Assembly: GCA_903900335.1 (NCBI GenBank)
Contig: CAIUMP010000004.1
Coordinates: forward strand, 62,001 to 126,000
DNA length: 64,000 bases
From: an uncultured Ignavibacteriota bacterium
GTDB taxonomy: Bacteria > Bacteroidota > Ignavibacteria > Palsa-1295
Direction of reading: 5' to 3'
Under the pieces are notes generated by a model that was given only the letters and a program-made list of their open reading frames with translations, did no database searches and had not been told where the DNA came from. Shown here piece by piece: positions 1-64,000 of the stretch; the stretch's first letter is position 1, and each line of letters starts with the position of its first letter. The translations under genes were made by a program, and so were the position numbers.

Positions 1-1
1 C

Positions 2-1786
2 GATGCGGCGCTCAAGGAGTCCTTCGCCAAGGATGTAACACTTCTCAAGAAGATCGGCATCAATGTCGTCATTGTACATGGCGGTGGCAATGCGGTCAGC
101 GAGCTTTCCACACGACTTGGCATCGAACCGCGTTTCGTCGGCGGGCAACGGTACACAGATCCGGAGACGCTTAAGATGGTGGTTATGACGCTCACCGGGA
201 CTGTGAACAAGGATGTGGTCGGTCTCATCAATCATGCCGGCGGAAACGCGCTGGGCCTTTCAGGCATTGACAACAATCTTATCACGGCGAAGAAGCACGC
301 GCCTAAAGGTATTGATCTAGGGCTCGTCGGCGAAGTGGAGTCCGTGAACGCAGAATTCCTCAACTCGCTTATCTCCACTGGTATCATCCCGGTGATCGCT
401 CCGCTTGGTGTTTCGGCCGACGGAGAGGTCTATAACATCAACGCTGATATAGCCGCCAGCGGCATTGCCCAGGCGCTCTGTGCAGAAAAGCTGTTCTTCT
501 TGAGCGACACCGAAGGTGTTTTGGTCGAGGGTGAGCTTGTCCCGACGCTGACGAATGCCCGCGCGCAACAGTACATTAAGCAAGGCATCATCTCCGGCGG
601 GATGATACCCAAGGTGAACGCGGCATTTGAAGCACTCGCCAATGGAGTACATAAGGTTCACTTGATCAACGGGGCTGCCAAGCACTCCTTGTTGCTTGAG
701 ATCTTCACGCATGAAGGCGTCGGCACACAGATCATCCGTGAGGAGCGCGTCTTCGCAAGTCGCAGCACTGGCGAGCATGTGGCGAAAGGCCTCACACCCA
801 AGCAAGACCTGCTCGATTTCTCCAACATGACAAAGCAGGATGTCGAAGATTTGCTGCACCTCACGGATGTGCTGAAGAAGTCCGATGCAAAGCCACTCGC
901 TGGTAAACACGTGACTCTGCTCTTCCAGAAGCCATCTCTGCGGACACGAGTCTCCTTTGAGGTTGGTGTTTCGCAGCTTGGAGGAACCTCGCTCTACCTT
1001 TCCAACGAAGGTATTGGCCTCGGAGAACGGGAGTCGGTTAAAGATGTTGCGCGCGTGTTGTCGTCCTATTCGGATTGCATTGTAGCACGACTATTCGATC
1101 ACAACGTGTTGCTCGGGCTCGCGGAGTATTCGACTGTTCCTGTGGTCAATGCGCTCACGGATCTTTCTCATCCGTGCCAGATACTCGCGGACATGTACAC
1201 CGTGCGCCAGTTTGGGAAACTGCGTCCAGGTCTGAAGGTCGCCTTTATCGGTGATGGGAATAACGTTGCGAATTCATGGATCGAGATGGCGGCGATCTAT
1301 CCAATGCATCTTTCCATCGCCGCGCCGGCAGGGTATCATCCCGATCCGCGCTTGATGGAAAGCGCCAACCGCAGCGGCATCAGTACGATCGAGATCGTCA
1401 GCGACCCGCGCATCGCCGCCGACAGCGCCGACGTGATCTACACCGATGTCTGGACCAGCATGGGACAGGAGGAGGAAAAGCAGGAGCGACTCGCGGCATT
1501 TAAGGACTATCAAGTGAACAAGCCGCTCATCCAGCTCGCGCATCCGAATGCACTCATTATGCACTGCCTTCCAGCGCATCGTGGTGAAGAGATAACAGAT
1601 GAAGCAATGGAATCGAAGAACTCAGTGGTGTTCGTACAAGCGGAGAACCGCCTTCATGTCCAGAAGGCCTTGTTGGCAACGCTTCTTTCGGACACTTCCA
1701 CGCTGGCCGCACTTGGTGTAGATGAGTCGAACGATCCGTCGATGGAGAATTATGAACAAACAGAAACGTCAGTTTACCATTCGTGA
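2..1786 (+). CDS. argB-argF: Fused acetylglutamate kinase-ornithine carbamoyltransferase (5' end cut by window)
   Basis: The reading frame is open from base 2, so the N-terminus (roughly 25 residues, judged against ArgB) lies outside the window. The first part, to about base 737, is N-acetylglutamate kinase: VHGGGNAVSEL, GGQRYTD, a central NINAD and the GGMIPKV motif that ends the family. After a linker of about 20 residues the frame continues into a full ornithine carbamoyltransferase: carbamoyl-phosphate motif SLRTR, HPCQILAD, DVWTSMGQE and HCLPAHRGEE. The HCLPAHRG and SMG motifs fit OTC rather than acetylornithine transcarbamylase. The two domains catalyse steps 2 and 6 of arginine synthesis, which are not consecutive. 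No stop or internal restart is evident at the junction. Its last 35 bases overlap argR, so translation is probably coupled. Domain identity is certain; the benefit of the fusion is unknown. Confidence 0.93.
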   Translation, partial: DAALKESFAKDVTLLKKIGINVVIVHGGGNAVSELSTRLGIEPRFVGGQRYTDPETLKMVVMTLTGTVNKDVVGLINHAGGNALGLSGIDNNLITAKKHAPKGIDLGLVGEVESVNAEFLNSLISTGIIPVIAPLGVSADGEVYNINADIAASGIAQALCAEKLFFLSDTEGVLVEGELVPTLTNARAQQYIKQGIISGGMIPKVNAAFEALANGVHKVHLINGAAKHSLLLEIFTHEGVGTQIIREERVFASRSTGEHVAKGLTPKQDLLDFSNMTKQDVEDLLHLTDVLKKSDAKPLAGKHVTLLFQKPSLRTRVSFEVGVSQLGGTSLYLSNEGIGLGERESVKDVARVLSSYSDCIVARLFDHNVLLGLAEYSTVPVVNALTDLSHPCQILADMYTVRQFGKLRPGLKVAFIGDGNNVANSWIEMAAIYPMHLSIAAPAGYHPDPRLMESANRSGISTIEIVSDPRIAADSADVIYTDVWTSMGQEEEKQERLAAFKDYQVNKPLIQLAHPNALIMHCLPAHRGEEITDEAMESKNSVVFVQAENRLHVQKALLATLLSDTSTLAALGVDESNDPSMENYEQTETSVYHS

Positions 1787-2195
1787 ACTACTCGCGCAAA
1801 AGCGCGTCAGTTCTCAGGAAGATCTGGTCAAGGCGCTCAAGCATGCGGGTATTGAGATTACCCAGGCTACGCTTTCGCGGGATCTGAACGAAATGGGAAT
1901 CGCCCGTATCAGCACACCAGAGGGGCACCGCTATGTCAGCTCTGAAGCAGACGATCTGCGCGTGCACGCACTGGTGAGCTATGAGATCACATCCATTCAG
2001 CACAACGAGTCGCTGATCGTAGTCAAAACATTGGCCGGGCGAGCGCAGGGCGTCGCTCAGTCAATCGACTCGATGAATTCACCCCACATTCTCGGCACAC
2101 TCGCTGGCGACAACACGATATTTATCACGCCGAAATCGCTGAAGGAAATTCCCCGGCTGATCAAAGAACTACGAGCATATATCACAACAGCATAA
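1752..2195 (+). CDS. argR: Arginine repressor ArgR
   Basis: This is the arginine-sensing regulator of arginine synthesis genes, 147 residues, the normal family size. The N-terminal winged helix-turn-helix carries [12 protein letters not shown] (family TQATVSRDL). The C-terminal hexamerisation and arginine-binding domain carries [17 protein letters not shown] and [12 protein letters not shown] chose ATG 1752, preceded by a GGAG at 1744; an in-frame ATG at 1722 would add ten residues with no counterpart in the family. The start lies inside the end of argBF. Its position in the middle of the operon suggests autoregulation, but an ARG box could not be checked because the operon promoter is outside the window. 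Confidence 0.95.
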
Positions 2196-2206
2196 CGAAG
2201 CAAGCA

Positions 2207-3460
2207 ATGAGTACAGTACGTGGCCTCGAGGGGCTTCAAGGAGCGCGCATCGCATTGGCATTTTCCGGCGGTCTCGATACCTCCGTCATGGCCTTCTGGC
2301 TCCAAAAGGAGTTCGGTGCGGAGATCGTGACCGTCTCTGGAGATCTGGGTCAGGAGAAGGAATTGAATGGCATTAACGAGAAGGCCCATTCGCTTGGCGC
2401 GAAGGCGGCGTACCATGTTGATCTGAAGCAGGAGTTTGCGGAGGAGTATGTTTTTCGTGCGCTCAAGGCAGGCGCGCTGTATGAGGGTGAGTATCCTCTA
2501 GCCACCGCACTTGGGCGTCCCTTACTAGCAAAGACGCTCGTCGAGATCGCTCGGAAAGAAGAATGTACTGTTGTCGCGCATGGGTGCACTGGCAAAGGCA
2601 ATGATCAGGTTCGCTTTGATGCTGGCGTCTGGGCGCTTGCACCGGATCTTCGGGTGATCGCGCCGGTGCGTCATTGGGAATTCAAATCGCGGGAGGATGA
2701 GATCGCCTACTGCGCGGAGAATGCGATCCCAGTTCAGGCGACGAAGAAGAACCCCTATTCTATTGACGAGAATCTCTGGGGAACGAGCATCGAGTGCGGT
2801 GTTTTGGAGGATCCAACCGTAGCACCTCCCGAGGATGCGTATCAGCGTACCGTCTCCCCCTTGATCGCCCCGAACACTCCGGAAGAGATCGCGATCACCT
2901 TTGAGCAGGGCGTTCCTGTCGCGTTGAATGGCAATGGGATGCCAGCCGTGGAGTTGATCGTCACGCTCAATCACCTTGCGGGTGCGCATGGCATTGGCAG
3001 GCTGGATATGATCGAGAACCGACTTGTCGGCATCAAGTCGCGCGAGATTTACGAGGCACCTGGCGCAACACTTCTGCACTATGCGCATCGTGAACTCGAA
3101 CGCCTTACCCTCGACAAATGGAGCGCGCATCACAAAGCAAAGATCGCGCAGGACTACGCAGAGCTGATTTACAACGGCCTCTGGTTTTCGCCGCTCCGTC
3201 AGGCGTTCGATGCCTTCATTGACAGTACACAACAGACCGTGAGTGGAACAGTGGTCGTACAAATGTACAAGGGGAATCTGACCATCCTTTCGCGCACGTC
3301 ACCATTTTCGCTCTATGACAAGGCGCTTGCCTCCTACACATCGGAAGATACATTCGATCACGCCGCCGGGGAAGGCTTCTCGAAGATATTCTCTCTGCCA
3401 CTTCGCACCATCGCGCGAGTCCGCCAGAGTGCCGAACAAGTACTTTCTGAACAGGCATAG
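2207..3460 (+). CDS. argG: Argininosuccinate synthase
   Basis: It joins citrulline and aspartate with ATP to give argininosuccinate, the penultimate arginine step in the cytoplasm. The N-terminal PP-loop ATP-pyrophosphatase motif [10 protein letters not shown] is at about residue 17, followed by [10 protein letters not shown]. The [12 protein letters not shown] motif and [11 protein letters not shown], typical of ArgG, follow. At 417 residues it is normal length. It starts 11 bases after argR ends and its TAG stop shares one base with the GTG start of argH (TAGTG), so the two are translationally coupled. No irregularity seen. Confidence 0.97.
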
Positions 3461-4845
3461 TGGCTGAAGCAACCAATGCTCTCTGGGCCGGGCGCTTCTC
3501 GGAAGCGATCGCCGATTTAGCCCATCGCTTCTCATCCAGCATTGCACTCGATGGCAAGCTATGGCGAGAAGACATCCGCGGCTCCATTGCACACGCACGG
3601 ATGCTCGGCCGTACCGGCATAATTGACGTACATGAATCGGACCAGATCATTGCTGGACTTGAAGTGATTGCAAAAGAGATCGAGTCCGGCGTGTTCCAAT
3701 TTGATGCGTCGATGGAGGATGTGCATCTTGCTATCGAGCAACGACTGACAGAGCAGATCGGAAGTGTTGGTGGAAAAGTGCATACGGGCCGCAGCCGCAA
3801 CGATCAGATTGCGCTTGATGAACGGCTTTATCTCAAGCGCGTTCTCCCGAACCTGAATGCGGGGCTTTCGGCGCTCATTCAACAGCTTCTGCAGATTGCC
3901 GAGCAGCACATCGACTCCCTGATGCCCGGATACACTCACCTTCAGAGAGCACAACCAGTCTTGCTCAGTCATCATCTCCTTGCATACGTCGAGATGTTCG
4001 GTCGAGATATAGAGCGACTTAGCGACTGCATCCGCCGCATTGACCGCTCGCCACTGGGTGCCGCCGCATTCGCAGGAACGTCTTATCCTCTTGATCGTGA
4101 GAGGACGGCCACAGAACTCGGATTCTCTTCGGTTCTGCGCAACTCCATCGACGCTGTTAGTGACCGCGACTATTTGATCGAAACCGTCTCCGTGTGCAGC
4201 ATTATCATGATGCACTTGAGCAGGATGGCAGATGAGTTGGTTATCTGGTCCACAAAGGAATTCGGCTACGCGACGATGTCGGACAGCGTGACCACTGGCT
4301 CCAGCATCATGCCCCAAAAGAAGAACCCCGACATGGCGGAGCTTACTCGCGGCAAAGTTGGGCGAGTTTATGGTGCGCTTGTGAATCTGCTGACGACCAT
4401 GAAGGCACTGCCGCTCGCATACAACCGGGATATGCAGGAGGACAAGCAGCCGATGTTCGACGCTGTCGAAACAACAGGGGACTCCTTGGAGATGATGGCC
4501 TTCCTGCTCCGCGAGACCACCTTTCACTCCGAGAAAATGTCCGCTGAAGTTCAAAACGATCTGCTCACCGCAACGGAGATCGCGGACTATCTAACTCGAA
4601 AGGGGATCCCATTCCGGGAGGCACACGGTATTACGGGAAATATTGTGGCTTACGCAATCGAGAATCACATGGCACTGCCGACAATTCCACTCGGAGTCTT
4701 ACAGGGATTCTCCACTCACATTGAGTCCGATCTCTTCGAATACCTCGATCCTCGAAGGAGTGTTGACGAGAAGAGATCTGCCGGAAGCACAAATCCCGTC
4801 ATGGTGCGAGCGGAGATCGTGCGATGGAAGCAGCAATTGAGCTAG
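3460..4845 (+). CDS. argH: Argininosuccinate lyase
   Basis: It cleaves argininosuccinate to arginine and fumarate, the last step of the pathway. The fumarase/aspartase-superfamily signature GSSIMPQKKNPD is present at about residue 282, with the N-terminal WAGRFSE and the central HTGRSRNDQ motif. At 461 residues it is full length. The start is GTG 3460, overlapping the argG stop by one base. It is the last gene of the operon; a lipoprotein gene converges on it 15 bases downstream with no strong hairpin between them. Confidence 0.97.
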   Translation: MAEATNALWAGRFSEAIADLAHRFSSSIALDGKLWREDIRGSIAHARMLGRTGIIDVHESDQIIAGLEVIAKEIESGVFQFDASMEDVHLAIEQRLTEQIGSVGGKVHTGRSRNDQIALDERLYLKRVLPNLNAGLSALIQQLLQIAEQHIDSLMPGYTHLQRAQPVLLSHHLLAYVEMFGRDIERLSDCIRRIDRSPLGAAAFAGTSYPLDRERTATELGFSSVLRNSIDAVSDRDYLIETVSVCSIIMMHLSRMADELVIWSTKEFGYATMSDSVTTGSSIMPQKKNPDMAELTRGKVGRVYGALVNLLTTMKALPLAYNRDMQEDKQPMFDAVETTGDSLEMMAFLLRETTFHSEKMSAEVQNDLLTATEIADYLTRKGIPFREAHGITGNIVAYAIENHMALPTIPLGVLQGFSTHIESDLFEYLDPRRSVDEKRSAGSTNPVMVRAEIVRWKQQLS

Positions 4846-4860
4846 AGCGGAGAGACGGAA

Positions 4861-5217
4861 TCAGTAACGTAGGTAATTACTGACCATCGAGTCCTTGACT
4901 GCGCGGAAGGCAACCGAAATCACACTGTCCGGCCACGGGTAGCTAAACAAGAACTCTCCAATAGAATCTGAAAGTACTTTCACAGTATCCACATGTCCGC
5001 TGGGTGCATTTGTTAAGGTAAGCTTTGCCCCCTTTACGGCATTGAATGTGCTTGTATTCGTGACCTGCAACTGAAAGAACGCCGTTCCAGCCGGTTTGCT
5101 CATCGGACTTATTTGAGCGAGCGTGAGAGGATAAGGATTGACATTGTCCGAGGTCGAGCTGGAACAGCCATTGGCCGCGACTGAAAATATTGCGAGAAGT
5201 ATCAATAGGCGTTTCAT
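4861..5217 (-). CDS. Small predicted lipoprotein, function unknown
   Basis: The product is 118 residues if translation begins at the ATG at 5217; an upstream in-frame start at 5235 would add six residues before the signal peptide. The N-terminus MKRLLILLAIFSVAANGCSS is a lipoprotein signal with a permissive lipobox (NGC). The mature part is rich in Ser, Thr and Val and probably a single beta-sandwich (FFQLQVTNTSTF, AKLTLTNAPSG), the type often seen in cell-surface proteins of Bacteroidota. I do not recognise a family. It lies convergent to argH and divergent from the helicase gene. Confidence 0.7.
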   Translation of the reverse strand: MKRLLILLAIFSVAANGCSSSTSDNVNPYPLTLAQISPMSKPAGTAFFQLQVTNTSTFNAVKGAKLTLTNAPSGHVDTVKVLSDSIGEFLFSYPWPDSVISVAFRAVKDSMVSNYLRY

Positions 5218-5316
5218 GTCAGGAAGAACCCTCAAGTCGTAAGAAGGATTCTTTCACGAAATCACACAGGTTCGGCGTGCTGGAAGCGTTTCACGACGCG
5301 TGAGGGTTGTACAAGT

Positions 5317-7374
5317 ATGTCCGACCAAAGCCCTGTTGTTGCTCCGAAACGGTTCGTTCTCAAACGCTCGTCCGAGGTTGCGCGCGTTGACGAATCGAAA
5401 TTCAAGGTTCGCTATGAGCAGGAGTTGAACGCTGGGCAGTTCGAAGCCGTGAAGCACAAAGATGGCCCCGCGCTTGTCATTGCTGGGGCAGGGACTGGAA
5501 AGACGCGGACACTCATCTACCGGGTCGCTCGACTCGTTGAGCAGGGTGTTGATCCAAAGTCGATCCTTTTGCTAACATTTACACGCCGAGCCTCGCAGGA
5601 AATGCTTCGGCGTGCATCCGCCTTGCTCCATGATCGTGCAGCCGAAAATGTCTCCGGCGGGACGTTTCACTCCTTCGCCAACATCACTCTCCGACACTAC
5701 GCAAATCTGATCGGCTTCACGAACGACTTCTCCATCCTTGATGGAGGCGATTCGCAGGACGCGATCAACTTGCTTCGCACGCGAATGGGACTCGCAACAG
5801 CCAAGCGCCGATTCCCGAAAAAGACCACTCTGGGCACCATGTTCTCGCTTGCGGTCAATAAGCTGATCTCGCTGGAGCAAGTTGTGGAAGAGAACTACCC
5901 GCACTTCATGGATGATCTCGGCGAGATCATCCGGCTTGCGGAGGGGTATCATGCCTATAAGCGGAAGTCCAATGCAATGGACTACGATGATCTGCTCACG
6001 AATCTCGTCCTATTGCTTGAGACGCAAGCGCCGGTTCGTCAGGCGCTTGCGAGGAAGTATCGGTACATCATGGTGGATGAGTATCAGGATGTCAATCGCT
6101 TGCAGGCGCGGATTGTGTCGTTGTTGTCGGGCGATGATCCAAGTCGGGCTAACGTGATGGTGGTAGGTGATGATGCCCAGTCCATTTATCGGTTTCGGGG
6201 AGCAGAGGTTGAGAACATCTTCGACTTTCCGACGCAGTATCCCGGTGCCGCTATCATTCCGCTCGAAGAGAATTACCGCTCGACGATGCCGATCCTCACG
6301 CTGACGAATCACATCATCTCAATGGCCTCGCGGCGGTACGAGAAAATGCTCTACTCGCGCCATGCCAATGGCGAGATGCCGCAGATCGTCTGCGCAGAAA
6401 ATGAGGCTCAGCAATCGCTCTATGTCGTCGAGAAGATTCTGGAATATCGCGAGATGGGTGTGAGCCTTAATGACATCGCCGTGCTCTTTCGCTCTGGATA
6501 TATGTCGTTCGATCTCGAACTGGAATTGCAGCGCGCGAATATTCCATTTCAGAAATTCGGCGGGATGAAGTTCATCGAAACTTCGCATGTGAAGGATTTG
6601 ACCGCGATGCTGCGCGTCCTTCAAAATCCGCAGGATGCTGTTAGCTGGTATCGCATTCTGCTGTTGCACGACGGCGTTGGCCCGAAGACGGCGGAGAAAA
6701 TTGTTCAGGACATATCGGATGGCAAGGTATCGGTAAAGCAATTCAGCGAAGGGGTTGTAGAGGGCACAGTTCCTGCACCGTTCGAATTCGGGAAGATGCC
6801 GAAGAACATTGTTGATCTATTCGCCACGCTCCGATTCGTCGCGAGCGACCGAATGACTCCGCCGGAAAAGATGGAGCATCTTGTCGAATACTACAAGCCC
6901 ATCCTTCGCCGAAAGTACGATGACCACCAAAAGCGGGAAAAGGACATCGAAACGTTTCAGCTTATCACGGAGCGTTATCGTTCGCTCACGTCATTACTGA
7001 GCGATCTCTCTCTCGACCCGCCGACTGAGTCAATGACGGAGATGCAGGAGAGTTCGCGTGATGATGAGATACTAACGCTGAGCACGATCCACTCCGCGAA
7101 GGGACTTGAATGGAATTCCGTCATCATTACGAATTGCCTCGATGGGCGCTTCCCATCGATTCACGCGGCGCGTGACCCTGAGGACTTGGAAGAGGAACGG
7201 AGACTGATGTACGTTGCTGCAACTCGTGCGAAAGAGCACCTGATTATTACTTATCCGACGAACTTGTATGACCGTGAATCCGGCATCGTGCTCTCAAAGC
7301 CGAGTCGATTTATTGATGGGCTTGTGGATAAGGAGCTTGCGGAGGGTTGGGTGATTGCGGAAGAAAATGTCTGA
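5317..7374 (+). CDS. UvrD/Rep/PcrA-type superfamily 1 DNA helicase
   Basis: This is a 3'-5' SF1A DNA helicase of repair and replication restart. Motifs in order: Walker A GAGTGKTRTL (about residue 57), LTFTRRASQEM (Ia), VDEYQDVN (II, Walker B), GDDAQSIYRFRGA (III), ENYRSTMPIL (IV), LSTIHSAKGLEW (V) and YVAATRAKEHL (VI). At 685 residues it is about the size of Rep or PcrA and has no RecB nuclease tail. There is a 40-residue N-terminal extension before the usual LNAGQFEAV Q-motif region. UvrD, PcrA and Rep cannot be separated from the sequence alone, so no symbol is given. The downstream gap of 42 bases contains a short GGG-rich imperfect repeat. Confidence 0.92.
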   Translation: MSDQSPVVAPKRFVLKRSSEVARVDESKFKVRYEQELNAGQFEAVKHKDGPALVIAGAGTGKTRTLIYRVARLVEQGVDPKSILLLTFTRRASQEMLRRASALLHDRAAENVSGGTFHSFANITLRHYANLIGFTNDFSILDGGDSQDAINLLRTRMGLATAKRRFPKKTTLGTMFSLAVNKLISLEQVVEENYPHFMDDLGEIIRLAEGYHAYKRKSNAMDYDDLLTNLVLLLETQAPVRQALARKYRYIMVDEYQDVNRLQARIVSLLSGDDPSRANVMVVGDDAQSIYRFRGAEVENIFDFPTQYPGAAIIPLEENYRSTMPILTLTNHIISMASRRYEKMLYSRHANGEMPQIVCAENEAQQSLYVVEKILEYREMGVSLNDIAVLFRSGYMSFDLELELQRANIPFQKFGGMKFIETSHVKDLTAMLRVLQNPQDAVSWYRILLLHDGVGPKTAEKIVQDISDGKVSVKQFSEGVVEGTVPAPFEFGKMPKNIVDLFATLRFVASDRMTPPEKMEHLVEYYKPILRRKYDDHQKREKDIETFQLITERYRSLTSLLSDLSLDPPTESMTEMQESSRDDEILTLSTIHSAKGLEWNSVIITNCLDGRFPSIHAARDPEDLEEERRLMYVAATRAKEHLIITYPTNLYDRESGIVLSKPSRFIDGLVDKELAEGWVIAEENV

Positions 7375-7416
7375 ACTGGGATTTATGGGATTGTTTGGAT
7401 TGATGGGAGCTGAGAC

Positions 7417-8319
7417 ATGGGGAATGTGATCTTTGCCGTCCTTCGATATGCCCTCGTTGCTCTCACCGGTCATGGATATGATCGCAGTGTGCGGGTCAAC
7501 ACGCTTCATCATAAGCTCTCCTATCGACTCCACAAGCTCCTGCCCAAGTTCGGTATCGTTGGTTTGCAGCGCATTGACATCCCTGGTCTGAAAGGCAAGC
7601 ACATGTATGTTCGGGCAGAGGATGGTGGTGTCGCGCATCAGCTCATCATGTATTGTCAGTACGAGCCATACGAGTCGTCACTCATCCGCGAAGTGTTGAA
7701 GCCGGGGATGACGGTTTATGACATCGGCGCAAATCTGGGATACTACGTTCTTCTCGCATCAGAGTGTGTCGGATCAACCGGTAAGGTGTTCGCCTTCGAG
7801 CCAGCGCCGGAGAATCTTGAACTCCTGCGTCGAACGGTGTCGGAGAATACCACCACGAACGTCACCATTCATGCGTGTGCGGTTGGTGCAAACGATGGTG
7901 AGGCAAGCCTCGCAATTAGCCCTACAAACTCAGGCGATCATCAATTGCGCGAGGCAGCAGACAGGGCGAAAGTGGCAGTACCCGTTCGATCGACCGACTC
8001 ATTGATTGCTGAGGGTCTTCCCACAGCAGATGTGGTTATCATGGATGTGCAAGGCTCGGAGCTTGATGCGATTCGAGGGATGAACAGTCTTCTAGGAACA
8101 GGATCGCCAAAGGTCATTTTCACCGAGTTCTGGCAGAAGGGATTGAATGATCGACATCCCAACGGTGCGAGGGAGTTTCTGGAAGTACTCACGTCGGTGG
8201 GATTTCAACTTGCTATCATCGACGAGAAACGCAAACGTGTCCGACCAACGACCCCGGATGCACTCCTTAACGAAACGCTCGGCAATGAAGAGCGGAATCT
8301 TCTCTGCACCCGCGCCTGA
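7417..8319 (+). CDS. FkbM-family SAM-dependent methyltransferase
   Basis: The product is a 300-residue predicted methyltransferase. The class I Rossmann motif appears as VYDIGANLGYYVLLAS (motif I, about residue 107), followed by KVFAFEPAPENLELLRRTV, which is diagnostic for FkbM-type enzymes, and VVIMDVQGSELDAIRGM. These enzymes O-methylate sugars, lipids or natural products; the substrate here cannot be predicted. About 85 residues precede the core. It follows the helicase gene on the same strand and converges with gatA, six bases from its stop. There is no biosynthetic neighbour to suggest a substrate. Confidence 0.85.
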   Translation: MGNVIFAVLRYALVALTGHGYDRSVRVNTLHHKLSYRLHKLLPKFGIVGLQRIDIPGLKGKHMYVRAEDGGVAHQLIMYCQYEPYESSLIREVLKPGMTVYDIGANLGYYVLLASECVGSTGKVFAFEPAPENLELLRRTVSENTTTNVTIHACAVGANDGEASLAISPTNSGDHQLREAADRAKVAVPVRSTDSLIAEGLPTADVVIMDVQGSELDAIRGMNSLLGTGSPKVIFTEFWQKGLNDRHPNGAREFLEVLTSVGFQLAIIDEKRKRVRPTTPDALLNETLGNEERNLLCTRA

Positions 8320-8325
8320 TCCCGC

Positions 8326-9660
8326 TTAGCGGTTATCAAGTGTCTCGTTCGACATAATCTCCTTCGCTAAAGCGAAGAGCGTTGATTCGTCGAACTGCTT
8401 AGTGATAAGCTGCGCCCCTACAGGCAGACCCTTCGAATCCAGGCCTACCGGAACGCTCATCGCCGGAACACCCGAAATGTTCGAGCCTACGGTAAAGATG
8501 TCGTTCAAGTACATTGCTAATGGGTCACTGGACTTCTCGCCAAACTTGAAGGCAGTCGCCGGGGTAGTCGGAGTCAGTAGCGCGTCGCAATGCTGGAAGG
8601 CGAGCTCAAAATCCTGGGTAGCAAGTCGGCGCACCTTCTGCGCGCGAGTGTAATAGGCATCGTAATATCCGGAGGACAGCACATAGGTCCCTAGCATGAT
8701 TCGGCGCTTCACTTCGCGACCAAATCCCTCCGAGCGCGACTTCCTGTATGTATCCTCCAGCGATGTCACACCTTGCGCTCTCCTGCCATAACGAATACCA
8801 TCGAATCTCGCGAGATTACTCGACGCTTCAGCGGTAGTGAGAATATAATACACCGCAATGCAGTACTTCGTGTGGGGGAGCGACACATCCACCAGTGTAC
8901 AACCGGCCTTCTGCAACTTCACCTTCGCCTCTTCGATATGCCGACGCACATCCGGCTCTATTCCCTCGCCAAAATACTCCTTCGGAATTCCGATGCGAAG
9001 TCCTTTCACATCTCGCGAAAGACCCTCCGAATATTTCTCGACCGGCACTCGCGCACTCGTCGAATCCATCTCATCAAAGCCGGACATCACTTCGAGCGCG
9101 CGGGCTGTGTCCTCCAGCGTTCGGGCAAAGGTGCCGACGGTATCGAACGACGACGCAAATGCAGTCAGACCATAGCGCGAAATGCGGCCATACGTCGGCT
9201 TCATTCCAACCACTCCGCAGAAGGCTGCTGGCTGACGAATCGAGCCGCCGGTATCCGTACCAAGCGCAACATTGCACGCACCGATCGCCGCTGCGACAGC
9301 GCTCCCGCCGCTCGATCCACCCGGCACACGGGTAGTGTCCCACGGATTCAGCACCGGACCATATGCCGAATTCTCGTTTGACGAGCCCATCGCGAATTCG
9401 TCCATATTCGTCTTGCCAACGATGCTGGCCCCGGCATCCATCAGCCGCTGCACACAGGTGGCGGTGTAGAGCGAATGAAACGGCTCCAGGAATTTCGAGC
9501 CGCACGTTAAACGCGCATCCTTGAGTGCAAGTACATCCTTCACGGCAACGGACATTCCCGAGAGCTGCCCATTGCTCGCGGGATAGCGTCCCTCATCGAA
9601 GATTTCGAGGAAGCAATTCAGTTCGGAGTTCCGGGAGCGGGCTGTTTCGAGTGAGGTCAT
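8326..9660 (-). CDS. gatA: Asp-tRNA(Asn)/Glu-tRNA(Gln) amidotransferase subunit A
   Basis: GatA is the glutaminase subunit of GatCAB, which converts Glu-tRNA(Gln) and Asp-tRNA(Asn) to the amidated forms. The amidase signature is complete: catalytic Lys in VAVKDVL, the GSSGGSAVAAA loop with the cis-Ser, and GTDTGGSIRQPAAFCG with the nucleophile Ser. GVVGMKPTYGRISRYGL and SFDTVG are characteristic of GatA rather than of general amidases. At 444 residues it is slightly shorter than most GatA (about 480) but keeps all blocks. A tRNA-Gln gene is at 48.7 kb in the same window. GatC and GatB are not present here. The symbol rests on strong motif agreement. Confidence 0.93.
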   Translation of the reverse strand: MTSLETARSRNSELNCFLEIFDEGRYPASNGQLSGMSVAVKDVLALKDARLTCGSKFLEPFHSLYTATCVQRLMDAGASIVGKTNMDEFAMGSSNENSAYGPVLNPWDTTRVPGGSSGGSAVAAAIGACNVALGTDTGGSIRQPAAFCGVVGMKPTYGRISRYGLTAFASSFDTVGTFARTLEDTARALEVMSGFDEMDSTSARVPVEKYSEGLSRDVKGLRIGIPKEYFGEGIEPDVRRHIEEAKVKLQKAGCTLVDVSLPHTKYCIAVYYILTTAEASSNLARFDGIRYGRRAQGVTSLEDTYRKSRSEGFGREVKRRIMLGTYVLSSGYYDAYYTRAQKVRRLATQDFELAFQHCDALLTPTTPATAFKFGEKSSDPLAMYLNDIFTVGSNISGVPAMSVPVGLDSKGLPVGAQLITKQFDESTLFALAKEIMSNETLDNR

Positions 9661-10121
9661 AGTGCTTGCAAAAATACGGCGACTTGAGATGCTTCGTCGC
9701 GGAAACCGTCATTGCTGCGATTCAATTCATCCCCTTCTTAACTGCTATTATACAATTCCCCGTAATCTGAGAAGCGAGTGTTCGTCAGTTCATACTCGAG
9801 GCTACAAAATCCTATCAAAATGGGCCAATGTACATCGGTAGGCACACTTGTTGCACGTCTAGGTGCATGTTGCAGGTTAATTCGAACGGTTAGGCACCTC
9901 CCCGCAAAAGAGTTCGAATTCGTAGACATAAGCGCATATCGTTAGAAATACATTGCGATAGTGGTCAAGACAGATTATTTCACCAATTATCGAAGTCTTG
10001 AAGGCCTCTGTGATGTGGGCGCGCTTAAGTTGATACTTCCGCATATTAGTAAGTCTCCGCAAAATACCTCCTTCCACTCCCAAAGGGTCAGTAATCGACC
10101 TAAGGATTCGTCAACAGACTC
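9661..10121. other. Intergenic region, nothing recognised
   Basis: This 461-base gap lies between the divergent gatA and the arylsulfotransferase-like gene. Short open frames on the minus strand (for example 9877-10083) have no signal peptide, no recognisable motif and overlap each other, so I did not call them. The region is more AT-rich than its neighbours and must hold the promoters of both flanking genes. I see no clear hairpin, tRNA or repeat. Confidence 0.5.
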
Positions 10122-11921
10122 GTGCACCTCAGAATAGGGTTACTTCTGCTTTGCCTCCCGATTATTACACTTCTGGAACCGGTTTCAGCGATATCGGCAC
10201 CGTTTGTCACTTTGGTCAGATCGTATCCGAAGTCTGGGACGAACGACGTGTCATGCGTTACCGACATTGGAATCACGGTTTCCTTGCCCTTCAACAGGTC
10301 CGAACTCGCTGCCTTGAGATACGACGTCGTTGGTTCTCATTCTGGTCCACACATTGGCAGTGTCTCGCTTTCTGCGGATGGCAGGACAGTAATTTTTAAG
10401 CCCACATCCCTATTCGATCTGGGCGAGGACGTCAGGGTAGTACTTGCAGGTAGGGTTTTGTGCGGCGCTCAAGTGACAGATTCACTCTGGTTCTCTATTG
10501 AGCGAGTTCATCATGACGCACCTCCCCAATTTAAAGTGATCTTGGCTCCTTCTTCTCCAAATGTGCCTCTGGTCAAGATTGCGATCGACAAGAATCCGAC
10601 CCCAGGTGTGATCTTCATAGCATCATACGGCTCGCCGCAATTCAGTGATCTTATGCTGATCAACGAACACGGAAATCCGATCAAGAACTGCGGAGCACAA
10701 GCCATGAATTTCCAGAAGCAGCCCGGCGGTTTTTGGACCTACTTTGATGGCAATTCAAACAGCTTCGTTGCTCTTGATTCAAACTTCAACAATATTCGCA
10801 CGTATGCATGCGTTAATGGCGCGGCCACGGATTTGCATGAACTGATCTTTTCGCCGGATAGAAGTTACACCATGATTGGACAGATCCAAACAACCAAGGA
10901 TATGCGACAACTCGTGAGTGGAGGAGATTCCGCTTCGATCATCACGAGCAATGTCATCCAAAGGTTTGATAGTACCGATGCACTGGTGTTTGAATGGAGA
11001 GGAATAGATCACTACAGCGTACTCGACGGGAATCATGAGAATCCATCGAGTGCCACTATCGACTTTGAACACGCCAATTCTCTCGATCTCGATTCCAACG
11101 GTGACTACTTGTTGTCAAATCGGAACATGAGTGAGATCAGCAAACTAGATGGCGAGAGTGGTGTTGTCCTTTGGCGGTTCGGTGGGGTGCATAACCAATT
11201 CGAAATTCAAAATGATACGCTCGGCTTTAGCCAGCAGCATGATGTTCGTTGGATTTCTCGAGGTGACATCACTCTGTTTGACAATGGTACATACCACGGT
11301 GCGGGGCCAATCTATCCCCCTCCAGCCAGCCGGGCCGTGGAATACCATCTTGACGAACGGACAATGCAGGCCTCGTTGGTCTGGCAGTATGGGCACGAGC
11401 CTCCTTTGTATTCATCGACTATGGGTTCGGTTCAACGACTCCCAAATGGAAACACGTTTATCGGGTGGGGGCATAATGTAGTGAGGGGAGTTGACGGTCA
11501 CCTTCAGACCGTCTCCGCCACTGAGGTTTCCTCTGAAGACAGTGTGATTTTCGAGATGAGCCTCGAGGCCGATCTGGCCGTGTTCTCCTATCGTGCCATA
11601 AAGTACCCAAACGGAAGTCCAACCTCTGCGGTCCGTTCCGTACCTGAGCACAGTGGGCCGCAGGGGGAGATGCTTCAACTCTCGGTAGAGCAGAGTTCGG
11701 ATGAGGTCAAGGTCTGCTTCTCGTCACGCAGCGCTGACGCAGTGCAAATTGATCTCCTCGATATCCTAGGCCGAAGAAGGTGCCACTTGTTCAATGGCAT
11801 CTCAGCAGGAGTTCAGCAAACATTGAATTTCCCGACTCACGGACTCTCCGACGGGGTCTACTATTGTACTCTAACTTCGGAGTATGGGAGAGTTGTTAGA
11901 CCAATCCAGGTCAAGAACTGA
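10122..11921 (+). CDS. Secreted arylsulfotransferase-like (ASST family) protein with T9SS sorting domain
   Basis: The product has 599 residues. The start is GTG 10122, giving a signal peptide (LLLLCLPIITLLEPVSA). An Ig-like domain occupies about residues 27-130. The central part has the blocks of the arylsulfotransferase propeller family: DLHELIFSPDRSY, FEHANSLDLDSNGDYLLSNR, VVLWRFGG, QHDVRW and GSVQRLPNGNTFIGWG. The last ~85 residues (IDLLDILGRRR, GLSDGVYYCTLTSEYGR) match type A T9SS C-terminal domains. It is therefore probably exported to the cell surface. Family members move sulfate between phenols, but many are uncharacterised, and the catalytic His was not assigned. It is not in an operon. 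Confidence 0.82.
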   Translation: MHLRIGLLLLCLPIITLLEPVSAISAPFVTLVRSYPKSGTNDVSCVTDIGITVSLPFNRSELAALRYDVVGSHSGPHIGSVSLSADGRTVIFKPTSLFDLGEDVRVVLAGRVLCGAQVTDSLWFSIERVHHDAPPQFKVILAPSSPNVPLVKIAIDKNPTPGVIFIASYGSPQFSDLMLINEHGNPIKNCGAQAMNFQKQPGGFWTYFDGNSNSFVALDSNFNNIRTYACVNGAATDLHELIFSPDRSYTMIGQIQTTKDMRQLVSGGDSASIITSNVIQRFDSTDALVFEWRGIDHYSVLDGNHENPSSATIDFEHANSLDLDSNGDYLLSNRNMSEISKLDGESGVVLWRFGGVHNQFEIQNDTLGFSQQHDVRWISRGDITLFDNGTYHGAGPIYPPPASRAVEYHLDERTMQASLVWQYGHEPPLYSSTMGSVQRLPNGNTFIGWGHNVVRGVDGHLQTVSATEVSSEDSVIFEMSLEADLAVFSYRAIKYPNGSPTSAVRSVPEHSGPQGEMLQLSVEQSSDEVKVCFSSRSADAVQIDLLDILGRRRCHLFNGISAGVQQTLNFPTHGLSDGVYYCTLTSEYGRVVRPIQVKN

Positions 11922-12289
11922 TCGTGCTGTCAGGCACTGCAAGGAGCAACGTTCAGATGACTGTGTGATGAAATAGACGAGTTCTCATGCAGGGAACAGG
12001 TTATCGAGCATGCCTACACTTTGTTCGGTTCAGGAATCCCCATCATGATTTTCCCCAATTATTACTCCCCCCTAAGAATACCACTAGATCGCGTGGAGGA
12101 TTAAGACTTGCTCATTTTCGACAAATCCTTGTTATGACAAGTAATTCAGTGCGTTTTATTACCGCCCCGATGTAGTTCGAGGCACAAATCAGCTGAAAAT
12201 CACTCGTTTTCGCATTCTGAGCAAAGATTAACCCGTGGGTTTGTAACTTCCGACCCAGAGAAAGCGTCTTTACTCTTAAGACAAACTGG

Positions 12290-12303
12290 TTATTCCGGAA
12301 TAA
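12290..12303. promoter_or_regulatory. Perfect 14-bp palindrome upstream of yceI-like gene
   Basis: TTATTCCGGAATAA is a perfect palindrome 75 bases before the yceI-like ATG, immediately followed by TTTTTG. The overlapping TAATTTTTG resembles the Bacteroidota -7 element (TAnnTTTG) with one extra T. It may be an operator overlapping a promoter. The rest of the gap 11922-12378 contains no gene that I can support. Confidence 0.4.
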
Positions 12304-12378
12304 TTTTTGAACGCCAAAGCGGCGAACCCAGGGATTCGACTCCTTCTTTACACCACGATAATAAACCTCGAAGAGACC

Positions 12379-13041
12379 ATGAAAAAGTATCGTTCACTCC
12401 TAACGCTTGCCTCCTTAGGGCTGCTCCTCAGCGGCGGTGCCGCTAACGCCCACCGCCTTATGAGCGCCACCTCGGTCGTTGAGACCATCACGCTCAATGA
12501 CAAAGTCAACAAGAACCAAATGGTGTGGATCAGCGAAGCGCCCCTCGAAAATATCAAAGGTGCCACCGACGGTGTGACAGGCACCTTCACGTTCGACCCT
12601 TCGGACGTCTCCAAAATTCGTGGCTCCATCTCGACCATGACCAAAATGATGAAGACGGGCAATGCGACACGGGACAATCACCTTTGGAGCGCCGAGTGGC
12701 TCGATGCGAATCATCATCCGGAGATTTCCTTCACTATAACCTCGGTCGAGGGTGTGAAGACGACGGGCAATAATTCTACCGCAACGGCCATCGGTAACTT
12801 CACCATGCATGGCGTGACGAAGCGGGTCTCGGTGCCATTTAAGCTGACCTATGTACCCGAGAGCGACAAAACGCGCCAGCGCGCACCGGGCGATCTCGTC
12901 ATGATCAATGCCGACTTCACCATTTCCCTCAAGGACTTCAAAGTTGCTGGACAAGAGGGAACGGTCGGTAGCAAAGTTGGCGAGGTCATCAAGATCAACG
13001 CTCAACTCTTCGGCAACGCAACCAAGAAGGTCTCCAGCTAA
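12379..13041 (+). CDS. YceI-family periplasmic protein
   Basis: The product has 220 residues from ATG 12379; an earlier in-frame ATG at 12307 would place 24 non-hydrophobic residues before the signal sequence MKKYRSLLTLASLGLLLSGG. The mature protein is one YceI lipocalin-like barrel, recognised from VTGTFTFDPSDVSKIRGSIS, RDNHLWSAEWLDANHHPEI (family DxHLxSxDFFDxxxyPxi), FTMHGVTKRVSVPFKL and INADFTISLKDF. YceI proteins bind polyisoprenoids such as ubiquinone precursors in the periplasm. It is a single gene with its own leader. Confidence 0.9.
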   Translation: MKKYRSLLTLASLGLLLSGGAANAHRLMSATSVVETITLNDKVNKNQMVWISEAPLENIKGATDGVTGTFTFDPSDVSKIRGSISTMTKMMKTGNATRDNHLWSAEWLDANHHPEISFTITSVEGVKTTGNNSTATAIGNFTMHGVTKRVSVPFKLTYVPESDKTRQRAPGDLVMINADFTISLKDFKVAGQEGTVGSKVGEVIKINAQLFGNATKKVSS

Positions 13042-13061
13042 GTGTGAACCTTAAGTGTTAC

Positions 13062-13078
13062 CGTCAATAATATTGACG
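13062..13078. terminator. Inverted repeat after yceI-like gene
   Basis: CGTCAATA-A-TATTGACG is an 8-bp perfect dyad with a one-base centre, 20 bases after the yceI-like stop. It lacks a T-run, so it is either a weak terminator or a protein-binding site. Confidence 0.35.
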
Positions 13079-13210
13079 TCAACTTCTTTGAAATGAGAAT
13101 GAGACCGGGGGGCATGAGCTTCTCGGTCTTCTTTATTTGAAACACGTTTCTCGCATCGCATTCGTTTCAGACGTTCAGAACTTTCGATTGTCCTGCTGGA
13201 CGATGAGTCC

Positions 13211-13861
13211 ATGTCGGCGAAAGCATCGAAACCCACTGTCTTCCTACACACCGCTATGAGAACCAAGCACATTATCTCCTTCATCCTTTTCCTGACTGCC
13301 GCCGGACTTTTGGTATGGTGGGCGTTCACAGGTCACCAAATGTGGGCTTCAACGCAGCATCTCGTTACGGTCGAGACTAAGGACGAACTGTTCGGAACTG
13401 TCACTCAGACGCAGGTCTGGGAGAAGCAGTTCATTCCTGGTCTTGAATTTGTCGGGCCGATCTCCGCACTGCTCTTTGCAGTCAGCATTTGGTTCTCAAT
13501 GCGTTCTCACAAGGAGCGAATGATCGTCCCGACCGGACACATGACGGAAGATGAGCGCCTTATGCACTACGACACTCTGAAGAAGAATGGCGCGCTGATC
13601 TATGGCCTTTGGCTTCTCTTCGGTTGGATGGGGGCGCATCGTTCGGTCGAAGGGCGTGTGTGGAGCGGTTTCGTAATGTTCACCTGTACGATCATTTCGC
13701 TTTTCCTCTATGTCATCGGCGATGGAGCATGGGGATTTATCGTGATAGGCGCGTGGTGGGTGATCGATCTCTTCCTGATCGGCGGATGGGTGCGGAAGTT
13801 CAATGAAGAACTCATCGCCAAGCTCGAAGGTCATATCCAGAGAACGGTTGTGGCGCGATAG
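13211..13861 (+). CDS. TM2-domain integral membrane protein
   Basis: The product has 216 residues with ATG 13211, or 201 with ATG 13256 (MRTKHIISF), which would start closer to the first membrane helix. Predicted helices: FILFLTAAGLLVWWAF, FVGPISALLFAVSIWF, and a C-terminal hairpin containing GALIYGLWLLFGWMGAHRS and GAWWVIDLFLIGGWVRKFNEEL. The hairpin is a TM2 domain (LLFGWMGAHR...WWVIDLFLIGG). The function of TM2 proteins in bacteria is largely unknown. It stands alone between the yceI-like gene and a convergent secreted esterase gene. Confidence 0.75.
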   Translation: MSAKASKPTVFLHTAMRTKHIISFILFLTAAGLLVWWAFTGHQMWASTQHLVTVETKDELFGTVTQTQVWEKQFIPGLEFVGPISALLFAVSIWFSMRSHKERMIVPTGHMTEDERLMHYDTLKKNGALIYGLWLLFGWMGAHRSVEGRVWSGFVMFTCTIISLFLYVIGDGAWGFIVIGAWWVIDLFLIGGWVRKFNEELIAKLEGHIQRTVVAR

Positions 13862-13902
13862 GGTATTCCGTCCATGCATCGCGCTCTGCTGACCTGCACT
13901 AC

Positions 13903-16269
13903 TTACTGCGGGCGGATAACGAGCTTCTTGACGATTCGTCCAGTGAGGTCACTCAGTTCGAGCATGTACGTGCCCGGCGCCAGACCTTCACAGTCTATAA
14001 CCAACGTGTTTCCTTCGGAAGTGGTGAGCTTAGCGGTTCGTACAAGATCACCGCTTTCAGAAACGAATTTTATAGTGATAGGCGGGCTTAATTCTCCTGC
14101 GTTGATTCTAATGGATCGTGTTGCAGGATTTGGGTAAATTTCTGAGGTAGTGATGACTTCTTGAGAACTCGATACGGCCATTGGAGTATTGGAAATCGGC
14201 AAGTGATGCCACAGCAGCGCCCCGATTCCACGACTGTTTACGATCCACGGTCCCTCATAGATCGAATCTGTTCCATTGTAGTATTGATCGGGCAAATAGC
14301 CTATGGATTGGGCATTTGATGCGTGCTCCAGATTTATGAAGAGCGTGTCCCGACTGAACGAAAGAGATCCTACGTGGCTAGTGGTATCGTCCGGATACAA
14401 ATAGTCTTTCAATGTCTGAAGCTTCCCAGCAACGATCGTGTCGCTTGTCGAAGACAATTGGACTCCCCGTGGCGTGAAGAGGATCGCAATCCTGGTATGG
14501 CTCGGATCAGTGTAATAGGCGTAGATTGCGTTCGGACTTCGGAGGTCGTTGGTGTCTGTTGCGTTGTAGAAATCACGGGCAAGGGAAGCGAACAGGCGGT
14601 CGCCCAAGGCATCGTAGCCTCGATCATGGAAATGACATCCATCTTGACCCGCGATATTTCCAGTCGATATTGCTTCGACGCCAGGAATGGAAGCCGGGAT
14701 CATGCGTTGAACGTCTCGAAGGTCTATATTCCCCCAGCCACAATAATTGGGTCGATTCTGTGTCAAGTACACTTTTTGCAAGTTCGGGTAGTCTTCCTTC
14801 CAAGAGCGATAGAGTCGGACAAAATTATCGTAATATCCATCCGCATAATTGAGCTCTCCCTGATCCCAATAGACTGCGTGGATCCCTTCGAGCACATGGG
14901 CCTGGGTGGCCCGAAATAAAAGCCTTCCATAGACAGTACGGAGGTCGTACTTGTTAGAAGAGTCTCGTTCATGGGAGAGAATTCCAGTCCCACTTTGCGA
15001 TCCATTAATACAGCAGGATGGGATGCCTGCTTTCTCCAGCAGATTCCTTTGGATTCGTTGTCCCCATGCTCCAACGGAATTGTTATCCCCCCATTTAAAT
15101 GCAATAGCACGATCCCATGTGGTATCCCGCTTATTTTGGCTATAGTGCTGTCCGAAGGTTCGACAATACTCATTTCTGAAGGTGTCCACCTCGTATCCGT
15201 ATACGGCATTCGATTGGCCATCAATGAGGAAGGCATCTCCGCAAACGATGCTATCGGCCAGGGCAACGACGGAGTCCAGAAAGGAAGACTTAACGTGGAC
15301 CTCAATACGATATTCTGAAAGCTCTGCATGTATGCGTGGGGTAAACGTGAGCTTAGCGCTATTACCTGTGTAGCTAAGTGCGGAGGGTAGCCGGGATATC
15401 ACCTTGCCATTCTTGTATAGGAGCACATACGCTGAATCAAATCCAGGCCTAAATAGGGTACCAACGACTGGGATCGAAGCAGAGTCGTCTGCCCCACGCG
15501 GATAGAGTTCGAGTTTCTTGGGAACGACGGAAAACGTACTATCTGGTCTTGGGGCAGGAATCCCGTGTGCGATGTTGTAACGTGCTCGAAGGTATGAGTC
15601 GAGCGCCGCCACTTCGGGGGGCGAAAGTTCGCGGTCGAAGAGCATTACCTCTTGGATCTCACCATCCAGAAAATATCCTCGCTGGTAGGATCCAATGAGC
15701 AGTGTGCTATCCTTGCAGTCATCGAGGTAGGACGAATCTGCAAACTCACCATTGACAAATAATTTGGCCTGGTTATCCGCGCTCGAAAACAAGCCAAGAA
15801 CGGTCGATGGGGAGCTGGGCCACATCGGAACTGCTGCGATCTCCTGGTGGCTGAAGGAGTAATGAAGCATTCGGGGATACAGATCGCTGTTTAGCCACAA
15901 CGCATGGTTCGAGCCGGAGACGAGGTTATTCAGTTTCGAACTATTTGTGATGCTGGCGACCACTGCAATTGAGTAATCGTGTTCGGCGGGGAAGATATTT
16001 GGGCCTTCCAGGAAATTCAAGCCGTGAAACACGATGGAACTGTGTCCATTGATGGCGACGGTACCAGGATCGGGTCGACTGCTGGTATCCGTCATTCGGA
16101 CATCGTTACCCTTCCCACTTTGGTCCTTCCAGATTGCGACGTGACCACTCTCCAGAACCACTCCCGTATCAGCACGTAACCAAAGAAGCAGTCCGGGTGG
16201 TACGGTTTGTGCGTGGCCGCCGGAGGTGTACAAAAGAACCAGCCCAAAAACGATGAAGCACTTTGGCAT
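13903..16269 (-). CDS. Secreted LamG + SGNH/sialate O-acetylesterase-like protein with T9SS sorting domain
   Basis: The product has 788 residues from ATG 16269, where the signal peptide MPKCFIVFGLVLLY begins; an upstream ATG at 16326 is less likely. Residues ~25-240 resemble a concanavalin/LamG lectin-like fold (LLLWLRADTG, IWKDQSGKGND, DGEIQEVMLFDRELSPPEV). The next domain is SGNH-like: LIDGQSNAVYG (block I Ser, about residue 353), INGSQSGTG, VYWDQGELNY and DGCHFHDRGYDALGD (Asp/His dyad, about 545). This matches the sialate O-acetylesterase-type family, so it probably deacylates a carbohydrate. The end is a T9SS type A domain (IYPNPATRSIRIN, GTYMLELSDLTGR). Its paralogue is divergently transcribed at 16407. 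Confidence 0.83.
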   Translation of the reverse strand: MPKCFIVFGLVLLYTSGGHAQTVPPGLLLWLRADTGVVLESGHVAIWKDQSGKGNDVRMTDTSSRPDPGTVAINGHSSIVFHGLNFLEGPNIFPAEHDYSIAVVASITNSSKLNNLVSGSNHALWLNSDLYPRMLHYSFSHQEIAAVPMWPSSPSTVLGLFSSADNQAKLFVNGEFADSSYLDDCKDSTLLIGSYQRGYFLDGEIQEVMLFDRELSPPEVAALDSYLRARYNIAHGIPAPRPDSTFSVVPKKLELYPRGADDSASIPVVGTLFRPGFDSAYVLLYKNGKVISRLPSALSYTGNSAKLTFTPRIHAELSEYRIEVHVKSSFLDSVVALADSIVCGDAFLIDGQSNAVYGYEVDTFRNEYCRTFGQHYSQNKRDTTWDRAIAFKWGDNNSVGAWGQRIQRNLLEKAGIPSCCINGSQSGTGILSHERDSSNKYDLRTVYGRLLFRATQAHVLEGIHAVYWDQGELNYADGYYDNFVRLYRSWKEDYPNLQKVYLTQNRPNYCGWGNIDLRDVQRMIPASIPGVEAISTGNIAGQDGCHFHDRGYDALGDRLFASLARDFYNATDTNDLRSPNAIYAYYTDPSHTRIAILFTPRGVQLSSTSDTIVAGKLQTLKDYLYPDDTTSHVGSLSFSRDTLFINLEHASNAQSIGYLPDQYYNGTDSIYEGPWIVNSRGIGALLWHHLPISNTPMAVSSSQEVITTSEIYPNPATRSIRINAGELSPPITIKFVSESGDLVRTAKLTTSEGNTLVIDCEGLAPGTYMLELSDLTGRIVKKLVIRPQ

Positions 16270-16406
16270 AATCGGCGCGAGGGGTGTGAAGTAACTCAGT
16301 GATAAATTCTTGATGCGTAAAGGCACTTCCTTTCAGGACTAATTGCTTTCCAATAACAACGGGAGCACGAAATCCTTCCGAAGGGACTTTTTTTTGCACT
16401 TTGAGG

Positions 16407-18821
16407 ATGCTGAAGGGTTTTACATACATTCTTGTAATTGTTTCTATTGTCGCGATCTTCGGAGGGATATCCCCGCTTCATGCAGGGACTTCGCTTCACT
16501 GCGACGATTCAAGCCACTTCGAGGCCATTGTTCCATTGGATACTCTCACAGACTTCACCCTTGAGGCATGGGTTCGACTGGATGAGGCAAATCAATCTGG
16601 CCGTCCAATCTATTTCGGGGATGATTCAGACGGTTTTGGGCTCTATCTCTACAAGGATCTGACTCCCGGTTTTCCGAGTCCATTAATGCTTTCTGGTGGC
16701 AATGGACATCCTTCCATCACCGGCAATGTGGTGCATATTCCAATTGCTACATGGGTTCATATTGCCGTTACCAAGAAGGGGAATCTCTGGACGTTGTTCC
16801 GGAATGGGATGCTGGCTGGCCGAGGAACTCTTACTACCACAACCAGCAGACATATTCTCAGATTAGGCGAGTTCAAGGGAGAACTTCAGGAAATTCGAAT
16901 TTGGAAGACTGCGAGAAGCGGTCAGGAGATTTTGTCGTCTCTCTATTCTCATCTGAATGAAACGGATACTGGTCTATACCTTCAAGTGCCAATCGATAGC
17001 CTGACTGCCGACACAGTGATCGACAAGGCTCACGGATTCTTGTTTAGGCGAATCGGCTCATCTCTCGGCGTGAGGCCTGTCCCGAGTAGTCTATTACTGC
17101 CGGGGCTGCATGTTCCGGCTATTCACTGGGCTGCCATCCCTTCCTGCCTGCAGTTTCTTCCGCGAAATTCGAACGGTGTTGGCCGGGTGGAATTTTCTGG
17201 GACTATCCTTGAACCTGGTTATGATTCCGTGCTTGTCGAAAGATGGAAAGATAACGTTCTTGATCGGACACAGAGCCTGACATTGCCTCATGGTACAAGT
17301 TCTGCCTCTTTCGTATTCTACGACTCGATACCTGCAGAGTTATCGCAATACACCTTCCGTCTCTACTCCCGAAAAGGCAGCGCCCTTATCTACCTGGCGG
17401 AAGCGAGTGACCTCGTTGCTGGAGACGTCTATGTGGTAGATGGGCAGTCAAACGCGCACTTCGCGATCAACTGGTTTTACTGGCAAGTTCCGTTTGTTCG
17501 GTCATTTGGTATTCAGACATTGCATTCGAATTACGATTCCTATGACGTCGGCGACACAATCTGGGGTTATGCGAATTGCAGCGGCTGGGGAGGAGCCATT
17601 CTTAGTGGACCCTACCTCACGGGAGTCTGGCCGATGCGGCTCCAACAGGATATTGAAACGTCCTACGGGATTCCAGTGTGCATTATTAACGGTGCCACTG
17701 GTGGGTCGACAATTGAAGAACATGCGCGGAATGATTCCAATCGGGAGGACCTCTCGACGCCCTACGGTAGGCTTTTATATCGCGTAAAAAAGGCCGGTTG
17801 TTCAAGCGACATCAAGGCCATATTCTGGGATCAAGGTGAATTCAACACTTTTGACAAATACTATACTCAGTTCAAGAGGCTGTACGAAGATTGGCAGGAA
17901 GATTACCCCGGAGATGTAAAGCGAAAAGTGTACGTCTTGCAGGTGAGGCCAGGATGTGGGCCTGCAGGAGGCTCAAAGCTGCGGGAGTTGCAACGCTCGC
18001 TTACAGACTCACTGCCTAATATCGAAGTGATGTCCACGGTAGGAGTGCGAGGGCATGATGGTTGCCACTACGACGCGTTCGGGTATATCGATATTGGCGA
18101 TGCTGTCTTCCGTTTGGTGGCAAGGAATTACTACCGCTCTTCGGACACAGCTGAGATCCAGGCACCTAATGTCCAACGCGCTTTCTATTCCCGCCCTGAT
18201 AGCTCTGAGATCCGCTTAGTCTTTCGTGAACGCGACACCTCGCTTCGGATCACGATTCAGGACACGTTAGGCACACATCGAGAATTGCTGAAGGATTACT
18301 TCTTTCTTGATGGTAAAGTGGGTGCTGTTCGCGAAGTCCTTATACGCCGCGACACTGTTGTGCTGCAACTTAATGGGCGTAGTACTTCATCGCACATCAC
18401 GTATCTTCCAGATCAGAACTACTCGGATACTGACGCTGTGTATGAAGGCCCATGGATCGTGAACCGTCGTGGCATTGGGGTCCTCACTTTTGACAATCTA
18501 TCGATTTCCCCATTCCAATCAGATACTGGGCGCTCGATTGTTGATGAGCGCCTGAATGCCAAACTGGAAATTCCCTTTATCCATCTGCGACAATCCGTTG
18601 AAGCGACGCAACTCGAATTAGAAACTTCTTCGTTTGAAGTTGTGACGGTCAAGCTATTCAATCTATTGGGGCAGAACATCGCTTCGGTTGTTGTCCAATG
18701 CCAGCCGGGAATCCGGCTGCTAGTGCCACTGGATTCATTCAGACAAACTAGATTCTTGGGAATATACGCCGTTGCTCAATCGGGCGACGGCTCCACTCGG
18801 AGTTGGCTGCCGTTGCATTGA
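16407..18821 (+). CDS. Secreted LamG + SGNH/sialate O-acetylesterase-like paralogue
   Basis: The product has 804 residues from ATG 16407 (a TTG at 16401 is also in frame). It has a signal peptide (ILVIVSIVAIFGG), then a clear LamG domain (FTLEAWVRLDEANQSG, WVHIAVTKKGNLWTLFRNG, GELQEIRIWKTARSGQEI). The SGNH-like domain contains VVDGQSNAHF, INGATGGSTIEEHARNDSN, FWDQGEFNTFDKYY and DGCHYDAFGYIDIGD. It shares these blocks and the LPDQ-Y-x-TD-YEGPWIVN-RGIG stretch with the 13903 protein, so the two are ancient duplicates. Its C-terminus (VKLFNLLGQNIASVV) is a diverged T9SS sorting-like domain. The 137-base gap between the two genes must hold both promoters. Confidence 0.82.
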   Translation: MLKGFTYILVIVSIVAIFGGISPLHAGTSLHCDDSSHFEAIVPLDTLTDFTLEAWVRLDEANQSGRPIYFGDDSDGFGLYLYKDLTPGFPSPLMLSGGNGHPSITGNVVHIPIATWVHIAVTKKGNLWTLFRNGMLAGRGTLTTTTSRHILRLGEFKGELQEIRIWKTARSGQEILSSLYSHLNETDTGLYLQVPIDSLTADTVIDKAHGFLFRRIGSSLGVRPVPSSLLLPGLHVPAIHWAAIPSCLQFLPRNSNGVGRVEFSGTILEPGYDSVLVERWKDNVLDRTQSLTLPHGTSSASFVFYDSIPAELSQYTFRLYSRKGSALIYLAEASDLVAGDVYVVDGQSNAHFAINWFYWQVPFVRSFGIQTLHSNYDSYDVGDTIWGYANCSGWGGAILSGPYLTGVWPMRLQQDIETSYGIPVCIINGATGGSTIEEHARNDSNREDLSTPYGRLLYRVKKAGCSSDIKAIFWDQGEFNTFDKYYTQFKRLYEDWQEDYPGDVKRKVYVLQVRPGCGPAGGSKLRELQRSLTDSLPNIEVMSTVGVRGHDGCHYDAFGYIDIGDAVFRLVARNYYRSSDTAEIQAPNVQRAFYSRPDSSEIRLVFRERDTSLRITIQDTLGTHRELLKDYFFLDGKVGAVREVLIRRDTVVLQLNGRSTSSHITYLPDQNYSDTDAVYEGPWIVNRRGIGVLTFDNLSISPFQSDTGRSIVDERLNAKLEIPFIHLRQSVEATQLELETSSFEVVTVKLFNLLGQNIASVVVQCQPGIRLLVPLDSFRQTRFLGIYAVAQSGDGSTRSWLPLH

Positions 18822-19015
18822 TACGCCTTCTTCACGCCGCGAAGTCATGAATGAAAGCTCATAAGAACGGGGACTTTTTATGCTCCTGAGGCTTGTTGAG
18901 CCTCCCCTTGGTTCTCCGATCAGATCAGAGGAAGCAAATTCCTTCTAGTCAACTTACTTCTAACATTTTTCACTCGCATCAATGATGCGTCGCATTCCTT
19001 GGTGTTCTTATTTCA

Positions 19016-19474
19016 ATGAAAACACGCAGAGAGTTTCTCACGGATATGGGAAAAATGGCTGGCGGGGTGCTGCTCGCGGCCCCGATCACAGCTGCAGTAC
19101 TTGAGGGCTGTCTTCCTACTTCGGTACCAATGGTGCCTATGCCGACCACCAGCACCGATATTTCCGTCGACGTCTCCGATCTGAGCGCTTCGAATCCCGC
19201 GAAGGTCGTCTCCGGCGTTACCGCGCCGGATGGCTTCGGGGTGATCGTGACTCGGATATCCGATTCGGACTATCGCGCACTCTCGATGCGATGTACCCAC
19301 CAGAACTGTTCGGTCGATAACAGGCTGAGTTCAGGCGAGATACATTGCGCCTGCCACGGATCGCTTTTCGCGCTCGATGGCAGTGTAGTCGTCTCTCCTG
19401 CAACGGTGCCACTCACATCCTATAAGGTGACCGTTGATCCTGCTGCTCACTTAGTCCACGCGAAGCTGGCATGA
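19016..19474 (+). CDS. Rieske [2Fe-2S] protein, Tat-type lipoprotein signal
   Basis: The product has 152 residues. The N-terminus MKTRREFLTDMGKMAGGVLL has the RRxFL twin-arginine pattern, followed by a hydrophobic stretch and a possible lipobox LEGC near residue 32, so export is probably folded through Tat and the protein membrane-anchored. The Rieske cluster ligands are present: CTHQNC (Cys, His) and CACHGSLF (Cys, His). The domain lies at about residues 55-150. Its stop overlaps the next start (ATGA), indicating coupling to the heme-motif barrel gene. Such Rieske proteins carry electrons from quinol or between envelope partners. No cytochrome b is nearby, so it is not a standard bc1 operon. 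Confidence 0.9.
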   Translation: MKTRREFLTDMGKMAGGVLLAAPITAAVLEGCLPTSVPMVPMPTTSTDISVDVSDLSASNPAKVVSGVTAPDGFGVIVTRISDSDYRALSMRCTHQNCSVDNRLSSGEIHCACHGSLFALDGSVVVSPATVPLTSYKVTVDPAAHLVHAKLA

Positions 19475-20691
19475 AACATTCAAGAACGTTTAGCTTCGCT
19501 GCGCTTCTAGTAGCAGTGCTAAGCTATTTCGGAGTTAGCGACGTCATTGCTATTCCCCGTTTTTCGCTTCTTACCGGTACGCGTTGCTCCGTCTGCCATT
19601 TTAATCCTCAGGGGAGCGGGCTCCGTACCCAACTTGGCTGGGAGATGATGAATCTTACCGGGCTCTACAAGTGGTCCGATCCCACACTGGACACGTCCGG
19701 GGTGATGCCAACGAATCTCATCCTCGGCGGTCATGTCGTACCTGGCGCTGATGCGCGTTTCCAGCTTGTGCGACTCTCCAGCACCGGGCAGGAGTTGCTG
19801 GTTCCGATGCAGCTCACCGCGTCGCTAGGAGTTATCGCGAATCAGCAGATCACTGCATCAACCAATATCAATCTCGCGAGCATGTATGTCCGTGCAAAAG
19901 CTGGTAGTGGCTCGCTTGGCACAAATGCCGGGCTTTACGCTGGCGAGACGGATGCCGACGCGATGATTCAGTATCAACCCAATGAGGCGTTGCCTTCTAT
20001 CCGTGTGGGAATGATCCAGCCCAGCATTGGTGTGCGTCAGGATGACCACACGGAGTTCGTTCGTGAAGAGGCAGCGATTCAGGGCATTGCACTGTTTCCA
20101 CCCTATTACAATGAAATGGGTGCGGAGCTTACCTACGAGGGCACACGCTGGCTTACGGTTAACGCAGGTTATTTCGGCGCGCGCAACTTGTCGATGATCG
20201 ATCCCTCGATTGGCACGGTCAGCGGCTACTTCGATTTCAGCCACCCGACGATGTCGGCGCGGGTCATGCTATGGCCGCAGCTACTAGAGCAGGGGATCAA
20301 CGGAGAAGTTGGTGCTTCGATCTTAAAGAATGGCTCCTTTAAGATGATCAATGCCTTCGCCGGCGTCGGGCTTGCCGACAAGGCAACCATCTACATTGAG
20401 GGTCTTTACTGCAAGAATGCCGACGATCGCATCATTCGCAATTTTACCATCATTGGAAGTATGGAGATCGTACCCTGGATGGCAATCGAATGGCGCTACG
20501 ATTACGGCCAGACCGAAGTCTATCCGGGTAAAGACCTTGCGTTCGCGAATGCATTTCTATTCGGACTCGAATTCTTCCCGCTGCCCTATATCGAGATCCG
20601 TCCTGAATACCGAATGCTCCAAAAGAACCCGTTCGTTGGTACCGGTGCCTATCAAGGACAGTGGACCGGGCAAATACACGTCTTTTACTAA
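19471..20691 (+). CDS. Outer-membrane beta-barrel-like protein with an N-terminal CxxCH heme motif
   Basis: The product has 406 residues with a signal peptide ending near VSDVIA. Directly after it is GTRCSVCHFNPQGSG, a single c-type heme attachment motif (CSVCH, residues 39-43). The remaining ~330 residues have alternating amphipathic strands (LGVIANQQITASTNINLASMY, MAIEWRYDYG, YIEIRPEYRML) and end in an aromatic residue (VFY), as outer-membrane barrels do. I do not know a named family for this arrangement. The start overlaps the Rieske stop by four bases and the cytochrome-lipoprotein gene begins 18 bases after its stop, so the three are most likely one operon for electron transfer at the outer membrane. 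Confidence 0.75.
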   Translation: MKHSRTFSFAALLVAVLSYFGVSDVIAIPRFSLLTGTRCSVCHFNPQGSGLRTQLGWEMMNLTGLYKWSDPTLDTSGVMPTNLILGGHVVPGADARFQLVRLSSTGQELLVPMQLTASLGVIANQQITASTNINLASMYVRAKAGSGSLGTNAGLYAGETDADAMIQYQPNEALPSIRVGMIQPSIGVRQDDHTEFVREEAAIQGIALFPPYYNEMGAELTYEGTRWLTVNAGYFGARNLSMIDPSIGTVSGYFDFSHPTMSARVMLWPQLLEQGINGEVGASILKNGSFKMINAFAGVGLADKATIYIEGLYCKNADDRIIRNFTIIGSMEIVPWMAIEWRYDYGQTEVYPGKDLAFANAFLFGLEFFPLPYIEIRPEYRMLQKNPFVGTGAYQGQWTGQIHVFY

Positions 20692-20709
20692 GTTTTCGTG
20701 GTCAGAACA

Positions 20710-21672
20710 ATGAGATTCAAGACGCTGCTGCGTGCACGTACCTGGAAGACCCTCTTCGCGTTTTTTCTGGTAGCGTTCGCATTTCGATCGGCTGGCTGCC
20801 AGTTCGATATTACGGGTAACCCCGACGTGAATCTGGTCACTGTACACGTATCCCCGGATAGCGCAGCCGTGCCAATGGGGGGCCAACTGACTCTGACTGC
20901 CACGGTCAAGGGTTACCTTGCCGATGGTACTGTTACATGGCTTGTGGATGGTTCGAACAAGGGCACGATCGTTGCGAACGGCCTCACTGCTATCTACACT
21001 GCGCCAGGTGCTGTCTTCCCGCCAGAGATTACAATTCGAGTTATCCCGAATGAGGATCCAACGCGTTACGTTCTCTGCCATCTTTTTGTATACCCGCCAG
21101 CGGACGTAACGCCGGAGGATACCTCTTTCACCGTCAGCCCTCATGCTGTGCGATTGCTGACAGGCAAGTCGCAGCAGTTCACCATTGACACAGTCACTTT
21201 TTCGACGACCGTCGGGCCTATCACGTGGAGTCTGGTAAGCGGCCCAGGGGATATTTCTGCGACGGGAGTGTATACAGCGCCGAGCACTTCGGACGATAGC
21301 ACCGTCGCAGTCATACGTGCAACTTCCGTTTTAAATCCGGCAGTGTACTCGGATGCACGAATTATTTTACTCAAGAATACAGACTCTCTCCTCTGTTTCA
21401 CCAGAGATGTGTTGCCCATCGTTTCCGGTAGTTGTGGCATGAGCAATTGCCATGATGCTGCCAAGAAAGCTGGTGGCTATGACTACAACACATACAGCGG
21501 TATGATCAAGAGCGTGAAGGTTGGCAGCGCCAGATCGAGCAGGATGTACACCGCGATGACGCAGTTCAACGCTGCGAGCCGGATGCCACCTCCACCTGCG
21601 AATGCGCTAACACCCAATCAGGTGCTCACCATCGGAAAGTGGATCAACGATGGTGCCTTAGACTGCCAGTAG
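20710..21672 (+). CDS. Lipoprotein with two Ig-like domains and a C-terminal cytochrome c-like domain
   Basis: The product has 320 residues from ATG 20710 (a GTG at 20698 is in frame). The signal ends in a lipobox (RSAGC, about residue 30). Two bacterial Ig-like repeats follow (VSPDSAAVPMGGQLTLTATV; VSPHAVRLLTGKSQQFTID). The last ~85 residues form a small cytochrome-like domain: VLPIVSGSCGMSNCHDAA with the CX4CH variant, YDYNTYSGM, RMPPPPANALTPNQVL and WINDGALDC. This pattern is common in surface cytochrome-type domains of Bacteroidota and Planctomycetes. It is probably a membrane-anchored electron acceptor or donor for the Rieske and barrel partners upstream. The role is inference from context. 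Confidence 0.78.
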   Translation: MRFKTLLRARTWKTLFAFFLVAFAFRSAGCQFDITGNPDVNLVTVHVSPDSAAVPMGGQLTLTATVKGYLADGTVTWLVDGSNKGTIVANGLTAIYTAPGAVFPPEITIRVIPNEDPTRYVLCHLFVYPPADVTPEDTSFTVSPHAVRLLTGKSQQFTIDTVTFSTTVGPITWSLVSGPGDISATGVYTAPSTSDDSTVAVIRATSVLNPAVYSDARIILLKNTDSLLCFTRDVLPIVSGSCGMSNCHDAAKKAGGYDYNTYSGMIKSVKVGSARSSRMYTAMTQFNAASRMPPPPANALTPNQVLTIGKWINDGALDCQ

Positions 21673-21723
21673 CTGTTTGAGAAGCACACGCAGTGTAACA
21701 CTGCGTGCGGCCAAGAGGTAGGC

Positions 21724-22029
21724 TCAATTCATTTTGCTAAGCGTCATCACCGCCTGACGCGCGGTAGCAAAATCCGTTGCGATCCGGCGGATCATGCGGC
21801 TGGTGTCGTCTTCGAGTGAGTCCTCCAGCGCGTCGTATGCTTCCGTGGAATCGCACTCATAGACCTCGACGTAGGTGGTCGGGTCATCTTCCTCCCGATA
21901 GACTGAGAAGCGGACGGCCTGTTGGCTGTTGTTGATTCGTGCCGTGAGATCGCGAATGATCCCTTCGAATTCAGTGCGTTTGGCTGTGGAGACCGAGTAG
22001 GTTATCGTGACGAGTGTAGTGGATGCCAT
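21724..22029 (-). CDS. Small dimeric alpha/beta-barrel (antibiotic biosynthesis monooxygenase-like) protein
   Basis: The product has 101 residues. TLVTITYSVSTAKRTEFEGIIRDL, then VRFSVYREEDDPTTYVEVYECDSTEAYDALED, gives the beta-alpha-beta-beta pattern of ABM-like ferredoxin-fold proteins (strand, helix with a polar face, then FxxYxxxDDPttyVEvyec). Such proteins range from true monooxygenases to heme-degrading or purely structural ones, so no reaction is assigned. It is a stand-alone gene, divergent from the metallopeptidase gene. Confidence 0.65.
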   Translation of the reverse strand: MASTTLVTITYSVSTAKRTEFEGIIRDLTARINNSQQAVRFSVYREEDDPTTYVEVYECDSTEAYDALEDSLEDDTSRMIRRIATDFATARQAVMTLSKMN

Positions 22030-22153
22030 TGTCTAATTATCAGTGCTCGTTGTTTCGTCCGACCCGTGCATTCCGAGTCGAATTCTATGCAAACTTACGG
22101 AAGGAAACAGCCGCTCCAATGAATCTCTCCCCGGCGGCGCTATATTCGTACCG

Positions 22154-24592
22154 ATGATACGAATGGAATCGAAGTGGATTTGGCCCTATATAGCTATCGC
22201 CAGCACCCTGGCGCTGCTGAACATATTGTTCGCCAGTCCGCTGTTCGCTGTACTCGGGTTTGAGTATTCCGCTATAATGGCGCTTGTCCTGAGCCTCATG
22301 TGCGGCTTACTCCCGTTCCGTGTGCCGAGTGAGCTGCGGCCTGCAGGTCTGCCGGATGTAGCCACAATTCTGAGGCTTTTGAAGGCAACACTTCTCCTGT
22401 CCACTGTCCCACTCGCCCTATCGCTCCTCTCGCTGGCATGGCTTCCCAATTGCTCTGTCTGGGACGGAGTTGTTTTTTACCTGGAGATCACCTTCCCAAG
22501 CGCGCTTTGTGGTAGCGCCTTTGGCCTCGTTTTCGCGGTGCTTTTGGAAGGTCGTCGTTTCGGGCGGAGTGCGTTCCTCACTTTTTGGCTTGTCACGCTT
22601 CTGATATCACTACTGCCCGGCTACACCAATCCACAACTCTTCACCTATGGGTGGCAGTATGGCTTCTTTCCGGGCCTGGTGTGGGACGAAGCAATGGAGC
22701 TAACGAACACGTATCTCTTCTCTCGCCTGGAGCAGCTATCATGGGTGCTCCTGATCTTCTCGATGTTGGTGGCTCGAAACCGGAAGAGCGCTTGGCTGTT
22801 GGTCGTTCTCGCACTTGGTTCTGCTGGTACCATCTCGATATTCCATGATGATCTCGGTATTACTCGCCCCTCATCCGCTGTAGAAAGGAGCTTGGGCTCG
22901 GAGGTGATGGTCGCAAAAGGAGTCAAGATCGCGTATAGGGACGGTCCTCTTTGGGCAGAGGATTCCTCGAAGATATGCCGCGATGTTCGCTGGTACCTCT
23001 ACGATATTCGAAAGCGGTTTGCGCTCACAGACACCACACAACCCATTACGATCTTCATCTACCCAACGGTTGACGATTTGTTTGCGCAGATAGGTACACG
23101 CAGTGCCTCCATTGCAAAGCCGTGGCTGGGGCAGGTACATATCGCACAATCAAATCTTGGTTCGCTCAAGCATGAATTGACGCATGTCCTCCTGCGGGAA
23201 GTTGGAGTCTGGCCCTTCTTTGCAAGCTTCTCGACTGGACTGACGGAGGGAGCGGCTATGTCGGTCGAACCGAAATACGATGGTCTCTACACGCTGGATG
23301 AACATGCCGCCCGTATTCTCCAACTTCATTTCGCGGAGGGCGTCCGCTCCGTCATGGCCTTTACCGGGTTTGCCTCGAATGCATCGCAGAAGAGCTATGT
23401 GCTTGCTGGCTCATTTTCTCGGTATCTGCTGAGACAGTATGGCCCAAAGCGATTCGAGAGGGTTTATCGCACCTTAAGCTTCGAAGGTGCTTACGGTAAG
23501 CCAATTGACACGCTGGAATCGGAGTGGAGACGTTCACTTACAAAGTACATGACTCCGCTGGATGCAAACGACAGCCTTCGATTGCGATATTTCTATGATC
23601 GCAGTTCGATAATTGTTCAACCTTGTGTTAGACGACTGGGCAAATTAGAACGACGCGCCCATGAAGCTTGGAAGCTGTTTGACTACGAAAAGTCAAAGGC
23701 TAATTACCGTGAAGCCGCACAGACCGCGGGCGGACTAACGCCTCTAATTGGCATATCAGAAGTACTTTACCAGCAAGATTCGCTTGGCGCCTCGTTTGCA
23801 GTTCTCGATACCGCGCACACCCTGGACGCCACTAAGCAGAAGCCAGCAATTTTCATACGTTCGGGCGACCTGGCATTCATGCTCGGCGATTCCTCGCGGG
23901 CCGCATTTGCTCTCGAACACGCTATGGCGCTGAAGCTTTCTGCGGCCTCATTTCTCTCTGCATATATCCATCGCACCCTTGACACAAGCGAGACGCAAGA
24001 TCTCTTCTCGCAATATCTACGTGTTTCCTACCGCCGCGACGACTCAGGCAAGCTTCGTAGATCCGTTCTACGCCGGCTTGTGGATTCAATGGAGCAGCGC
24101 CACAATTTGCCCAATCGTACGATCGATGAAGTGGTTAGCGGCGGAGGACTTCGCGGGGAAGACAGGAGCCCAAGCGGTCAACGTTGTGCCACCGAGAGCG
24201 AACGACGTAACGGGAGAGAGGGTACTGTACTGCGATACTTGAAAATGCTCCACAGGAGTTATTCCAGATTGTTGAGCAATATCGACTGGGCGGAGATCGA
24301 GGTCGAGTCTTTTGCAATGGACGCTCCGCGGATGCAGAGGATGGAGGAGAATGACTCGCTTGCGCTCTATCTTATGCGGCTGAATCTCGAACTAACACAC
24401 CCTGCTTGTCTCCGTGAGCCATTCGAATACAGGTCGCCCAATCCACCCGTGCCAGTGCTGGCTCACTGGCCCCTGGGCTCACTTGCCGATCAATGGTGTC
24501 CAAAACGCTTTCGAAATGCTGCCGCAGAGATGCGAACTGAGATAGATCAGCAATACAAATTCGAGACAAACATACGGCTAGCTAAGGAGTAG
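22154..24592 (+). CDS. Membrane-anchored gluzincin-type metallopeptidase with TPR-like tail
   Basis: The product has 812 residues from ATG 22154, chosen because hydrophobic sequence begins right after it (IWPYIAIASTLALLNILF). About seven hydrophobic helices fill residues ~8-245. A soluble region follows with LKHELTHVLLREVG (HExxH, about residue 344) and, ~27 residues later, GLTEGAAMS, whose Glu is the likely third zinc ligand. This matches the peptidase MA-like group. The C-terminal third has helical repeats (AWKLFDYEKSKANYREAAQ) resembling TPRs. The substrate is unknown. Its last 11 bases overlap the end of the convergent yigZ-like gene. Confidence 0.7.
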   Translation: MIRMESKWIWPYIAIASTLALLNILFASPLFAVLGFEYSAIMALVLSLMCGLLPFRVPSELRPAGLPDVATILRLLKATLLLSTVPLALSLLSLAWLPNCSVWDGVVFYLEITFPSALCGSAFGLVFAVLLEGRRFGRSAFLTFWLVTLLISLLPGYTNPQLFTYGWQYGFFPGLVWDEAMELTNTYLFSRLEQLSWVLLIFSMLVARNRKSAWLLVVLALGSAGTISIFHDDLGITRPSSAVERSLGSEVMVAKGVKIAYRDGPLWAEDSSKICRDVRWYLYDIRKRFALTDTTQPITIFIYPTVDDLFAQIGTRSASIAKPWLGQVHIAQSNLGSLKHELTHVLLREVGVWPFFASFSTGLTEGAAMSVEPKYDGLYTLDEHAARILQLHFAEGVRSVMAFTGFASNASQKSYVLAGSFSRYLLRQYGPKRFERVYRTLSFEGAYGKPIDTLESEWRRSLTKYMTPLDANDSLRLRYFYDRSSIIVQPCVRRLGKLERRAHEAWKLFDYEKSKANYREAAQTAGGLTPLIGISEVLYQQDSLGASFAVLDTAHTLDATKQKPAIFIRSGDLAFMLGDSSRAAFALEHAMALKLSAASFLSAYIHRTLDTSETQDLFSQYLRVSYRRDDSGKLRRSVLRRLVDSMEQRHNLPNRTIDEVVSGGGLRGEDRSPSGQRCATESERRNGREGTVLRYLKMLHRSYSRLLSNIDWAEIEVESFAMDAPRMQRMEENDSLALYLMRLNLELTHPACLREPFEYRSPNPPVPVLAHWPLGSLADQWCPKRFRNAAAEMRTEIDQQYKFETNIRLAKE

Positions 24593-25199
24593 TCAGTTGT
24601 TCCACCCGTCCGTGAAAATGATCTATGACACTATGCAGAAAGTGCTCCACGATCGAGCGGCGGACAGAGATCCGCAGACGCACGCTGGCTAAGTACGTCG
24701 CCTCCTCAACGGTGGCATCGTTCTGTGCGATCAGCCTCTCCATTTGCGGTAAGTCCTCGTAGAGCACCTGGAATGTGAGTTCGGTCGTGAGATAAACCCG
24801 AACAATGTGCGCCATCGAAACAGCTTGCTGCGCTGACTCAGCGTATGCCCTCGCAAGTCCGCCGGTGCCCAGCTTTGTCCCGCCGAAATAGCGCGAGACC
24901 ACAAGGATAACGTTTGTCAGCTTCTGCCCCGTAAGAATGAGAAGGATCGGCTTGCCCGCAGTGCCGCTTGGCTCCCCGTCATCGGCAGCGCGGATGTTCA
25001 TACCGTCAGCCCCGAGCCGGTACGCGAAGCAGTGGTGGGAGGCGTCGTAGAACTCCTTACGGATGTGGGCGAGCGCCTGATCGACCTCCTCACGCGAGGT
25101 GACCGGCAGAATATCGGCGATGAATCGCGAGCCTTTGACCTTTAGCTCTGGCGCTCGCAAACCGGAGTCGATGGTGTAGTAGAAATCCTGAGGGGGCAT
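24582..25199 (-). CDS. YigZ/IMPACT-family protein
   Basis: The product has 205 residues from ATG 25199; a TTG at 25217 would add six. The N-terminal UPF0029 domain is recognised by KVKGSRFIADILPV, DASHHCFAYRLG, DDGEPSGTAGKPIL and VSRYFGGTKLGTGGLARAY. A C-terminal ferredoxin-like domain follows (LTFQVLYEDLPQMERLIAQ). The family is conserved from bacteria to eukaryotic IMPACT; its biochemical role in bacteria is not settled. The gene end overlaps the metallopeptidase gene end by 11 bases, tail to tail. Confidence 0.9.
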   Translation of the reverse strand: MPPQDFYYTIDSGLRAPELKVKGSRFIADILPVTSREEVDQALAHIRKEFYDASHHCFAYRLGADGMNIRAADDGEPSGTAGKPILLILTGQKLTNVILVVSRYFGGTKLGTGGLARAYAESAQQAVSMAHIVRVYLTTELTFQVLYEDLPQMERLIAQNDATVEEATYLASVRLRISVRRSIVEHFLHSVIDHFHGRVEQLTTP

Positions 25200-25290
25200 T
25201 GTTTTTGTAACACTCAAGGCCGGGACGAAGTGCGCCGCCGGACTGTTTCTTGCGCGGAATGATGGTTAGGTTTAGAGGAGAATTACAACT

Positions 25291-26430
25291 ATGAATATCG
25301 GAATTACGTGTTATCCCACCTATGGTGGTTCGGGCGTTGTCGCGACGGAGCTTGGAAAATCGCTTGCCGAGCGCGGACATAAAGTCCATTTCATTACCTA
25401 CGCCTTGCCGATGCGCCTGACCGGCATTGGAAATCTCGAATCCGAGTATATTGATAACATATTCTACCACGAGGTGGAAATGTCCACCTACCCGCTCTTC
25501 GAGTTTCCGCTCTATTCAATGGCCTTGACCAGCAAGATGGTGGAAGTCTCTCGATTCGAGAAGCTGGATATTATTCATGCGCACTATGCGATCCCGCACG
25601 CAACGAGCGCTGTGCTCGCAAAGCAGATCCTCAACGATGGCGTCAAGATCATCACCACACTTCATGGCACGGATATCACACTCGTTGGTCTCGAACCAAG
25701 TTTCGAGCCGCTGATGAAATTCTCGATCGAGTCTTCCGATGGAGTGACTGCGGTTTCGAAGTACTTACGAGATGAGACGATCGAGAACTACGCGGTTGAA
25801 AAGGAGATAGAAGTTATCCCAAACTTCATCGACACGGAAGTATTCCGTCCCGTGGATTCGCGGAATCTCAAACGGCTTCTTGCACCGAATGGGGAGAAGC
25901 TCCTTATTCACATCTCGAATTTTCGCGAGGTCAAGCGCGTAAAGGATGCCATCAAGGCATTCAAAATCATCCTCGATCAGGGTATCAAAGCAAAATTCCT
26001 GCTGGTCGGAGATGGACCGGACAGAGGTGAGTGCCAGGTCTTAGCAAGAGATCTCGGCATTTGGCAACAGACCCGGTTTCTCGGTAAGCAGAGCGAGCTT
26101 ACCTCGATTCTCTCCGCGAGCGACATCTTCCTTATACCTTCTGGCAACGAAAGCTTCGGACTTTCCGCGCTGGAAGCAATGGCATGCGGTGTCCCAGTTC
26201 TTTCCAGCGATGTCGGCGGACTTCCCGAGGTGAATGTTGATGGAGAGACCGGCTTTATTGTGCCTGTTGGGGACGTGGAGGCCATCGCCGCAAGGATGAT
26301 CGATATGCTTCGGGACAAGAAGCTTCACGCTAAGATGTCCCGTGCCGCGTTGGCGCGCGCTACGCAAGAATTTGCGAAAGAGCGCATTGTACCAATGTAC
26401 GAGGCCGCTTACGAACGAGCGCTGGGATGA
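25291..26430 (+). CDS. bshA: N-acetyl-alpha-D-glucosaminyl L-malate synthase (bacillithiol pathway)
   Basis: This GT4 glycosyltransferase joins UDP-GlcNAc and L-malate, the first step to bacillithiol. The 379 residues match BshA closely: GITCYPTYGGSGVVATELGK at the N-terminus, HFITYALPMRL, YPLFEFPLYSMALTSKM, DIIHAHYAIPHATSAVLAK, and the donor-site ESFGLSALEAMACGVPV. A GGAG lies in the leader before ATG 25291. bshB and bshC are not in the window. A perfect inverted repeat follows the stop. Confidence 0.93.
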   Translation: MNIGITCYPTYGGSGVVATELGKSLAERGHKVHFITYALPMRLTGIGNLESEYIDNIFYHEVEMSTYPLFEFPLYSMALTSKMVEVSRFEKLDIIHAHYAIPHATSAVLAKQILNDGVKIITTLHGTDITLVGLEPSFEPLMKFSIESSDGVTAVSKYLRDETIENYAVEKEIEVIPNFIDTEVFRPVDSRNLKRLLAPNGEKLLIHISNFREVKRVKDAIKAFKIILDQGIKAKFLLVGDGPDRGECQVLARDLGIWQQTRFLGKQSELTSILSASDIFLIPSGNESFGLSALEAMACGVPVLSSDVGGLPEVNVDGETGFIVPVGDVEAIAARMIDMLRDKKLHAKMSRAALARATQEFAKERIVPMYEAAYERALG

Positions 26431-26431
26431 A

Positions 26432-26461
26432 TGTAGCCGTGGCCCAAAGACCACGGCTACA
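26432..26461. terminator. Inverted repeat between convergent genes (probable bidirectional terminator)
   Basis: TGTAGCCGTGG and CCACGGCTACA form a perfect 11-bp stem with an 8-base loop between the stops of bshA and the M16 protease gene. No T-run follows on either strand, so it could instead be a dispersed palindromic repeat. Confidence 0.55.
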
Positions 26462-26471
26462 ACGGAACTGA

Positions 26472-29417
26472 TTAGTAGCCGAAGACCTGATCGAGCGACA
26501 ACTCTTCGATGTTGCCGTACTTTGCCAGATCATTCATGTCGATCTTCTTCTTCGAGCCAAGCACGGCGATAGCGTACTTATGGTCGCGAATGTTCTCCTT
26601 TTGGAAATCCGCGATCTGGTCAAACGTAACATTCGGAGCCTGCTCATACACATCCTTACGAAGGTCGCGGTCAAGCCCACGCTTACGTGCGCGCTCGTAA
26701 GCCATGAGGATGTCCTCGCGCGTTGTGCGCTCGGTAGAGAGTGTGTTCAAAAGGGAAGTCTTTGATTCATCGAAGAGCTTGTCCGCGCGCGGCATATCCG
26801 TGAGCAGTTCGAACATGCTCTTCATTGTCTCCGGCGTCTTATCCGCTTGTGAACCAACGTAGGAGAAAATGTAATAAGGGTCGTTCTTCTTCGCACCTGG
26901 TTGATAGCTGCTGAATACAGCATACGCCAATGCCTTCGACTCACGAATCGTTTGGAATACGATTGACGCCATCGAGCCACCATAATACTCGTTGTAGAGG
27001 CTTAGCAATGGTGCCTTGGAAGCGTCGAAGTGATTCATTCCCTTCGAGAGCATGATCACCTCTGCCTGCGCCATATCGTAATCCACGAAGTACACCTTGT
27101 TTGTCGTTGTCTCCTGATGAACATACTCCACCGGCGTCGGTGCAATGTGTCCGACGTCTGGTATTTTGTGCAGATTCTCCAGGCTTGCTCGTAATGTTGA
27201 TACCGGGAACGGCCCGTAATACAACACGCGGTGCTTGTAGGACGTCAGATCATGGATGCGCTGCACGAGCTCATTCGAAGAGAGCTTTTGCAGTTCCGCG
27301 TTGGTGAGGTCGAATGTTTGAGGGTTCGTCGGGCCGTACGTGGCATAGTTACGAAGTGCATTCCACAGGATCGTGTTCTTGTTCTTCTTCGCATTTGCTC
27401 TTGCCTTGATCGTCCCACTAATATACTCCTTCAACGATTCTTCATCCGGTTTTGCCGTGGCCAGTAAACCCTCAAACAACTTTACGCTCTCGTTGAAGTT
27501 TTTTTGAAGCCCCGTGAGGGATACCCAAACTTCATCATCGCTGGCATTCACATTGAAGCTCGATCCCAACCCGAAGAACTTCTTCTTTACGTCTTCAGCG
27601 GAAAGCTTGTCTGTGCCGAGGTAATTGAGATAGCCCAATGCGGACGCAAGTTTCTTGTCATGACGTTTCCCCATCTCGACGATGTAATACATCGTGAAGC
27701 GGTCGTTCTCGTCATTATGCAGGTAGTAGAGGGGAATCCCGTTGGCGAGCTTCGTTTCGGTGATATCTTTTTTGAAGTCCAGGAACTGCGGCTTGGTTGG
27801 TAACACAGGCATCGCAGCGACGGTCTTCAGGAAGTCCGATTCAGCGGTGCGATTCACCTCCACGGGGGTGATCGGCGGCTTCGTCACCTTTACTACGTTC
27901 TTGTGGTCACCCGTACGCTTATAAACGATCGCATAATTGTCACCATAGTACTTGTTAGCGAACGCGACGATCTCCTTCTTCGTGATCTTCGCAAGGTCAT
28001 TGATGTGTCCAACCTGTCGGGCCCAATCCGTGTGCTGGATAAAGGCGCCCATCATCGTGTTAGCCCTTCCGCCGTTCTCTTCGTTTGTCTTAAGCTGCTG
28101 CAGCGTGAAGTCATTGACGATCGCTGGCAGCAAGCTTTCATCAAACTGACCCTTCTTCACCAATTCGATCTGTGACAAGATCAAGTTTTTCACTTCATCG
28201 AGCGACTGCCCCTCTTTCGGCTTACCTGTGAACTCGTGAATACTGTAATCATTCTTTATATCAGGACCGCAGGTGGCGTGCAGCAACAACTGCTTTTGAT
28301 TGAGATTCAGATCTATCAGACCAGCAGTCGAATTCGAGAGCACCATGTCAACCATCGTTAACACATCGGCCTCATGAGTATTGGCAGCAGGCATTCTCCA
28401 TGCCATTTCGAGATATTCGGCATCTGGCCCATAAACCTCCCGCACCACGGGTTGCGTGATCGGCGACTCTTGAGGAGAATTCCAGGCTTCCAGCTTCTTT
28501 GGCTGCAGTACGCTAAATTTCTGATCGACCATCTTGATGACCTGATCCGGATCGCAATCACCGGCGATGATGATCGCCATGTTGTTCGGCACGTACCACT
28601 TCGAATAGAACTCCTTGATCTTCTTGATCGACGGATTCTTCAAATGCTCGATCGTCCCGATTGTCGTCTGCGTGCCATACGGATGCTTCGTGAACAATGC
28701 CGCCATGAGCGTCTCATTCGAAAGCTGATTGTCGTTGTCCAGCCCGCGATTCTTCTCCTCATAGACTGCTTCCAACTCGGTGTGGAATAGGCGCAACACC
28801 GGATGCCGGTAACGCTCTGCCTCGATCGTCAGCCACTTTTCGATCTGAGAAGAGGGGACGTCATTGACGTAGCAGGTCACTTCATCCGACGTGAAGGCGT
28901 TTGTGCCTTGTGCACCCAACTCACCCGTCAGCTTGTCGTACTCGTTCGCGATCGCCCATTTCGCTGCAATGCCACTAACGGAGTCGATCTGGTGATAGAT
29001 CACCGCGCGCTTTGCATCATCCCGTGTGCCGCGATAGACCTCGTACAGATCCTCAATCTCGTTCAAATAGGGCTCCTCCTTTGCATAATCCAGGGAGCCG
29101 AACTTGTCCGTGCCCTTGAAGAGCAAATGTTCCAGGTAGTGCGCCAACCCCGTAGCATCCGCAGGATCATTCTTGCTACCAGCGCGAACTGCGATCATTG
29201 TCTGAACGCGTGGCTCCGTTTTGTTGACGCTAATATAGACGGTTAGGCCGTTCTTCAGAGTGTAAATGCGGGCGGCGAGCGGGTCGCCAGCTACGGATTT
29301 GTAGGTGTAACCGGCAGAAGTGTGTTCCACCTCCTTCGGCTGAGCGAAAGTGTGGGGAGCACTAACGGCCTCAAAGAGAAAGAGAACCGCGAAAACGATG
29401 TAGCGAAATTGTACCAT
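26472..29417 (-). CDS. M16-family zinc metalloprotease, secreted
   Basis: The product has 981 residues from ATG 29417, which opens a signal peptide (MVQFRYIVFAVLFLFEAVSA); an ATG at 29486 would precede it by 23 residues. The inverted zinc motif is in GLAHYLEHLLFKGTDK (HxxEH) near residue 95, with the downstream Glu in ELEAVYEEKNRG. The length fits the two-half pitrilysin type, each half with a peptidase M16 and an M16C domain; only the N-terminal half has the metal site. It probably degrades peptides in the periplasm. It stands alone, upstream of polA on the same strand with about 160 bases between them. Confidence 0.9.
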   Translation of the reverse strand: MVQFRYIVFAVLFLFEAVSAPHTFAQPKEVEHTSAGYTYKSVAGDPLAARIYTLKNGLTVYISVNKTEPRVQTMIAVRAGSKNDPADATGLAHYLEHLLFKGTDKFGSLDYAKEEPYLNEIEDLYEVYRGTRDDAKRAVIYHQIDSVSGIAAKWAIANEYDKLTGELGAQGTNAFTSDEVTCYVNDVPSSQIEKWLTIEAERYRHPVLRLFHTELEAVYEEKNRGLDNDNQLSNETLMAALFTKHPYGTQTTIGTIEHLKNPSIKKIKEFYSKWYVPNNMAIIIAGDCDPDQVIKMVDQKFSVLQPKKLEAWNSPQESPITQPVVREVYGPDAEYLEMAWRMPAANTHEADVLTMVDMVLSNSTAGLIDLNLNQKQLLLHATCGPDIKNDYSIHEFTGKPKEGQSLDEVKNLILSQIELVKKGQFDESLLPAIVNDFTLQQLKTNEENGGRANTMMGAFIQHTDWARQVGHINDLAKITKKEIVAFANKYYGDNYAIVYKRTGDHKNVVKVTKPPITPVEVNRTAESDFLKTVAAMPVLPTKPQFLDFKKDITETKLANGIPLYYLHNDENDRFTMYYIVEMGKRHDKKLASALGYLNYLGTDKLSAEDVKKKFFGLGSSFNVNASDDEVWVSLTGLQKNFNESVKLFEGLLATAKPDEESLKEYISGTIKARANAKKNKNTILWNALRNYATYGPTNPQTFDLTNAELQKLSSNELVQRIHDLTSYKHRVLYYGPFPVSTLRASLENLHKIPDVGHIAPTPVEYVHQETTTNKVYFVDYDMAQAEVIMLSKGMNHFDASKAPLLSLYNEYYGGSMASIVFQTIRESKALAYAVFSSYQPGAKKNDPYYIFSYVGSQADKTPETMKSMFELLTDMPRADKLFDESKTSLLNTLSTERTTREDILMAYERARKRGLDRDLRKDVYEQAPNVTFDQIADFQKENIRDHKYAIAVLGSKKKIDMNDLAKYGNIEELSLDQVFGY

Positions 29418-29573
29418 AAGATTATGGGGTTGGTAGAACTGTCGTCCAGAAGAGGGATAAACGAGAAGCGACGTAAGGAAACGCAAAATGTTTCCTTACG
29501 GCCACCGAAAATGCTGTTGCATCAGGTATCGTGCCCTGATGGTGGGTCCGAGAAAACGGTTCAAGGTGCTGGC

Positions 29574-32498
29574 TTAATGGGCTTCGAACCAGGTTGGGCC
29601 AATTCCGGCCTCGACTTCGATCGGCACCGCCATCGGCATCGCGTTCGACATGAGCTCCTTTACGAGCGCCATCATTTCGTCCGCTTCATCTCGAACGACA
29701 TCAAAGACCAATTCGTCATGCACCTGCATGATCATCAGCGACTTCAGCTTGCGGCGGCGCATCTCATGATGAATATTGATCATTGCGAGCTTCATCATGT
29801 CGGCCGCGGTGCCTTGAATTGGCGCATTTATCGCGGCACGTTCATCGCCGGAACGTACAGCCTGATTGGATGCCCCAATGTTGCGCATGTAGCGTCTGCG
29901 GCCGAGTAGCGTTTCAACGTAACCATTCTTTCGTGCGAAGGCGATCGTGTCATCCATATACTTGCGGATAGAAGGGAATGCCGCAAAATATTTGCTAATT
30001 ACCTCCGAGGCTTCTTTCTGCGATATGCCGATATTGCGTGCCAAACCAAAAGCGCCGATGCCATACATGATGCCATAGTTCACACCCTTCGCTCGGCTTC
30101 GCATATCACGAGTGACCTCTTCGAGTGGCACACCATACACTCCGGCCGCTGTGCGGGTATGGATATCCTCGCCATTTGCGAAGGCCTCAAGTAGTGCAGG
30201 GTCACGCGTTACGTGCGCCATGATGCGCAGTTCGATCTGCGAATAATCCGACGAAAGAATTTGTCCGTTCGGAAAACGCGTGACGAAGGCTTTGCGAATA
30301 TCGCGGCCCATCTCTGTCTTGATCGGGATATTCTGTAAATTTGGATCCGTCGAGGAGATGCGCCCTGTCGCCACAACAGCCTGATTATAGCTAGTGTGGA
30401 TCATCCCCGTTTTGTGGTTGACCATACGTGGCAGGGCATCTACATAGGTGCTTCGCAGCTTCTGATATTGCCGATACGTGAGCAACGCTTCCGCAATAGG
30501 ATGCTCGTGTCGCAGCTCTTCAAGTACGGCTGCGTTGGTGGAAAGCCCCGTCTTTGTTTTGCGGCCGGATTTCAAGGCCAGCTTTGTAAAGAGTACGTCC
30601 TGCAATTGCTTCGTCGAGTCGATGTTGAAGGGCCCGCCGGCATATTCGTAGATCTTGTGGCAAAGATTTTCAGCTTCTCGCTCCATCTCTTTGCTTGCAA
30701 GTGCCAGCCGTTCGGAGTCGATCTTCACCCCGTAAAATTCCATTTGCGTCAGAACTTCGACCAGCGGGAATTCCACACGTTCCAGTACTTCCGCAATCTT
30801 CGGTTCGATCAATCCAGCAATGGCATGTCTCAAACGAAGCGTGACATCCGCGTCCTCTGCTCCGTACTCCGCTAGCTTCAGCGTTGGCGCCATTGCCATC
30901 GTGCGGCGCGCTGTGGCAGGTTTGAGCTGCCCGACTACCTCCGTTAGGGAAACGGGACGATACTTCAGGTACTCCATCGAGAGCGAGTCCATCGAGTGAG
31001 AGCCATCGAACTGATGCAGATAGGCCGCGATCATCGTATCGTAGATGAGCGGCTTCAACAATATACCATTGTGGCGGAATAAGAGCGCATCGTATTTGAT
31101 ATTCTGCCCAACTTTCCCGATCCTGTCGTTTTCCAAAACCTGCCGTAGCTCTGCAAGCACTTCTTTGAGATCGAGTCCCTTGGTCAGTGCATTCTCTGCA
31201 GTTGTTGAAATGGCCTCTTCGAAGAGTGACCCGGGATCTGCATCCGCCCCGATCTCTGGTAGCCGAATCGGGATATAGAACGCCTCATGCTCCTTAACTG
31301 CAAAGCTGATGCCGAGGATCTCTGCGAGGTTTGCGTCTGAGCCGGTGGATTCCAGATCAACGCAAAATTCTTTAACCTTTGAAAGCATCGCTGCAAGTTC
31401 GCGCACCCCCTCGATAGTATTGACCATCACATAGGCATGGGGGCACGAATTGATGTCCTGTTCATCGGGGGGTGGACCCTCGGCGAAGTCGAAGGACTCA
31501 AGCTCCTCTTCTTCGGTACGCTCCTTTGGCGCAATCTCCGCCGAAGCCAGAGCGTCATCGAGTGCTTCACCGGATTCCGCCTTTAGCAAATTCTCTTTCT
31601 CTTTGTGCAGCCTGTTTGCAAGCGATTTGAAGCCCAGATCAAGCACCAGAGTTTCGAGAGTCTCAAAATCTGGAAGCACACCATAGGTGAGGTCCGCTAC
31701 TACGATTGGGAGCTTGACGTTGCAGTCAATGGTCGCAAGCTCTTGGGAAAGGAACGCGTTCTCGCGCTCGTTCTGCAGCTTCTCTCGGATCCCCTTCTTG
31801 TCGACCTCGGCGAGGTGCTCGTAAAGCGACGAGAGAGAGCCAAACTTCTGCAAAAGTGGTGTTGCAGATTTTTCTCCAATTCCCCGAACCCCTGGGATGT
31901 TATCGCTGCTATCACCGACGAGCGCCAGGTAATCGATGATCTGCTCTGGTCCGAGGCCATACTTGTCTCGAACCTTCTCCGCATCGAATATCTCCATACC
32001 GCTTCCGTCGCGGGCTGGACGCAGTAGTTTGACCTTGTCGGTCACAAGTTGGCAGAAATCCTTGTCGGGTGTGACGATCAGCGAGTCGATCCCTTCCCGT
32101 TCCGCTTCCCGTGCGAGCGTGCCAATAATATCATCCGCTTCATAACCCGGCAGCTCCACCTGCGGAATGTGAAAAGCTCGGACCAGGTCTTTTATTTTCC
32201 CTATCTGCGGAATGAGATCCTCGGGCATTGCCTGCCGCGTTGCCTTGTAGGCCTCGAACTTCTCGTGGCGAAAAGTCGGAGCAGCGGTGTCGAAGCAGAC
32301 GGCAGCGTGAGTGGGGGAGTGGTGATCCAGGAATTGGAAGAGCGCCGTCATGAAGCCATAGACAGCGCTGGTGTTCTCACCCCGCGAGTTTGTTAACGGA
32401 TGCGCGATGAACGCGAAGTACGCGCGATATGCCAATGCCATTCCATCGAAAAGAACGAGGAGCGGCTTGCCTTTGGAGTCGTGTTTGGGTAATCGCAT
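29574..32498 (-). CDS. polA: DNA polymerase I
   Basis: The 974 residues contain all three activities. The 5' nuclease domain (about 1-300) has LFDGMALAYRAYFA, YEADDIIGTLA and VGDSSDNIPGVRGIGEK. The 3'-5' exonuclease keeps its metal ligands: CVDLESTGSDAN (DxE), GQNIKYDALL (NxxxD) and YGAEDADVTLRL (YxxxD), so proofreading should be active, unlike in Taq-type enzymes. The polymerase domain has SSDYSQIELRIMAHV, RSRAKGVNYGIMYGIG and MQVHDELVFDV. An acidic low-complexity linker (about 305-345) separates the nuclease from the exonuclease. It fills repair gaps and removes Okazaki primers. Confidence 0.97.
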   Translation of the reverse strand: MRLPKHDSKGKPLLVLFDGMALAYRAYFAFIAHPLTNSRGENTSAVYGFMTALFQFLDHHSPTHAAVCFDTAAPTFRHEKFEAYKATRQAMPEDLIPQIGKIKDLVRAFHIPQVELPGYEADDIIGTLAREAEREGIDSLIVTPDKDFCQLVTDKVKLLRPARDGSGMEIFDAEKVRDKYGLGPEQIIDYLALVGDSSDNIPGVRGIGEKSATPLLQKFGSLSSLYEHLAEVDKKGIREKLQNERENAFLSQELATIDCNVKLPIVVADLTYGVLPDFETLETLVLDLGFKSLANRLHKEKENLLKAESGEALDDALASAEIAPKERTEEEELESFDFAEGPPPDEQDINSCPHAYVMVNTIEGVRELAAMLSKVKEFCVDLESTGSDANLAEILGISFAVKEHEAFYIPIRLPEIGADADPGSLFEEAISTTAENALTKGLDLKEVLAELRQVLENDRIGKVGQNIKYDALLFRHNGILLKPLIYDTMIAAYLHQFDGSHSMDSLSMEYLKYRPVSLTEVVGQLKPATARRTMAMAPTLKLAEYGAEDADVTLRLRHAIAGLIEPKIAEVLERVEFPLVEVLTQMEFYGVKIDSERLALASKEMEREAENLCHKIYEYAGGPFNIDSTKQLQDVLFTKLALKSGRKTKTGLSTNAAVLEELRHEHPIAEALLTYRQYQKLRSTYVDALPRMVNHKTGMIHTSYNQAVVATGRISSTDPNLQNIPIKTEMGRDIRKAFVTRFPNGQILSSDYSQIELRIMAHVTRDPALLEAFANGEDIHTRTAAGVYGVPLEEVTRDMRSRAKGVNYGIMYGIGAFGLARNIGISQKEASEVISKYFAAFPSIRKYMDDTIAFARKNGYVETLLGRRRYMRNIGASNQAVRSGDERAAINAPIQGTAADMMKLAMINIHHEMRRRKLKSLMIMQVHDELVFDVVRDEADEMMALVKELMSNAMPMAVPIEVEAGIGPTWFEAH

Positions 32499-32543
32499 GA
32501 TAGTCTAATTCTGTTTCTGTTGACGGATCAGCGAGCGAGCGCC

Positions 32544-33224
32544 CTATGCAAGAACGAATCGAAACCGCTCGTCATATTTTCCGCCGGCGTATTTCGTGCA
32601 GCAGGTCCGACATGCGTAGCGAAGCGCTCGCCTCGTCCGGTATCTCCGTTCACGCAGGCATTTCGGACAATGGACTACGACAGGATAATTCGCTTCGATA
32701 TGCCTTTTCCGCTTGGCGGCCAACAACAGCGTTAATGGCGCTTTCTTTCCTGTCCCCCCGATAGACCCGAGAACCTGATAGAATTTCGGCGCATGGGAAT
32801 GGACGAGGATGTGAGCGATCTCGTGCAGTAGCGTCTCATAGAACTCCGACTCTCCAAACTCCACCGTCATAGCCAGGGAGATGCCGATGGTGTGCTTGGC
32901 GCGATTGTAGTAACCACCCGTCGAACGATTGCAATAGATGATACGGGGACGTGGGAGCTTGGAGTCGAAGTGCGTTTGGTTGACAAGGTCGAATTTATGG
33001 TAAGCAAGCGCCAGGAGACCGCTCAAGCGGAACATCCAGAAAAAGTCGTTATCCAGATCCAGTTCTGCCAGCTTTTCAGAATCAACGCCAAGCCGAACCA
33101 CACGTTTCTTGTAGTTGTGGAGAAGCTCCAATTCCGATCGTTCCGGCCGAGATCGGGTGAGGGATTTTTTTTTGCCCTCTTTTCGTGGAGCGTAGAATCT
33201 TTCCAGCGCGTTCTTGAGTGTCAC
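32544..33224 (-). CDS. SprT-like zinc metalloprotease-fold protein
   Basis: The product has 226 residues, starting at GTG 33224. The metal motif is LLHEIAHILVHSHAPKF (HExxH plus His), preceded by TIGISLAMTVEFGESEF. A C-terminal zinc ribbon is formed by CPKCLRERRY and CRTCCTKYAGG. This matches the SprT/SprT-like family, relatives of the eukaryotic DNA-protein crosslink protease Spartan, though the bacterial function is not established. The basic N-terminus (KEGKKKSLTRSRPERS) may contact nucleic acid. The neighbouring polA gene, on the same strand 45 bases downstream, is consistent with a repair context but does not prove it. Confidence 0.85.
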   Translation of the reverse strand: MTLKNALERFYAPRKEGKKKSLTRSRPERSELELLHNYKKRVVRLGVDSEKLAELDLDNDFFWMFRLSGLLALAYHKFDLVNQTHFDSKLPRPRIIYCNRSTGGYYNRAKHTIGISLAMTVEFGESEFYETLLHEIAHILVHSHAPKFYQVLGSIGGTGKKAPLTLLLAAKRKRHIEANYPVVVHCPKCLRERRYRTRRALRYACRTCCTKYAGGKYDERFRFVLA

Positions 33225-33245
33225 AATGATTAACGTTCTGCCTGC

Positions 33246-34400
33246 TTGACGTCGAACAGTTCTCTTCGTTCTAACTATCCTGCCCTCGCCATTCGGTCGA
33301 TCGGGTGGAGGAGTAATGTTCTGGCGGTAGTCTTCCAGTTACTGATTTCCTGTCTTGGGAATGCTCAGAGCGTTCGCAATTACGCAGGTGAGTTTCTCGA
33401 ATTAGGTGTCGGTGCACGTCAGCTTGCCTTAGGAGGTGCGGGCGCCGCGATAAGCGAGGATGCCACTGCTGGCTACTGGAATCCCGCTGGACTCGGGACG
33501 CTTGATTTCCCGATGGTCACCGCGATGCACGAGACCCGATTCGACGGCACCGTGAACTATAACTATGGCGCACTCGCGGTGCCGCTGGACGCGCACACGA
33601 CTGCCGCGCTGTCGATCTTGCATATCGGAGTAAGCAATATTCTCGATACCCGGAATGCGCTCGTCAATGCCGACAACACTGGCCAGCTCGATGCAAGCAA
33701 CTATCTCGACTACAACAAAGTCTCCAGCTTTGGCAATTACGATTGGGTCGCAATTTTTTCAATTGCGCAATCCCAGCGCGGTTCCCTTTTTTACTCGGAC
33801 CCAGGCGGCGAACCCCTGTTCCCGCATCCACCAAGCAATTTCAGGCACTTCGGATGGGGAGTGAACGCCAAACTGATCTATCGCCGGCTCGATCCGCAGA
33901 CCACTGCCATGGGTATCGGCTTCGATGTGGCCGCACGTTATCAGGTGACTCGCGCGCTTACGGTCGCGGCCGTCGCTCAAGACATTACCACCACTCTGCT
34001 CTCCTACAGTACAGGGACGAAGGAGTTGGTATCCCCAACGCTCAAGCTTGGTGGCACCTATCTTTGGAATATTACCTCGGATGGCGCTCATAAGCTTTTT
34101 CCCACGCTCGATGCAGATCTCCGATTCGAAGGGCGCGGCTCAGTTGCCCAACTTCACGCTGGACCGATCTCTGTGGATCTACACGAAGGATTGGAGTACC
34201 AATTCAAAAATATCTTTGCACTTCGGGCCGGCTACAACGACATGCAAATGTGGAGTGTCGGCGTGGGCCTTGCATTCAGCAGGCTGCACATAGACTACGC
34301 GTACTTAGGCTTTAATGGACAGGATCAACTTGGCGCGACCCACCGGATCAGCCTCTCGTTTTTGCTGGAACAGCCAAGGTGGAAGCGGAAGGGGGAGTAG
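33246..34400 (+). CDS. PorV/PorQ-family outer-membrane protein
   Basis: The product has 384 residues. A stop at 33231 limits the frame, and the best start is TTG 33246, followed by a signal sequence ending in CLGNAQ. The mature N-terminus FLELGVGARQLALGGAGAAI then TAGYWNPAGLGTLD is the hallmark of PorV/PorQ proteins. These FadL-like barrels serve in T9SS, PorV shuttling cargo to the attachment complex. The C-terminus has alternating strands up to HRISLSFLL. T9SS cargoes at 10.1, 13.9, 16.4 and 39.9 kb fit such a role, but PorV, PorQ and other family paralogues cannot be told apart here. Confidence 0.8.
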   Translation: MTSNSSLRSNYPALAIRSIGWRSNVLAVVFQLLISCLGNAQSVRNYAGEFLELGVGARQLALGGAGAAISEDATAGYWNPAGLGTLDFPMVTAMHETRFDGTVNYNYGALAVPLDAHTTAALSILHIGVSNILDTRNALVNADNTGQLDASNYLDYNKVSSFGNYDWVAIFSIAQSQRGSLFYSDPGGEPLFPHPPSNFRHFGWGVNAKLIYRRLDPQTTAMGIGFDVAARYQVTRALTVAAVAQDITTTLLSYSTGTKELVSPTLKLGGTYLWNITSDGAHKLFPTLDADLRFEGRGSVAQLHAGPISVDLHEGLEYQFKNIFALRAGYNDMQMWSVGVGLAFSRLHIDYAYLGFNGQDQLGATHRISLSFLLEQPRWKRKGE

Positions 34401-34419
34401 AAAATCCGCTTTGAGCAGC

Positions 34420-35199
34420 TCAGATATGCGGCTTCCCGTGCAGCGGGTTGCTCCAGAGATTGCTTGCGGGAGTTTCGGCGAGCGCTGCCGTTGCCTCCAT
34501 TTCGCGCCAAATGAGTTGGCAAGGGAAGCGGTTCTCGTTTAGCGCGCGACACAGAATAAGCGAGTCAAATCCACCGTGAGGATCCTGGAACTGCCGAAGC
34601 TGCGGAAAGCCGCGCACACCATGCAGCCCCGTCATTCTGATATGGTACTGCTTGCCCAAATGGCCAATCTCGTGTAAACGCTCCCACGGAATCTCACCTG
34701 TTTCCAGCGTATCTCTCGGGGAAAGTTCAACGGCAATTCGGTCTATCTTGCGACGTTGGTACTCTGGCAACTTCCCTTCAAAATCATATTGTACGTCGAC
34801 AGTTGGGACGATCTTCCGAGCTGTATGCGAGTCGCAATAAGAGAAGAAGACATCATCCGGTGTGCCAAGGGGAAGAAAGATTCGATACACACCGCTATTG
34901 AAGAGCGCCTTGCAGTCTGCATCGGTTCGGGGGAGTTCAGATAGCGACAGTCCGAACGGAATGTCCACCGCGTGTCGCATCTGAGCGATGATTTCCAAAT
35001 TCACTGGATCCCACGGATCGCGATCGAGGAATTGAAGATGGAGCATCTTCGAATTCTCCTTGCGGAGCAACCTTGCCCGATCGACGGGATTTTGAGAATA
35101 AATGTCGCGATCGGCATGGTGTGTCTCGTGTGCGAGCGCAGCAATTTGCGCGCCGCAGACGCCATGAGTGATCGAGATCGTTGGAATAATTAGTACCAT
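34420..35199 (-). CDS. Degenerate HisA-like TIM-barrel protein
   Basis: The product has 259 residues from ATG 35199, which aligns with HisA starts (MVLIIPTISITHGVCGAQ against M-IIPAIDLKDGK). The next blocks also follow HisA: the DPVDRARL helix, LHLQFLDRDPWDPVNLEII, HAVDIPFGLSLSELPRT (HisA: IPvqvGGGIRs), GVYRIFLPLGTPDDVF, KIVPTVDVQYDFEGK, and FDSLILCRALNENRFP (HisA: GVIVGrALYegkF). The catalytic Asp of strand 1 is Ser, and both glycine-rich phosphate loops (GGGIR, SGG) are lost; the strand 5 Asp remains. It is probably a repurposed or inactive HisA paralogue. No his genes are adjacent. Confidence 0.65.
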   Translation of the reverse strand: MVLIIPTISITHGVCGAQIAALAHETHHADRDIYSQNPVDRARLLRKENSKMLHLQFLDRDPWDPVNLEIIAQMRHAVDIPFGLSLSELPRTDADCKALFNSGVYRIFLPLGTPDDVFFSYCDSHTARKIVPTVDVQYDFEGKLPEYQRRKIDRIAVELSPRDTLETGEIPWERLHEIGHLGKQYHIRMTGLHGVRGFPQLRQFQDPHGGFDSLILCRALNENRFPCQLIWREMEATAALAETPASNLWSNPLHGKPHI

Positions 35200-35350
35200 G
35201 AAGAGGTGCGCTAACAAGACGACAGGTCGATACGTCTCAACAAAGAACATGCCCGCACAATCTCACACCGATTGTGCCAACGAAGCAGTTAATAGTGAAT
35301 GGCACCAATTAATTGCGTATTTTTGCAGCAGGAATGACTACTAATTCGCA

Positions 35351-36208
35351 TTGAACTTCTTCTTGCTTCTTCTTCGGGATGGGCTTCCGCCCATTATTCA
35401 GCATACCTTCCCGATACTTGCAGTCGCAGGGGTGCCGAGCAGCGCTCCACCCCCGGCCGAGTCCTCGTTCGGTGCACTTATCTACGCCTTCGTACTCCTA
35501 TTCCTTCTTTTCCTGCTAATTAATCTTGATCGCCGCTTCCGAGAATACATCAGTCGCGCCTTGATTCGCCCGTTCAATTTCTTTGCCGACATCCGTGATC
35601 AACGGCTGATACCCAACGCTCAGACATCCATGCTCGCGGTCGTGTTGTCCGGTGCGCTTGCGGGCTGCCTGGCCGCGTTATTGCGGTTGGTATTTTCAAT
35701 ACCCGATCTCACCAGGTCGTTCAATCTTGCCCTCCCTTCATCTGTGGCTTCCCAGCTACAGAGCCTCTCTAAGGATTATTTGGCGATGTTGGCCATCCTG
35801 ACTGGCGTCGCATTGGGTTCAATACTGTTGCTGACGCTGGTGCTCCGATTTGCAGCAATCTTCGTGCGCGGAAGGATCCTGCTCGGCGATACATACAATG
35901 TGGCGGTCTGGGCCTTGCTGCCTGCTGCATTCCTGCTTCCGTATGATCTTATCGTGCCTCGAATGGATATAAACAGCGCGACCGCGACCATCTCCTATGT
36001 GACCCTTTTGGTGCTCTTTCTTTGGTCGTTCTACCGCCTGCTCAAAGGGACAGGGGTGCTCTTCGATGTATATCCGACGAAGATATACCTTTATGGAACC
36101 GCCGTACTACTAGTAGTCTCGGCCGTACTCTATTTTTACCTTAGGCATAACCACGTTTTCGAGAATTTTTCGTTCGTCAGTTCTGTACTACGAGCGGTCG
36201 CGGCCTAA
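35351..36208 (+). CDS. Multi-pass membrane protein, Yip1-like
   Basis: The product has 285 residues, starting at TTG 35351. Hydrophobic helices: ALIYAFVLLFLLFLLINL, MLAVVLSGALAGCLAALLRL, LAMLAILTGVALGSILLLTL, VAVWALLPAAFLLPYDL, ISYVTLLVLFLWSFYRLL and GTAVLLVVSAVLYFYL. The order, with YNVAVWALLPAAFLLP followed by FYRLLKGTGVLF, resembles Yip1-domain membrane proteins, whose bacterial function is unknown. It lies 76 bases upstream of smc on the same strand; a shared transcript is possible. Family assignment is moderate. Confidence 0.55.
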   Translation: MNFFLLLLRDGLPPIIQHTFPILAVAGVPSSAPPPAESSFGALIYAFVLLFLLFLLINLDRRFREYISRALIRPFNFFADIRDQRLIPNAQTSMLAVVLSGALAGCLAALLRLVFSIPDLTRSFNLALPSSVASQLQSLSKDYLAMLAILTGVALGSILLLTLVLRFAAIFVRGRILLGDTYNVAVWALLPAAFLLPYDLIVPRMDINSATATISYVTLLVLFLWSFYRLLKGTGVLFDVYPTKIYLYGTAVLLVVSAVLYFYLRHNHVFENFSFVSSVLRAVAA

Positions 36209-36284
36209 CCGACCCGACCTTTTCTGTGAGCATTGTGCCAATCAGACTCCAGCCCCATTTATCGCCAGGGCCTAATATTCCAAT

Positions 36285-39200
36285 ATGTATCTATCAAAAC
36301 TAGAGATCATCGGCTTTAAGTCGTTTGCTCAGAAGACGTTGATGAAGTTCGACGCCGGTATGACCGCCATCGTCGGGCCAAACGGCTGCGGCAAGACGAA
36401 CGTCGTCGATGCCATTCGCTGGGCGCTCGGCGAGCAGAAGGCCGGCACGCTACGGTCGGATGTAATGGAAAACGTCATCTTCAATGGCACCCGGCTTCGC
36501 AAGCCGCTTGGTATGTCGGAAGTTTCTCTGACGATCGAGAACACCCGAGGTATTCTTCCGACCGAGTATCAGGAAGTAACTATTACGCGCCGATTATTCC
36601 GTTCTGGAGAGTCCGAGTATCTCCTTAACAAGGCACAATGCCGATTGAAGGACATCATCGAGCTCTTTATGGATACCGGCATGGGCGCAAATGCCTACTC
36701 GGTGATCGAGTTGAAGATGATCGAGACCATCCTCTCTGATCGCACAGAAGAGCGCCGCAAGCTCTTCGAAGAGGCGGCCGGTGTTACGAAATACAAAGCC
36801 CGGCGCAAAGAGGCGTTACGACGCCTGGACCAGGTTGCAAACGATCTCTCCCGCGTTGATGACATTGTCAAAGAAGTAACGAAATCGGTTGCGTCTCTTG
36901 AACGCCAGGCGGAGAAGGCGAAGAAGCATGCAGAGTTAAGCACAGAGCTTCGCGGACTGGAAGTGGATCTCCTCGAACGTGAATTTGCGCTCAACTCAGG
37001 TCGCATTTCTCCGCTCCTTGCCGAACTTCAGGAGGCAGAATCGAAGCGTGACAAGATCACTGGCGAGCTTTCGAAATTCGAGGCGCTGCTAGATGTGATC
37101 GAGCGCGAGGAGAATGAGATCGAGGAGCAGCTTGTCTCATCTGAACGCACGGTTCGCGAGAAATCGCAGATCATCCAACGTACACGCGAAACGACCATCG
37201 CAACCGAAGAGCGAATTCGTTCGCTCGGTGAGCAGAAGGAGCGAGCGATTCGTGAGTATGATCGTCTTGAGAAGGAGAAGATAGAACTTGCCGAGCGTAT
37301 TGCTACGCTCAAGTCGGCTCACAGTCGCGCAGCCGAGAACCGCGCAGAACTCGAAGAAGAGAAACGTGAGAAGGAGCAAGCGCGTGCAGAGGCAGAAGGT
37401 GTTGTTCGTACACATCGCCAGCAACTGCAGCGTGCCCGCGACCTTGTCTATACATTGCTGAATAAGCGCAATGACCGTTCCAATGAATTAGAGCGCCGCC
37501 GCACCCGGATCGAAGAGTTGGAGCGCAGACTGGGCCGCTTTGAAGGCGAGTACCAAACCCTCAACGAGAAGCGGGCTGGCCTGAATGAGGAGACCCAGCG
37601 AATTGCGCTCAATCTCGAAGCTGCCACGGAGACTATCGGCGCCGCGGAGCGCGAGCACACAGCAGCTCAGGACGCAAAGGATAAGTTCAAAGCCCGAATC
37701 GACGAGCTGCAAAATCAGTCCTTCTCCATTCAGAATGAGATAGGCAAGAAGATCTCCAAGATGGAGTTCTTTACCGGACTTGTTGAGCAAGGCATCGGCG
37801 CTGGCGAAGGCACACAATTTCTGCTATCGGACTCCGGTTGGGCTTCGACCGACCCCATCACCGTCGCGGACGCTTTTGATACCGATTCGGAATATCGTGT
37901 AGCCTTTGAAAGCGCACTTGGCGAAATCGCCTATTACCTAATTGTGGAGAGTAGCAAGGAGGCCTTCGAAGCGGTGGATGTTTTGCGCCATTCACAGAAA
38001 GGCAAGGCGACCCTCATCGCGCTCGATCGCGTACCTCCTTATAACGCGCCGGATGTCGCATTTCCTGGCAGCGCACGCAGTGCGCTCTCACTGGCACGAT
38101 TTACAGATCGTTACCGCAATCTTTTCGCAATGCTCCTGACGGAGATCGCCATCGTCGATAGCATTCAGGATGGCTTCGCGACGCTGGATGCATCACCGAA
38201 TATTGAACGGTGCGTCACGCTCGATGGTGAGGTTATTACTCGCGCGGGATTCGTAAAGGGTGGATCGAAGAAAAGCACCGAGGGAATTCTAATTGGGAAG
38301 CGGGTGCAGATCAGTGAACTTGAGATTGAGGTCTCAAACCTCAAAGCAGAGCTTGATAGACTCGAAGTCGAGATCGCCGAGACCAATAAGAGCTATGAAC
38401 AGATTGACGTACGGCAATTCAACAAGAAGGTGCGCGAAGCCGAGGAAGGGCGCCGCGCCGTACAGGTTCGTTCCTCCCAGGTGGAGTATGAGCTGAAGCG
38501 GATCGGCGAGCAACATGACTTCCTGACCAACGATGAGACCAGGCTCAAGAACGATCTTGCGCCTCTCGCGGCGTCGATCGAACCTATCGCCCAAGAAGTG
38601 GTGGAGTTCGAACGCCAACATGGCGAGGCCCTCGAAGAAGCGGCGAAGTTGCAACGCGTGCTCGAAGAGGCGGAGCAGTTTTTGAGTGAGCAAGCACAGC
38701 GTTCAACGGAGGTACAAGTGCGCTATGCCGGACTCTCCTCCGAAGTGTCTCGACTTGAAAGTGAGACACGGCAAACGGAGCGCGCCATAGAAAACGCGCG
38801 ACAACTCGCTGAACAACGCAACCGCGAGCGTGAACGCGCGGAGACAGACCTGGTTGACTTATCCGGCAAACTGGAAGAGTTCAAGACGATGCTTGTGTCG
38901 CTGGAAGAGGAGCTGAAATCTGCAAGCGGACGCCACTCCGAAGTCGCGGAACTCCGAAAGGCGAAGCAGGCCGAGGCGCACAAGTATCGCGAGTCGCTTC
39001 GCGAGGAACGCCAGCAGCACGACAAGACGATCAACATCACCCATGAACTCCAGATGAAGATTCAGGAGTTGGAGCAGAAGGTGGTTGCGATCGCCGCACG
39101 TGCGAAGGAAGAGTTTGAGATCGACCAGATTGAAACGAAGGAGTATCCTGAGGACGAGGTCTTTAGCTTTGGTGATACACGTGAAGTTGTTCGTGAGCTA

Positions 39201-39887
39201 AAGCAAAAGATCAAGAATCTCGGTGCGGTCAATCTGCTTGCGTATGATGAATTCCAGCAGGAGAGTCAGCGTCTTGAATTCATGACGACCCAGCGCAAGG
39301 ATCTGTCGGACGCGCAGAAGAATTTGATCGAGACCATCGAAGAGATCAACACCACAGCGACCTCTCAATTCCTCTCGACATTCGAAGAGATCCGAGGTCA
39401 CTTCCAGGACATCTTCCGCTCGCTCTTCGCTGATGGTGACGAGTGTGATCTGAGTCTCGAAGCAGACAAAGACCCGCTCGAAGCACAGATCGAGATCATT
39501 GCAAAGCCCCGCGGCAAGCGACCGCACTCGATCGAACTTCTATCCGGCGGTGAGAAGACGATGACAGCCATCGCGCTTCTATTCGCTATCTATCTCGTCA
39601 AGCCGAGTCCGTTCTGTATCTTGGATGAAGTAGATGCCCCGCTCGATGACTCCAATATCGACCGCTTCCTCTCCATCATTCGCCGCTTTGCTGTGAACAC
39701 GCAATTCATCGTCGTAACGCACAACAAGCGCACCATGGCCGCCGCCGACGCGCTCTATGGCGTCACGCAGGAAGAGGATGGTGTCTCGAAGATCGTGAGT
39801 GTGAGGCTTAAGAAGGAGGGGACCGTTGTGCGCGGGAAGGGTGCCGTTCTAGCAACGGAATCAGAAGAGATTGCGATGGCAGCGTAG
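36285..39887 (+). CDS. smc: Chromosome segregation ATPase SMC
   Basis: The 1200 residues fit SMC. The head begins MYLSKLEIIGFKSFAQKT with Walker A GPNGCGKTNVVDAIRW (about residue 32). Long coiled coils flank a hinge at about residues 500-660 (VADAFDTDSEYRVAFESALG ... ITRAGFVKGG). The C-terminal head holds the signature IELLSGGEKTMTAIALLFAI and Walker B FCILDEVDAPLDDSNIDRF. It dimerises, binds ScpA/ScpB and compacts chromosomes. The coiled-coil arms are rich in Glu, Arg and Lys as expected. ScpA/B are not in the window. Confidence 0.97.
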   Translation: MYLSKLEIIGFKSFAQKTLMKFDAGMTAIVGPNGCGKTNVVDAIRWALGEQKAGTLRSDVMENVIFNGTRLRKPLGMSEVSLTIENTRGILPTEYQEVTITRRLFRSGESEYLLNKAQCRLKDIIELFMDTGMGANAYSVIELKMIETILSDRTEERRKLFEEAAGVTKYKARRKEALRRLDQVANDLSRVDDIVKEVTKSVASLERQAEKAKKHAELSTELRGLEVDLLEREFALNSGRISPLLAELQEAESKRDKITGELSKFEALLDVIEREENEIEEQLVSSERTVREKSQIIQRTRETTIATEERIRSLGEQKERAIREYDRLEKEKIELAERIATLKSAHSRAAENRAELEEEKREKEQARAEAEGVVRTHRQQLQRARDLVYTLLNKRNDRSNELERRRTRIEELERRLGRFEGEYQTLNEKRAGLNEETQRIALNLEAATETIGAAEREHTAAQDAKDKFKARIDELQNQSFSIQNEIGKKISKMEFFTGLVEQGIGAGEGTQFLLSDSGWASTDPITVADAFDTDSEYRVAFESALGEIAYYLIVESSKEAFEAVDVLRHSQKGKATLIALDRVPPYNAPDVAFPGSARSALSLARFTDRYRNLFAMLLTEIAIVDSIQDGFATLDASPNIERCVTLDGEVITRAGFVKGGSKKSTEGILIGKRVQISELEIEVSNLKAELDRLEVEIAETNKSYEQIDVRQFNKKVREAEEGRRAVQVRSSQVEYELKRIGEQHDFLTNDETRLKNDLAPLAASIEPIAQEVVEFERQHGEALEEAAKLQRVLEEAEQFLSEQAQRSTEVQVRYAGLSSEVSRLESETRQTERAIENARQLAEQRNRERERAETDLVDLSGKLEEFKTMLVSLEEELKSASGRHSEVAELRKAKQAEAHKYRESLREERQQHDKTINITHELQMKIQELEQKVVAIAARAKEEFEIDQIETKEYPEDEVFSFGDTREVVRELKQKIKNLGAVNLLAYDEFQQESQRLEFMTTQRKDLSDAQKNLIETIEEINTTATSQFLSTFEEIRGHFQDIFRSLFADGDECDLSLEADKDPLEAQIEIIAKPRGKRPHSIELLSGGEKTMTAIALLFAIYLVKPSPFCILDEVDAPLDDSNIDRFLSIIRRFAVNTQFIVVTHNKRTMAAADALYGVTQEEDGVSKIVSVRLKKEGTVVRGKGAVLATESEEIAMAA

Positions 39888-39889
39888 GG

Positions 39890-41092
39890 CTACCGCAACT
39901 CCAATCGAGTTAGCTTCCCTGGGTTTACCGACCCAGGGGTTGTTACTCGCAAGAAGTAACAGCCTGCAGGCAGTGCGTCAAGGTTGGCAATGAGCTGTAA
40001 ATCCGCTGATTCCTTCCGAGCAACGGCTCTGCCCATTACGTCGAAAATGGAGAGACATACCAGCTCGCGCTGAGGATTTTCCAATGTGACGCGTCTGGAT
40101 TCGACGCTAATGCCGAGAGGTTCCTCGGACGTGGCATTGGAAACGCCCGAAGCAGCGGCCATCCCAAACAACCCACTGTCCGTGACAGCAAAAAGGGTGT
40201 TCCCCTTTCCGACAATGAACTGGTAGACCATCTGGCCGAGGAGCTTCTTGTTAAGGGAAGTCCACTCGTTACTACCAGGTTTGGAAATATACGCACCGCC
40301 GCTCTTTGTCCCAGCGAAGAGAAAGCTCCCAGCATCGAGAAGCGAGGTGATTTCGGTATCGCCGATGCCGGTTGAAAATGGTGACCAGGTCTCGCCATCA
40401 TCCTGTGAGACCATCACGCCGCCTCGGTTCGTGCCAGCGTAGATCGCGTTTTCCGTGAGTAGGATTGACGTCACCGAGGTGTCAAGTCCAAACTTTAACC
40501 GTGGTTTCCATGAGACTCCTTCATCTCCGGAGTAGTAGAGCCCACCATCTGCGCCGACGTACATTCCGTCCTCCTCATCGAAGGCAAAGCAAGTTGTTCC
40601 GCGTCCTTCTAGCCCCTCATTCGCTTGTAGCCAATGCTTTCCGTCGTCGCTGGAGCGATAGACTCCAAAAGTAGCGGCGAATATCCACTTGGAATCTGGA
40701 TGCACGCCAAACGCGGCGGCGCGGATCGTGAGAAGCCCAACATTGCTTCCGGTGAAAGTAGCGCCGCCGTCCGTCGAACGGCAAATTCCTTTGGAGCCTC
40801 CCGTCGCGGCAAGGACGGTCCCAGCATTGGTAACCGCAAGATTCCACACGTCTTCATTTGATGTGACCACGGGGCACTCAGTCCAGTGAGCTCCATCGTC
40901 ACTTGAACGCAATATGGAATGGCCACGGGTGCCTATGAGCATAACTTCTTTTGGAAGTTCTAAGAAGGAGAGAGTAGGAATTGAGGAAAAGCCACCAAGA
41001 TCCACACGATTCCAACCAGACTGACCGAAGGCCGCTGGGACGAGGATCGTACATAGAAGACCGCTGAGTACCGTGGTTCTCTTGGACCGCAT
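39890..41092 (-). CDS. Secreted Asp-box beta-propeller protein with T9SS sorting domain
   Basis: The product has 400 residues with a signal peptide (LSGLLCTILVPAAFG). It contains repeated sialidase/BNR-type Asp boxes: SSDDGAHW, STDGGATF, SSDDGKHW, SGDEGVSW and SQDDGETW, spaced 40-50 residues apart, indicating a Ycf48/sortilin-like propeller. The last ~75 residues (VCLSIFDVMGRAVARK, ALPAGCYFLRVTTPG) are a T9SS type A domain, so it is probably surface-exposed. No enzymatic residues are seen. Its stop is three bases from the end of smc, convergent. Confidence 0.85.
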   Translation of the reverse strand: MRSKRTTVLSGLLCTILVPAAFGQSGWNRVDLGGFSSIPTLSFLELPKEVMLIGTRGHSILRSSDDGAHWTECPVVTSNEDVWNLAVTNAGTVLAATGGSKGICRSTDGGATFTGSNVGLLTIRAAAFGVHPDSKWIFAATFGVYRSSDDGKHWLQANEGLEGRGTTCFAFDEEDGMYVGADGGLYYSGDEGVSWKPRLKFGLDTSVTSILLTENAIYAGTNRGGVMVSQDDGETWSPFSTGIGDTEITSLLDAGSFLFAGTKSGGAYISKPGSNEWTSLNKKLLGQMVYQFIVGKGNTLFAVTDSGLFGMAAASGVSNATSEEPLGISVESRRVTLENPQRELVCLSIFDVMGRAVARKESADLQLIANLDALPAGCYFLRVTTPGSVNPGKLTRLELR

Positions 41093-41225
41093 AACAACAC
41101 TGGAAAGTAGCTCCTAATGAAATGCGGGGAGGGAGGCGAAAGGTTCTTCCGATTATTGCCAGAGAAAGCCAGCGGTGAGAGCCTTGCCGGAGCTCGGTAG
41201 TCGGGCTCGACGAGACGATGAACGA

Positions 41226-43265
41226 CTACCCCTTCCCCTCAAAAGTCAAATAAGTATGATCCTGCATCCCCTTTTCGTAATCATTGAGCATACGCATTCC
41301 CTCGTTCGGTTTGAGTCGATCGGATTTGATCGCGTCGTCGATCTGCACTTTCATGCGGCGGACGAGTTCGTTCTGGTGGTACTGTGTTAGTTCAAGCACC
41401 TGAGCGATGGAGTTGCCCGGGATTGTCTCTTCAATATAGAAGCCGGACTCCTCGTCGGGGTCTAAGAAGACGTGTGCTTCGTTGACACGCCCGAAGAGAT
41501 TGTGCAGATCACCCATGATGTCCTGATAAGCGCCAGTCATGAAGAAGCCCATGTAGTAGGGTTCGCCTTCCTTGAGCGGGTGGAGGGGTAGTGTCGTTCG
41601 AACATCCTTTATGTCGGCGAACTTCGAGACTTTGCCGTCGGAGTCGCAAGTGATATCAACAAGGGTGCCGTTGATGATCGGCCGTTCGGCGAGCCGATGG
41701 ATCGGCATTATGGGGAAGATCTGCCCGAGCGCCCAGTGATCGAGTAGGCTTTGGAATACGGAGAAATTGCAGAGGTATTGATCTGCAAGATGAGGGGTGA
41801 GATCAGCGATCTCCTCCGGTATCTCCTCTTCCATCTCGGGGTCTTCCGAACGACGCTTGTAGAGTTCGGCGATCTCCTCGACGATATGCCAGTAGAAGGT
41901 TTCAATCTTTGCCTTCGTGCGAAGATCGAGAATGCCGAGATCAAAAGCGTTCTGTGAATCATCCTTGATCTGCAATGTATCATGCAGCGCCTCGCGAGGA
42001 TTGTCCTCAATGCGCTCCTTGATTTCCTGTAACTGTCTCACCCATTTATGGTCATCCGGGGAGAGGCGTAGATCATATTCAGCTTTCGTCTTTTCGATAG
42101 CTCCGAAGACACGAACGACGAGCACGGAATGATGCGCAACGATGGCTCGGCCTGACTCCGAGATAATATTCGGATGCGGCACGCCCTCGTCATCGCAGAC
42201 ATCCATGATGTTATATACTGTGTCTGCGGCATATTCCTCCATCGTATAGTTGGTGGAGGAGTGGAAACTGGTGCCGCTGCCGTCGTAATCCACGCCGAGT
42301 CCGCCGCCGACATCCAAATACTTGATGCTGCTTAGCCCCATCTTCTGGAGCTTTGCATAATAGCGTGCTGCCTCGCGAATCGCACGTTTGATCGAGAGAA
42401 TATCGGGTATCTGGCTGCCGATGTGGAAGTGTGCGAGCTGAAGGCAGTCGATAGCGCCTTCCTTTTGAAGGTAGTCTATAGCTTCGACCAAGTCCATCGT
42501 CGAGAGGCCAAACTTTGCGGACTCGCCGCCCGAGGTAGCCCAAATCCCAGAGCTCTTCGCAGCCAAACGAATGCGAACTCCGATCATCGGCTTCACACCA
42601 ATCTCCCGAGCAACCTCTAGGATGGACTTCACCTCTTCCACCTTCTCGGCGATCATTATGACTTTCTTTCCGAGACGGTTACCCATCAGTGCCGTGCGGA
42701 TGAAGGCGGTGTCCTTGTACCCGTTGCAGATGATGACGGATTCGGGATTGTGGTGCGTCGCAAGTGCCGCGAATAATTCTGGCTTTGAGCCTGCTTCGAG
42801 TCCGTAATCAAATGGGCGACCAGCATCCTCGATCTCTTCGACAACCTCGCGAAGCTGATTTACCTTGATCGGAAAAACGCCTAGATACTTCCCTCGATAA
42901 TTCTGCTCGGAAATAGTGTCAATGAAAGCCTTGTTGAGATTAACGACCCGATCGCGAAGCAGATCCTGAAAGCGAATGACAAGTGGGAAGCGGAGATTCC
43001 ATTCCTCGGCATCCTTGATGACCTCCATAATGTCCATCGTCGCGCCTTCGCCGCGAAGCGGAGAGACGGTGACGTTGCCCTTGTCGTTGATCCCAAAATA
43101 GCCAAGACCCCAGCGGTCGATGTTGTAGGTTTCTACTGCGTCCTCAATCGACCATTCGTTGGATGGAATCAGATCGGCGAGCGGGGGTGCTGCATGACCA
43201 TTGCCGTTCGAGGCGAGGTGCTCTGATGTGCTCGTCAGTTCGGATGGTAGTGTTGTCGTGGGCAA
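41226..43265 (-). CDS. speA: Biosynthetic arginine decarboxylase
   Basis: This PLP enzyme of the alanine-racemase fold converts arginine to agmatine for polyamine synthesis. The 679 residues match SpeA: YNIDRWGLGYFGIND near the N-terminus, the PLP-lysine block YLGVFPIKVNQLREVVEEI, LEAGSKPELFAAL, HIGSQIPDILSIKRAIREAA, and ISESGRAIVAHHSVL. The TTG start at 43265 is the only early option. A 35-residue low-complexity N-terminal lead precedes the family start. Together with the arginine operon at 1-4.8 kb it links arginine supply to polyamines, though they are 36 kb apart. Confidence 0.95.
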   Translation of the reverse strand: MPTTTLPSELTSTSEHLASNGNGHAAPPLADLIPSNEWSIEDAVETYNIDRWGLGYFGINDKGNVTVSPLRGEGATMDIMEVIKDAEEWNLRFPLVIRFQDLLRDRVVNLNKAFIDTISEQNYRGKYLGVFPIKVNQLREVVEEIEDAGRPFDYGLEAGSKPELFAALATHHNPESVIICNGYKDTAFIRTALMGNRLGKKVIMIAEKVEEVKSILEVAREIGVKPMIGVRIRLAAKSSGIWATSGGESAKFGLSTMDLVEAIDYLQKEGAIDCLQLAHFHIGSQIPDILSIKRAIREAARYYAKLQKMGLSSIKYLDVGGGLGVDYDGSGTSFHSSTNYTMEEYAADTVYNIMDVCDDEGVPHPNIISESGRAIVAHHSVLVVRVFGAIEKTKAEYDLRLSPDDHKWVRQLQEIKERIEDNPREALHDTLQIKDDSQNAFDLGILDLRTKAKIETFYWHIVEEIAELYKRRSEDPEMEEEIPEEIADLTPHLADQYLCNFSVFQSLLDHWALGQIFPIMPIHRLAERPIINGTLVDITCDSDGKVSKFADIKDVRTTLPLHPLKEGEPYYMGFFMTGAYQDIMGDLHNLFGRVNEAHVFLDPDEESGFYIEETIPGNSIAQVLELTQYHQNELVRRMKVQIDDAIKSDRLKPNEGMRMLNDYEKGMQDHTYLTFEGKG

Positions 43266-43388
43266 GGATTCTTGTTGAATAACCTGTTATGAAATCGGCG
43301 ATATCTGCTTAGTCGCTGATAACAGAGACAAAAGGAGATCCGTGCAATGGAATTGTCACTTGAGAGCACCGATATCTCATCGTGTCCG

Positions 43389-43865
43389 TTAGTACACATT
43401 GTGCGTTGCTGCGGCAGACAAGGCAAGGCTGGCAATGATGACTGCAGTATATAGCACCCCCAGGCCAATACTTACCGCGCCACTCTCCGTGAGCCCTCCG
43501 TCGTGCTTTACATCCCATTGCATCTGCGCATAATGTTCGACAGGTAGTGCATCCTCGCGAGTGATCGCTCGGATGACTCGGCGGTCACGGTCATACTCCG
43601 TACCGATGCCATGGACTTCATGCGTGGCAGCATCAAGCCGCCAGTTCGTTAGCTCAACTAAATCGCCAGAATTGGCGTGCAGTCGGAGTTTGTCAGGCCC
43701 ACTGCCTTCTCGGAGTTCGGAAAGGGGTGCAGTTTGTCTCTGGATGTAATTTGGGAAAAAATGGCTGTTATTGCCTGTCGTGTCATCCGGATTGAACGTC
43801 CGGCAAGACGCGAAGCACACGGCCAAGAGTATTCCTGTTAAGATTGCAGTTATGGTTCGGTTCAT
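43389..43865 (-). CDS. Predicted lipoprotein with C-terminal hydrophobic segment
   Basis: The product has 158 residues from ATG 43865, which opens MNRTITAILTGILLAVCFAS followed by the lipobox Cys. The middle has a compact beta-rich stretch (LRLHANSGDLVELTNWRLD, THEVHGIGTEYDRDRRVI). The end GAVSIGLGVLYTAVIIASLALS is a membrane helix or glycine-zipper hairpin. It starts four bases after the stop of the lipoprotein gene upstream, so the two form an operon. I do not recognise the family. Confidence 0.6.
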   Translation of the reverse strand: MNRTITAILTGILLAVCFASCRTFNPDDTTGNNSHFFPNYIQRQTAPLSELREGSGPDKLRLHANSGDLVELTNWRLDAATHEVHGIGTEYDRDRRVIRAITREDALPVEHYAQMQWDVKHDGGLTESGAVSIGLGVLYTAVIIASLALSAAATHNVY

Positions 43866-43869
43866 ACTA

Positions 43870-44337
43870 TTAGTGATCTGGATTATGGGTGGGATGGTAC
43901 GTGGTTGCCTTCGCTCGGAGTTTAGCGCAGTTCTTCGGAAGACCTGTGGGAAATCGCGCAACGGCATTGGCTTGCTGGATGGCGTTCGGAGCGTATCGGA
44001 AACGATGCCCAACCGTCAACCATGTGTCGAGTCTAGTGATCGAGCTATTTGGGATACTCGTAATCGAGAACAGTTGATCCGGGCCCGGCTGGATTACCGC
44101 GTTGGATGGCGGTAGGAGGTAGATGGAATCGCTGGAAACGGCGATCAATTCTCCGTCTGCGTGAACCGCGCCCTTTAGCGACACCTCCGCCCATGCGCCG
44201 TACATGTCAGTGCGTGCACCATCGCCATCCGGCGCGAGCCACCCACGTGGCACCCGGTCTGCCTGACGAAACTCTCCACAGGAACAGCAGAGGAGCAGCA
44301 TTGCGGTGGAAATGTAGTAAGATCTAATTCGTATCAT
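43870..44337 (-). CDS. Predicted lipoprotein, function unknown
   Basis: The product has 155 residues with a lipoprotein signal (MIRIRSYYISTAMLLLCCSC, lipobox LCCSC). The mature part includes YGAWAEVSLKGAVHADGELI and AVSSDSIYLLPPS, a short beta-rich domain seen in small Bacteroidota lipoproteins. It ends in a Lys/Thr-rich tail without obvious fold. It is the first gene of a two-lipoprotein operon, transcribed away from the lipoprotein-sigma factor block that starts at 44547. Confidence 0.6.
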   Translation of the reverse strand: MIRIRSYYISTAMLLLCCSCGEFRQADRVPRGWLAPDGDGARTDMYGAWAEVSLKGAVHADGELIAVSSDSIYLLPPSNAVIQPGPDQLFSITSIPNSSITRLDTWLTVGHRFRYAPNAIQQANAVARFPTGLPKNCAKLRAKATTYHPTHNPDH

Positions 44338-44546
44338 TTGGTTAGCCTAAGTTGTGTAAGAATCTGCTGCAAACTTAGGGATTTTCGCGGGATAGTTGTC
44401 ATGGTAATGTAAAATACACGAGTAGCTAGTATTGTAAGGTTGTGCTATTGAATATGCCAAATCCAAATTATCGAGAATCGCGTGAAACTTTCAGTAGGGT
44501 CTAGGTCATATTATACCAGAGTCTATTCTTTATCGTCTAATTTCCT

Positions 44547-45278
44547 ATGAAAACCCAAACTGGCATCGGAATCCTACTCGTTCTGGCGGCAAACCTCTTT
44601 ACCATCGCGCTCTTCAATGGCTGTAAGAGCACCACGATAGTGGATAATCTTGGCACATTTCGCGGCACTGTCGCTCTGATCAGCCCGACTGGTGACACGC
44701 TTCAGAATTACGCCGGAGCGACTGTTCAAATTCAAGGTACGTCGTTCCAAGCGACGAGCAATGCTGCTGGCGATTGGCAGATTGATAATGTCCCGGCCGG
44801 CATCTATAACCTCGTTATGACCAAGCCTGGTTTTGATACGCTCATTCTCCCGCAGTACCAATTTAGCGGAGCCGGAACTGCGTTCCTATTTAGCAATGCG
44901 ATCCAGGCGATACCTCAAGACTCCCTCGATGTGACGTTTAAGAATACGACGATTCAGTCCTCGTCGGGTTTTTATGAGGGCGAGTTGCAATTCTTCGGAA
45001 AGCTCTTGGGGAAGGACAGTCTGAGTCAGGCCAGCATGGATATTACGTTTGGAGCAGGCACGGATTCCGCCAAAACCATGACGCAGAATCTGTACATCAT
45101 CAATGGTAACCCGACGTTCGTATCGCAGACCTACTTTGAGCCTCCGGTGGCAAGCGGTTCTATTGTGATGGTTCGAACTCATCTCTGGGCAACCGTCTCA
45201 AAGACGACAATGTCCTTCGCGCATTTCCAGCAGGCGCAGTGTACATCTAGCCTTGTGAGGACATTCCAACTTCCGTAG
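44547..45278 (+). CDS. Lipoprotein with carboxypeptidase-regulatory-like domain
   Basis: The product has 243 residues. The signal ends at FNGCKS. Residues ~38-105 form a carboxypeptidase regulatory-like (transthyretin-type) beta-sandwich: GTVALISPTGDTLQNYAGATV, TSNAAGDWQIDNVPAGIYNL and MTKPGFDTLILP. The second half is a different beta-rich domain. The next gene is a clear paralogue, so this is a tandem duplication. The 209-base upstream gap is shared with the divergent lipoprotein operon. Confidence 0.75.
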   Translation: MKTQTGIGILLVLAANLFTIALFNGCKSTTIVDNLGTFRGTVALISPTGDTLQNYAGATVQIQGTSFQATSNAAGDWQIDNVPAGIYNLVMTKPGFDTLILPQYQFSGAGTAFLFSNAIQAIPQDSLDVTFKNTTIQSSSGFYEGELQFFGKLLGKDSLSQASMDITFGAGTDSAKTMTQNLYIINGNPTFVSQTYFEPPVASGSIVMVRTHLWATVSKTTMSFAHFQQAQCTSSLVRTFQLP

Positions 45279-45354
45279 TCAATTGAATTTGGGCAGGTCT
45301 TACTGGAGAACACCCACGCAGATCAAGCCAGCGCTACTTTAACTGCATGATCAT

Positions 45355-46059
45355 ATGAGAAGATATTCCTTCGCTGTTCTCTATGTAGCTTTCGCGATCT
45401 TTTGGGGATGCCAGAGCACGACTATGTTAGAAAGCAGCGCGGGGGTGGTCAGTGGCAATGTCGCACTTGTGAGCGCTACCGGGGACACGCTGTCGAATTA
45501 TGCGGAAGTGACCGTGAGGCTTGAAGGCGCTGGGTTGCAAACCACCAGCAACTCTGCGGGTCTCTGGCAATTCGATAACGTTCCTGCGGGGTTCTACACG
45601 ATTCTCCTATCAAAGCCTGGATTCGACTCCCTCGTACTACCAATGTTCGAATTTCGTGGAGTCGGAACATCGTACTTCCTTAGTAATGGTATCCAAGCGT
45701 ACCCTATGGATTCGCTTGTATTCACTGTAACGAACACGACGGAGGATTCCAGTGCGAACGGCTATCTTGGGCTAATCAGCATGACCGGTAGAGTTTCCGG
45801 GCCGGACAGCGTTTCGCTGACGCACGGTGTGATCGCCGCAAGCGGTGGCATCAGTCAGGCGCCCGCGCTTACGATTGAACATGGGGAAATCACCAATGGG
45901 AGCAAGGGATTGATCGGCTACAATGAACCGCCAGCAAAGAGTGGTGCGGTTGTAACATTCCGGAGCTATGTCTATGGGAATTCACCAAAAATCAAGATAT
46001 CAAATTTCTCGACGGCCGCTTCCCCATATTCGGTCGTCAGGACATTAACTCTACCGTAG
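45355..46059 (+). CDS. Paralogous lipoprotein with carboxypeptidase-regulatory-like domain
   Basis: The product has 234 residues with lipobox FWGCQS. It follows the 44547 product block for block: GNVALVSATGDTLSNYAEVTV, TSNSAGLWQFDNVPAGFYTI, LSKPGFDSLVLP, a shared GT-(A/S)-FLSN(A/G)IQAxPxDSL stretch and the ending VRT(F/L)xLP. This supports a tandem duplication followed by divergence. It ends 16 bases before the sigma factor gene, so the pair may belong to that regulatory operon. Confidence 0.75.
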   Translation: MRRYSFAVLYVAFAIFWGCQSTTMLESSAGVVSGNVALVSATGDTLSNYAEVTVRLEGAGLQTTSNSAGLWQFDNVPAGFYTILLSKPGFDSLVLPMFEFRGVGTSYFLSNGIQAYPMDSLVFTVTNTTEDSSANGYLGLISMTGRVSGPDSVSLTHGVIAASGGISQAPALTIEHGEITNGSKGLIGYNEPPAKSGAVVTFRSYVYGNSPKIKISNFSTAASPYSVVRTLTLP

Positions 46060-46075
46060 TTTTCAAGTAATCTGA

Positions 46076-46681
46076 ATGACCGATCCTCGTCAGCGCGAAT
46101 TCCTCGACTTACTTGAGCCCGTCCACGACAGGCTTTCGAGATACGCGATGGCGGTCACCCGCGATGCCATGGATGCAGAGGATCTGGTTAGTGCAACTGT
46201 CCTGAAGGCATACGAACAATTCGATCGTGGGAGGCCCATGGACCTGTTCTTGCACTATCTGATAACGATCGCTTCAAGATTGCACAAGCGGAAGCGGTAC
46301 CGTGAGCGCAATCATGTCTCCTTCGACAAGGAGCACGCAGAGAGCAGGCAGGACACTTCACCGCTTCCGGATGAAGCCGCAGAACTTCGGTTGGTAATGG
46401 ACGCACTCGACACACTCCCCGAAAAGATGCGAGAGACGGTAGTGCTCTATGAGGTCTCCGATCTCTCGCTCGAAGCGATACGGGAAATTCAGGGGGGATC
46501 GCTCAGTGGCGTAAAGGCACGCCTGGGGCGAGGCCGAGAACAACTGGCAAAGGCACTTGGTGTTACACTGCCAGAGCGAACGCTCGAAAGGAACATAGCG
46601 CCGAGGAAGCCAAGTGCAGCGGCGCTGCGAATGCAGGAACCACCAATTCTAATTCTCGCAGGGGAAGAATATGTACGATAG
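46076..46681 (+). CDS. ECF-type sigma-70 family RNA polymerase sigma factor
   Basis: The product has 201 residues. Region 2 is seen in LSRYAMAVTRDAMDAEDLVSATVLKAYEQFD followed by LFLHYLITIASRLHKRKRYRE. Region 4 is LVMDALDTLPEKMRETVVLYEVSDLSLEAIREIQGGSLSGVKARLGRGREQL. There is no region 1 or 3, typical of extracytoplasmic-function sigma factors. A tail of about 40 residues follows region 4. The gene overlaps the next by 11 bases, and that gene has one membrane helix near its N-terminus, the usual sigma/anti-sigma arrangement. Target promoters are unknown. Confidence 0.9.
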   Translation: MTDPRQREFLDLLEPVHDRLSRYAMAVTRDAMDAEDLVSATVLKAYEQFDRGRPMDLFLHYLITIASRLHKRKRYRERNHVSFDKEHAESRQDTSPLPDEAAELRLVMDALDTLPEKMRETVVLYEVSDLSLEAIREIQGGSLSGVKARLGRGREQLAKALGVTLPERTLERNIAPRKPSAAALRMQEPPILILAGEEYVR

Positions 46682-47765
46682 ATCTTACCGAGACCACATC
46701 GCCGTTTTGAAGAAGCGAGAGGCCAGACCCTCATTCGAGAATATGGCTGCGCTCATTGCAGAGCATGACAGGCAAACTGCATGGCTATTCCTCGGCACTA
46801 CTAGTGGCGTATCGCTGCTCAGCCTTGTTGCGTTGATCGTGCTGTCTGGCATTGGGTATCTTGCTTTGCGAGTAGGGCCTTCCGCGAAAAGTCTCGCAAG
46901 TAGTGCTGTCGCACCACCGAATCTTAGAGCTGTCGCACCACCGAAGTTTAGTACAACTGCGGAAGCAACGGATGCGCACTCGAATGCGCTTGCGTCCGCA
47001 AGAACGGATGCACTTACGCATTCGGTTGATCGAAAGTTTTTGAGGGTGTCACAAATCGCAGGACAGAAGCAGTTAGCACCACAGGCATTGAACGCGCCAG
47101 AGGCCAGTCCTCGTATGCTGCCGGATGCAATTGATAAGCAGGTTTCACTCGTCCTCTGCACAAGCCACGCTGAAGCGCCCCTCGAAGCCTCTGCCCATTC
47201 CTCCCGTATGCCGGTGCCGATCGGGATGTCACGAGCTTTCTCTTCGTCCAGGTTCTATCTTGGTATTGGAGGTAGCTTGGCGCAAGAGATGAATTCGCAA
47301 GCAGATTACAGAATGTTCTCAGTTCGGAACGTCTTTTTAAGCGGCGGGTATGTCCTCACGCCGCGCGTCTCACTCGGTATGGTCGCTTCGCAGGAGCGGT
47401 TCATCGTGAGCCGCATGAGTAACATAACCGTATTTCACACGCAGACTACCGTGCAAAGCGGGGTTACATACTCGAATCTGATTGGTGAGGTCGTGCCGAG
47501 CCACTCTCCGATCACAACATCCGTGCTTTCATTAGCTGGGAGCGTACGTTACACGATTGGTGATGACCTGACCAGTCCGTTTGTAGAGGTGCTAGGAGGC
47601 GGATCCTCCGAAGGCGCTCTTGCAGAGACCTCAGCGGGCATGAGCCTTTTTCAATTGGGTGCGCTTTCTCTGGATGGCAAAGTGTTCTTTCGCGCCTTGA
47701 TTCCCCAGAATAGCGCAACTCTAACCAAACTTGGAGTAAGTGCAGCTGCTCGATTTGAGTGGTGA
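46671..47765 (+). CDS. Single-pass membrane protein, anti-sigma-like N-terminus with beta-barrel-like C-terminal domain
   Basis: The product has 364 residues. The N-terminal 40 are charged and cytoplasmic-like (HIAVLKKREARPSFENMAAL), then one membrane helix (VSLLSLVALIVLSGIGYLAL), a long Ala/Ser-rich linker (about 70-180) and a 170-residue domain with alternating amphipathic strands (FYLGIGGSLAQEMNS, LSGGYVLTPRVSLGMVAS, VRYTIGDDLTSPFVEVLGG, GVSAAARFEW) ending in an aromatic residue, as in small outer-membrane barrels. It overlaps the sigma gene, so an anti-sigma role is likely by context, but no zinc-binding anti-sigma motif is visible. Inner-membrane anchor and barrel in one chain is unusual. 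Confidence 0.6.
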   Translation: MYDRSYRDHIAVLKKREARPSFENMAALIAEHDRQTAWLFLGTTSGVSLLSLVALIVLSGIGYLALRVGPSAKSLASSAVAPPNLRAVAPPKFSTTAEATDAHSNALASARTDALTHSVDRKFLRVSQIAGQKQLAPQALNAPEASPRMLPDAIDKQVSLVLCTSHAEAPLEASAHSSRMPVPIGMSRAFSSSRFYLGIGGSLAQEMNSQADYRMFSVRNVFLSGGYVLTPRVSLGMVASQERFIVSRMSNITVFHTQTTVQSGVTYSNLIGEVVPSHSPITTSVLSLAGSVRYTIGDDLTSPFVEVLGGGSSEGALAETSAGMSLFQLGALSLDGKVFFRALIPQNSATLTKLGVSAAARFEW

Positions 47766-47787
47766 TCGAACTCTCTGGCCTGCTCTT

Positions 47788-47801
47788 CCCACGCGCGTGG
47801 G
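47788..47801. terminator. Perfect 14-bp palindrome after the anti-sigma-like gene
   Basis: CCCACGCGCGTGGG lies 22 bases after the 46671 gene's stop. The self-complementary GC stem could stall transcription but has no T-run. It is a single copy here and not a CRISPR repeat. Confidence 0.3.
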
Positions 47802-47826
47802 GTGACAATCCGGTATATTTGCAACA

Positions 47827-48600
47827 ATGTTGCGAACACACCACTCGATTCCGCTCCTCCTCCTCGTAGCCTGTTGCTCGGGCTGCGCACTTTTTGGCAA
47901 GGCCGAAAAGGAGGCGCGCCCCACGACGCCATACCAGCCGCTCGTCAATGCTCTTGACGAAGAATATCTCCACTCTCCTGCCGGGGACGTTGCTGTGCGC
48001 TATCCAAACGGCTGGCTGCATGTCGATATTTCGACGATCCCGATGCAGAATGTCCTCGAAGTCTATACCGATCCCGAACGGGCGCGAGCGCTGGTGCTCG
48101 CCGAGCTTCCCGCAACGGCGGAGCTACGTCGAAGCGTAGAAAGGGATGGAATGGCGGCGCTGGTCAATCAATCCTACCAGATGAAATCTGCGAAGCTGTC
48201 AGGCAGGCTCGAAATCACGCGTCCGGCGGAGATTTATACGGTGAACGGGAAGCTGTTCGTAAGCTATGAGTATGGCTTGGATTGGGATAACACACGAGAG
48301 ATACAGAAGCCTGAGATTAAGGATTCAAACGGGTTGGGGAGCAAACCCTATACTGTATTGATAGGCAGCAGCGGCTACAGGGTTTACGATAGTGCCGAAT
48401 TAGGGCCTCATTCGCATTTCCATCGGAAAGAGAATCGGGTTGCGCTCTTCACTACCGGCGCTAAGTTTTACGAGCTGGCCCTGATCGAACTGACCGCGCC
48501 GACCAGGCCATCGGATCACATTCTGAACTTCCGCCTTTTGGAGTCTGTTGTCGCGTCCGTAGAAGGCGCTGCGGAAGTTAACGAAAAAGAGGAAAGATGA
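47827..48600 (+). CDS. Predicted lipoprotein, function unknown
   Basis: The product has 257 residues with a lipoprotein signal (SIPLLLLVACCSGC). The body reads DVAVRYPNGWLHVDISTIPMQNVLEVYTDPERARALVLAELP and ends in a conserved-looking LIELTAPTRPSDHILNFRLLESVV. The pattern, a hydrophobic surface-strand domain that recalls PsbP/MOG1-like alpha-beta folds (YPxGW, then FYELALIELTAP), is suggestive only. It lies upstream of tRNA-Gln on the same strand. Confidence 0.65.
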   Translation: MLRTHHSIPLLLLVACCSGCALFGKAEKEARPTTPYQPLVNALDEEYLHSPAGDVAVRYPNGWLHVDISTIPMQNVLEVYTDPERARALVLAELPATAELRRSVERDGMAALVNQSYQMKSAKLSGRLEITRPAEIYTVNGKLFVSYEYGLDWDNTREIQKPEIKDSNGLGSKPYTVLIGSSGYRVYDSAELGPHSHFHRKENRVALFTTGAKFYELALIELTAPTRPSDHILNFRLLESVVASVEGAAEVNEKEER

Positions 48601-48610
48601 TCCGGGAATA

Positions 48611-48638
48611 AAGATGAGAGATTAGAGATGAAAGATGA
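48611..48638 (+). repeat. GATGAAA-type low-complexity tract
   Basis: This tract (AAGATGAGAGATTAGAGATG then AAAGATGA) is related to the inverted-repeat arms at 48824-48850 and 49261-49287. A complementary tract is at 48725-48740 (TTCATCCATCATCTTT), so tRNA-Gln sits between outward copies. Confidence 0.6.
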
Positions 48639-48748
48639 CGGGAAAGCGTTCTTTGCCGCTCGGAATCTCAAACTTCCACACGAATTCACTAATTAGCCCA
48701 GGATTTAGCTTCTTTTTTCAAATTTCATCCATCATCTTTTCTTCCTGC

Positions 48749-48820
48749 TGGGGCGTCGCCAAGCGGTAAGGCACCGCCCTTTGGAGGCGGCATTCGGAGG
48801 TTCGAATCCTCCCGCCCCAG
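48749..48820 (+). tRNA. tRNA-Gln (TTG anticodon)
   Basis: The cloverleaf is complete: acceptor TGGGGCG/CGCCCCA, D-stem GCC/GGC, anticodon stem CCGCC/GGCGG with loop CTTTGGA (anticodon TTG), T-arm GGAGG-TTCGAAT-CCTCC and discriminator G, as expected for Gln. CCA is not encoded. With gatA in the window, Gln-tRNA is probably made by amidation of Glu-tRNA(Gln). Confidence 0.95.
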
Positions 48821-48823
48821 CAG

Positions 48824-48850
48824 GGGGAAAAGATGAGAGATGAAAGATGA
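48824..48850 (+). repeat. Left arm of a 27-bp perfect inverted repeat
   Basis: This arm begins GGGGAAAAGATGAGAGATG and is exactly complementary to 49261-49287. It starts four bases after tRNA-Gln. The two arms bracket the decayed four-helix-bundle gene. No target duplication is seen outside them. Confidence 0.9.
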
Positions 48851-48884
48851 AGGGGCAGAGAGTAATTCATAAGAGGAGGTGAGT

Positions 48885-49250
48885 GTGAATCACCAAATTG
48901 AATTACGGGTGAGAGTTAAGAAATTCGCTCTTCGCGTTATTGAGCATTCTGCGTCCCTCCCCACAACCAAAGAGGCGTATGTTATTGGGAAACAGGTGCT
49001 GCGAAGTGGGACTTAGGTGGGAGCGCAATTTCGAGAGGCTTTTCGAGCGAAGTCCGATACCGATTACAACAGCAAGATCGAAGGAGCAATCGGCGAGCTG
49101 GATGAGACGCAATACTAGTTTGAATTACTTGTTGAAGTAGAAATAGTCACAGCCAAGCGACTGTAAGAACTGTTGAAAGAGGCCGATGAATTACTCGCGA
49201 TCATGACCACGATTGTTAAGAATGTAAATTCGAAGAACGCGAAGCGATGA
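48885..49250 (+). pseudogene. Decayed four-helix-bundle (23S rRNA intervening-sequence type) protein gene
   Basis: Read in one frame from GTG 48885 (preceded by AGGAGG at 48874-48879) to TGA 49248, 122 codons give a four-helix-bundle protein of the 23S rRNA IVS/S23 family: IELRVRVKKFALRVIE, TKEAYVIGKQVLRSGT, VGAQFREAFRAKSD, SKIEGAIGELDETQY and TAKRL-ELLKEADELLAIM. Three in-frame stops break it: TAG 49014, where the family has Ser in SGTSVGANFREA; TAG 49116, where it has Trp in QYWLELL; TAA 49164, where it has Glu in RLEELL. There is no frameshift at all. It is 366 bp, the full family length, and lies inside a 27-bp inverted repeat. Family residues are from memory. Confidence 0.85.
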
Positions 49251-49260
49251 TGTTCATCTT

Positions 49261-49287
49261 TCATCTTTCATCTCTCATCTTTTCCCC
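49261..49287 (+). repeat. Right arm of the 27-bp perfect inverted repeat, abutting the prs start
   Basis: It ends ATCTTTTCCCC directly against the ATG of prs at 49288, so the prs leader is this repeat and contains no Shine-Dalgarno sequence. An extra TTCATCTT unit precedes it at 49253, lengthening the tract. Confidence 0.9.
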
Positions 49288-50217
49288 ATGAGTCACCCCA
49301 AAATCGTTTCCGGTCGGAGCAATTCAAAATTCGCGGAGGGTGTTGCAGCCATCCTCGGGCTGCCGCTTTCGAGTATTCGCATCAAGAATTTCTCGGACGG
49401 AGAGATCTGGGTGAAATATGATGAAAATATCCGTGGAGAGGATCTCTTCATCATTCAATCGACGAACCCACCGGCGGATAACTTGCTGGAACTGCTCATG
49501 CTCATCGACGCTGCCCGACGCGCCAGTGCAAAGCGTATCACGGCCGTCATCCCATATTTCGGCTACGCCCGTCAGGATCGCAAGGACCAACCCCGCGTTG
49601 CCATCACCTCCAAGCTCATTGCCAATCTCATCGCTGAGGCCGGGGCCGACCGCGTGATCACGATGGATTTGCACGCACCGCAGTTGCAAGGCTTTTTCGA
49701 TATTCCCGTCGATCACCTCTACGCATCGAACACCTTCGTCAAGTATTTCAAGGAAGAGAAGATCAAGAACATGATCCTCGCCTCGCCGGATGTGGGCGGG
49801 ACAAAAATGGCGCGTTCCTACGCCAAGCGATTCAACACAGATCTCATCGTCATTGACAAGCGCCGTCCCGCGCCGAACGTGGCGGAGGTGATGAACATCA
49901 TCGGCGACCCCGAGGGCAAGAATGTCGTGATGGTTGATGACCTCATTGACACCGCCGGAACATTCACTAATGCAGCCGTTGCCCTCAAGAAGGCCGGGGC
50001 CAACCGCATCTTCGGTGCATGTACTCATGCGATCTTGAGCGGCGAGGCCATCAAGCGAATCGAGGACTCGCCCTTAGAATATGTCGTGGTCGCCGACACG
50101 ATTCAACTCAAGCACAAGTCTCCAAAGATTCGGGTCCGATCTGTTGACCGTGTCTTTGCAGAAGCGATCAAGCGGACGCACGAGGATAAATCCATTAGCT
50201 CGTTGTTTGATACCTAA
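49288..50217 (+). CDS. prs: Ribose-phosphate pyrophosphokinase
   Basis: It makes PRPP from ribose 5-phosphate and ATP for nucleotide, histidine and tryptophan synthesis. The 309 residues match the family: GRSNSKFAEGVAAILGL, FSDGEIWVKYDENIRGED, YFGYARQDRKDQPR, MDLHAPQLQGFFDIPVDHLY, ASPDVGGTKMARSYAKR and the PRPP loop VMVDDLIDTAGT. The start ATG directly abuts the inverted-repeat arm. It is followed by rplY and pth, a common bacterial gene order. Confidence 0.97.
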   Translation: MSHPKIVSGRSNSKFAEGVAAILGLPLSSIRIKNFSDGEIWVKYDENIRGEDLFIIQSTNPPADNLLELLMLIDAARRASAKRITAVIPYFGYARQDRKDQPRVAITSKLIANLIAEAGADRVITMDLHAPQLQGFFDIPVDHLYASNTFVKYFKEEKIKNMILASPDVGGTKMARSYAKRFNTDLIVIDKRRPAPNVAEVMNIIGDPEGKNVVMVDDLIDTAGTFTNAAVALKKAGANRIFGACTHAILSGEAIKRIEDSPLEYVVVADTIQLKHKSPKIRVRSVDRVFAEAIKRTHEDKSISSLFDT

Positions 50218-50310
50218 GATTTACGAGTTATTCCGCCCTGTAATCAGTCCGACTTCGTCCTGTGCATGGCGTCATTCTTAGGGAAAGCTCCGTTTACTCA
50301 GCACGCAATC

Positions 50311-50330
50311 AATGCGAACTAATTCGCATT
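50311..50330. terminator. Hairpin in the prs-rplY gap
   Basis: AATGCGAA-CTAA-TTCGCATT is a perfect 8-bp stem 94 bases after prs. No T-run follows. The rest of the 50218-50486 gap shows no gene; it includes the leader of rplY, where autoregulatory structure is possible but not evident. Confidence 0.35.
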
Positions 50331-50486
50331 GAAATTTGCTATTCGTCCGCAATTCAAAGTCCGGGCTGGGGGCGAAGTTACTAGTTCTTGGCAACGGGCA
50401 GACTTTCACAGCGCCGTTGGGCACTACTTGAACGGGAAGTATCCCGGGACAACGCAAGTGTGCGGCGGCTGTAAGAAAAAACAACA

Positions 50487-51122
50487 ATGGCTGATTTAGT
50501 ATTAAACGCTGAAAAGCGAGAGAAATTGGGCGGTTCGACCGCGCTTCAACTGCGTGCCAAGGGCCGGGTTCCTGGTATCGTTTACGGTCACGGTGAGCCA
50601 AGCATCCCTTTCCACGTCAAGGAGTTGGATCTTCGTCCGCTAATCTACACCCACGAAACGCATACGGTCAGCCTGAACCTGGGCGGCGCAACCACCCGCT
50701 GCATCCTGCGCGAAGTGCAGTTCCATCCGGTCACCGACCGCGTTTCCCACGTTGACTTCATTGTTCTCCACGCCGGCGAGAAGATCAAGTTGGAAGTACC
50801 GGTCAAGTTGGTAGGTACTGCTGCCGGTGCCAAGGATGGCGGTATCGTCGATTTCGTGATGCATAAGCTTACGATCGAGGTTCTGCCGGACGAGATCCCA
50901 CAGTCCATTGATATCGATATTTCCGGTTTGAAGATCGCGCAGTCTGTTCACGTTCGCGATCTCGTTGCGAATGCTAACTACAACGTTATTGGCGATCAGA
51001 ATTCTGTTATCGTCCAGGTCATTCCGCCGAAGGCCGCTGAGGAGACTGTCGCCGATGGCGCAGCAGTGATCACCGAGCCAGAGCAGATCAAGGCCAAGGG
51101 CAAGAAGGAAGAGGAAGCCTAA
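50487..51122 (+). CDS. rplY: Ribosomal protein bL25, long (Ctc/TL5) form
   Basis: The product has 211 residues; the N-terminal 5S rRNA-binding L25 domain (KREKLGGSTALQLRAKGRVPGIVYG, YTHETHTVSLNL, CILREVQFHPVTDRVSHVDFI) is followed by the Ctc-type C-terminal domain (VPVKLVGTAAGAKDGGIVDF, IPQSIDIDISGLKIAQSVHVRDL). An acidic and lysine-rich tail (EQIKAKGKKEEEA) ends it. It sits between prs and pth as in many bacteria. A strong intrinsic terminator follows. Confidence 0.95.
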   Translation: MADLVLNAEKREKLGGSTALQLRAKGRVPGIVYGHGEPSIPFHVKELDLRPLIYTHETHTVSLNLGGATTRCILREVQFHPVTDRVSHVDFIVLHAGEKIKLEVPVKLVGTAAGAKDGGIVDFVMHKLTIEVLPDEIPQSIDIDISGLKIAQSVHVRDLVANANYNVIGDQNSVIVQVIPPKAAEETVADGAAVITEPEQIKAKGKKEEEA

Positions 51123-51149
51123 CGGGCTGGCTTTAGAATTTAGGATGCG

Positions 51150-51184
51150 GGGTATAGCAATTCCAAATTGCTATACCCTTTTTC
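51150..51184 (+). terminator. Rho-independent terminator of rplY
   Basis: GGGTATAGCAATT (51150-51162), loop CCA, then AATTGCTATACCC (51166-51178) give a perfect 13-bp stem followed by a T-run. This is the clearest intrinsic terminator in the window. Confidence 0.92.
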
Positions 51185-51256
51185 CTAACATGCACCTTTT
51201 TACTAATGCAATTCGCGGGTTGGAAGTCGTCATTCCTTCCACCAGTAAACGCTATA

Positions 51257-51278
51257 CCCCAAACCCAACACCCTACCC
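51257..51278 (+). repeat. Short C-run tract just before pth (G4-capable on the minus strand)
   Basis: Four C-runs (51257-51260, 51264-51266, 51271-51273, 51276-51278) separated by 2-4 bases end two bases before the pth ATG. The complementary strand could form a two- or three-tetrad quadruplex. A stronger tract is at 55649. Confidence 0.5.
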
Positions 51279-51280
51279 TC

Positions 51281-51904
51281 ATGTGGGTTTTCGCAGGACT
51301 TGGCAATATCGGTCGTGACTACGAAGGGACGCGGCATAACATCGGGTTCGATGTGGTCGATTCTCTTGAACGCGACCTTGTCCGTTCGAGCGGTTGGCGG
51401 GCTGGAAAGGGAGAATACTACTATGCGAAGGGGTTTCGAGGAGCAGCGGAAGTGTTGCTGGTGAAGCCAACGACGTATATGAATTTGTCAGGACGCGCAG
51501 TGCGGGATGCGCTCCAATTTTACAAAGCCGACCGCAGTGAGTTGGTTGTAATCTCAGATGATCTGGCGTTGCCGCTGGGTACACTTCGTTTGCGGCTTCG
51601 CGGCTCTGATGGAGGTCATAATGGATTGACCTCAGTTATCTATGAGCTGGGTTCGGATGAGTTTGCACGGCTACGTTGTGGCATAGGCTCGGATTTTCGA
51701 AAAGGAGAACAGGTGAAATATGTTCTCGCCAAGTTTAAGCCGGATGAGACCAAATTGGTGTCGGAGCTAAAAGTGAACGCCGTGTCAGCGTGTTTGTCGA
51801 TTGTCGATGGAGGACTATCGAAAGCTATGAATGTCGTCAATGCACCTGAAGTGAAAGTAAAGGTGACTCAATCCAAGAATGCCATGCCTGCCAAGGAGCA
51901 GTAA
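51281..51904 (+). CDS. pth: Peptidyl-tRNA hydrolase
   Basis: It releases tRNA from prematurely terminated peptidyl-tRNA. From ATG 51281 there are 207 residues: MWVFAGLGNIGRDYEGTRHN, FDVVDSLERDL, VKPTTYMNLSGRAV with the catalytic Asn, VVISDDLALPLGTLRLRLRGS with the conserved Asp, GGHNGLTSVIYELGSDEFARLRCGI, and VKYVLAKFKPDE. The expected catalytic His is in TRHNIGF. An upstream in-frame ATG at 51206 would add 25 residues lacking family similarity. The leader holds the C-run tract. Confidence 0.95.
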   Translation: MWVFAGLGNIGRDYEGTRHNIGFDVVDSLERDLVRSSGWRAGKGEYYYAKGFRGAAEVLLVKPTTYMNLSGRAVRDALQFYKADRSELVVISDDLALPLGTLRLRLRGSDGGHNGLTSVIYELGSDEFARLRCGIGSDFRKGEQVKYVLAKFKPDETKLVSELKVNAVSACLSIVDGGLSKAMNVVNAPEVKVKVTQSKNAMPAKEQ

Positions 51905-51982
51905 TTCCGATTGCGTACATGAAATTCGGAACAGCCGGAAGGTGGGGACTGTTAGACGGTGCCCGGTAAGTCCGGGATAGCG

Positions 51983-52066
51983 GCCCGAGTGGTGAAATTG
52001 GTAGACACGCGGTGTTCAGGGCGCCGTATTCGTGAGGATGTGGGAGTTCGAGTCTCCCCTCGGGCA
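51983..52066 (+). tRNA. tRNA-Leu (CAG anticodon)
   Basis: A class II tRNA of 84 bases: acceptor GCCCGAG/CTCGGGC, D-loop with TGGTAGAC, anticodon stem CGGTG/CGCCG with loop TTCAGGG (anticodon CAG), a long variable arm (TATTCGTGAGGATGT), T-arm GGGAG-TTCGAGT-CTCCC and discriminator A. CCA is not encoded. Confidence 0.95.
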
Positions 52067-52081
52067 CTGATGGATATTATG

Positions 52082-52130
52082 AAGGATGAATTATGAATTT
52101 GCTATAGATTCGTAATTCATCCTTTTTCTT
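52082..52130 (+). terminator. Terminator after tRNA-Leu
   Basis: AAGGATGAATTATGAAT and ATTCGTAATTCATCCTT form a 17-bp stem with one G-U wobble and a 9-base loop, followed by TTTCTT. The stem sequence belongs to the same GAT-rich low-complexity style as the tracts around tRNA-Gln. Confidence 0.85.
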
Positions 52131-52142
52131 TCAAACACATTG

Positions 52143-53534
52143 ATGGGTCCCGCTTCTAGCAAATATAAGGTAGCATGGGTTTCGATCATCGTTACGGTGC
52201 TTCTCATCGCCGCGAAATTGATCGTGGGGTTGAGCACGGGGTCGCTCGCAATACTTTCTCAAGCTGCGGATTCTGGGCTGGATCTCGCAGCTGTCATCAT
52301 TACGCTGCTTGCCGTCCGCGTAAGTTCCATCCCGCCGGACGAAGACCATCCGTATGGTCACGGTAAATTCGAAAATCTCTCCGCTTTAGCTGAGGGTCTG
52401 CTTCTCCTTAGCGTTACCGCTTGGATCGCCTATCAAGCCATTGAGCACCTCATGGGTGCGCCAACGCTGCTCGAAGTAAATGGGTGGAGTTTTGGTGTCC
52501 TGTTCGCCTCCATTGGCCTAGATATGTGGCGTGCGTATCTGCTACGCAAAGCTGGGCGTGAACATCACTCGCGAGCGCTCGAAGCAAGTTCACTTCACTT
52601 CTTCTCTGACTCTCTCGGCGCCTTGTCCGCGATCATTGCATTGCTGCTCGTCAAGTATGCGGGCATTCGGCAGGCGGATGACTGGGCTGCTATTCTGCTC
52701 GCTGTGTTCATTGCATACTTAAGTGTTCGTTTGATACTGCGCGCTGTTGATGGTCTAACAGATAGGATCGAATCGAGTGAAGCATTCGCGGCGCTTCGTC
52801 GTACTGTCGAAGCAATGCCAGGGATCGAAGGTGTGTCGAGATTGAGAATGCGCCATGCAGGGCCGTCCTTGTTCGTCGAGGTAAGCGTGACGATCAATCG
52901 TGTGCTACCTTTTGCTGCGATCGAACGGATCGTTGCGGATGTAGAGACGAAGATCCTTGCCACCTATTCCAATGCCGATGTCACCGTTCACTGGCGGCCA
53001 GTACGCACTAGCATGGAGGCACCGTTTGAATCGCTCAAGATCATATCCGCAGAGTTTGGTTTGCTCCCTCACAACATCGAACTTTCTGAAACGACGGATG
53101 GCAAGATCGCGCTCGACTACCATCTGGAGTTTAGGCCGGGCACGAAGTTGGTTGACGCAGAACGAGTTTCGAAACAGATCGAAGGGAAAGTCCGAGAGGA
53201 GTTGCCCGCTATCGGCCCAATCTTCGTTCACTTGGAAGAGGAGCGTTCAGACTACGCACTCCCGAAAGTCGAAGAGGTTGGGGAGCGCCGCAAGGAGATT
53301 CTGAGTGGCGTTTCCTCAGTCGCAAAGGAGGCGAACCAGGCGGTAGGATCTGTCGAAGGTGTCCATCTCTTTCAAGGGGATCACGGTCGCAGCCTCAAGC
53401 TGATGCTAACCGTTGTACTGAATTCAGGACTCTCTCTTGTTGATGCACATGACATCGTTACAAGCGTTGAGGCGGCGTTAAGGCTGCGATACTCGGAGCT
53501 TACTCGCGTGGTGATACACGCGAGGCCGGAATAG
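52143..53534 (+). CDS. Cation diffusion facilitator transporter with extended C-terminus
   Basis: The product has 463 residues; ATG 52143 was chosen over a TTG just before it. The N-terminal part (about 1-210) has the CDF membrane helices and metal-site motifs SQAADSGLDL and LHFFSDSLGA (HxxxD), plus HPYGHGKFENL. It exports divalent cations such as Zn2+ by antiport. The cytoplasmic tail is unusually long, with three successive ferredoxin-like segments: ~215-295 (the usual dimerisation domain, GIEGVSRLRMRHAG), ~300-370 (GKIALDYHLEF) and ~385-463 (GRSLKLMLTVVLNSG). Standard CDFs are about 300 residues with one such domain. Confidence 0.88.
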   Translation: MGPASSKYKVAWVSIIVTVLLIAAKLIVGLSTGSLAILSQAADSGLDLAAVIITLLAVRVSSIPPDEDHPYGHGKFENLSALAEGLLLLSVTAWIAYQAIEHLMGAPTLLEVNGWSFGVLFASIGLDMWRAYLLRKAGREHHSRALEASSLHFFSDSLGALSAIIALLLVKYAGIRQADDWAAILLAVFIAYLSVRLILRAVDGLTDRIESSEAFAALRRTVEAMPGIEGVSRLRMRHAGPSLFVEVSVTINRVLPFAAIERIVADVETKILATYSNADVTVHWRPVRTSMEAPFESLKIISAEFGLLPHNIELSETTDGKIALDYHLEFRPGTKLVDAERVSKQIEGKVREELPAIGPIFVHLEEERSDYALPKVEEVGERRKEILSGVSSVAKEANQAVGSVEGVHLFQGDHGRSLKLMLTVVLNSGLSLVDAHDIVTSVEAALRLRYSELTRVVIHARPE

Positions 53535-53558
53535 TCGGAAGTTACTCTCCCAAAACGA

Positions 53559-54386
53559 TCATTTCAGCAGATTTAACATCGAGTCGATGCGATTGAGATC
53601 GAACCGGAATGGCTGCCCGGTGGCGTCATGAGTATAGATGAAGCAGGTGGTCACCAGATCGTTGTGCACGGTTGAGAGGTCATACCGCGCGCCCGAAAGC
53701 AGAGTGCAAAGTTCTTCTGGGTAATGATACACGTACTCGTAGCCTTCTTCCTCCGCCGAGAGATAGCAATTGTGATTGAGGAAACTTACGGCAACACCAA
53801 CTCTAGAGTATTTCAATGCTCGGTCCAAAAGGCGAAGTAGCGCAGAGATACGATCCTTCTCTGGAAAGATGAATTTCAGGCATGGCGCAACACCAAACAT
53901 GGTGACCACGTCGTAGGACTCTTCGAACTCATATTTGAAAAAGTCAGCAGCGATTGCCGTCACATCGGGAAAGCGCTGACGCACGATCTCGATCTGTCCT
54001 TCAGCGATGTCGATAGCCGTCGATTCCTCCGGCTCTATACCCCGCTGTGTGAGAAACTCGAAGAAGAGTCCATTACCGGCGCCGACATCAAGCAGCGTTT
54101 TGCCTGTGAGATCAATATGCTCGACAAGAAACTCAAACTGGGAATACATCTGCTCCGGGCTCTCCCAATCATTCGCATCGTATGCCTCCTTGGCTTCTTC
54201 CACATTGCGATTGTAATATCCTGCCAAGGCTTCCGGCGTCATCTTCTCTCCGGGCACGAGGTACTTGCCATAGAGCGCCGTGTCTTTCTTCGCATGGACG
54301 GCCGCAGCGGGAGCACTGTTCGTGCTAGCGACTGGAGCTGCTCCTTGCAATGCTATATCTTTTCCATTCAGGCTGATCTCAGGCAT
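53559..54386 (-). CDS. Class I SAM-dependent methyltransferase
   Basis: The product has 275 residues. A 90-residue N-terminal lead (Ala-rich, then LAGYYNRNVEEAKEAYDAND) precedes the Rossmann core: TLLDVGAGNGLFFEFL (motif I), ESTAIDIAEGQIEIVRQRFP, AIAADFFKYEF and YDVVTMFGVAPCL. Loop and strand order match small-molecule or protein methyltransferases of the UbiE-like type. It lies 95 bases downstream of an ATP-grasp gene on the same strand, suggesting a shared pathway that modifies a metabolite or peptide; the substrate is unknown. Confidence 0.8.
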   Translation of the reverse strand: MPEISLNGKDIALQGAAPVASTNSAPAAAVHAKKDTALYGKYLVPGEKMTPEALAGYYNRNVEEAKEAYDANDWESPEQMYSQFEFLVEHIDLTGKTLLDVGAGNGLFFEFLTQRGIEPEESTAIDIAEGQIEIVRQRFPDVTAIAADFFKYEFEESYDVVTMFGVAPCLKFIFPEKDRISALLRLLDRALKYSRVGVAVSFLNHNCYLSAEEEGYEYVYHYPEELCTLLSGARYDLSTVHNDLVTTCFIYTHDATGQPFRFDLNRIDSMLNLLK

Positions 54387-54481
54387 GATAACGTTCTCTT
54401 ACAGTTTGTACGACAAGTGGAAATGATCTCTCCAAACATTCATTTACGAATCCGCTGCAAAGCAATCTCAGGAAGTAGGCT

Positions 54482-55411
54482 CTACATGCGCTCGTTCTTC
54501 GACTTCTCCGCAGCAAGTGCGAGCCGCTCAACAATTCGGTTGCGCAGCGGGTTCGGGATTCCATCGTGCGCCTCGGAGGCCGAGCGCATGTCACACATGT
54601 CATTGACGTAGTCCACAACGATAAACCGCGACGGCTCGTAGGGTGTCGCCTGACGCAGTGCGATCTCACTCGAAAAGAACTGAAGCCCGGATACGCGCGC
54701 GATCGTTCGCATGATCGACCTAAGAGGCCGCAGCTTATACGCGTGCTCCTCCGTCGGGGTGACGACATTATACACGTGCGTCTGGTCGTCCCACCAGGCA
54801 AGGAACACCTTGTCAAAGACGAAGAAGCAGCGAAACCAACACCTGCGACCCTCGATGATTCTTGGCTGGATCTTCTCCTGCAGAAGATATTTGTCCTCAG
54901 CAAGTTCTTTGCGTGTCTCGATCACATCGTGCAAAGTCTCTGCGCCGGTGACCACCCCAATACCACCGCCAGTAGTGTTCGCTGGCTTGATGATGAACGG
55001 GCTACCCAAATGCGCCAGATCGAGCGGCGTGAGCCCAGTCTCCTTCCTGTGGGAATAGGGGGAGACAATGATGGAGAATGGAACGTGCAACCCAGCTTCG
55101 ATAAACTCCAGATGCATCGTCGCCTTGTCAATGGCTTCGACCGTATGCTCATAAGAGTTCACGACTGCACCGCCACGCCGCAGGATGGCTTTGCCTAACC
55201 GCTCGAAACGCTCGTCTTCATCAAAAGCGCGGTCTAAGTAGAGCCCGAACTCCAGCTTCCGCCTCCGATGTAGATCGAGGACATCCTCCACATTGTCCTC
55301 ATGGACACGATACGACGTCAGCTGCCGACGTTGCGCTTCGCGCTCCAGCGCCAGCACAAAGTCCGCGTCGTACTCCCATATCCAGCCGATTGCGAGATCG
55401 TAATGCTCCAT
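54482..55411 (-). CDS. ATP-grasp-fold ligase-like protein
   Basis: The product has 309 residues from ATG 55411; a TTG at 55423 is in frame. The N-terminal region (AIGWIWEYDADFVLALEREA) is a pre-ATP-grasp Rossmann-like domain. The ATP-grasp core is visible in VVNSYEHTVEAIDKATMHLEF, SPFIIKPANTTGGGIGVV (ATP-binding Lys and Gly-rich loop), KYLLQEKIQPRII and a C-terminal FIVVDYVNDMCDM, where the expected metal-binding acidic residue and Asn lie. These enzymes join a carboxylate to an amine or thiol with ATP. The closest class cannot be named. It is likely co-transcribed with the methyltransferase. Confidence 0.7.
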   Translation of the reverse strand: MEHYDLAIGWIWEYDADFVLALEREAQRRQLTSYRVHEDNVEDVLDLHRRRKLEFGLYLDRAFDEDERFERLGKAILRRGGAVVNSYEHTVEAIDKATMHLEFIEAGLHVPFSIIVSPYSHRKETGLTPLDLAHLGSPFIIKPANTTGGGIGVVTGAETLHDVIETRKELAEDKYLLQEKIQPRIIEGRRCWFRCFFVFDKVFLAWWDDQTHVYNVVTPTEEHAYKLRPLRSIMRTIARVSGLQFFSSEIALRQATPYEPSRFIVVDYVNDMCDMRSASEAHDGIPNPLRNRIVERLALAAEKSKNERM

Positions 55412-55648
55412 TCCTCGGAGCAAACGAAGCGAAGAGGGGATTGGTTATATTTGTTATTTGGAAAGCGATTGAAGCTGTGCGTGTGTTCGTTTGTGATTCA
55501 TAATTCTCTGCTATAAGACAACCTCACTTTCCCCAATCCCCGAGTTCCCGACCACCCCCGAAATCTGCCTGACCCAACCAAAGAAATCCCCAACCCAAAC
55601 CCGCTCAAAATGAGACGCCTACAAATACGTAATTCCCTACAACCTAAA

Positions 55649-55686
55649 CCCTATCCCCACACCCCATCCCCCGCACCCCAAACCCC
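55649..55686 (-). repeat. Six-run G-tract, predicted G-quadruplex on the minus strand
   Basis: On the plus strand six C-runs (55649-51, 55655-58, 55662-65, 55668-72, 55676-79, 55683-86) are separated by 2-3 bases. The surrounding 55515-55690 is strongly C/A-skewed. No gene is supportable in 55412-55763; this is the upstream region of the ATP-grasp gene and ends at the transposon. Confidence 0.8.
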
Positions 55687-55763
55687 ACTCGAGACCCGTG
55701 CGCAACCACACTTGTTGTGTGATGTAAATTCGCGATTCATGAACTTCTCATATAAATCAACGA

Positions 55764-55771
55764 CTTACAGC
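55764..55771 (+). repeat. Left copy of the 8-bp target site duplication
   Basis: CTTACAGC directly precedes the left inverted repeat and is repeated exactly at 59970-59977. Eight bases is the usual duplication length for IS1595-type insertions. Confidence 0.92.
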
Positions 55772-55796
55772 GGCACTTATATACTTGACTCACCAG
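55772..55796 (+). repeat. Left terminal inverted repeat of the transposon
   Basis: A perfect complement of 59945-59969. The TAA stop and last codons of the 311-residue gene lie inside it (55777-55779), so the element end is also coding. Confidence 0.95.
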
Positions 55797-56712
55797 AGGT
55801 TTTTCCAAAATCAAATTCTTCCTGTGTTGGCGCACGGAAAAACCTCAATACCTCAATCACTTCGTAGGTCTTATTAATCCATGCGTGGTACTCTTCGTCC
55901 CAAACCTGAATGATCTTGAGGTTTACCACCATCCTATCGCCTTTAGCAAATCGGACTATTGACTTATCTATTTTGTCATTAAAGAAAGCATCGGTAATCT
56001 TTGCTGAAATCTTATTGCCGTTATAGATGAAATCCCATTTCTTGCGCTGATCCCAGAGAAGCTTGCTAATACTTACGCTTACCTCCGGTGCCATTATCGT
56101 TTGTGCCCGCTCGCCCGCTGGCTCTACTTCCGAAGACAGTGCATAAAACTGTTCGCGGGGCAAAACGAGAACGGGCTTCTTCTCCGGGGTAAGGAGTTCA
56201 AAGCCCGACACGGCCTTATCCTCATCCAGCGTTTCAAAGTGCTTGGACAGCGCCTTGTCAATAACTGGATTTTCGTTGTAAAGGGCATAAACGGGTTGTT
56301 CCACCGTGAGGCTTTCGCCATCTTCATTTACGATGGTCACGGAGTCATCAGCGTAGGTGATTTCTTTGGGCTGCTTCCCCTTCAGATTCTTCTTTAGTTG
56401 AATCAACTGATTCAGAATAGTCAGCACGGTAGCACCCGCTTGCGCCATTCCACCGTAATGGTGCCAAAGGTTCACCACAAGCGCACGTAGAACTTCAAAC
56501 TCTACGTGGAAACTTCCCGGTGCATTTGCTTTTATGTTGATCTTTACCGCCTGTTCGGGGTCGAGAAATTTTCCGATCTCCTGCATAACCGTTGTCATGT
56601 GCAAGAGGGAATTTATTAGGGTATTAGCATCAACAGAGTTGTTTTCTCCGCCGTACTTTAGGATGAATCCTTCAACCGGTGGCGCGATGCTTTGAGGTTC
56701 GACGGCTGGCAT
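55777..56712 (-). CDS. Transposon-borne protein of unknown function (311 aa)
   Basis: The N-terminus GFILKYGGENNSVDANTLINSLLHM, then VKINIKANAPGSFHVEFEVL, resembles a family of proteins recurrent on phages and mobile elements, in which a KxxYGG-type beginning is followed by a GSFEVEL segment; I cannot name it. A hydrophobic stretch (MAQAGATVLTILNQLIQL) precedes a basic KKNLKGKQPKE. The C-terminal half is beta-rich (VSVSISKLLWDQRKKWDFIYNG, GDRMVVNLKIIQVWDEEYHAW). No catalytic motif is seen. It begins 21 bases after the 60-residue gene and is the third gene of the transposase transcript. Its stop is inside the left inverted repeat. Confidence 0.75.
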   Translation of the reverse strand: MPAVEPQSIAPPVEGFILKYGGENNSVDANTLINSLLHMTTVMQEIGKFLDPEQAVKINIKANAPGSFHVEFEVLRALVVNLWHHYGGMAQAGATVLTILNQLIQLKKNLKGKQPKEITYADDSVTIVNEDGESLTVEQPVYALYNENPVIDKALSKHFETLDEDKAVSGFELLTPEKKPVLVLPREQFYALSSEVEPAGERAQTIMAPEVSVSISKLLWDQRKKWDFIYNGNKISAKITDAFFNDKIDKSIVRFAKGDRMVVNLKIIQVWDEEYHAWINKTYEVIEVLRFFRAPTQEEFDFGKTSGESSI

Positions 56713-56733
56713 GTTCTATTCTTCAAAAAAGAT

Positions 56734-56916
56734 TTAACTGTCCGTTGTGCTTTTCCCCTTTGTCCCGTCCCGTTTCCGAATCCTCTCGGACTCTTCGGGC
56801 GGTAGCTTCATAATCCTTCGGATGGCGTTCTCGAAATTCTCGTATTCGCTCGATCTCTCGTTTTCGTCGTTCCCTGAGTTCGGCTGAACGCTTGCTTCGT
56901 TCGTCTTTTGCTTCAT
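56734..56916 (-). CDS. Small charged protein coupled to the transposase (60 aa)
   Basis: The polar N-terminus (NEASVQPNSGNDENERSSE) is followed by an amphipathic helix ENFENAIRRIMKLPPEESER and a basic tail. Its ATG overlaps the transposase TGA (ATGA), so translation is coupled. Short helix-PPEE proteins of this sort are frequent next to toxins and mobile genes and may be antitoxin-like or transposase accessory proteins; that is inference. No domain is certain. Confidence 0.65.
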   Translation of the reverse strand: MKQKTNEASVQPNSGNDENERSSEYENFENAIRRIMKLPPEESERIRKRDGTKGKSTTDS

Positions 56917-57839
56917 TGTTGATCTGCGCCCGTCAGTGCGGCGTAGGTAAGCGTTGTTCCAAAAATCTGTGACGCAACCTGAACGAAGCGGTCTGAGTCA
57001 TTGCCCTTCCGCTGATTGTAACGGAATCCCTGTTCATCCAAGTAACGATCTAAGTGGAACGGCTCAACATGAATGTACGTGCCCTTGAGCATTCTCTTCA
57101 CTAACGACCAGTAGTTCTCAACGGTGTTGGTATGAACGTCACCACGGACATACTCTTTGTTTGAATGGTTGACCGTAGCGCGATAGAAGTCCCTTTCGAG
57201 TCCGTCGTATGAAGCGGAATCATCCGTGTAAAGCACTGAGTCTTTTTCGACATGCTTTGCAATTTCCGGCTTAAGGCTTCGTGCCTGTGCGCTGTTGACT
57301 ACCTTAGCGGTGACGCGGCCCTTACGCTCAACCATCCCGAATACGACTGTCTTATCGGACGGGCCGGAAGGATTCATGTGGCGCTTCTTTCCAGCGTGAC
57401 GGTTCTTATCCTTTCCGCCGATAAATGTTTCATCCGCTTCAACCGTGCCGGAAAGTTTTGCCATTGAACCGTTAGCGATTGCCTGTCTGATTCTATGGTT
57501 CATGTGCCATGCTGACTTCTGAGTAACGTCTAAAGCACGGGCCATTTCACAAGAAGAGATTCCATTTTTGCAGTTGACCACCATCCAGATAGCCGGAACC
57601 CATTTCGTAATCGGAAGCGACGAGTCCTGCATGATCGTACCCACTTTGATAGAGAACTGCTTCTTGCAGGCGCGGCATTTGAATACGGGACGTGTACGAA
57701 GTCCGTAAACCTCAGTGGAATCGCACTTCGGGCAATGCTTCACGCCGCCGTCCCATTTCAAGGAAGAGAGAAATTCCACACACACCACTTCTGATGAGTA
57801 GTAACGGACGGCTTCGATTAGGCTGGTTGGGTTCTTCAT
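56913..57839 (-). CDS. IS1595-family transposase
   Basis: The product has 308 residues from ATG 57839 (MKNPTSLIEAVRYYSSEVVC); an in-frame ATG at 58007 would overlap the divergent regulator. An N-terminal zinc ribbon is formed by CPKCDSTEVY and FKCRACKKQFS. A helix-turn-helix-like part follows (GISSCEMARALDVTQKSAWHM). The RNase H-like DDE-type domain has VEADETFIGGKDKNRHAGKK (first Asp), VLYTDDSASYDGL (second Asp) and HTNTVENYWSLVKRMLKGTY (third catalytic N/E region), typical of IS1595. All three catalytic regions are present and the frame is intact, so it is probably active. Confidence 0.94.
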   Translation of the reverse strand: MKNPTSLIEAVRYYSSEVVCVEFLSSLKWDGGVKHCPKCDSTEVYGLRTRPVFKCRACKKQFSIKVGTIMQDSSLPITKWVPAIWMVVNCKNGISSCEMARALDVTQKSAWHMNHRIRQAIANGSMAKLSGTVEADETFIGGKDKNRHAGKKRHMNPSGPSDKTVVFGMVERKGRVTAKVVNSAQARSLKPEIAKHVEKDSVLYTDDSASYDGLERDFYRATVNHSNKEYVRGDVHTNTVENYWSLVKRMLKGTYIHVEPFHLDRYLDEQGFRYNQRKGNDSDRFVQVASQIFGTTLTYAALTGADQQ

Positions 57840-57883
57840 GGTCGTTAATAGTTGTTTCGCTATACTGTAACGAATTTCACGGT

Positions 57884-57912
57884 GAGAAGTTTCCCCAAAA
57901 AGAAACTTTCTC
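57884..57912. promoter_or_regulatory. Operator-like dyad in the transposase/regulator divergent promoter
   Basis: GAGAAGTTTC (57884-57893) and GAAACTTTCTC (57902-57912) are inverted with one bulged base around an 8-base A-rich spacer. It lies between the transposase start (57839) and the XRE start (57936), which fits a site bound by the XRE protein to control both. Confidence 0.5.
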
Positions 57913-57935
57913 AAAATAATTTCGTTGTACCTTCC

Positions 57936-58148
57936 ATGAAGAAAAACCTCAGAACCCAGATAGCAGAACGCATTCAATCCATTCTTTCCGAAAAAGGATT
58001 GCGACAACAGGACTTAGCCGATTCCGCTGGACTCACGAAGTCTTATGTGAGTCAGATTATGCACGGCACCGTGAACCTGACACTCGAAACGATTGAGTCG
58101 CTACAAAAGGCACTTAGTGTACCTATCATTGAGATTCCGAGAAGTTGA
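57936..58148 (+). CDS. XRE-family helix-turn-helix regulator
   Basis: The product has 70 residues from ATG 57936. One HTH_3 domain: AERIQSILSEKGLRQQDLADSAGLTKSYVSQIMHGTVNLTLETIESLQKALSVPI. No other domain. It is divergent from the transposase gene and converges with the HEPN gene six bases away. It may repress transposition, the cargo operon or both, so the element stays quiet after insertion. Confidence 0.9.
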   Translation: MKKNLRTQIAERIQSILSEKGLRQQDLADSAGLTKSYVSQIMHGTVNLTLETIESLQKALSVPIIEIPRS

Positions 58149-58154
58149 ATTAGA

Positions 58155-58790
58155 TCAGGCTATCATTGCGCTCGAAACCTGCCTAAACGTTTCAAAGCAA
58201 GAAAGCAAGAGATATTTCGATGAATCCGCTTGGTCAGTGAGCATCAAATACTCGCCGGGAGGAGGAGTCGTTAATGGCATTGTGCCGTAATAATCCTTTA
58301 CTACCTTTTTGTATTCACCAAGAGATTCGGCGGAGCCATGAGCGATGTGATTTCTGATCTTCTTATATTTCTGAAGTGCGATCAGGTTTGTAGTTAGCGG
58401 ATCTTTTATTGGGAAACCGTTTAGAAGATACGTCTCAGAGCGAGCAATAACATTGCCGGGACTTGTCCAGTCAAGGTGCGACAGTGAAGACTGGACTAAT
58501 GCAGCCGCATGAACGGTGTCTTTCGGTCTTAAAAAAGAACGAACCTTCGCTCCTGAAGAGGTCTTTTTACCCATGCAGTACAGCAAGAATAGCTCGTTCA
58601 GAAAATTTTCATATTCCCGAAACGCATTGAAAAATATGGTTTCGGTGAGCATAGTCATTTGGCTCTTTGTCAAGGCGTGGGATGCTCCGCTCGTAAAGGC
58701 AATTTGATTTGCGCGGTCAAACTGCTCCAAATCCTGGAGCCTTACAAGAAACTCAGTCTGAACTTTTAAGACGTTCCGCCTAACCGCCAT
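58155..58790 (-). CDS. HEPN-domain nuclease-like protein (MAE_28990/MAE_18760-like)
   Basis: The product has 211 residues, largely helical. The HEPN RNase motif Rx4H is KIRNHIAHGSAES, with R146 and H151 as the likely catalytic pair. Upstream, ENFLNELFLLYCMGKKTSSG and VIARSETYLLNGFPIKDPL are in the order seen in HEPN proteins that partner DUF262. HEPN proteins are often abortive-infection RNases or toxins. It starts one base after the DUF262 stop, so the two are one operon. The exact subfamily is from memory and should be checked. Confidence 0.75.
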   Translation of the reverse strand: MAVRRNVLKVQTEFLVRLQDLEQFDRANQIAFTSGASHALTKSQMTMLTETIFFNAFREYENFLNELFLLYCMGKKTSSGAKVRSFLRPKDTVHAAALVQSSLSHLDWTSPGNVIARSETYLLNGFPIKDPLTTNLIALQKYKKIRNHIAHGSAESLGEYKKVVKDYYGTMPLTTPPPGEYLMLTDQADSSKYLLLSCFETFRQVSSAMIA

Positions 58791-58791
58791 A

Positions 58792-59877
58792 CTATTTTAG
58801 CGCCTTGCTTAATGCCCTACATACAAATTCAGTTCGCTCTTGACGTGTGCCCGTATCGGTAGTGCCCCTTCGGGACTGTGCGATGAATTTCTCGTAGGAC
58901 TCGGGAATCTCGGATGGATTGCTACCCGTGTACTCATCGTAAGCGTCACTTATTTCGTTAAGCGCGTCCCTGCACCTATCTACAAGTTTTGGTTTCAGCG
59001 GAAATCGCAAAGATTCCTTAATGCCACCAATGCCGAAGAGACCGTGCCCAATACTTGTAAAAAGCGTATAGAACAACTGCGGGCGAGACCAATTGGTATT
59101 ACCAAGCTCTTCAGCGGAATACATAGTGCCAATGTAGCTCATAATATCATCAAACTTTTTTGCTGCATCCACAAGCGGCGTCTCGTCATCGTCGTATAGC
59201 TTATAGAATTTAATCGCGTTCTTATTGGTCTGAACACCGTCGATCAGTGACACGAGTAAATCACCCGCCAATTCCGCTTCTCCCATTCGAGAGACAGTTT
59301 TCTTAGTAAGCACCTTGCACCCTAAGAAATAATTAACGTATTTGAATCCAAACTTGAAGGCGTACTGCTTAAAAAAGCCCAAGTATGCCGCGTTGATCTT
59401 TTCTTGCGGCCCGAGCTGTACCGTATAGGAATTCAGCCTTGCAAAAATATCCAAAATATCTTCGTAGGGCAAGTTAAACAGAACATCCACGCCCAACTCG
59501 TATTCAAAGAAAGCTCGCTGCATATCCTCGGACAGTGAGGAGAATTTTTTCCCCGCAAGCTCCTTGTTGTGTGCTCTTGACATCGTAAAAGCATCGTTGG
59601 CGAACTCAATGATGGTTCTTAGCCTCTGCTGCCCGTCCACAACGGTACGGATGGTTCTGCCGCCCTCTAACTTCTGAGTGATAATTATTTTAGGAATCGG
59701 CTTCCCGCGCAAAATGGTATCTATCAGGTATGACTTCGCCTTAGAAGACCATACGCTTCTTCTCTGGAAATCCGGGGAAATTTGTAGAATGTCCGTGGTG
59801 CTCCACTCAAGGAAATCCGTGATGCTGTAAGCGCGGGTATCGAAGTTCTTCATTTCAAACCAATTAGTTGTGCTCAC
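58792..59877 (-). CDS. DUF262 (GmrSD/ParB-like) protein
   Basis: The product has 361 residues if it starts at GTG 59877; ATG 59853 would give 353 and may be the real start, since family proteins begin near NFDTRAYSITDFLEW. The DUF262 core has PDFQRRSVWSSKAKSYLIDT, then ILRGKPIPKIII and VVDGQQRLRTI, whose DGQQR (residues 81-85) is the ParB-like NTP-binding and cleavage motif shared with GmrSD restriction enzymes. The C-terminal 180 residues are helical; no HNH (DUF1607) domain of GmrD type is visible. It is the first gene of the cargo operon. Confidence 0.9.
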   Translation of the reverse strand: MSTTNWFEMKNFDTRAYSITDFLEWSTTDILQISPDFQRRSVWSSKAKSYLIDTILRGKPIPKIIITQKLEGGRTIRTVVDGQQRLRTIIEFANDAFTMSRAHNKELAGKKFSSLSEDMQRAFFEYELGVDVLFNLPYEDILDIFARLNSYTVQLGPQEKINAAYLGFFKQYAFKFGFKYVNYFLGCKVLTKKTVSRMGEAELAGDLLVSLIDGVQTNKNAIKFYKLYDDDETPLVDAAKKFDDIMSYIGTMYSAEELGNTNWSRPQLFYTLFTSIGHGLFGIGGIKESLRFPLKPKLVDRCRDALNEISDAYDEYTGSNPSEIPESYEKFIAQSRRGTTDTGTRQERTEFVCRALSKALK

Positions 59878-59944
59878 TCAAAACCCACATTTCTAAAAGA
59901 GAGTTCTTCTTTAGCGAAACCGCCGAATTCGGGGCAATTTCGGG

Positions 59945-59969
59945 CTGGTGAGTCAAGTATATAAGTGCC
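59945..59969 (-). repeat. Right terminal inverted repeat of the transposon
   Basis: Perfect complement of 55772-55796. The following base matches differ, so the repeat ends exactly at 25 bp. Confidence 0.95.
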
Positions 59970-59977
59970 CTTACAGC
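59970..59977 (+). repeat. Right copy of the 8-bp target site duplication
   Basis: CTTACAGC, identical to 55764-55771. Removing the element with one copy would restore the uninterrupted site. Confidence 0.92.
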
Positions 59978-60072
59978 TTTTTGTCTATATGACAGAAAGC
60001 GCTTTCCATAAATTTTTTGCTGTTCCCAGATCAACCAGAATTCCATAAATAACCAACTATTTCTCCGTGTAG

Positions 60073-60090
60073 CACAGACTTTAGTCTGTG
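60073..60090. repeat. Hairpin repeat (CACAGACT-type)
   Basis: CACAGACT-TT-AGTCTGTG is a perfect stem in the 59978-60239 gap, downstream of the 60240 gene on its strand. A second stem TCGGGC-CTCCCT-GCCCGA is at 60215-60232, eight bases after that gene's stop. Both look like dispersed palindromic sequences; the latter may end transcription. Confidence 0.6.
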
Positions 60091-60239
60091 ACCCCAGCTT
60101 GCGTTGCACACCGACGGAGCTCAACTTTCTCCCACCAACGATTTCTACCCCAGCGTTTTCCGAATGACAGCTTCGGGAAGCTTCCCGTGCCACCTGGTAG
60201 TGTCCAAGTGTAGCTCGGGCCTCCCTGCCCGACAGACCA

Positions 60240-61760
60240 CTAACCAATAGCCGGCGAGAGAACAGCGTCGTGCTTCCGGCGTGCTCCCACGATCTGCTCC
60301 CAGACCCAAGGGTAAGGCATTGCCTGTACCGACTCGACATCGGCGTTCGGGAGAGACTCAATCTCTGCCAGCACCAGGGCGACCTCATTGAGCGCCTCTT
60401 TTTCAGCGAGAAGGTATCGGTCCAGCAGAAGCAGCAATTTGAGGAACAATGTGGTCTGCTCGCTGCCGATCGGCACCAGGTTGCGAGCGATATAGGTACG
60501 AAGCTTGTCGATCTTTTCAAAAATGGCCTTCTCATCCCCATCCTTTATCCACACAAGTAGCTGAAGGATCAGAAGTGAAACATTGAATCCAGCTTTGTCC
60601 GGCGACAAGTGCGGCACCCACTGCCGGACATCCTTTGGCCCATTGTAGGCGATGCTGTCGCCGCTTAGTAATTTTCCAAACGGTGAATAGATCTCCCACC
60701 GTTCGCGCACCGAATCACTTTGAACATCGAAGCGGGGATGCTGAGTTACCTCCCTGGCCAGCGTGGAGGCTCGCTCAAAATCCTCGGTGTGCATCGCAAT
60801 CAAAAACGCATACTCCTGATACACAAACCAGTTGTTCTCGCCGGTCATCTCCAATGACTCGCAGGACGCGATGGCGGACGCTGCTTCTGAATAATCGCGC
60901 AAATGAAAAGCACACTTCAGCCGCTTAACCACCCAACGATAGGAAAGAAATCGATTTGCGAATTTAGGGTTGGCCGCAATGAGCGCCTCCGCATCAACGC
61001 AAACTCTGAGCGCGTCGCGTGAATGCATCTCGATTTGGGCCACCGCCCCCCTTATTTGAAGAGCTGCCAGAGCAAGACCAAATGTCTTGAACCGGTCTCG
61101 GTCAACTTCGACCTCCACAAGTCTTTCGCGGAGCGAAACTGCAAGCCAGGGCTTCTCGGCAGAGGAGCGAGCAAAATGTACTTCGACAGACTCCATCGCC
61201 ATCCTTGCCCGCTGCGTTGCTTCGAATAGGTCAAGGTACAGCCGATATTGCTCTGAGTACTTCTTGTGTTTGGGGATATCCCCTTGAAGTGTTGCATCCT
61301 CCCGCAGGGACATCGCAAACTCCATCGCATTCAGCCAGAACTCGAACTCGACGGCGAATTTGAGAGCTTTGCGCGCAAGCCGCGTCCCCAATTTTCGAGA
61401 TCCATATTGGAGTGTGCGCTCGACCGTGAAGCGATCCACATCGCTTTTCTGGCGAGCCTGACTGGAGGCAGAATGACCGGCACGTTTCGGGTCGAGAAGA
61501 AAAAGGGTATTCTGTAAACGCTTCGTCAAATCCGTTCGAAGCATTTGGTACGCGTCATCCCTCGCCGATTCGTATCCCAACGCCTTTGCAATCCCATCCT
61601 CATTACCCGTCTGGTCCTGAACGATGAGGTGGAACAGACGCGCGTAGGCCGGAGCGCCCTCATGGAGCGTCCATTCGGAAAAAATCTTGGTCCTTGTGGG
61701 AGGGGCGCGTCTTGCTATACGCACCCATTCGCGGACTTCTTCAAAAGCGAATTCTGGCAT
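60240..61760 (-). CDS. Long helical protein, function unknown
   Basis: The product has 506 residues from ATG 61760 (MPEFAFEEVREWVRIARRAP); an ATG at 61847 is in frame but its extra 29 residues look non-conserved. It is almost wholly alpha-helical with TPR-like pairs (DYSEAASAIASCESLEMTGENN, DFERASTLAREVTQHP, KIDKLRTYIARNLV). There is no signal peptide and no catalytic motif. I do not recognise a family, but tetratricopeptide-like scaffolds of this size occur in Bacteroidota. It lies outside the transposon and was probably adjacent to the ATP-grasp gene before the insertion. Confidence 0.75.
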   Translation of the reverse strand: MPEFAFEEVREWVRIARRAPPTRTKIFSEWTLHEGAPAYARLFHLIVQDQTGNEDGIAKALGYESARDDAYQMLRTDLTKRLQNTLFLLDPKRAGHSASSQARQKSDVDRFTVERTLQYGSRKLGTRLARKALKFAVEFEFWLNAMEFAMSLREDATLQGDIPKHKKYSEQYRLYLDLFEATQRARMAMESVEVHFARSSAEKPWLAVSLRERLVEVEVDRDRFKTFGLALAALQIRGAVAQIEMHSRDALRVCVDAEALIAANPKFANRFLSYRWVVKRLKCAFHLRDYSEAASAIASCESLEMTGENNWFVYQEYAFLIAMHTEDFERASTLAREVTQHPRFDVQSDSVRERWEIYSPFGKLLSGDSIAYNGPKDVRQWVPHLSPDKAGFNVSLLILQLLVWIKDGDEKAIFEKIDKLRTYIARNLVPIGSEQTTLFLKLLLLLDRYLLAEKEALNEVALVLAEIESLPNADVESVQAMPYPWVWEQIVGARRKHDAVLSPAIG

Positions 61761-61982
61761 TTTTGGGCGATTATTGAAGGTGCAAAGATACGGAACGATG
61801 GGGAAACGGCCATAAAATAGGGAGTCTCCGTCTTGCCCTGAGAGCAAAAGTGCTATTGACTGAACCGTGCAATGCGAATATATTGGCTACCGTGACTTGA
61901 CGCGCTCTCCCGAGGAAGGTCCTCCGGCAAGAGTTGCGAGCAATTCAAACTCATTCAAGGAAGCCCTGATGAAGCCGTTCAT

Positions 61983-62045
61983 GTCATTCCCGCGAAAGCG
62001 GGAATCCATACTCCGGGCCTGGATTCCCGCTTTCGCGGGAATGAC
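61983..62045. repeat. Palindromic element with 26-bp perfect arms
   Basis: GTCATTCCCGCGAAAGCGGG... (61983-62008) and its exact complement at 62020-62045 flank an 11-base loop. Each arm is itself a hairpin (CCCGC-GAAA-GCGGG). This TCATTCCCGCGAAAGCGGGAAT type is a widespread dispersed intergenic repeat in many bacteria. No gene occurs in the 61761-62094 gap. Confidence 0.85.
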
Positions 62046-62094
62046 AGAGTCGGAGCGATAACTTGATCAGAGATTCCTCCTATATAACCTCCTC

Positions 62095-62433
62095 ATGAAA
62101 AAACTAATCATTCTCGCATTCGGCATTCTGTGCCTGACCTGCTTCGCTTCCAGCGTGAGCGCCGATGGTACGCTCGTACTTCATAACGATTCCTCCTACG
62201 CACTGGGCACGGTAGCCGTCTCCGGGGCTGGCTTGCAATTGATTACCGTCTCGGCCCCCGGCGATTATCCGATCACGCTCTCCTCCATCAGCTCCATCAC
62301 AATTAACGGACAAACAGCCTACCCCTCCGATCCCGACACCCTACAACTCGCCAGCGGAGCGTGGGTCATCGTCGAGTGGGTGGCGGATGGAATAGAGGTG
62401 ATGGATGAACAGCAAACGGCAAGACCCTCCTAA
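62095..62433 (+). CDS. Small secreted protein, function unknown
   Basis: The product has 112 residues with a signal peptide (MKKLIILAFGILCLTCFASS then VSA). The mature part of about 88 residues is beta-rich (LVLHNDSSYALGTVAVSGAG, LSSISSITINGQTAYPSD), with the look of a small Ig-like or pilin-like domain. Just before the ATG is CCTCCTC rather than a Shine-Dalgarno. No family recognised. It is followed on the same strand by another small secreted protein. Confidence 0.65.
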   Translation: MKKLIILAFGILCLTCFASSVSADGTLVLHNDSSYALGTVAVSGAGLQLITVSAPGDYPITLSSISSITINGQTAYPSDPDTLQLASGAWVIVEWVADGIEVMDEQQTARPS

Positions 62434-62525
62434 ATTTTCCCGAAACGAGCACCTGCCGAAGCATACACTAATTCTTCCGTGCGACGGCGGGTGGCTCTTC
62501 AAAACCAAATCAAGAATAAGAGAAT

Positions 62526-63137
62526 ATGAAACTCATAAGTAAACTACTCGCGTTTCTTACAGTAATGGCAGCACTTGCCGCACTCCCATATTCCTCCAGG
62601 GCTCAATGTCCGGATGCCACGGGGCCCGCGCCCGATCCGGCGACGTGCCCATGGACCCCAGCTACAACATATAAGCAAGTTCCCGGCACAAGCTGCTGGG
62701 CGACAGTGCTTTATTGTTGGAGAAATTGCTCGACTGGTAATCAAGTATGGGTTTATGAAATCGATCCCGATCCCGGTGCCCCCTGCGATGCCCTCACACC
62801 TCAGCAACTAATTGATGGCGCTAGAGAAATCGGTCTAGAGGATGCATGCACAAATTTCGGCTTGAGTCCATGCTACAAGGGTTATCCAGCGCAAATCGTA
62901 ACCACATACTCTCCTTCCTGTTGGGTTGCTCACCTGAGTCTAACGAGCGGAATTCAATTGGAAGGCTGTGCTGCCTTTAGTTGCTATTGTGAACGGACCT
63001 GCGATGTGTGCGCACTTGGTGGTGGGCAGTTTTTAGTAACGAACTGTCACCATACGGGAGTGGGGTACTGCGATTGCCCTCCTGCGCCGATCACGCCATG
63101 GCCTATTGGTGAATGCTATTCGGTTCTATGCAATTGA
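62526..63137 (+). CDS. Cysteine-rich secreted protein
   Basis: The product has 203 residues with a signal peptide ending near SSRAQ. The mature chain carries 19 cysteines in a pattern of spaced single and paired residues (CWATVLYCWRNC, CAAFSCYCERTCDVC, CDCPPAP), so it is probably a disulfide-bonded extracellular protein. No known toxin or binding motif is evident. Its TGA overlaps the ATG of the next gene by one base, so the two are coupled. Confidence 0.7.
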   Translation: MKLISKLLAFLTVMAALAALPYSSRAQCPDATGPAPDPATCPWTPATTYKQVPGTSCWATVLYCWRNCSTGNQVWVYEIDPDPGAPCDALTPQQLIDGAREIGLEDACTNFGLSPCYKGYPAQIVTTYSPSCWVAHLSLTSGIQLEGCAAFSCYCERTCDVCALGGGQFLVTNCHHTGVGYCDCPPAPITPWPIGECYSVLCN

Positions 63138-64000
63138 TGAAAACGAATCGCTATTATTCGACATCAATTACTGTAGTGCTCTCGCTCCTGACAACTTTGT
63201 CAGGAGCGTCAGCCCAGTATCGTTGGCATGTAACGCATTCAGATCATGCCCTTAAGAGTGCGAAGGCCTACTACCAATACTCGTTTACTTCGGTTGACTG
63301 TTCAGGCGAGGTATGTACTGCAGCAGGTTTCGTGCTGGATTCCTCCATCCACGCCATTGGCCACACACGCATCATGTTCTTCCGCAGCACAGATGATGGT
63401 AGTAGTTGGGTCGAGCAGGATCCCGGTCTTCCGCTCCAGCGAGGTACACAGAACGAAATTCGCGTAGTTCAACAGATCGATTCGCTCAATGTGGTTGCTA
63501 TCGGAGACTCGGGCCTTATCGTGCGCACATCCGATGGCGGAAAGACATGGGAGAAGCAGAATTTCCACTCCTCAGAGTATGTAACGAATGTTCATTTCTC
63601 CGACCCCATGACGGGGGTCGCCATTCTAGATCGGCCAACCACTGGCCTTGCCTATGCTTGCGACATTCTGACTACGAATGACGGCGGAAACAATTGGCTT
63701 CTGGCACCATTCTCGCCCTTCCTTTTTGGCACAACATGCCACTCAGACGGCGGCGGAATATTTCGTGTGATCTCATACGACCAAGGGCCAGTGTACAAAA
63801 CCAATGACAATTGGAGTACCGTGGATTCCACGCCTCTCATTGTCCCTCAATCGGACTCCACCCATGTCTTGCGCTCCTTCAACTTCAGAGGGACGAATGA
63901 TTTGATAGGATTCGGCGTAAAACAAGTTGGCACAGTCGTACCGAGGGACAGTCGGACTTTCTTCACACGAAGCACAGATGGTGGGAGGCACTGGGGCTCG
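63137..64000 (+). CDS. Secreted Asp-box beta-propeller protein (3' end beyond window)
   Basis: The frame is open from ATG 63137 to the last base, 288 codons, with no stop. It has a signal peptide (TSITVVLSLLTTLSGASAQ). BNR-type Asp boxes recur: STDDGSSW, TSDGGKTW, TNDGGNNW and STDGGRHW. This is the same architecture as the 39890 protein (Ycf48/sortilin-like propeller), and a T9SS sorting domain may lie beyond the window. It overlaps the cysteine-rich gene by one base. Confidence 0.85.
   Translation, partial: MKTNRYYSTSITVVLSLLTTLSGASAQYRWHVTHSDHALKSAKAYYQYSFTSVDCSGEVCTAAGFVLDSSIHAIGHTRIMFFRSTDDGSSWVEQDPGLPLQRGTQNEIRVVQQIDSLNVVAIGDSGLIVRTSDGGKTWEKQNFHSSEYVTNVHFSDPMTGVAILDRPTTGLAYACDILTTNDGGNNWLLAPFSPFLFGTTCHSDGGGIFRVISYDQGPVYKTNDNWSTVDSTPLIVPQSDSTHVLRSFNFRGTNDLIGFGVKQVGTVVPRDSRTFFTRSTDGGRHWGS

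Follow-up and report, generated by a model that had tools for sequence, protein, structure and literature searches.

To our knowledge, electrons are conducted across the outer membrane either by multiheme cytochromes held in a barrel or by Cyc2. In the MtrCAB/PioAB/OmbB-type porin-cytochrome complexes, a barrel and its cytochromes together form the outer-membrane conduit (PMC7399161). In Cyc2, a porin carries one heme in a fused N-terminal segment, and the members tested are iron oxidases; the protein is defined by the motif AXPXFAR[Q/K][T/Y] upstream of CXXCH and by PXL downstream (PMC8406198).

We analysed a 64,000-nt stretch of DNA (the window) from an uncultured Ignavibacteriota bacterium. 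A co-directional three-gene set at 19016-21672 (+) encodes a Rieske lipoprotein, a 406-aa barrel-like protein and an Ig-like cytochrome lipoprotein. The Rieske stop codon and the start of the barrel-like gene share an ATGA overlap, and a gap of 6 nt separates the stop of the barrel-like gene from the cytochrome lipoprotein gene, in agreement with the three reading frames, their order and their close linkage in the original prediction.

Layout of the operon and its lipoproteins

The three-gene set was kept in the window genus. A paralogous operon was present on another contig of the window genome (G000:C44), where the gene order is Rieske-lipoprotein-barrel, a 217-aa ORF precedes the barrel gene and the barrel copy is 65% identical to that of the window. 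Since the CxxCH motif of the barrel-like protein is invariant in 62/62 homologues, the set is conserved in the genus and a paralogous operon occurs in the same genome, the arrangement represents more than chance. Scanning for promoters and terminators gave no signal exceeding that of shuffled sequences.

The first gene (19016..19474, +) encodes a 152-aa Rieske [2Fe-2S] protein (Pfam PF00355, 9.8e-13) carrying the Tat motif TRREFL and a lipobox Cys32 (19109-19111, +). By sequence and homologue list, the cluster motifs CTHQNC and HCACH (19292..19357, +) provide the ligands C93-T-H95 and C111-A-C-H114, that is, the C-x-H ... C-x2-H pattern of Rieske proteins within the PF00355 domain, together with both disulfide cysteines. 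The Tat-type Rieske protein of the original prediction was therefore recovered with domain, export motif and cluster ligands. Most of its homologues likewise have a Tat motif together with a lipobox-like Cys, so that the protein is best described, from its sequence, as a Tat lipoprotein. It shares the PF00355 domain with bc1/b6f Rieske subunits and has disulfide cysteines; unlike those subunits, it is a Tat lipoprotein that reached at best 40.9 bits against their curated-family cut-off of 250 (TIGR01416, 30.3 against a cut-off of 97.4), and its gene adjoins those of the putative heme-porin and the cytochrome lipoprotein. About a dozen barrel-linked Rieske proteins, several of them within multiheme clusters, retained the cluster ligands and lacked the disulfide cysteines (loci including L074, L079, L084, L089, L093, L095, L096, L098, L101 and L107); these versions may be low-potential forms.

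The third gene (20698..21672, +) encodes 324 aa when read from the GTG at 20698, with an alternative ATG at 20710. The protein matched Big_2 (2.5e-6) and PSCyt1 (7.7e-5), and demonstrated a lipobox Cys34 (20797-20799, +) and the CX4CH heme motif CGMSNCH at residues 246-252 (21433..21453, +), which was kept in four homologues, confirming the predicted Ig/cytochrome lipoprotein. In its structural model, confidence is moderate for the two beta domains and low for the helical C-terminal part, and the model is usable for the Ig-like part only. The barrel goes together with cytochrome lipoproteins in the window genus, and these are present at other loci too.

The 406-aa monoheme protein compared with Cyc2

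The middle gene (19471..20691, +) was delineated from its ORF and the family alignment. The heme-attachment motif CSVCH (residues 39-43; 19585..19599, +) directly follows the signal peptide, as had been predicted, and the invariance of CxxCH given above removes the objection that it might not be conserved among homologues. The other invariant positions in the 62 aligned homologues were R52, G56, G92, R96, M113, G180, D192, G217, G281 and G365, including an Arg at +13 and a Gly at +17 relative to CxxCH. Position 193, within RQDDHT (residues 189-194; 20035..20052, +), was His in 60 homologues and Met in 2; because such a swap exchanges two common heme ligands, His193 may be the distal ligand of the heme, with Met113 and His403 as further candidates. 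The two Met193 copies (L100 and L108), in which RxDDHT reads RDCDMT (His193 to Met, Asp191 to Cys), are closely related, have no Rieske neighbour and carry a monoheme cytochrome upstream instead.

The protein fell into no Pfam family, had only sub-threshold NCBIfam matches, and yielded no relative of solved structure in a PDB search. Matches of single family members to porin families were weak, the best Pfam match of any member being Porin_4 (4.8e-5). Citrate synthase matches in NCBIfam and the PDB were short and far under the cut-off, and were judged to be chance. By profile search, 69 of 395 genomes sampled from the phylum carry the family, 68 of them from the window's class, of which 98 were sampled; the sole positive genome outside the class gave a 54-position N-terminal match. 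Public relatives came from one Candidatus Kapaibacterium MAG and one other Bacteroidetes MAG, and no relative was found in the viral contigs and plasmids searched. The family can be searched with the motif AxPxFxLLTGxRCxxCHxNPxGGGxRNxxG. The homologue at G042:C15:176032-176868 is surrounded by an open frame reported as 24,413 aa, which is implausible for such a gene and may be read either as a giant gene or as an effect of assembly or masking.

A strand-periodicity scan of the family alignment gave 14 strand-like peaks compared to 8.5 +/- 1.8 in shuffles (shuffle maximum 15), and the same scan of true-motif Cyc2, used as a control, gave 15 compared to 5.9 +/- 1.7. A conserved aromatic residue ends the protein at its C-terminus. 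Given the strand periodicity, the size and the C-terminal aromatic, the 406-aa protein is likely a beta-barrel forming an outer-membrane pore. AlphaFold2, supplied with an alignment of only three sequences, modelled no barrel (pLDDT 27), and its result was set aside.

The nearest known protein is Cyc2, a fused monoheme cytochrome-porin iron oxidase. Both have a signal peptide, an AxPxF..xTGxxCxxCH monoheme segment, many predicted beta strands and a length of about 400 aa; the 406-aa protein has the single CXXCH behind a signal peptide, and the length of at least 365 aa, by which Cyc2 is recognised. The defining motifs, however, differed: AIPRFSLLTGTRCSVCH keeps AxPxF and the T and lacks AR[Q/K], and the downstream sequence in the window, CHFNPQGSGLR, contains no PxL. 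With regard to the 16-stranded porin domain of Cyc2, the observations on the 406-aa protein are the 14 strand-like peaks and the low-scoring three-sequence model described above. Strict Cyc2 membership was rejected because the AR[Q/K][T/Y] and PxL motifs are missing. The new family also differs in its own signature, CHxNPxGGGxRNxxG and DDH193, and in its genomic neighbour, a Rieske lipoprotein, whereas at the four Cyc2 loci examined in the window's class a cytochrome c gene adjoins Cyc2 and no Rieske gene was seen. The new family probably works like Cyc2 yet fails the published membership test. The original prediction had called a heme on a barrel N-terminus unusual, which was half right, as Cyc2 already has that architecture (PMC8406198).

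When the new family was aligned to Cyc2 with hhalign, the heme segment gave 96.0% (P 4.7e-9) and the whole length 96.5% over 320 columns. The barrel part alone aligned weakly and in a direction-dependent manner (P 8.8e-5 and 0.022; reversed control 0.32), and HMM matches between the two families were essentially limited to the N-terminal part. By profile, the heme segments are related; homology of the barrel parts is not claimed because that alignment is weak and direction-dependent.

A DNA pattern derived from the motif as published (PMC8406198) served to collect genes with the true Cyc2 motif across the phylum. Within the window's class, three genomes of another family have them, as does a single genome of the window's family (G007), which lacks the new heme-porin; its gene lies beside a diheme cytochrome c (L151:5891-7138, -). 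Outside the class, they were found in 17 genomes of one family, which may be Chlorobiaceae.

Gene neighbourhoods among relatives

A Rieske gene with an intact ligand motif lay on the same strand within 3 kb of the barrel at 43 of 61 loci, which are related to each other. Neighbourhood conservation, named as a check in the original prediction, was observed. The window genome has 7 Rieske genes in 4.0 Mb, and chance placement would therefore give under 1%. The association covers most of a 50-member clade of the family tree but is missing from a sister clade of 12 members.

In one family of the same class (f18), a five- or six-heme lipoprotein flanks the barrel, followed at several loci by a monoheme cytochrome, a 13-heme cytochrome and a cytochrome b561 and NapC/NirT fusion protein; the hexaheme protein of locus L098 has an MtrC/MtrF-type domain. 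Such an f18 cluster could plausibly lead electrons from the quinone pool to the cell surface. Like MtrCAB/PioAB/OmbB-type systems, these clusters contain multiheme cytochromes, including the one with the MtrC/MtrF-type domain, whereas the barrel-like protein is much smaller, with the heme fused on and no decaheme inside, and its partners in the window operon are single-heme proteins and the Rieske protein only. The Mtr-type placement of a porin gene beside a multiheme cytochrome gene was found in f18; around the operon in the window genus, no gene for a multiheme cytochrome was seen. YceI-family and small uncharacterised proteins neighbour the barrel at some loci. With two heme-copper oxidases and one NrfD-family gene in its genome, the host can probably respire oxygen.

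Two predicted secreted proteins adjoin a Rieske-less barrel copy at L104:7467-9374 (-). Both carry a similar N-terminal monoheme mini-motif, CxxCHV...GG..N.FG, as if the heme segment were portable.

The proposed conduit and its alternatives

We regard it as moderately probable that the operon is a Cyc2-like, Rieske-coupled trans-outer-membrane electron conduit. The 406-aa protein would be exported, carry one covalent heme at CSVCH and form a beta-barrel in the membrane, plugged by the small heme segment at its N-terminus. Its periplasmic redox partner would be the Rieske protein, exported by Tat and anchored by a lipid, which would join the barrel heme to the respiratory chain, and the Ig/cytochrome lipoprotein would add a further heme to the wire, or two in the case of the paralogous operon, either at the cell surface or within the periplasm. 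Bearing the disulfide and presumably of high potential, the Rieske protein of the window genome would fit an uptake of electrons or their exchange with partners of high potential. Where relatives have b561/NapC-type and 13-heme cytochromes, this core may pass electrons outward, a direction suggested by the copies that adjoin b561/NapC-type multiheme cytochromes. Gene order, motif invariance and conserved association were observed, and from these we infer heme attachment, the barrel, its location, and whether and which way electrons flow. The original interpretation is partly supported: given the invariant heme motif, the constant Rieske neighbour and the multiheme partners in relatives, passage of electrons across the outer membrane is the most likely function; the barrel has support of its own, and heme attachment and electron transfer are deduced. 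Counting against a conduit, one heme covers little of the membrane unless partners approach closely; further counts against it are the missing barrel in the AlphaFold2 model, the lack of a Pfam family and of a solved relative, the Rieske-less sister clade and the window-genus operons beside which no multiheme gene was seen.

The protein could instead do the work of Cyc2 and oxidise Fe(II) at the outer membrane, passing electrons from dissolved iron to an aerobic chain, with the Rieske protein replacing the usual periplasmic cytochrome. The shared architecture and length, the related heme segments, the disulfide-type Rieske and heme-copper oxidases of the window genome, and the true-motif Cyc2 in the same-family genome without a 406-aa family protein are all consistent with this reading. 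We consider it unlikely, as AR[Q/K][T/Y] and PxL are missing, the barrel parts barely align with Cyc2, and some copies lie beside b561/NapC-type multiheme cytochromes that suggest outward flow.

Less probable still, the 406-aa protein would be an outer-membrane porin that uses its heme for sensing, for peroxide or nitric-oxide chemistry or for stability; the Rieske protein and the cytochrome lipoprotein would together make up a redox enzyme of the periplasm, and no electrons would cross the membrane. The single heme site, the YceI-family and small unknown proteins at some loci, and the 12-member clade without a Rieske neighbour would suit such a protein, but surface-type hexaheme and 13-heme cytochromes adjoin the same protein in one family, and its likeness is to Cyc2, in which the members tested are iron oxidases (PMC8406198). 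The lack of a confident fold in the three-sequence AlphaFold model and the weak porin-family matches would also agree with there being no barrel, in which case a periplasmic or lipid-associated beta protein would take part with the other two in a periplasmic electron-transfer chain. This appears highly improbable in view of the Cyc2-like strand periodicity, the conserved C-terminal aromatic and the whole-length profile match to Cyc2, weak though the match is over the barrel alone.

Extended to the whole class, the Rieske-coupled conduit becomes a monoheme porin family that connects the outer membrane with a Rieske lipoprotein, takes up or exports electrons according to the cytochromes of each lineage, and is distinct from both Cyc2 and Mtr-type systems; we give this wider claim slightly less than an even chance. 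A Rieske-linked cytochrome-porin was not found in the literature searched, which takes in few of the subscription journals. If true, the heme-porin and Rieske lipoprotein would be a new pairing among outer-membrane conduits, and possible extracellular electron transfer would reach many uncultured bacteria missed by strict Cyc2 motif screens. Some copies have quinol-linked multiheme partners and others lack them, and comparing the two offers a way to test in which direction electrons flow.

The window also contains two divergent genes for secreted proteins, back to back at 13903-16326 (-) and 16401-18821 (+) and encoding 807 and 806 aa, respectively; the latter protein has Laminin_G_3 and SASA acetylesterase domains.
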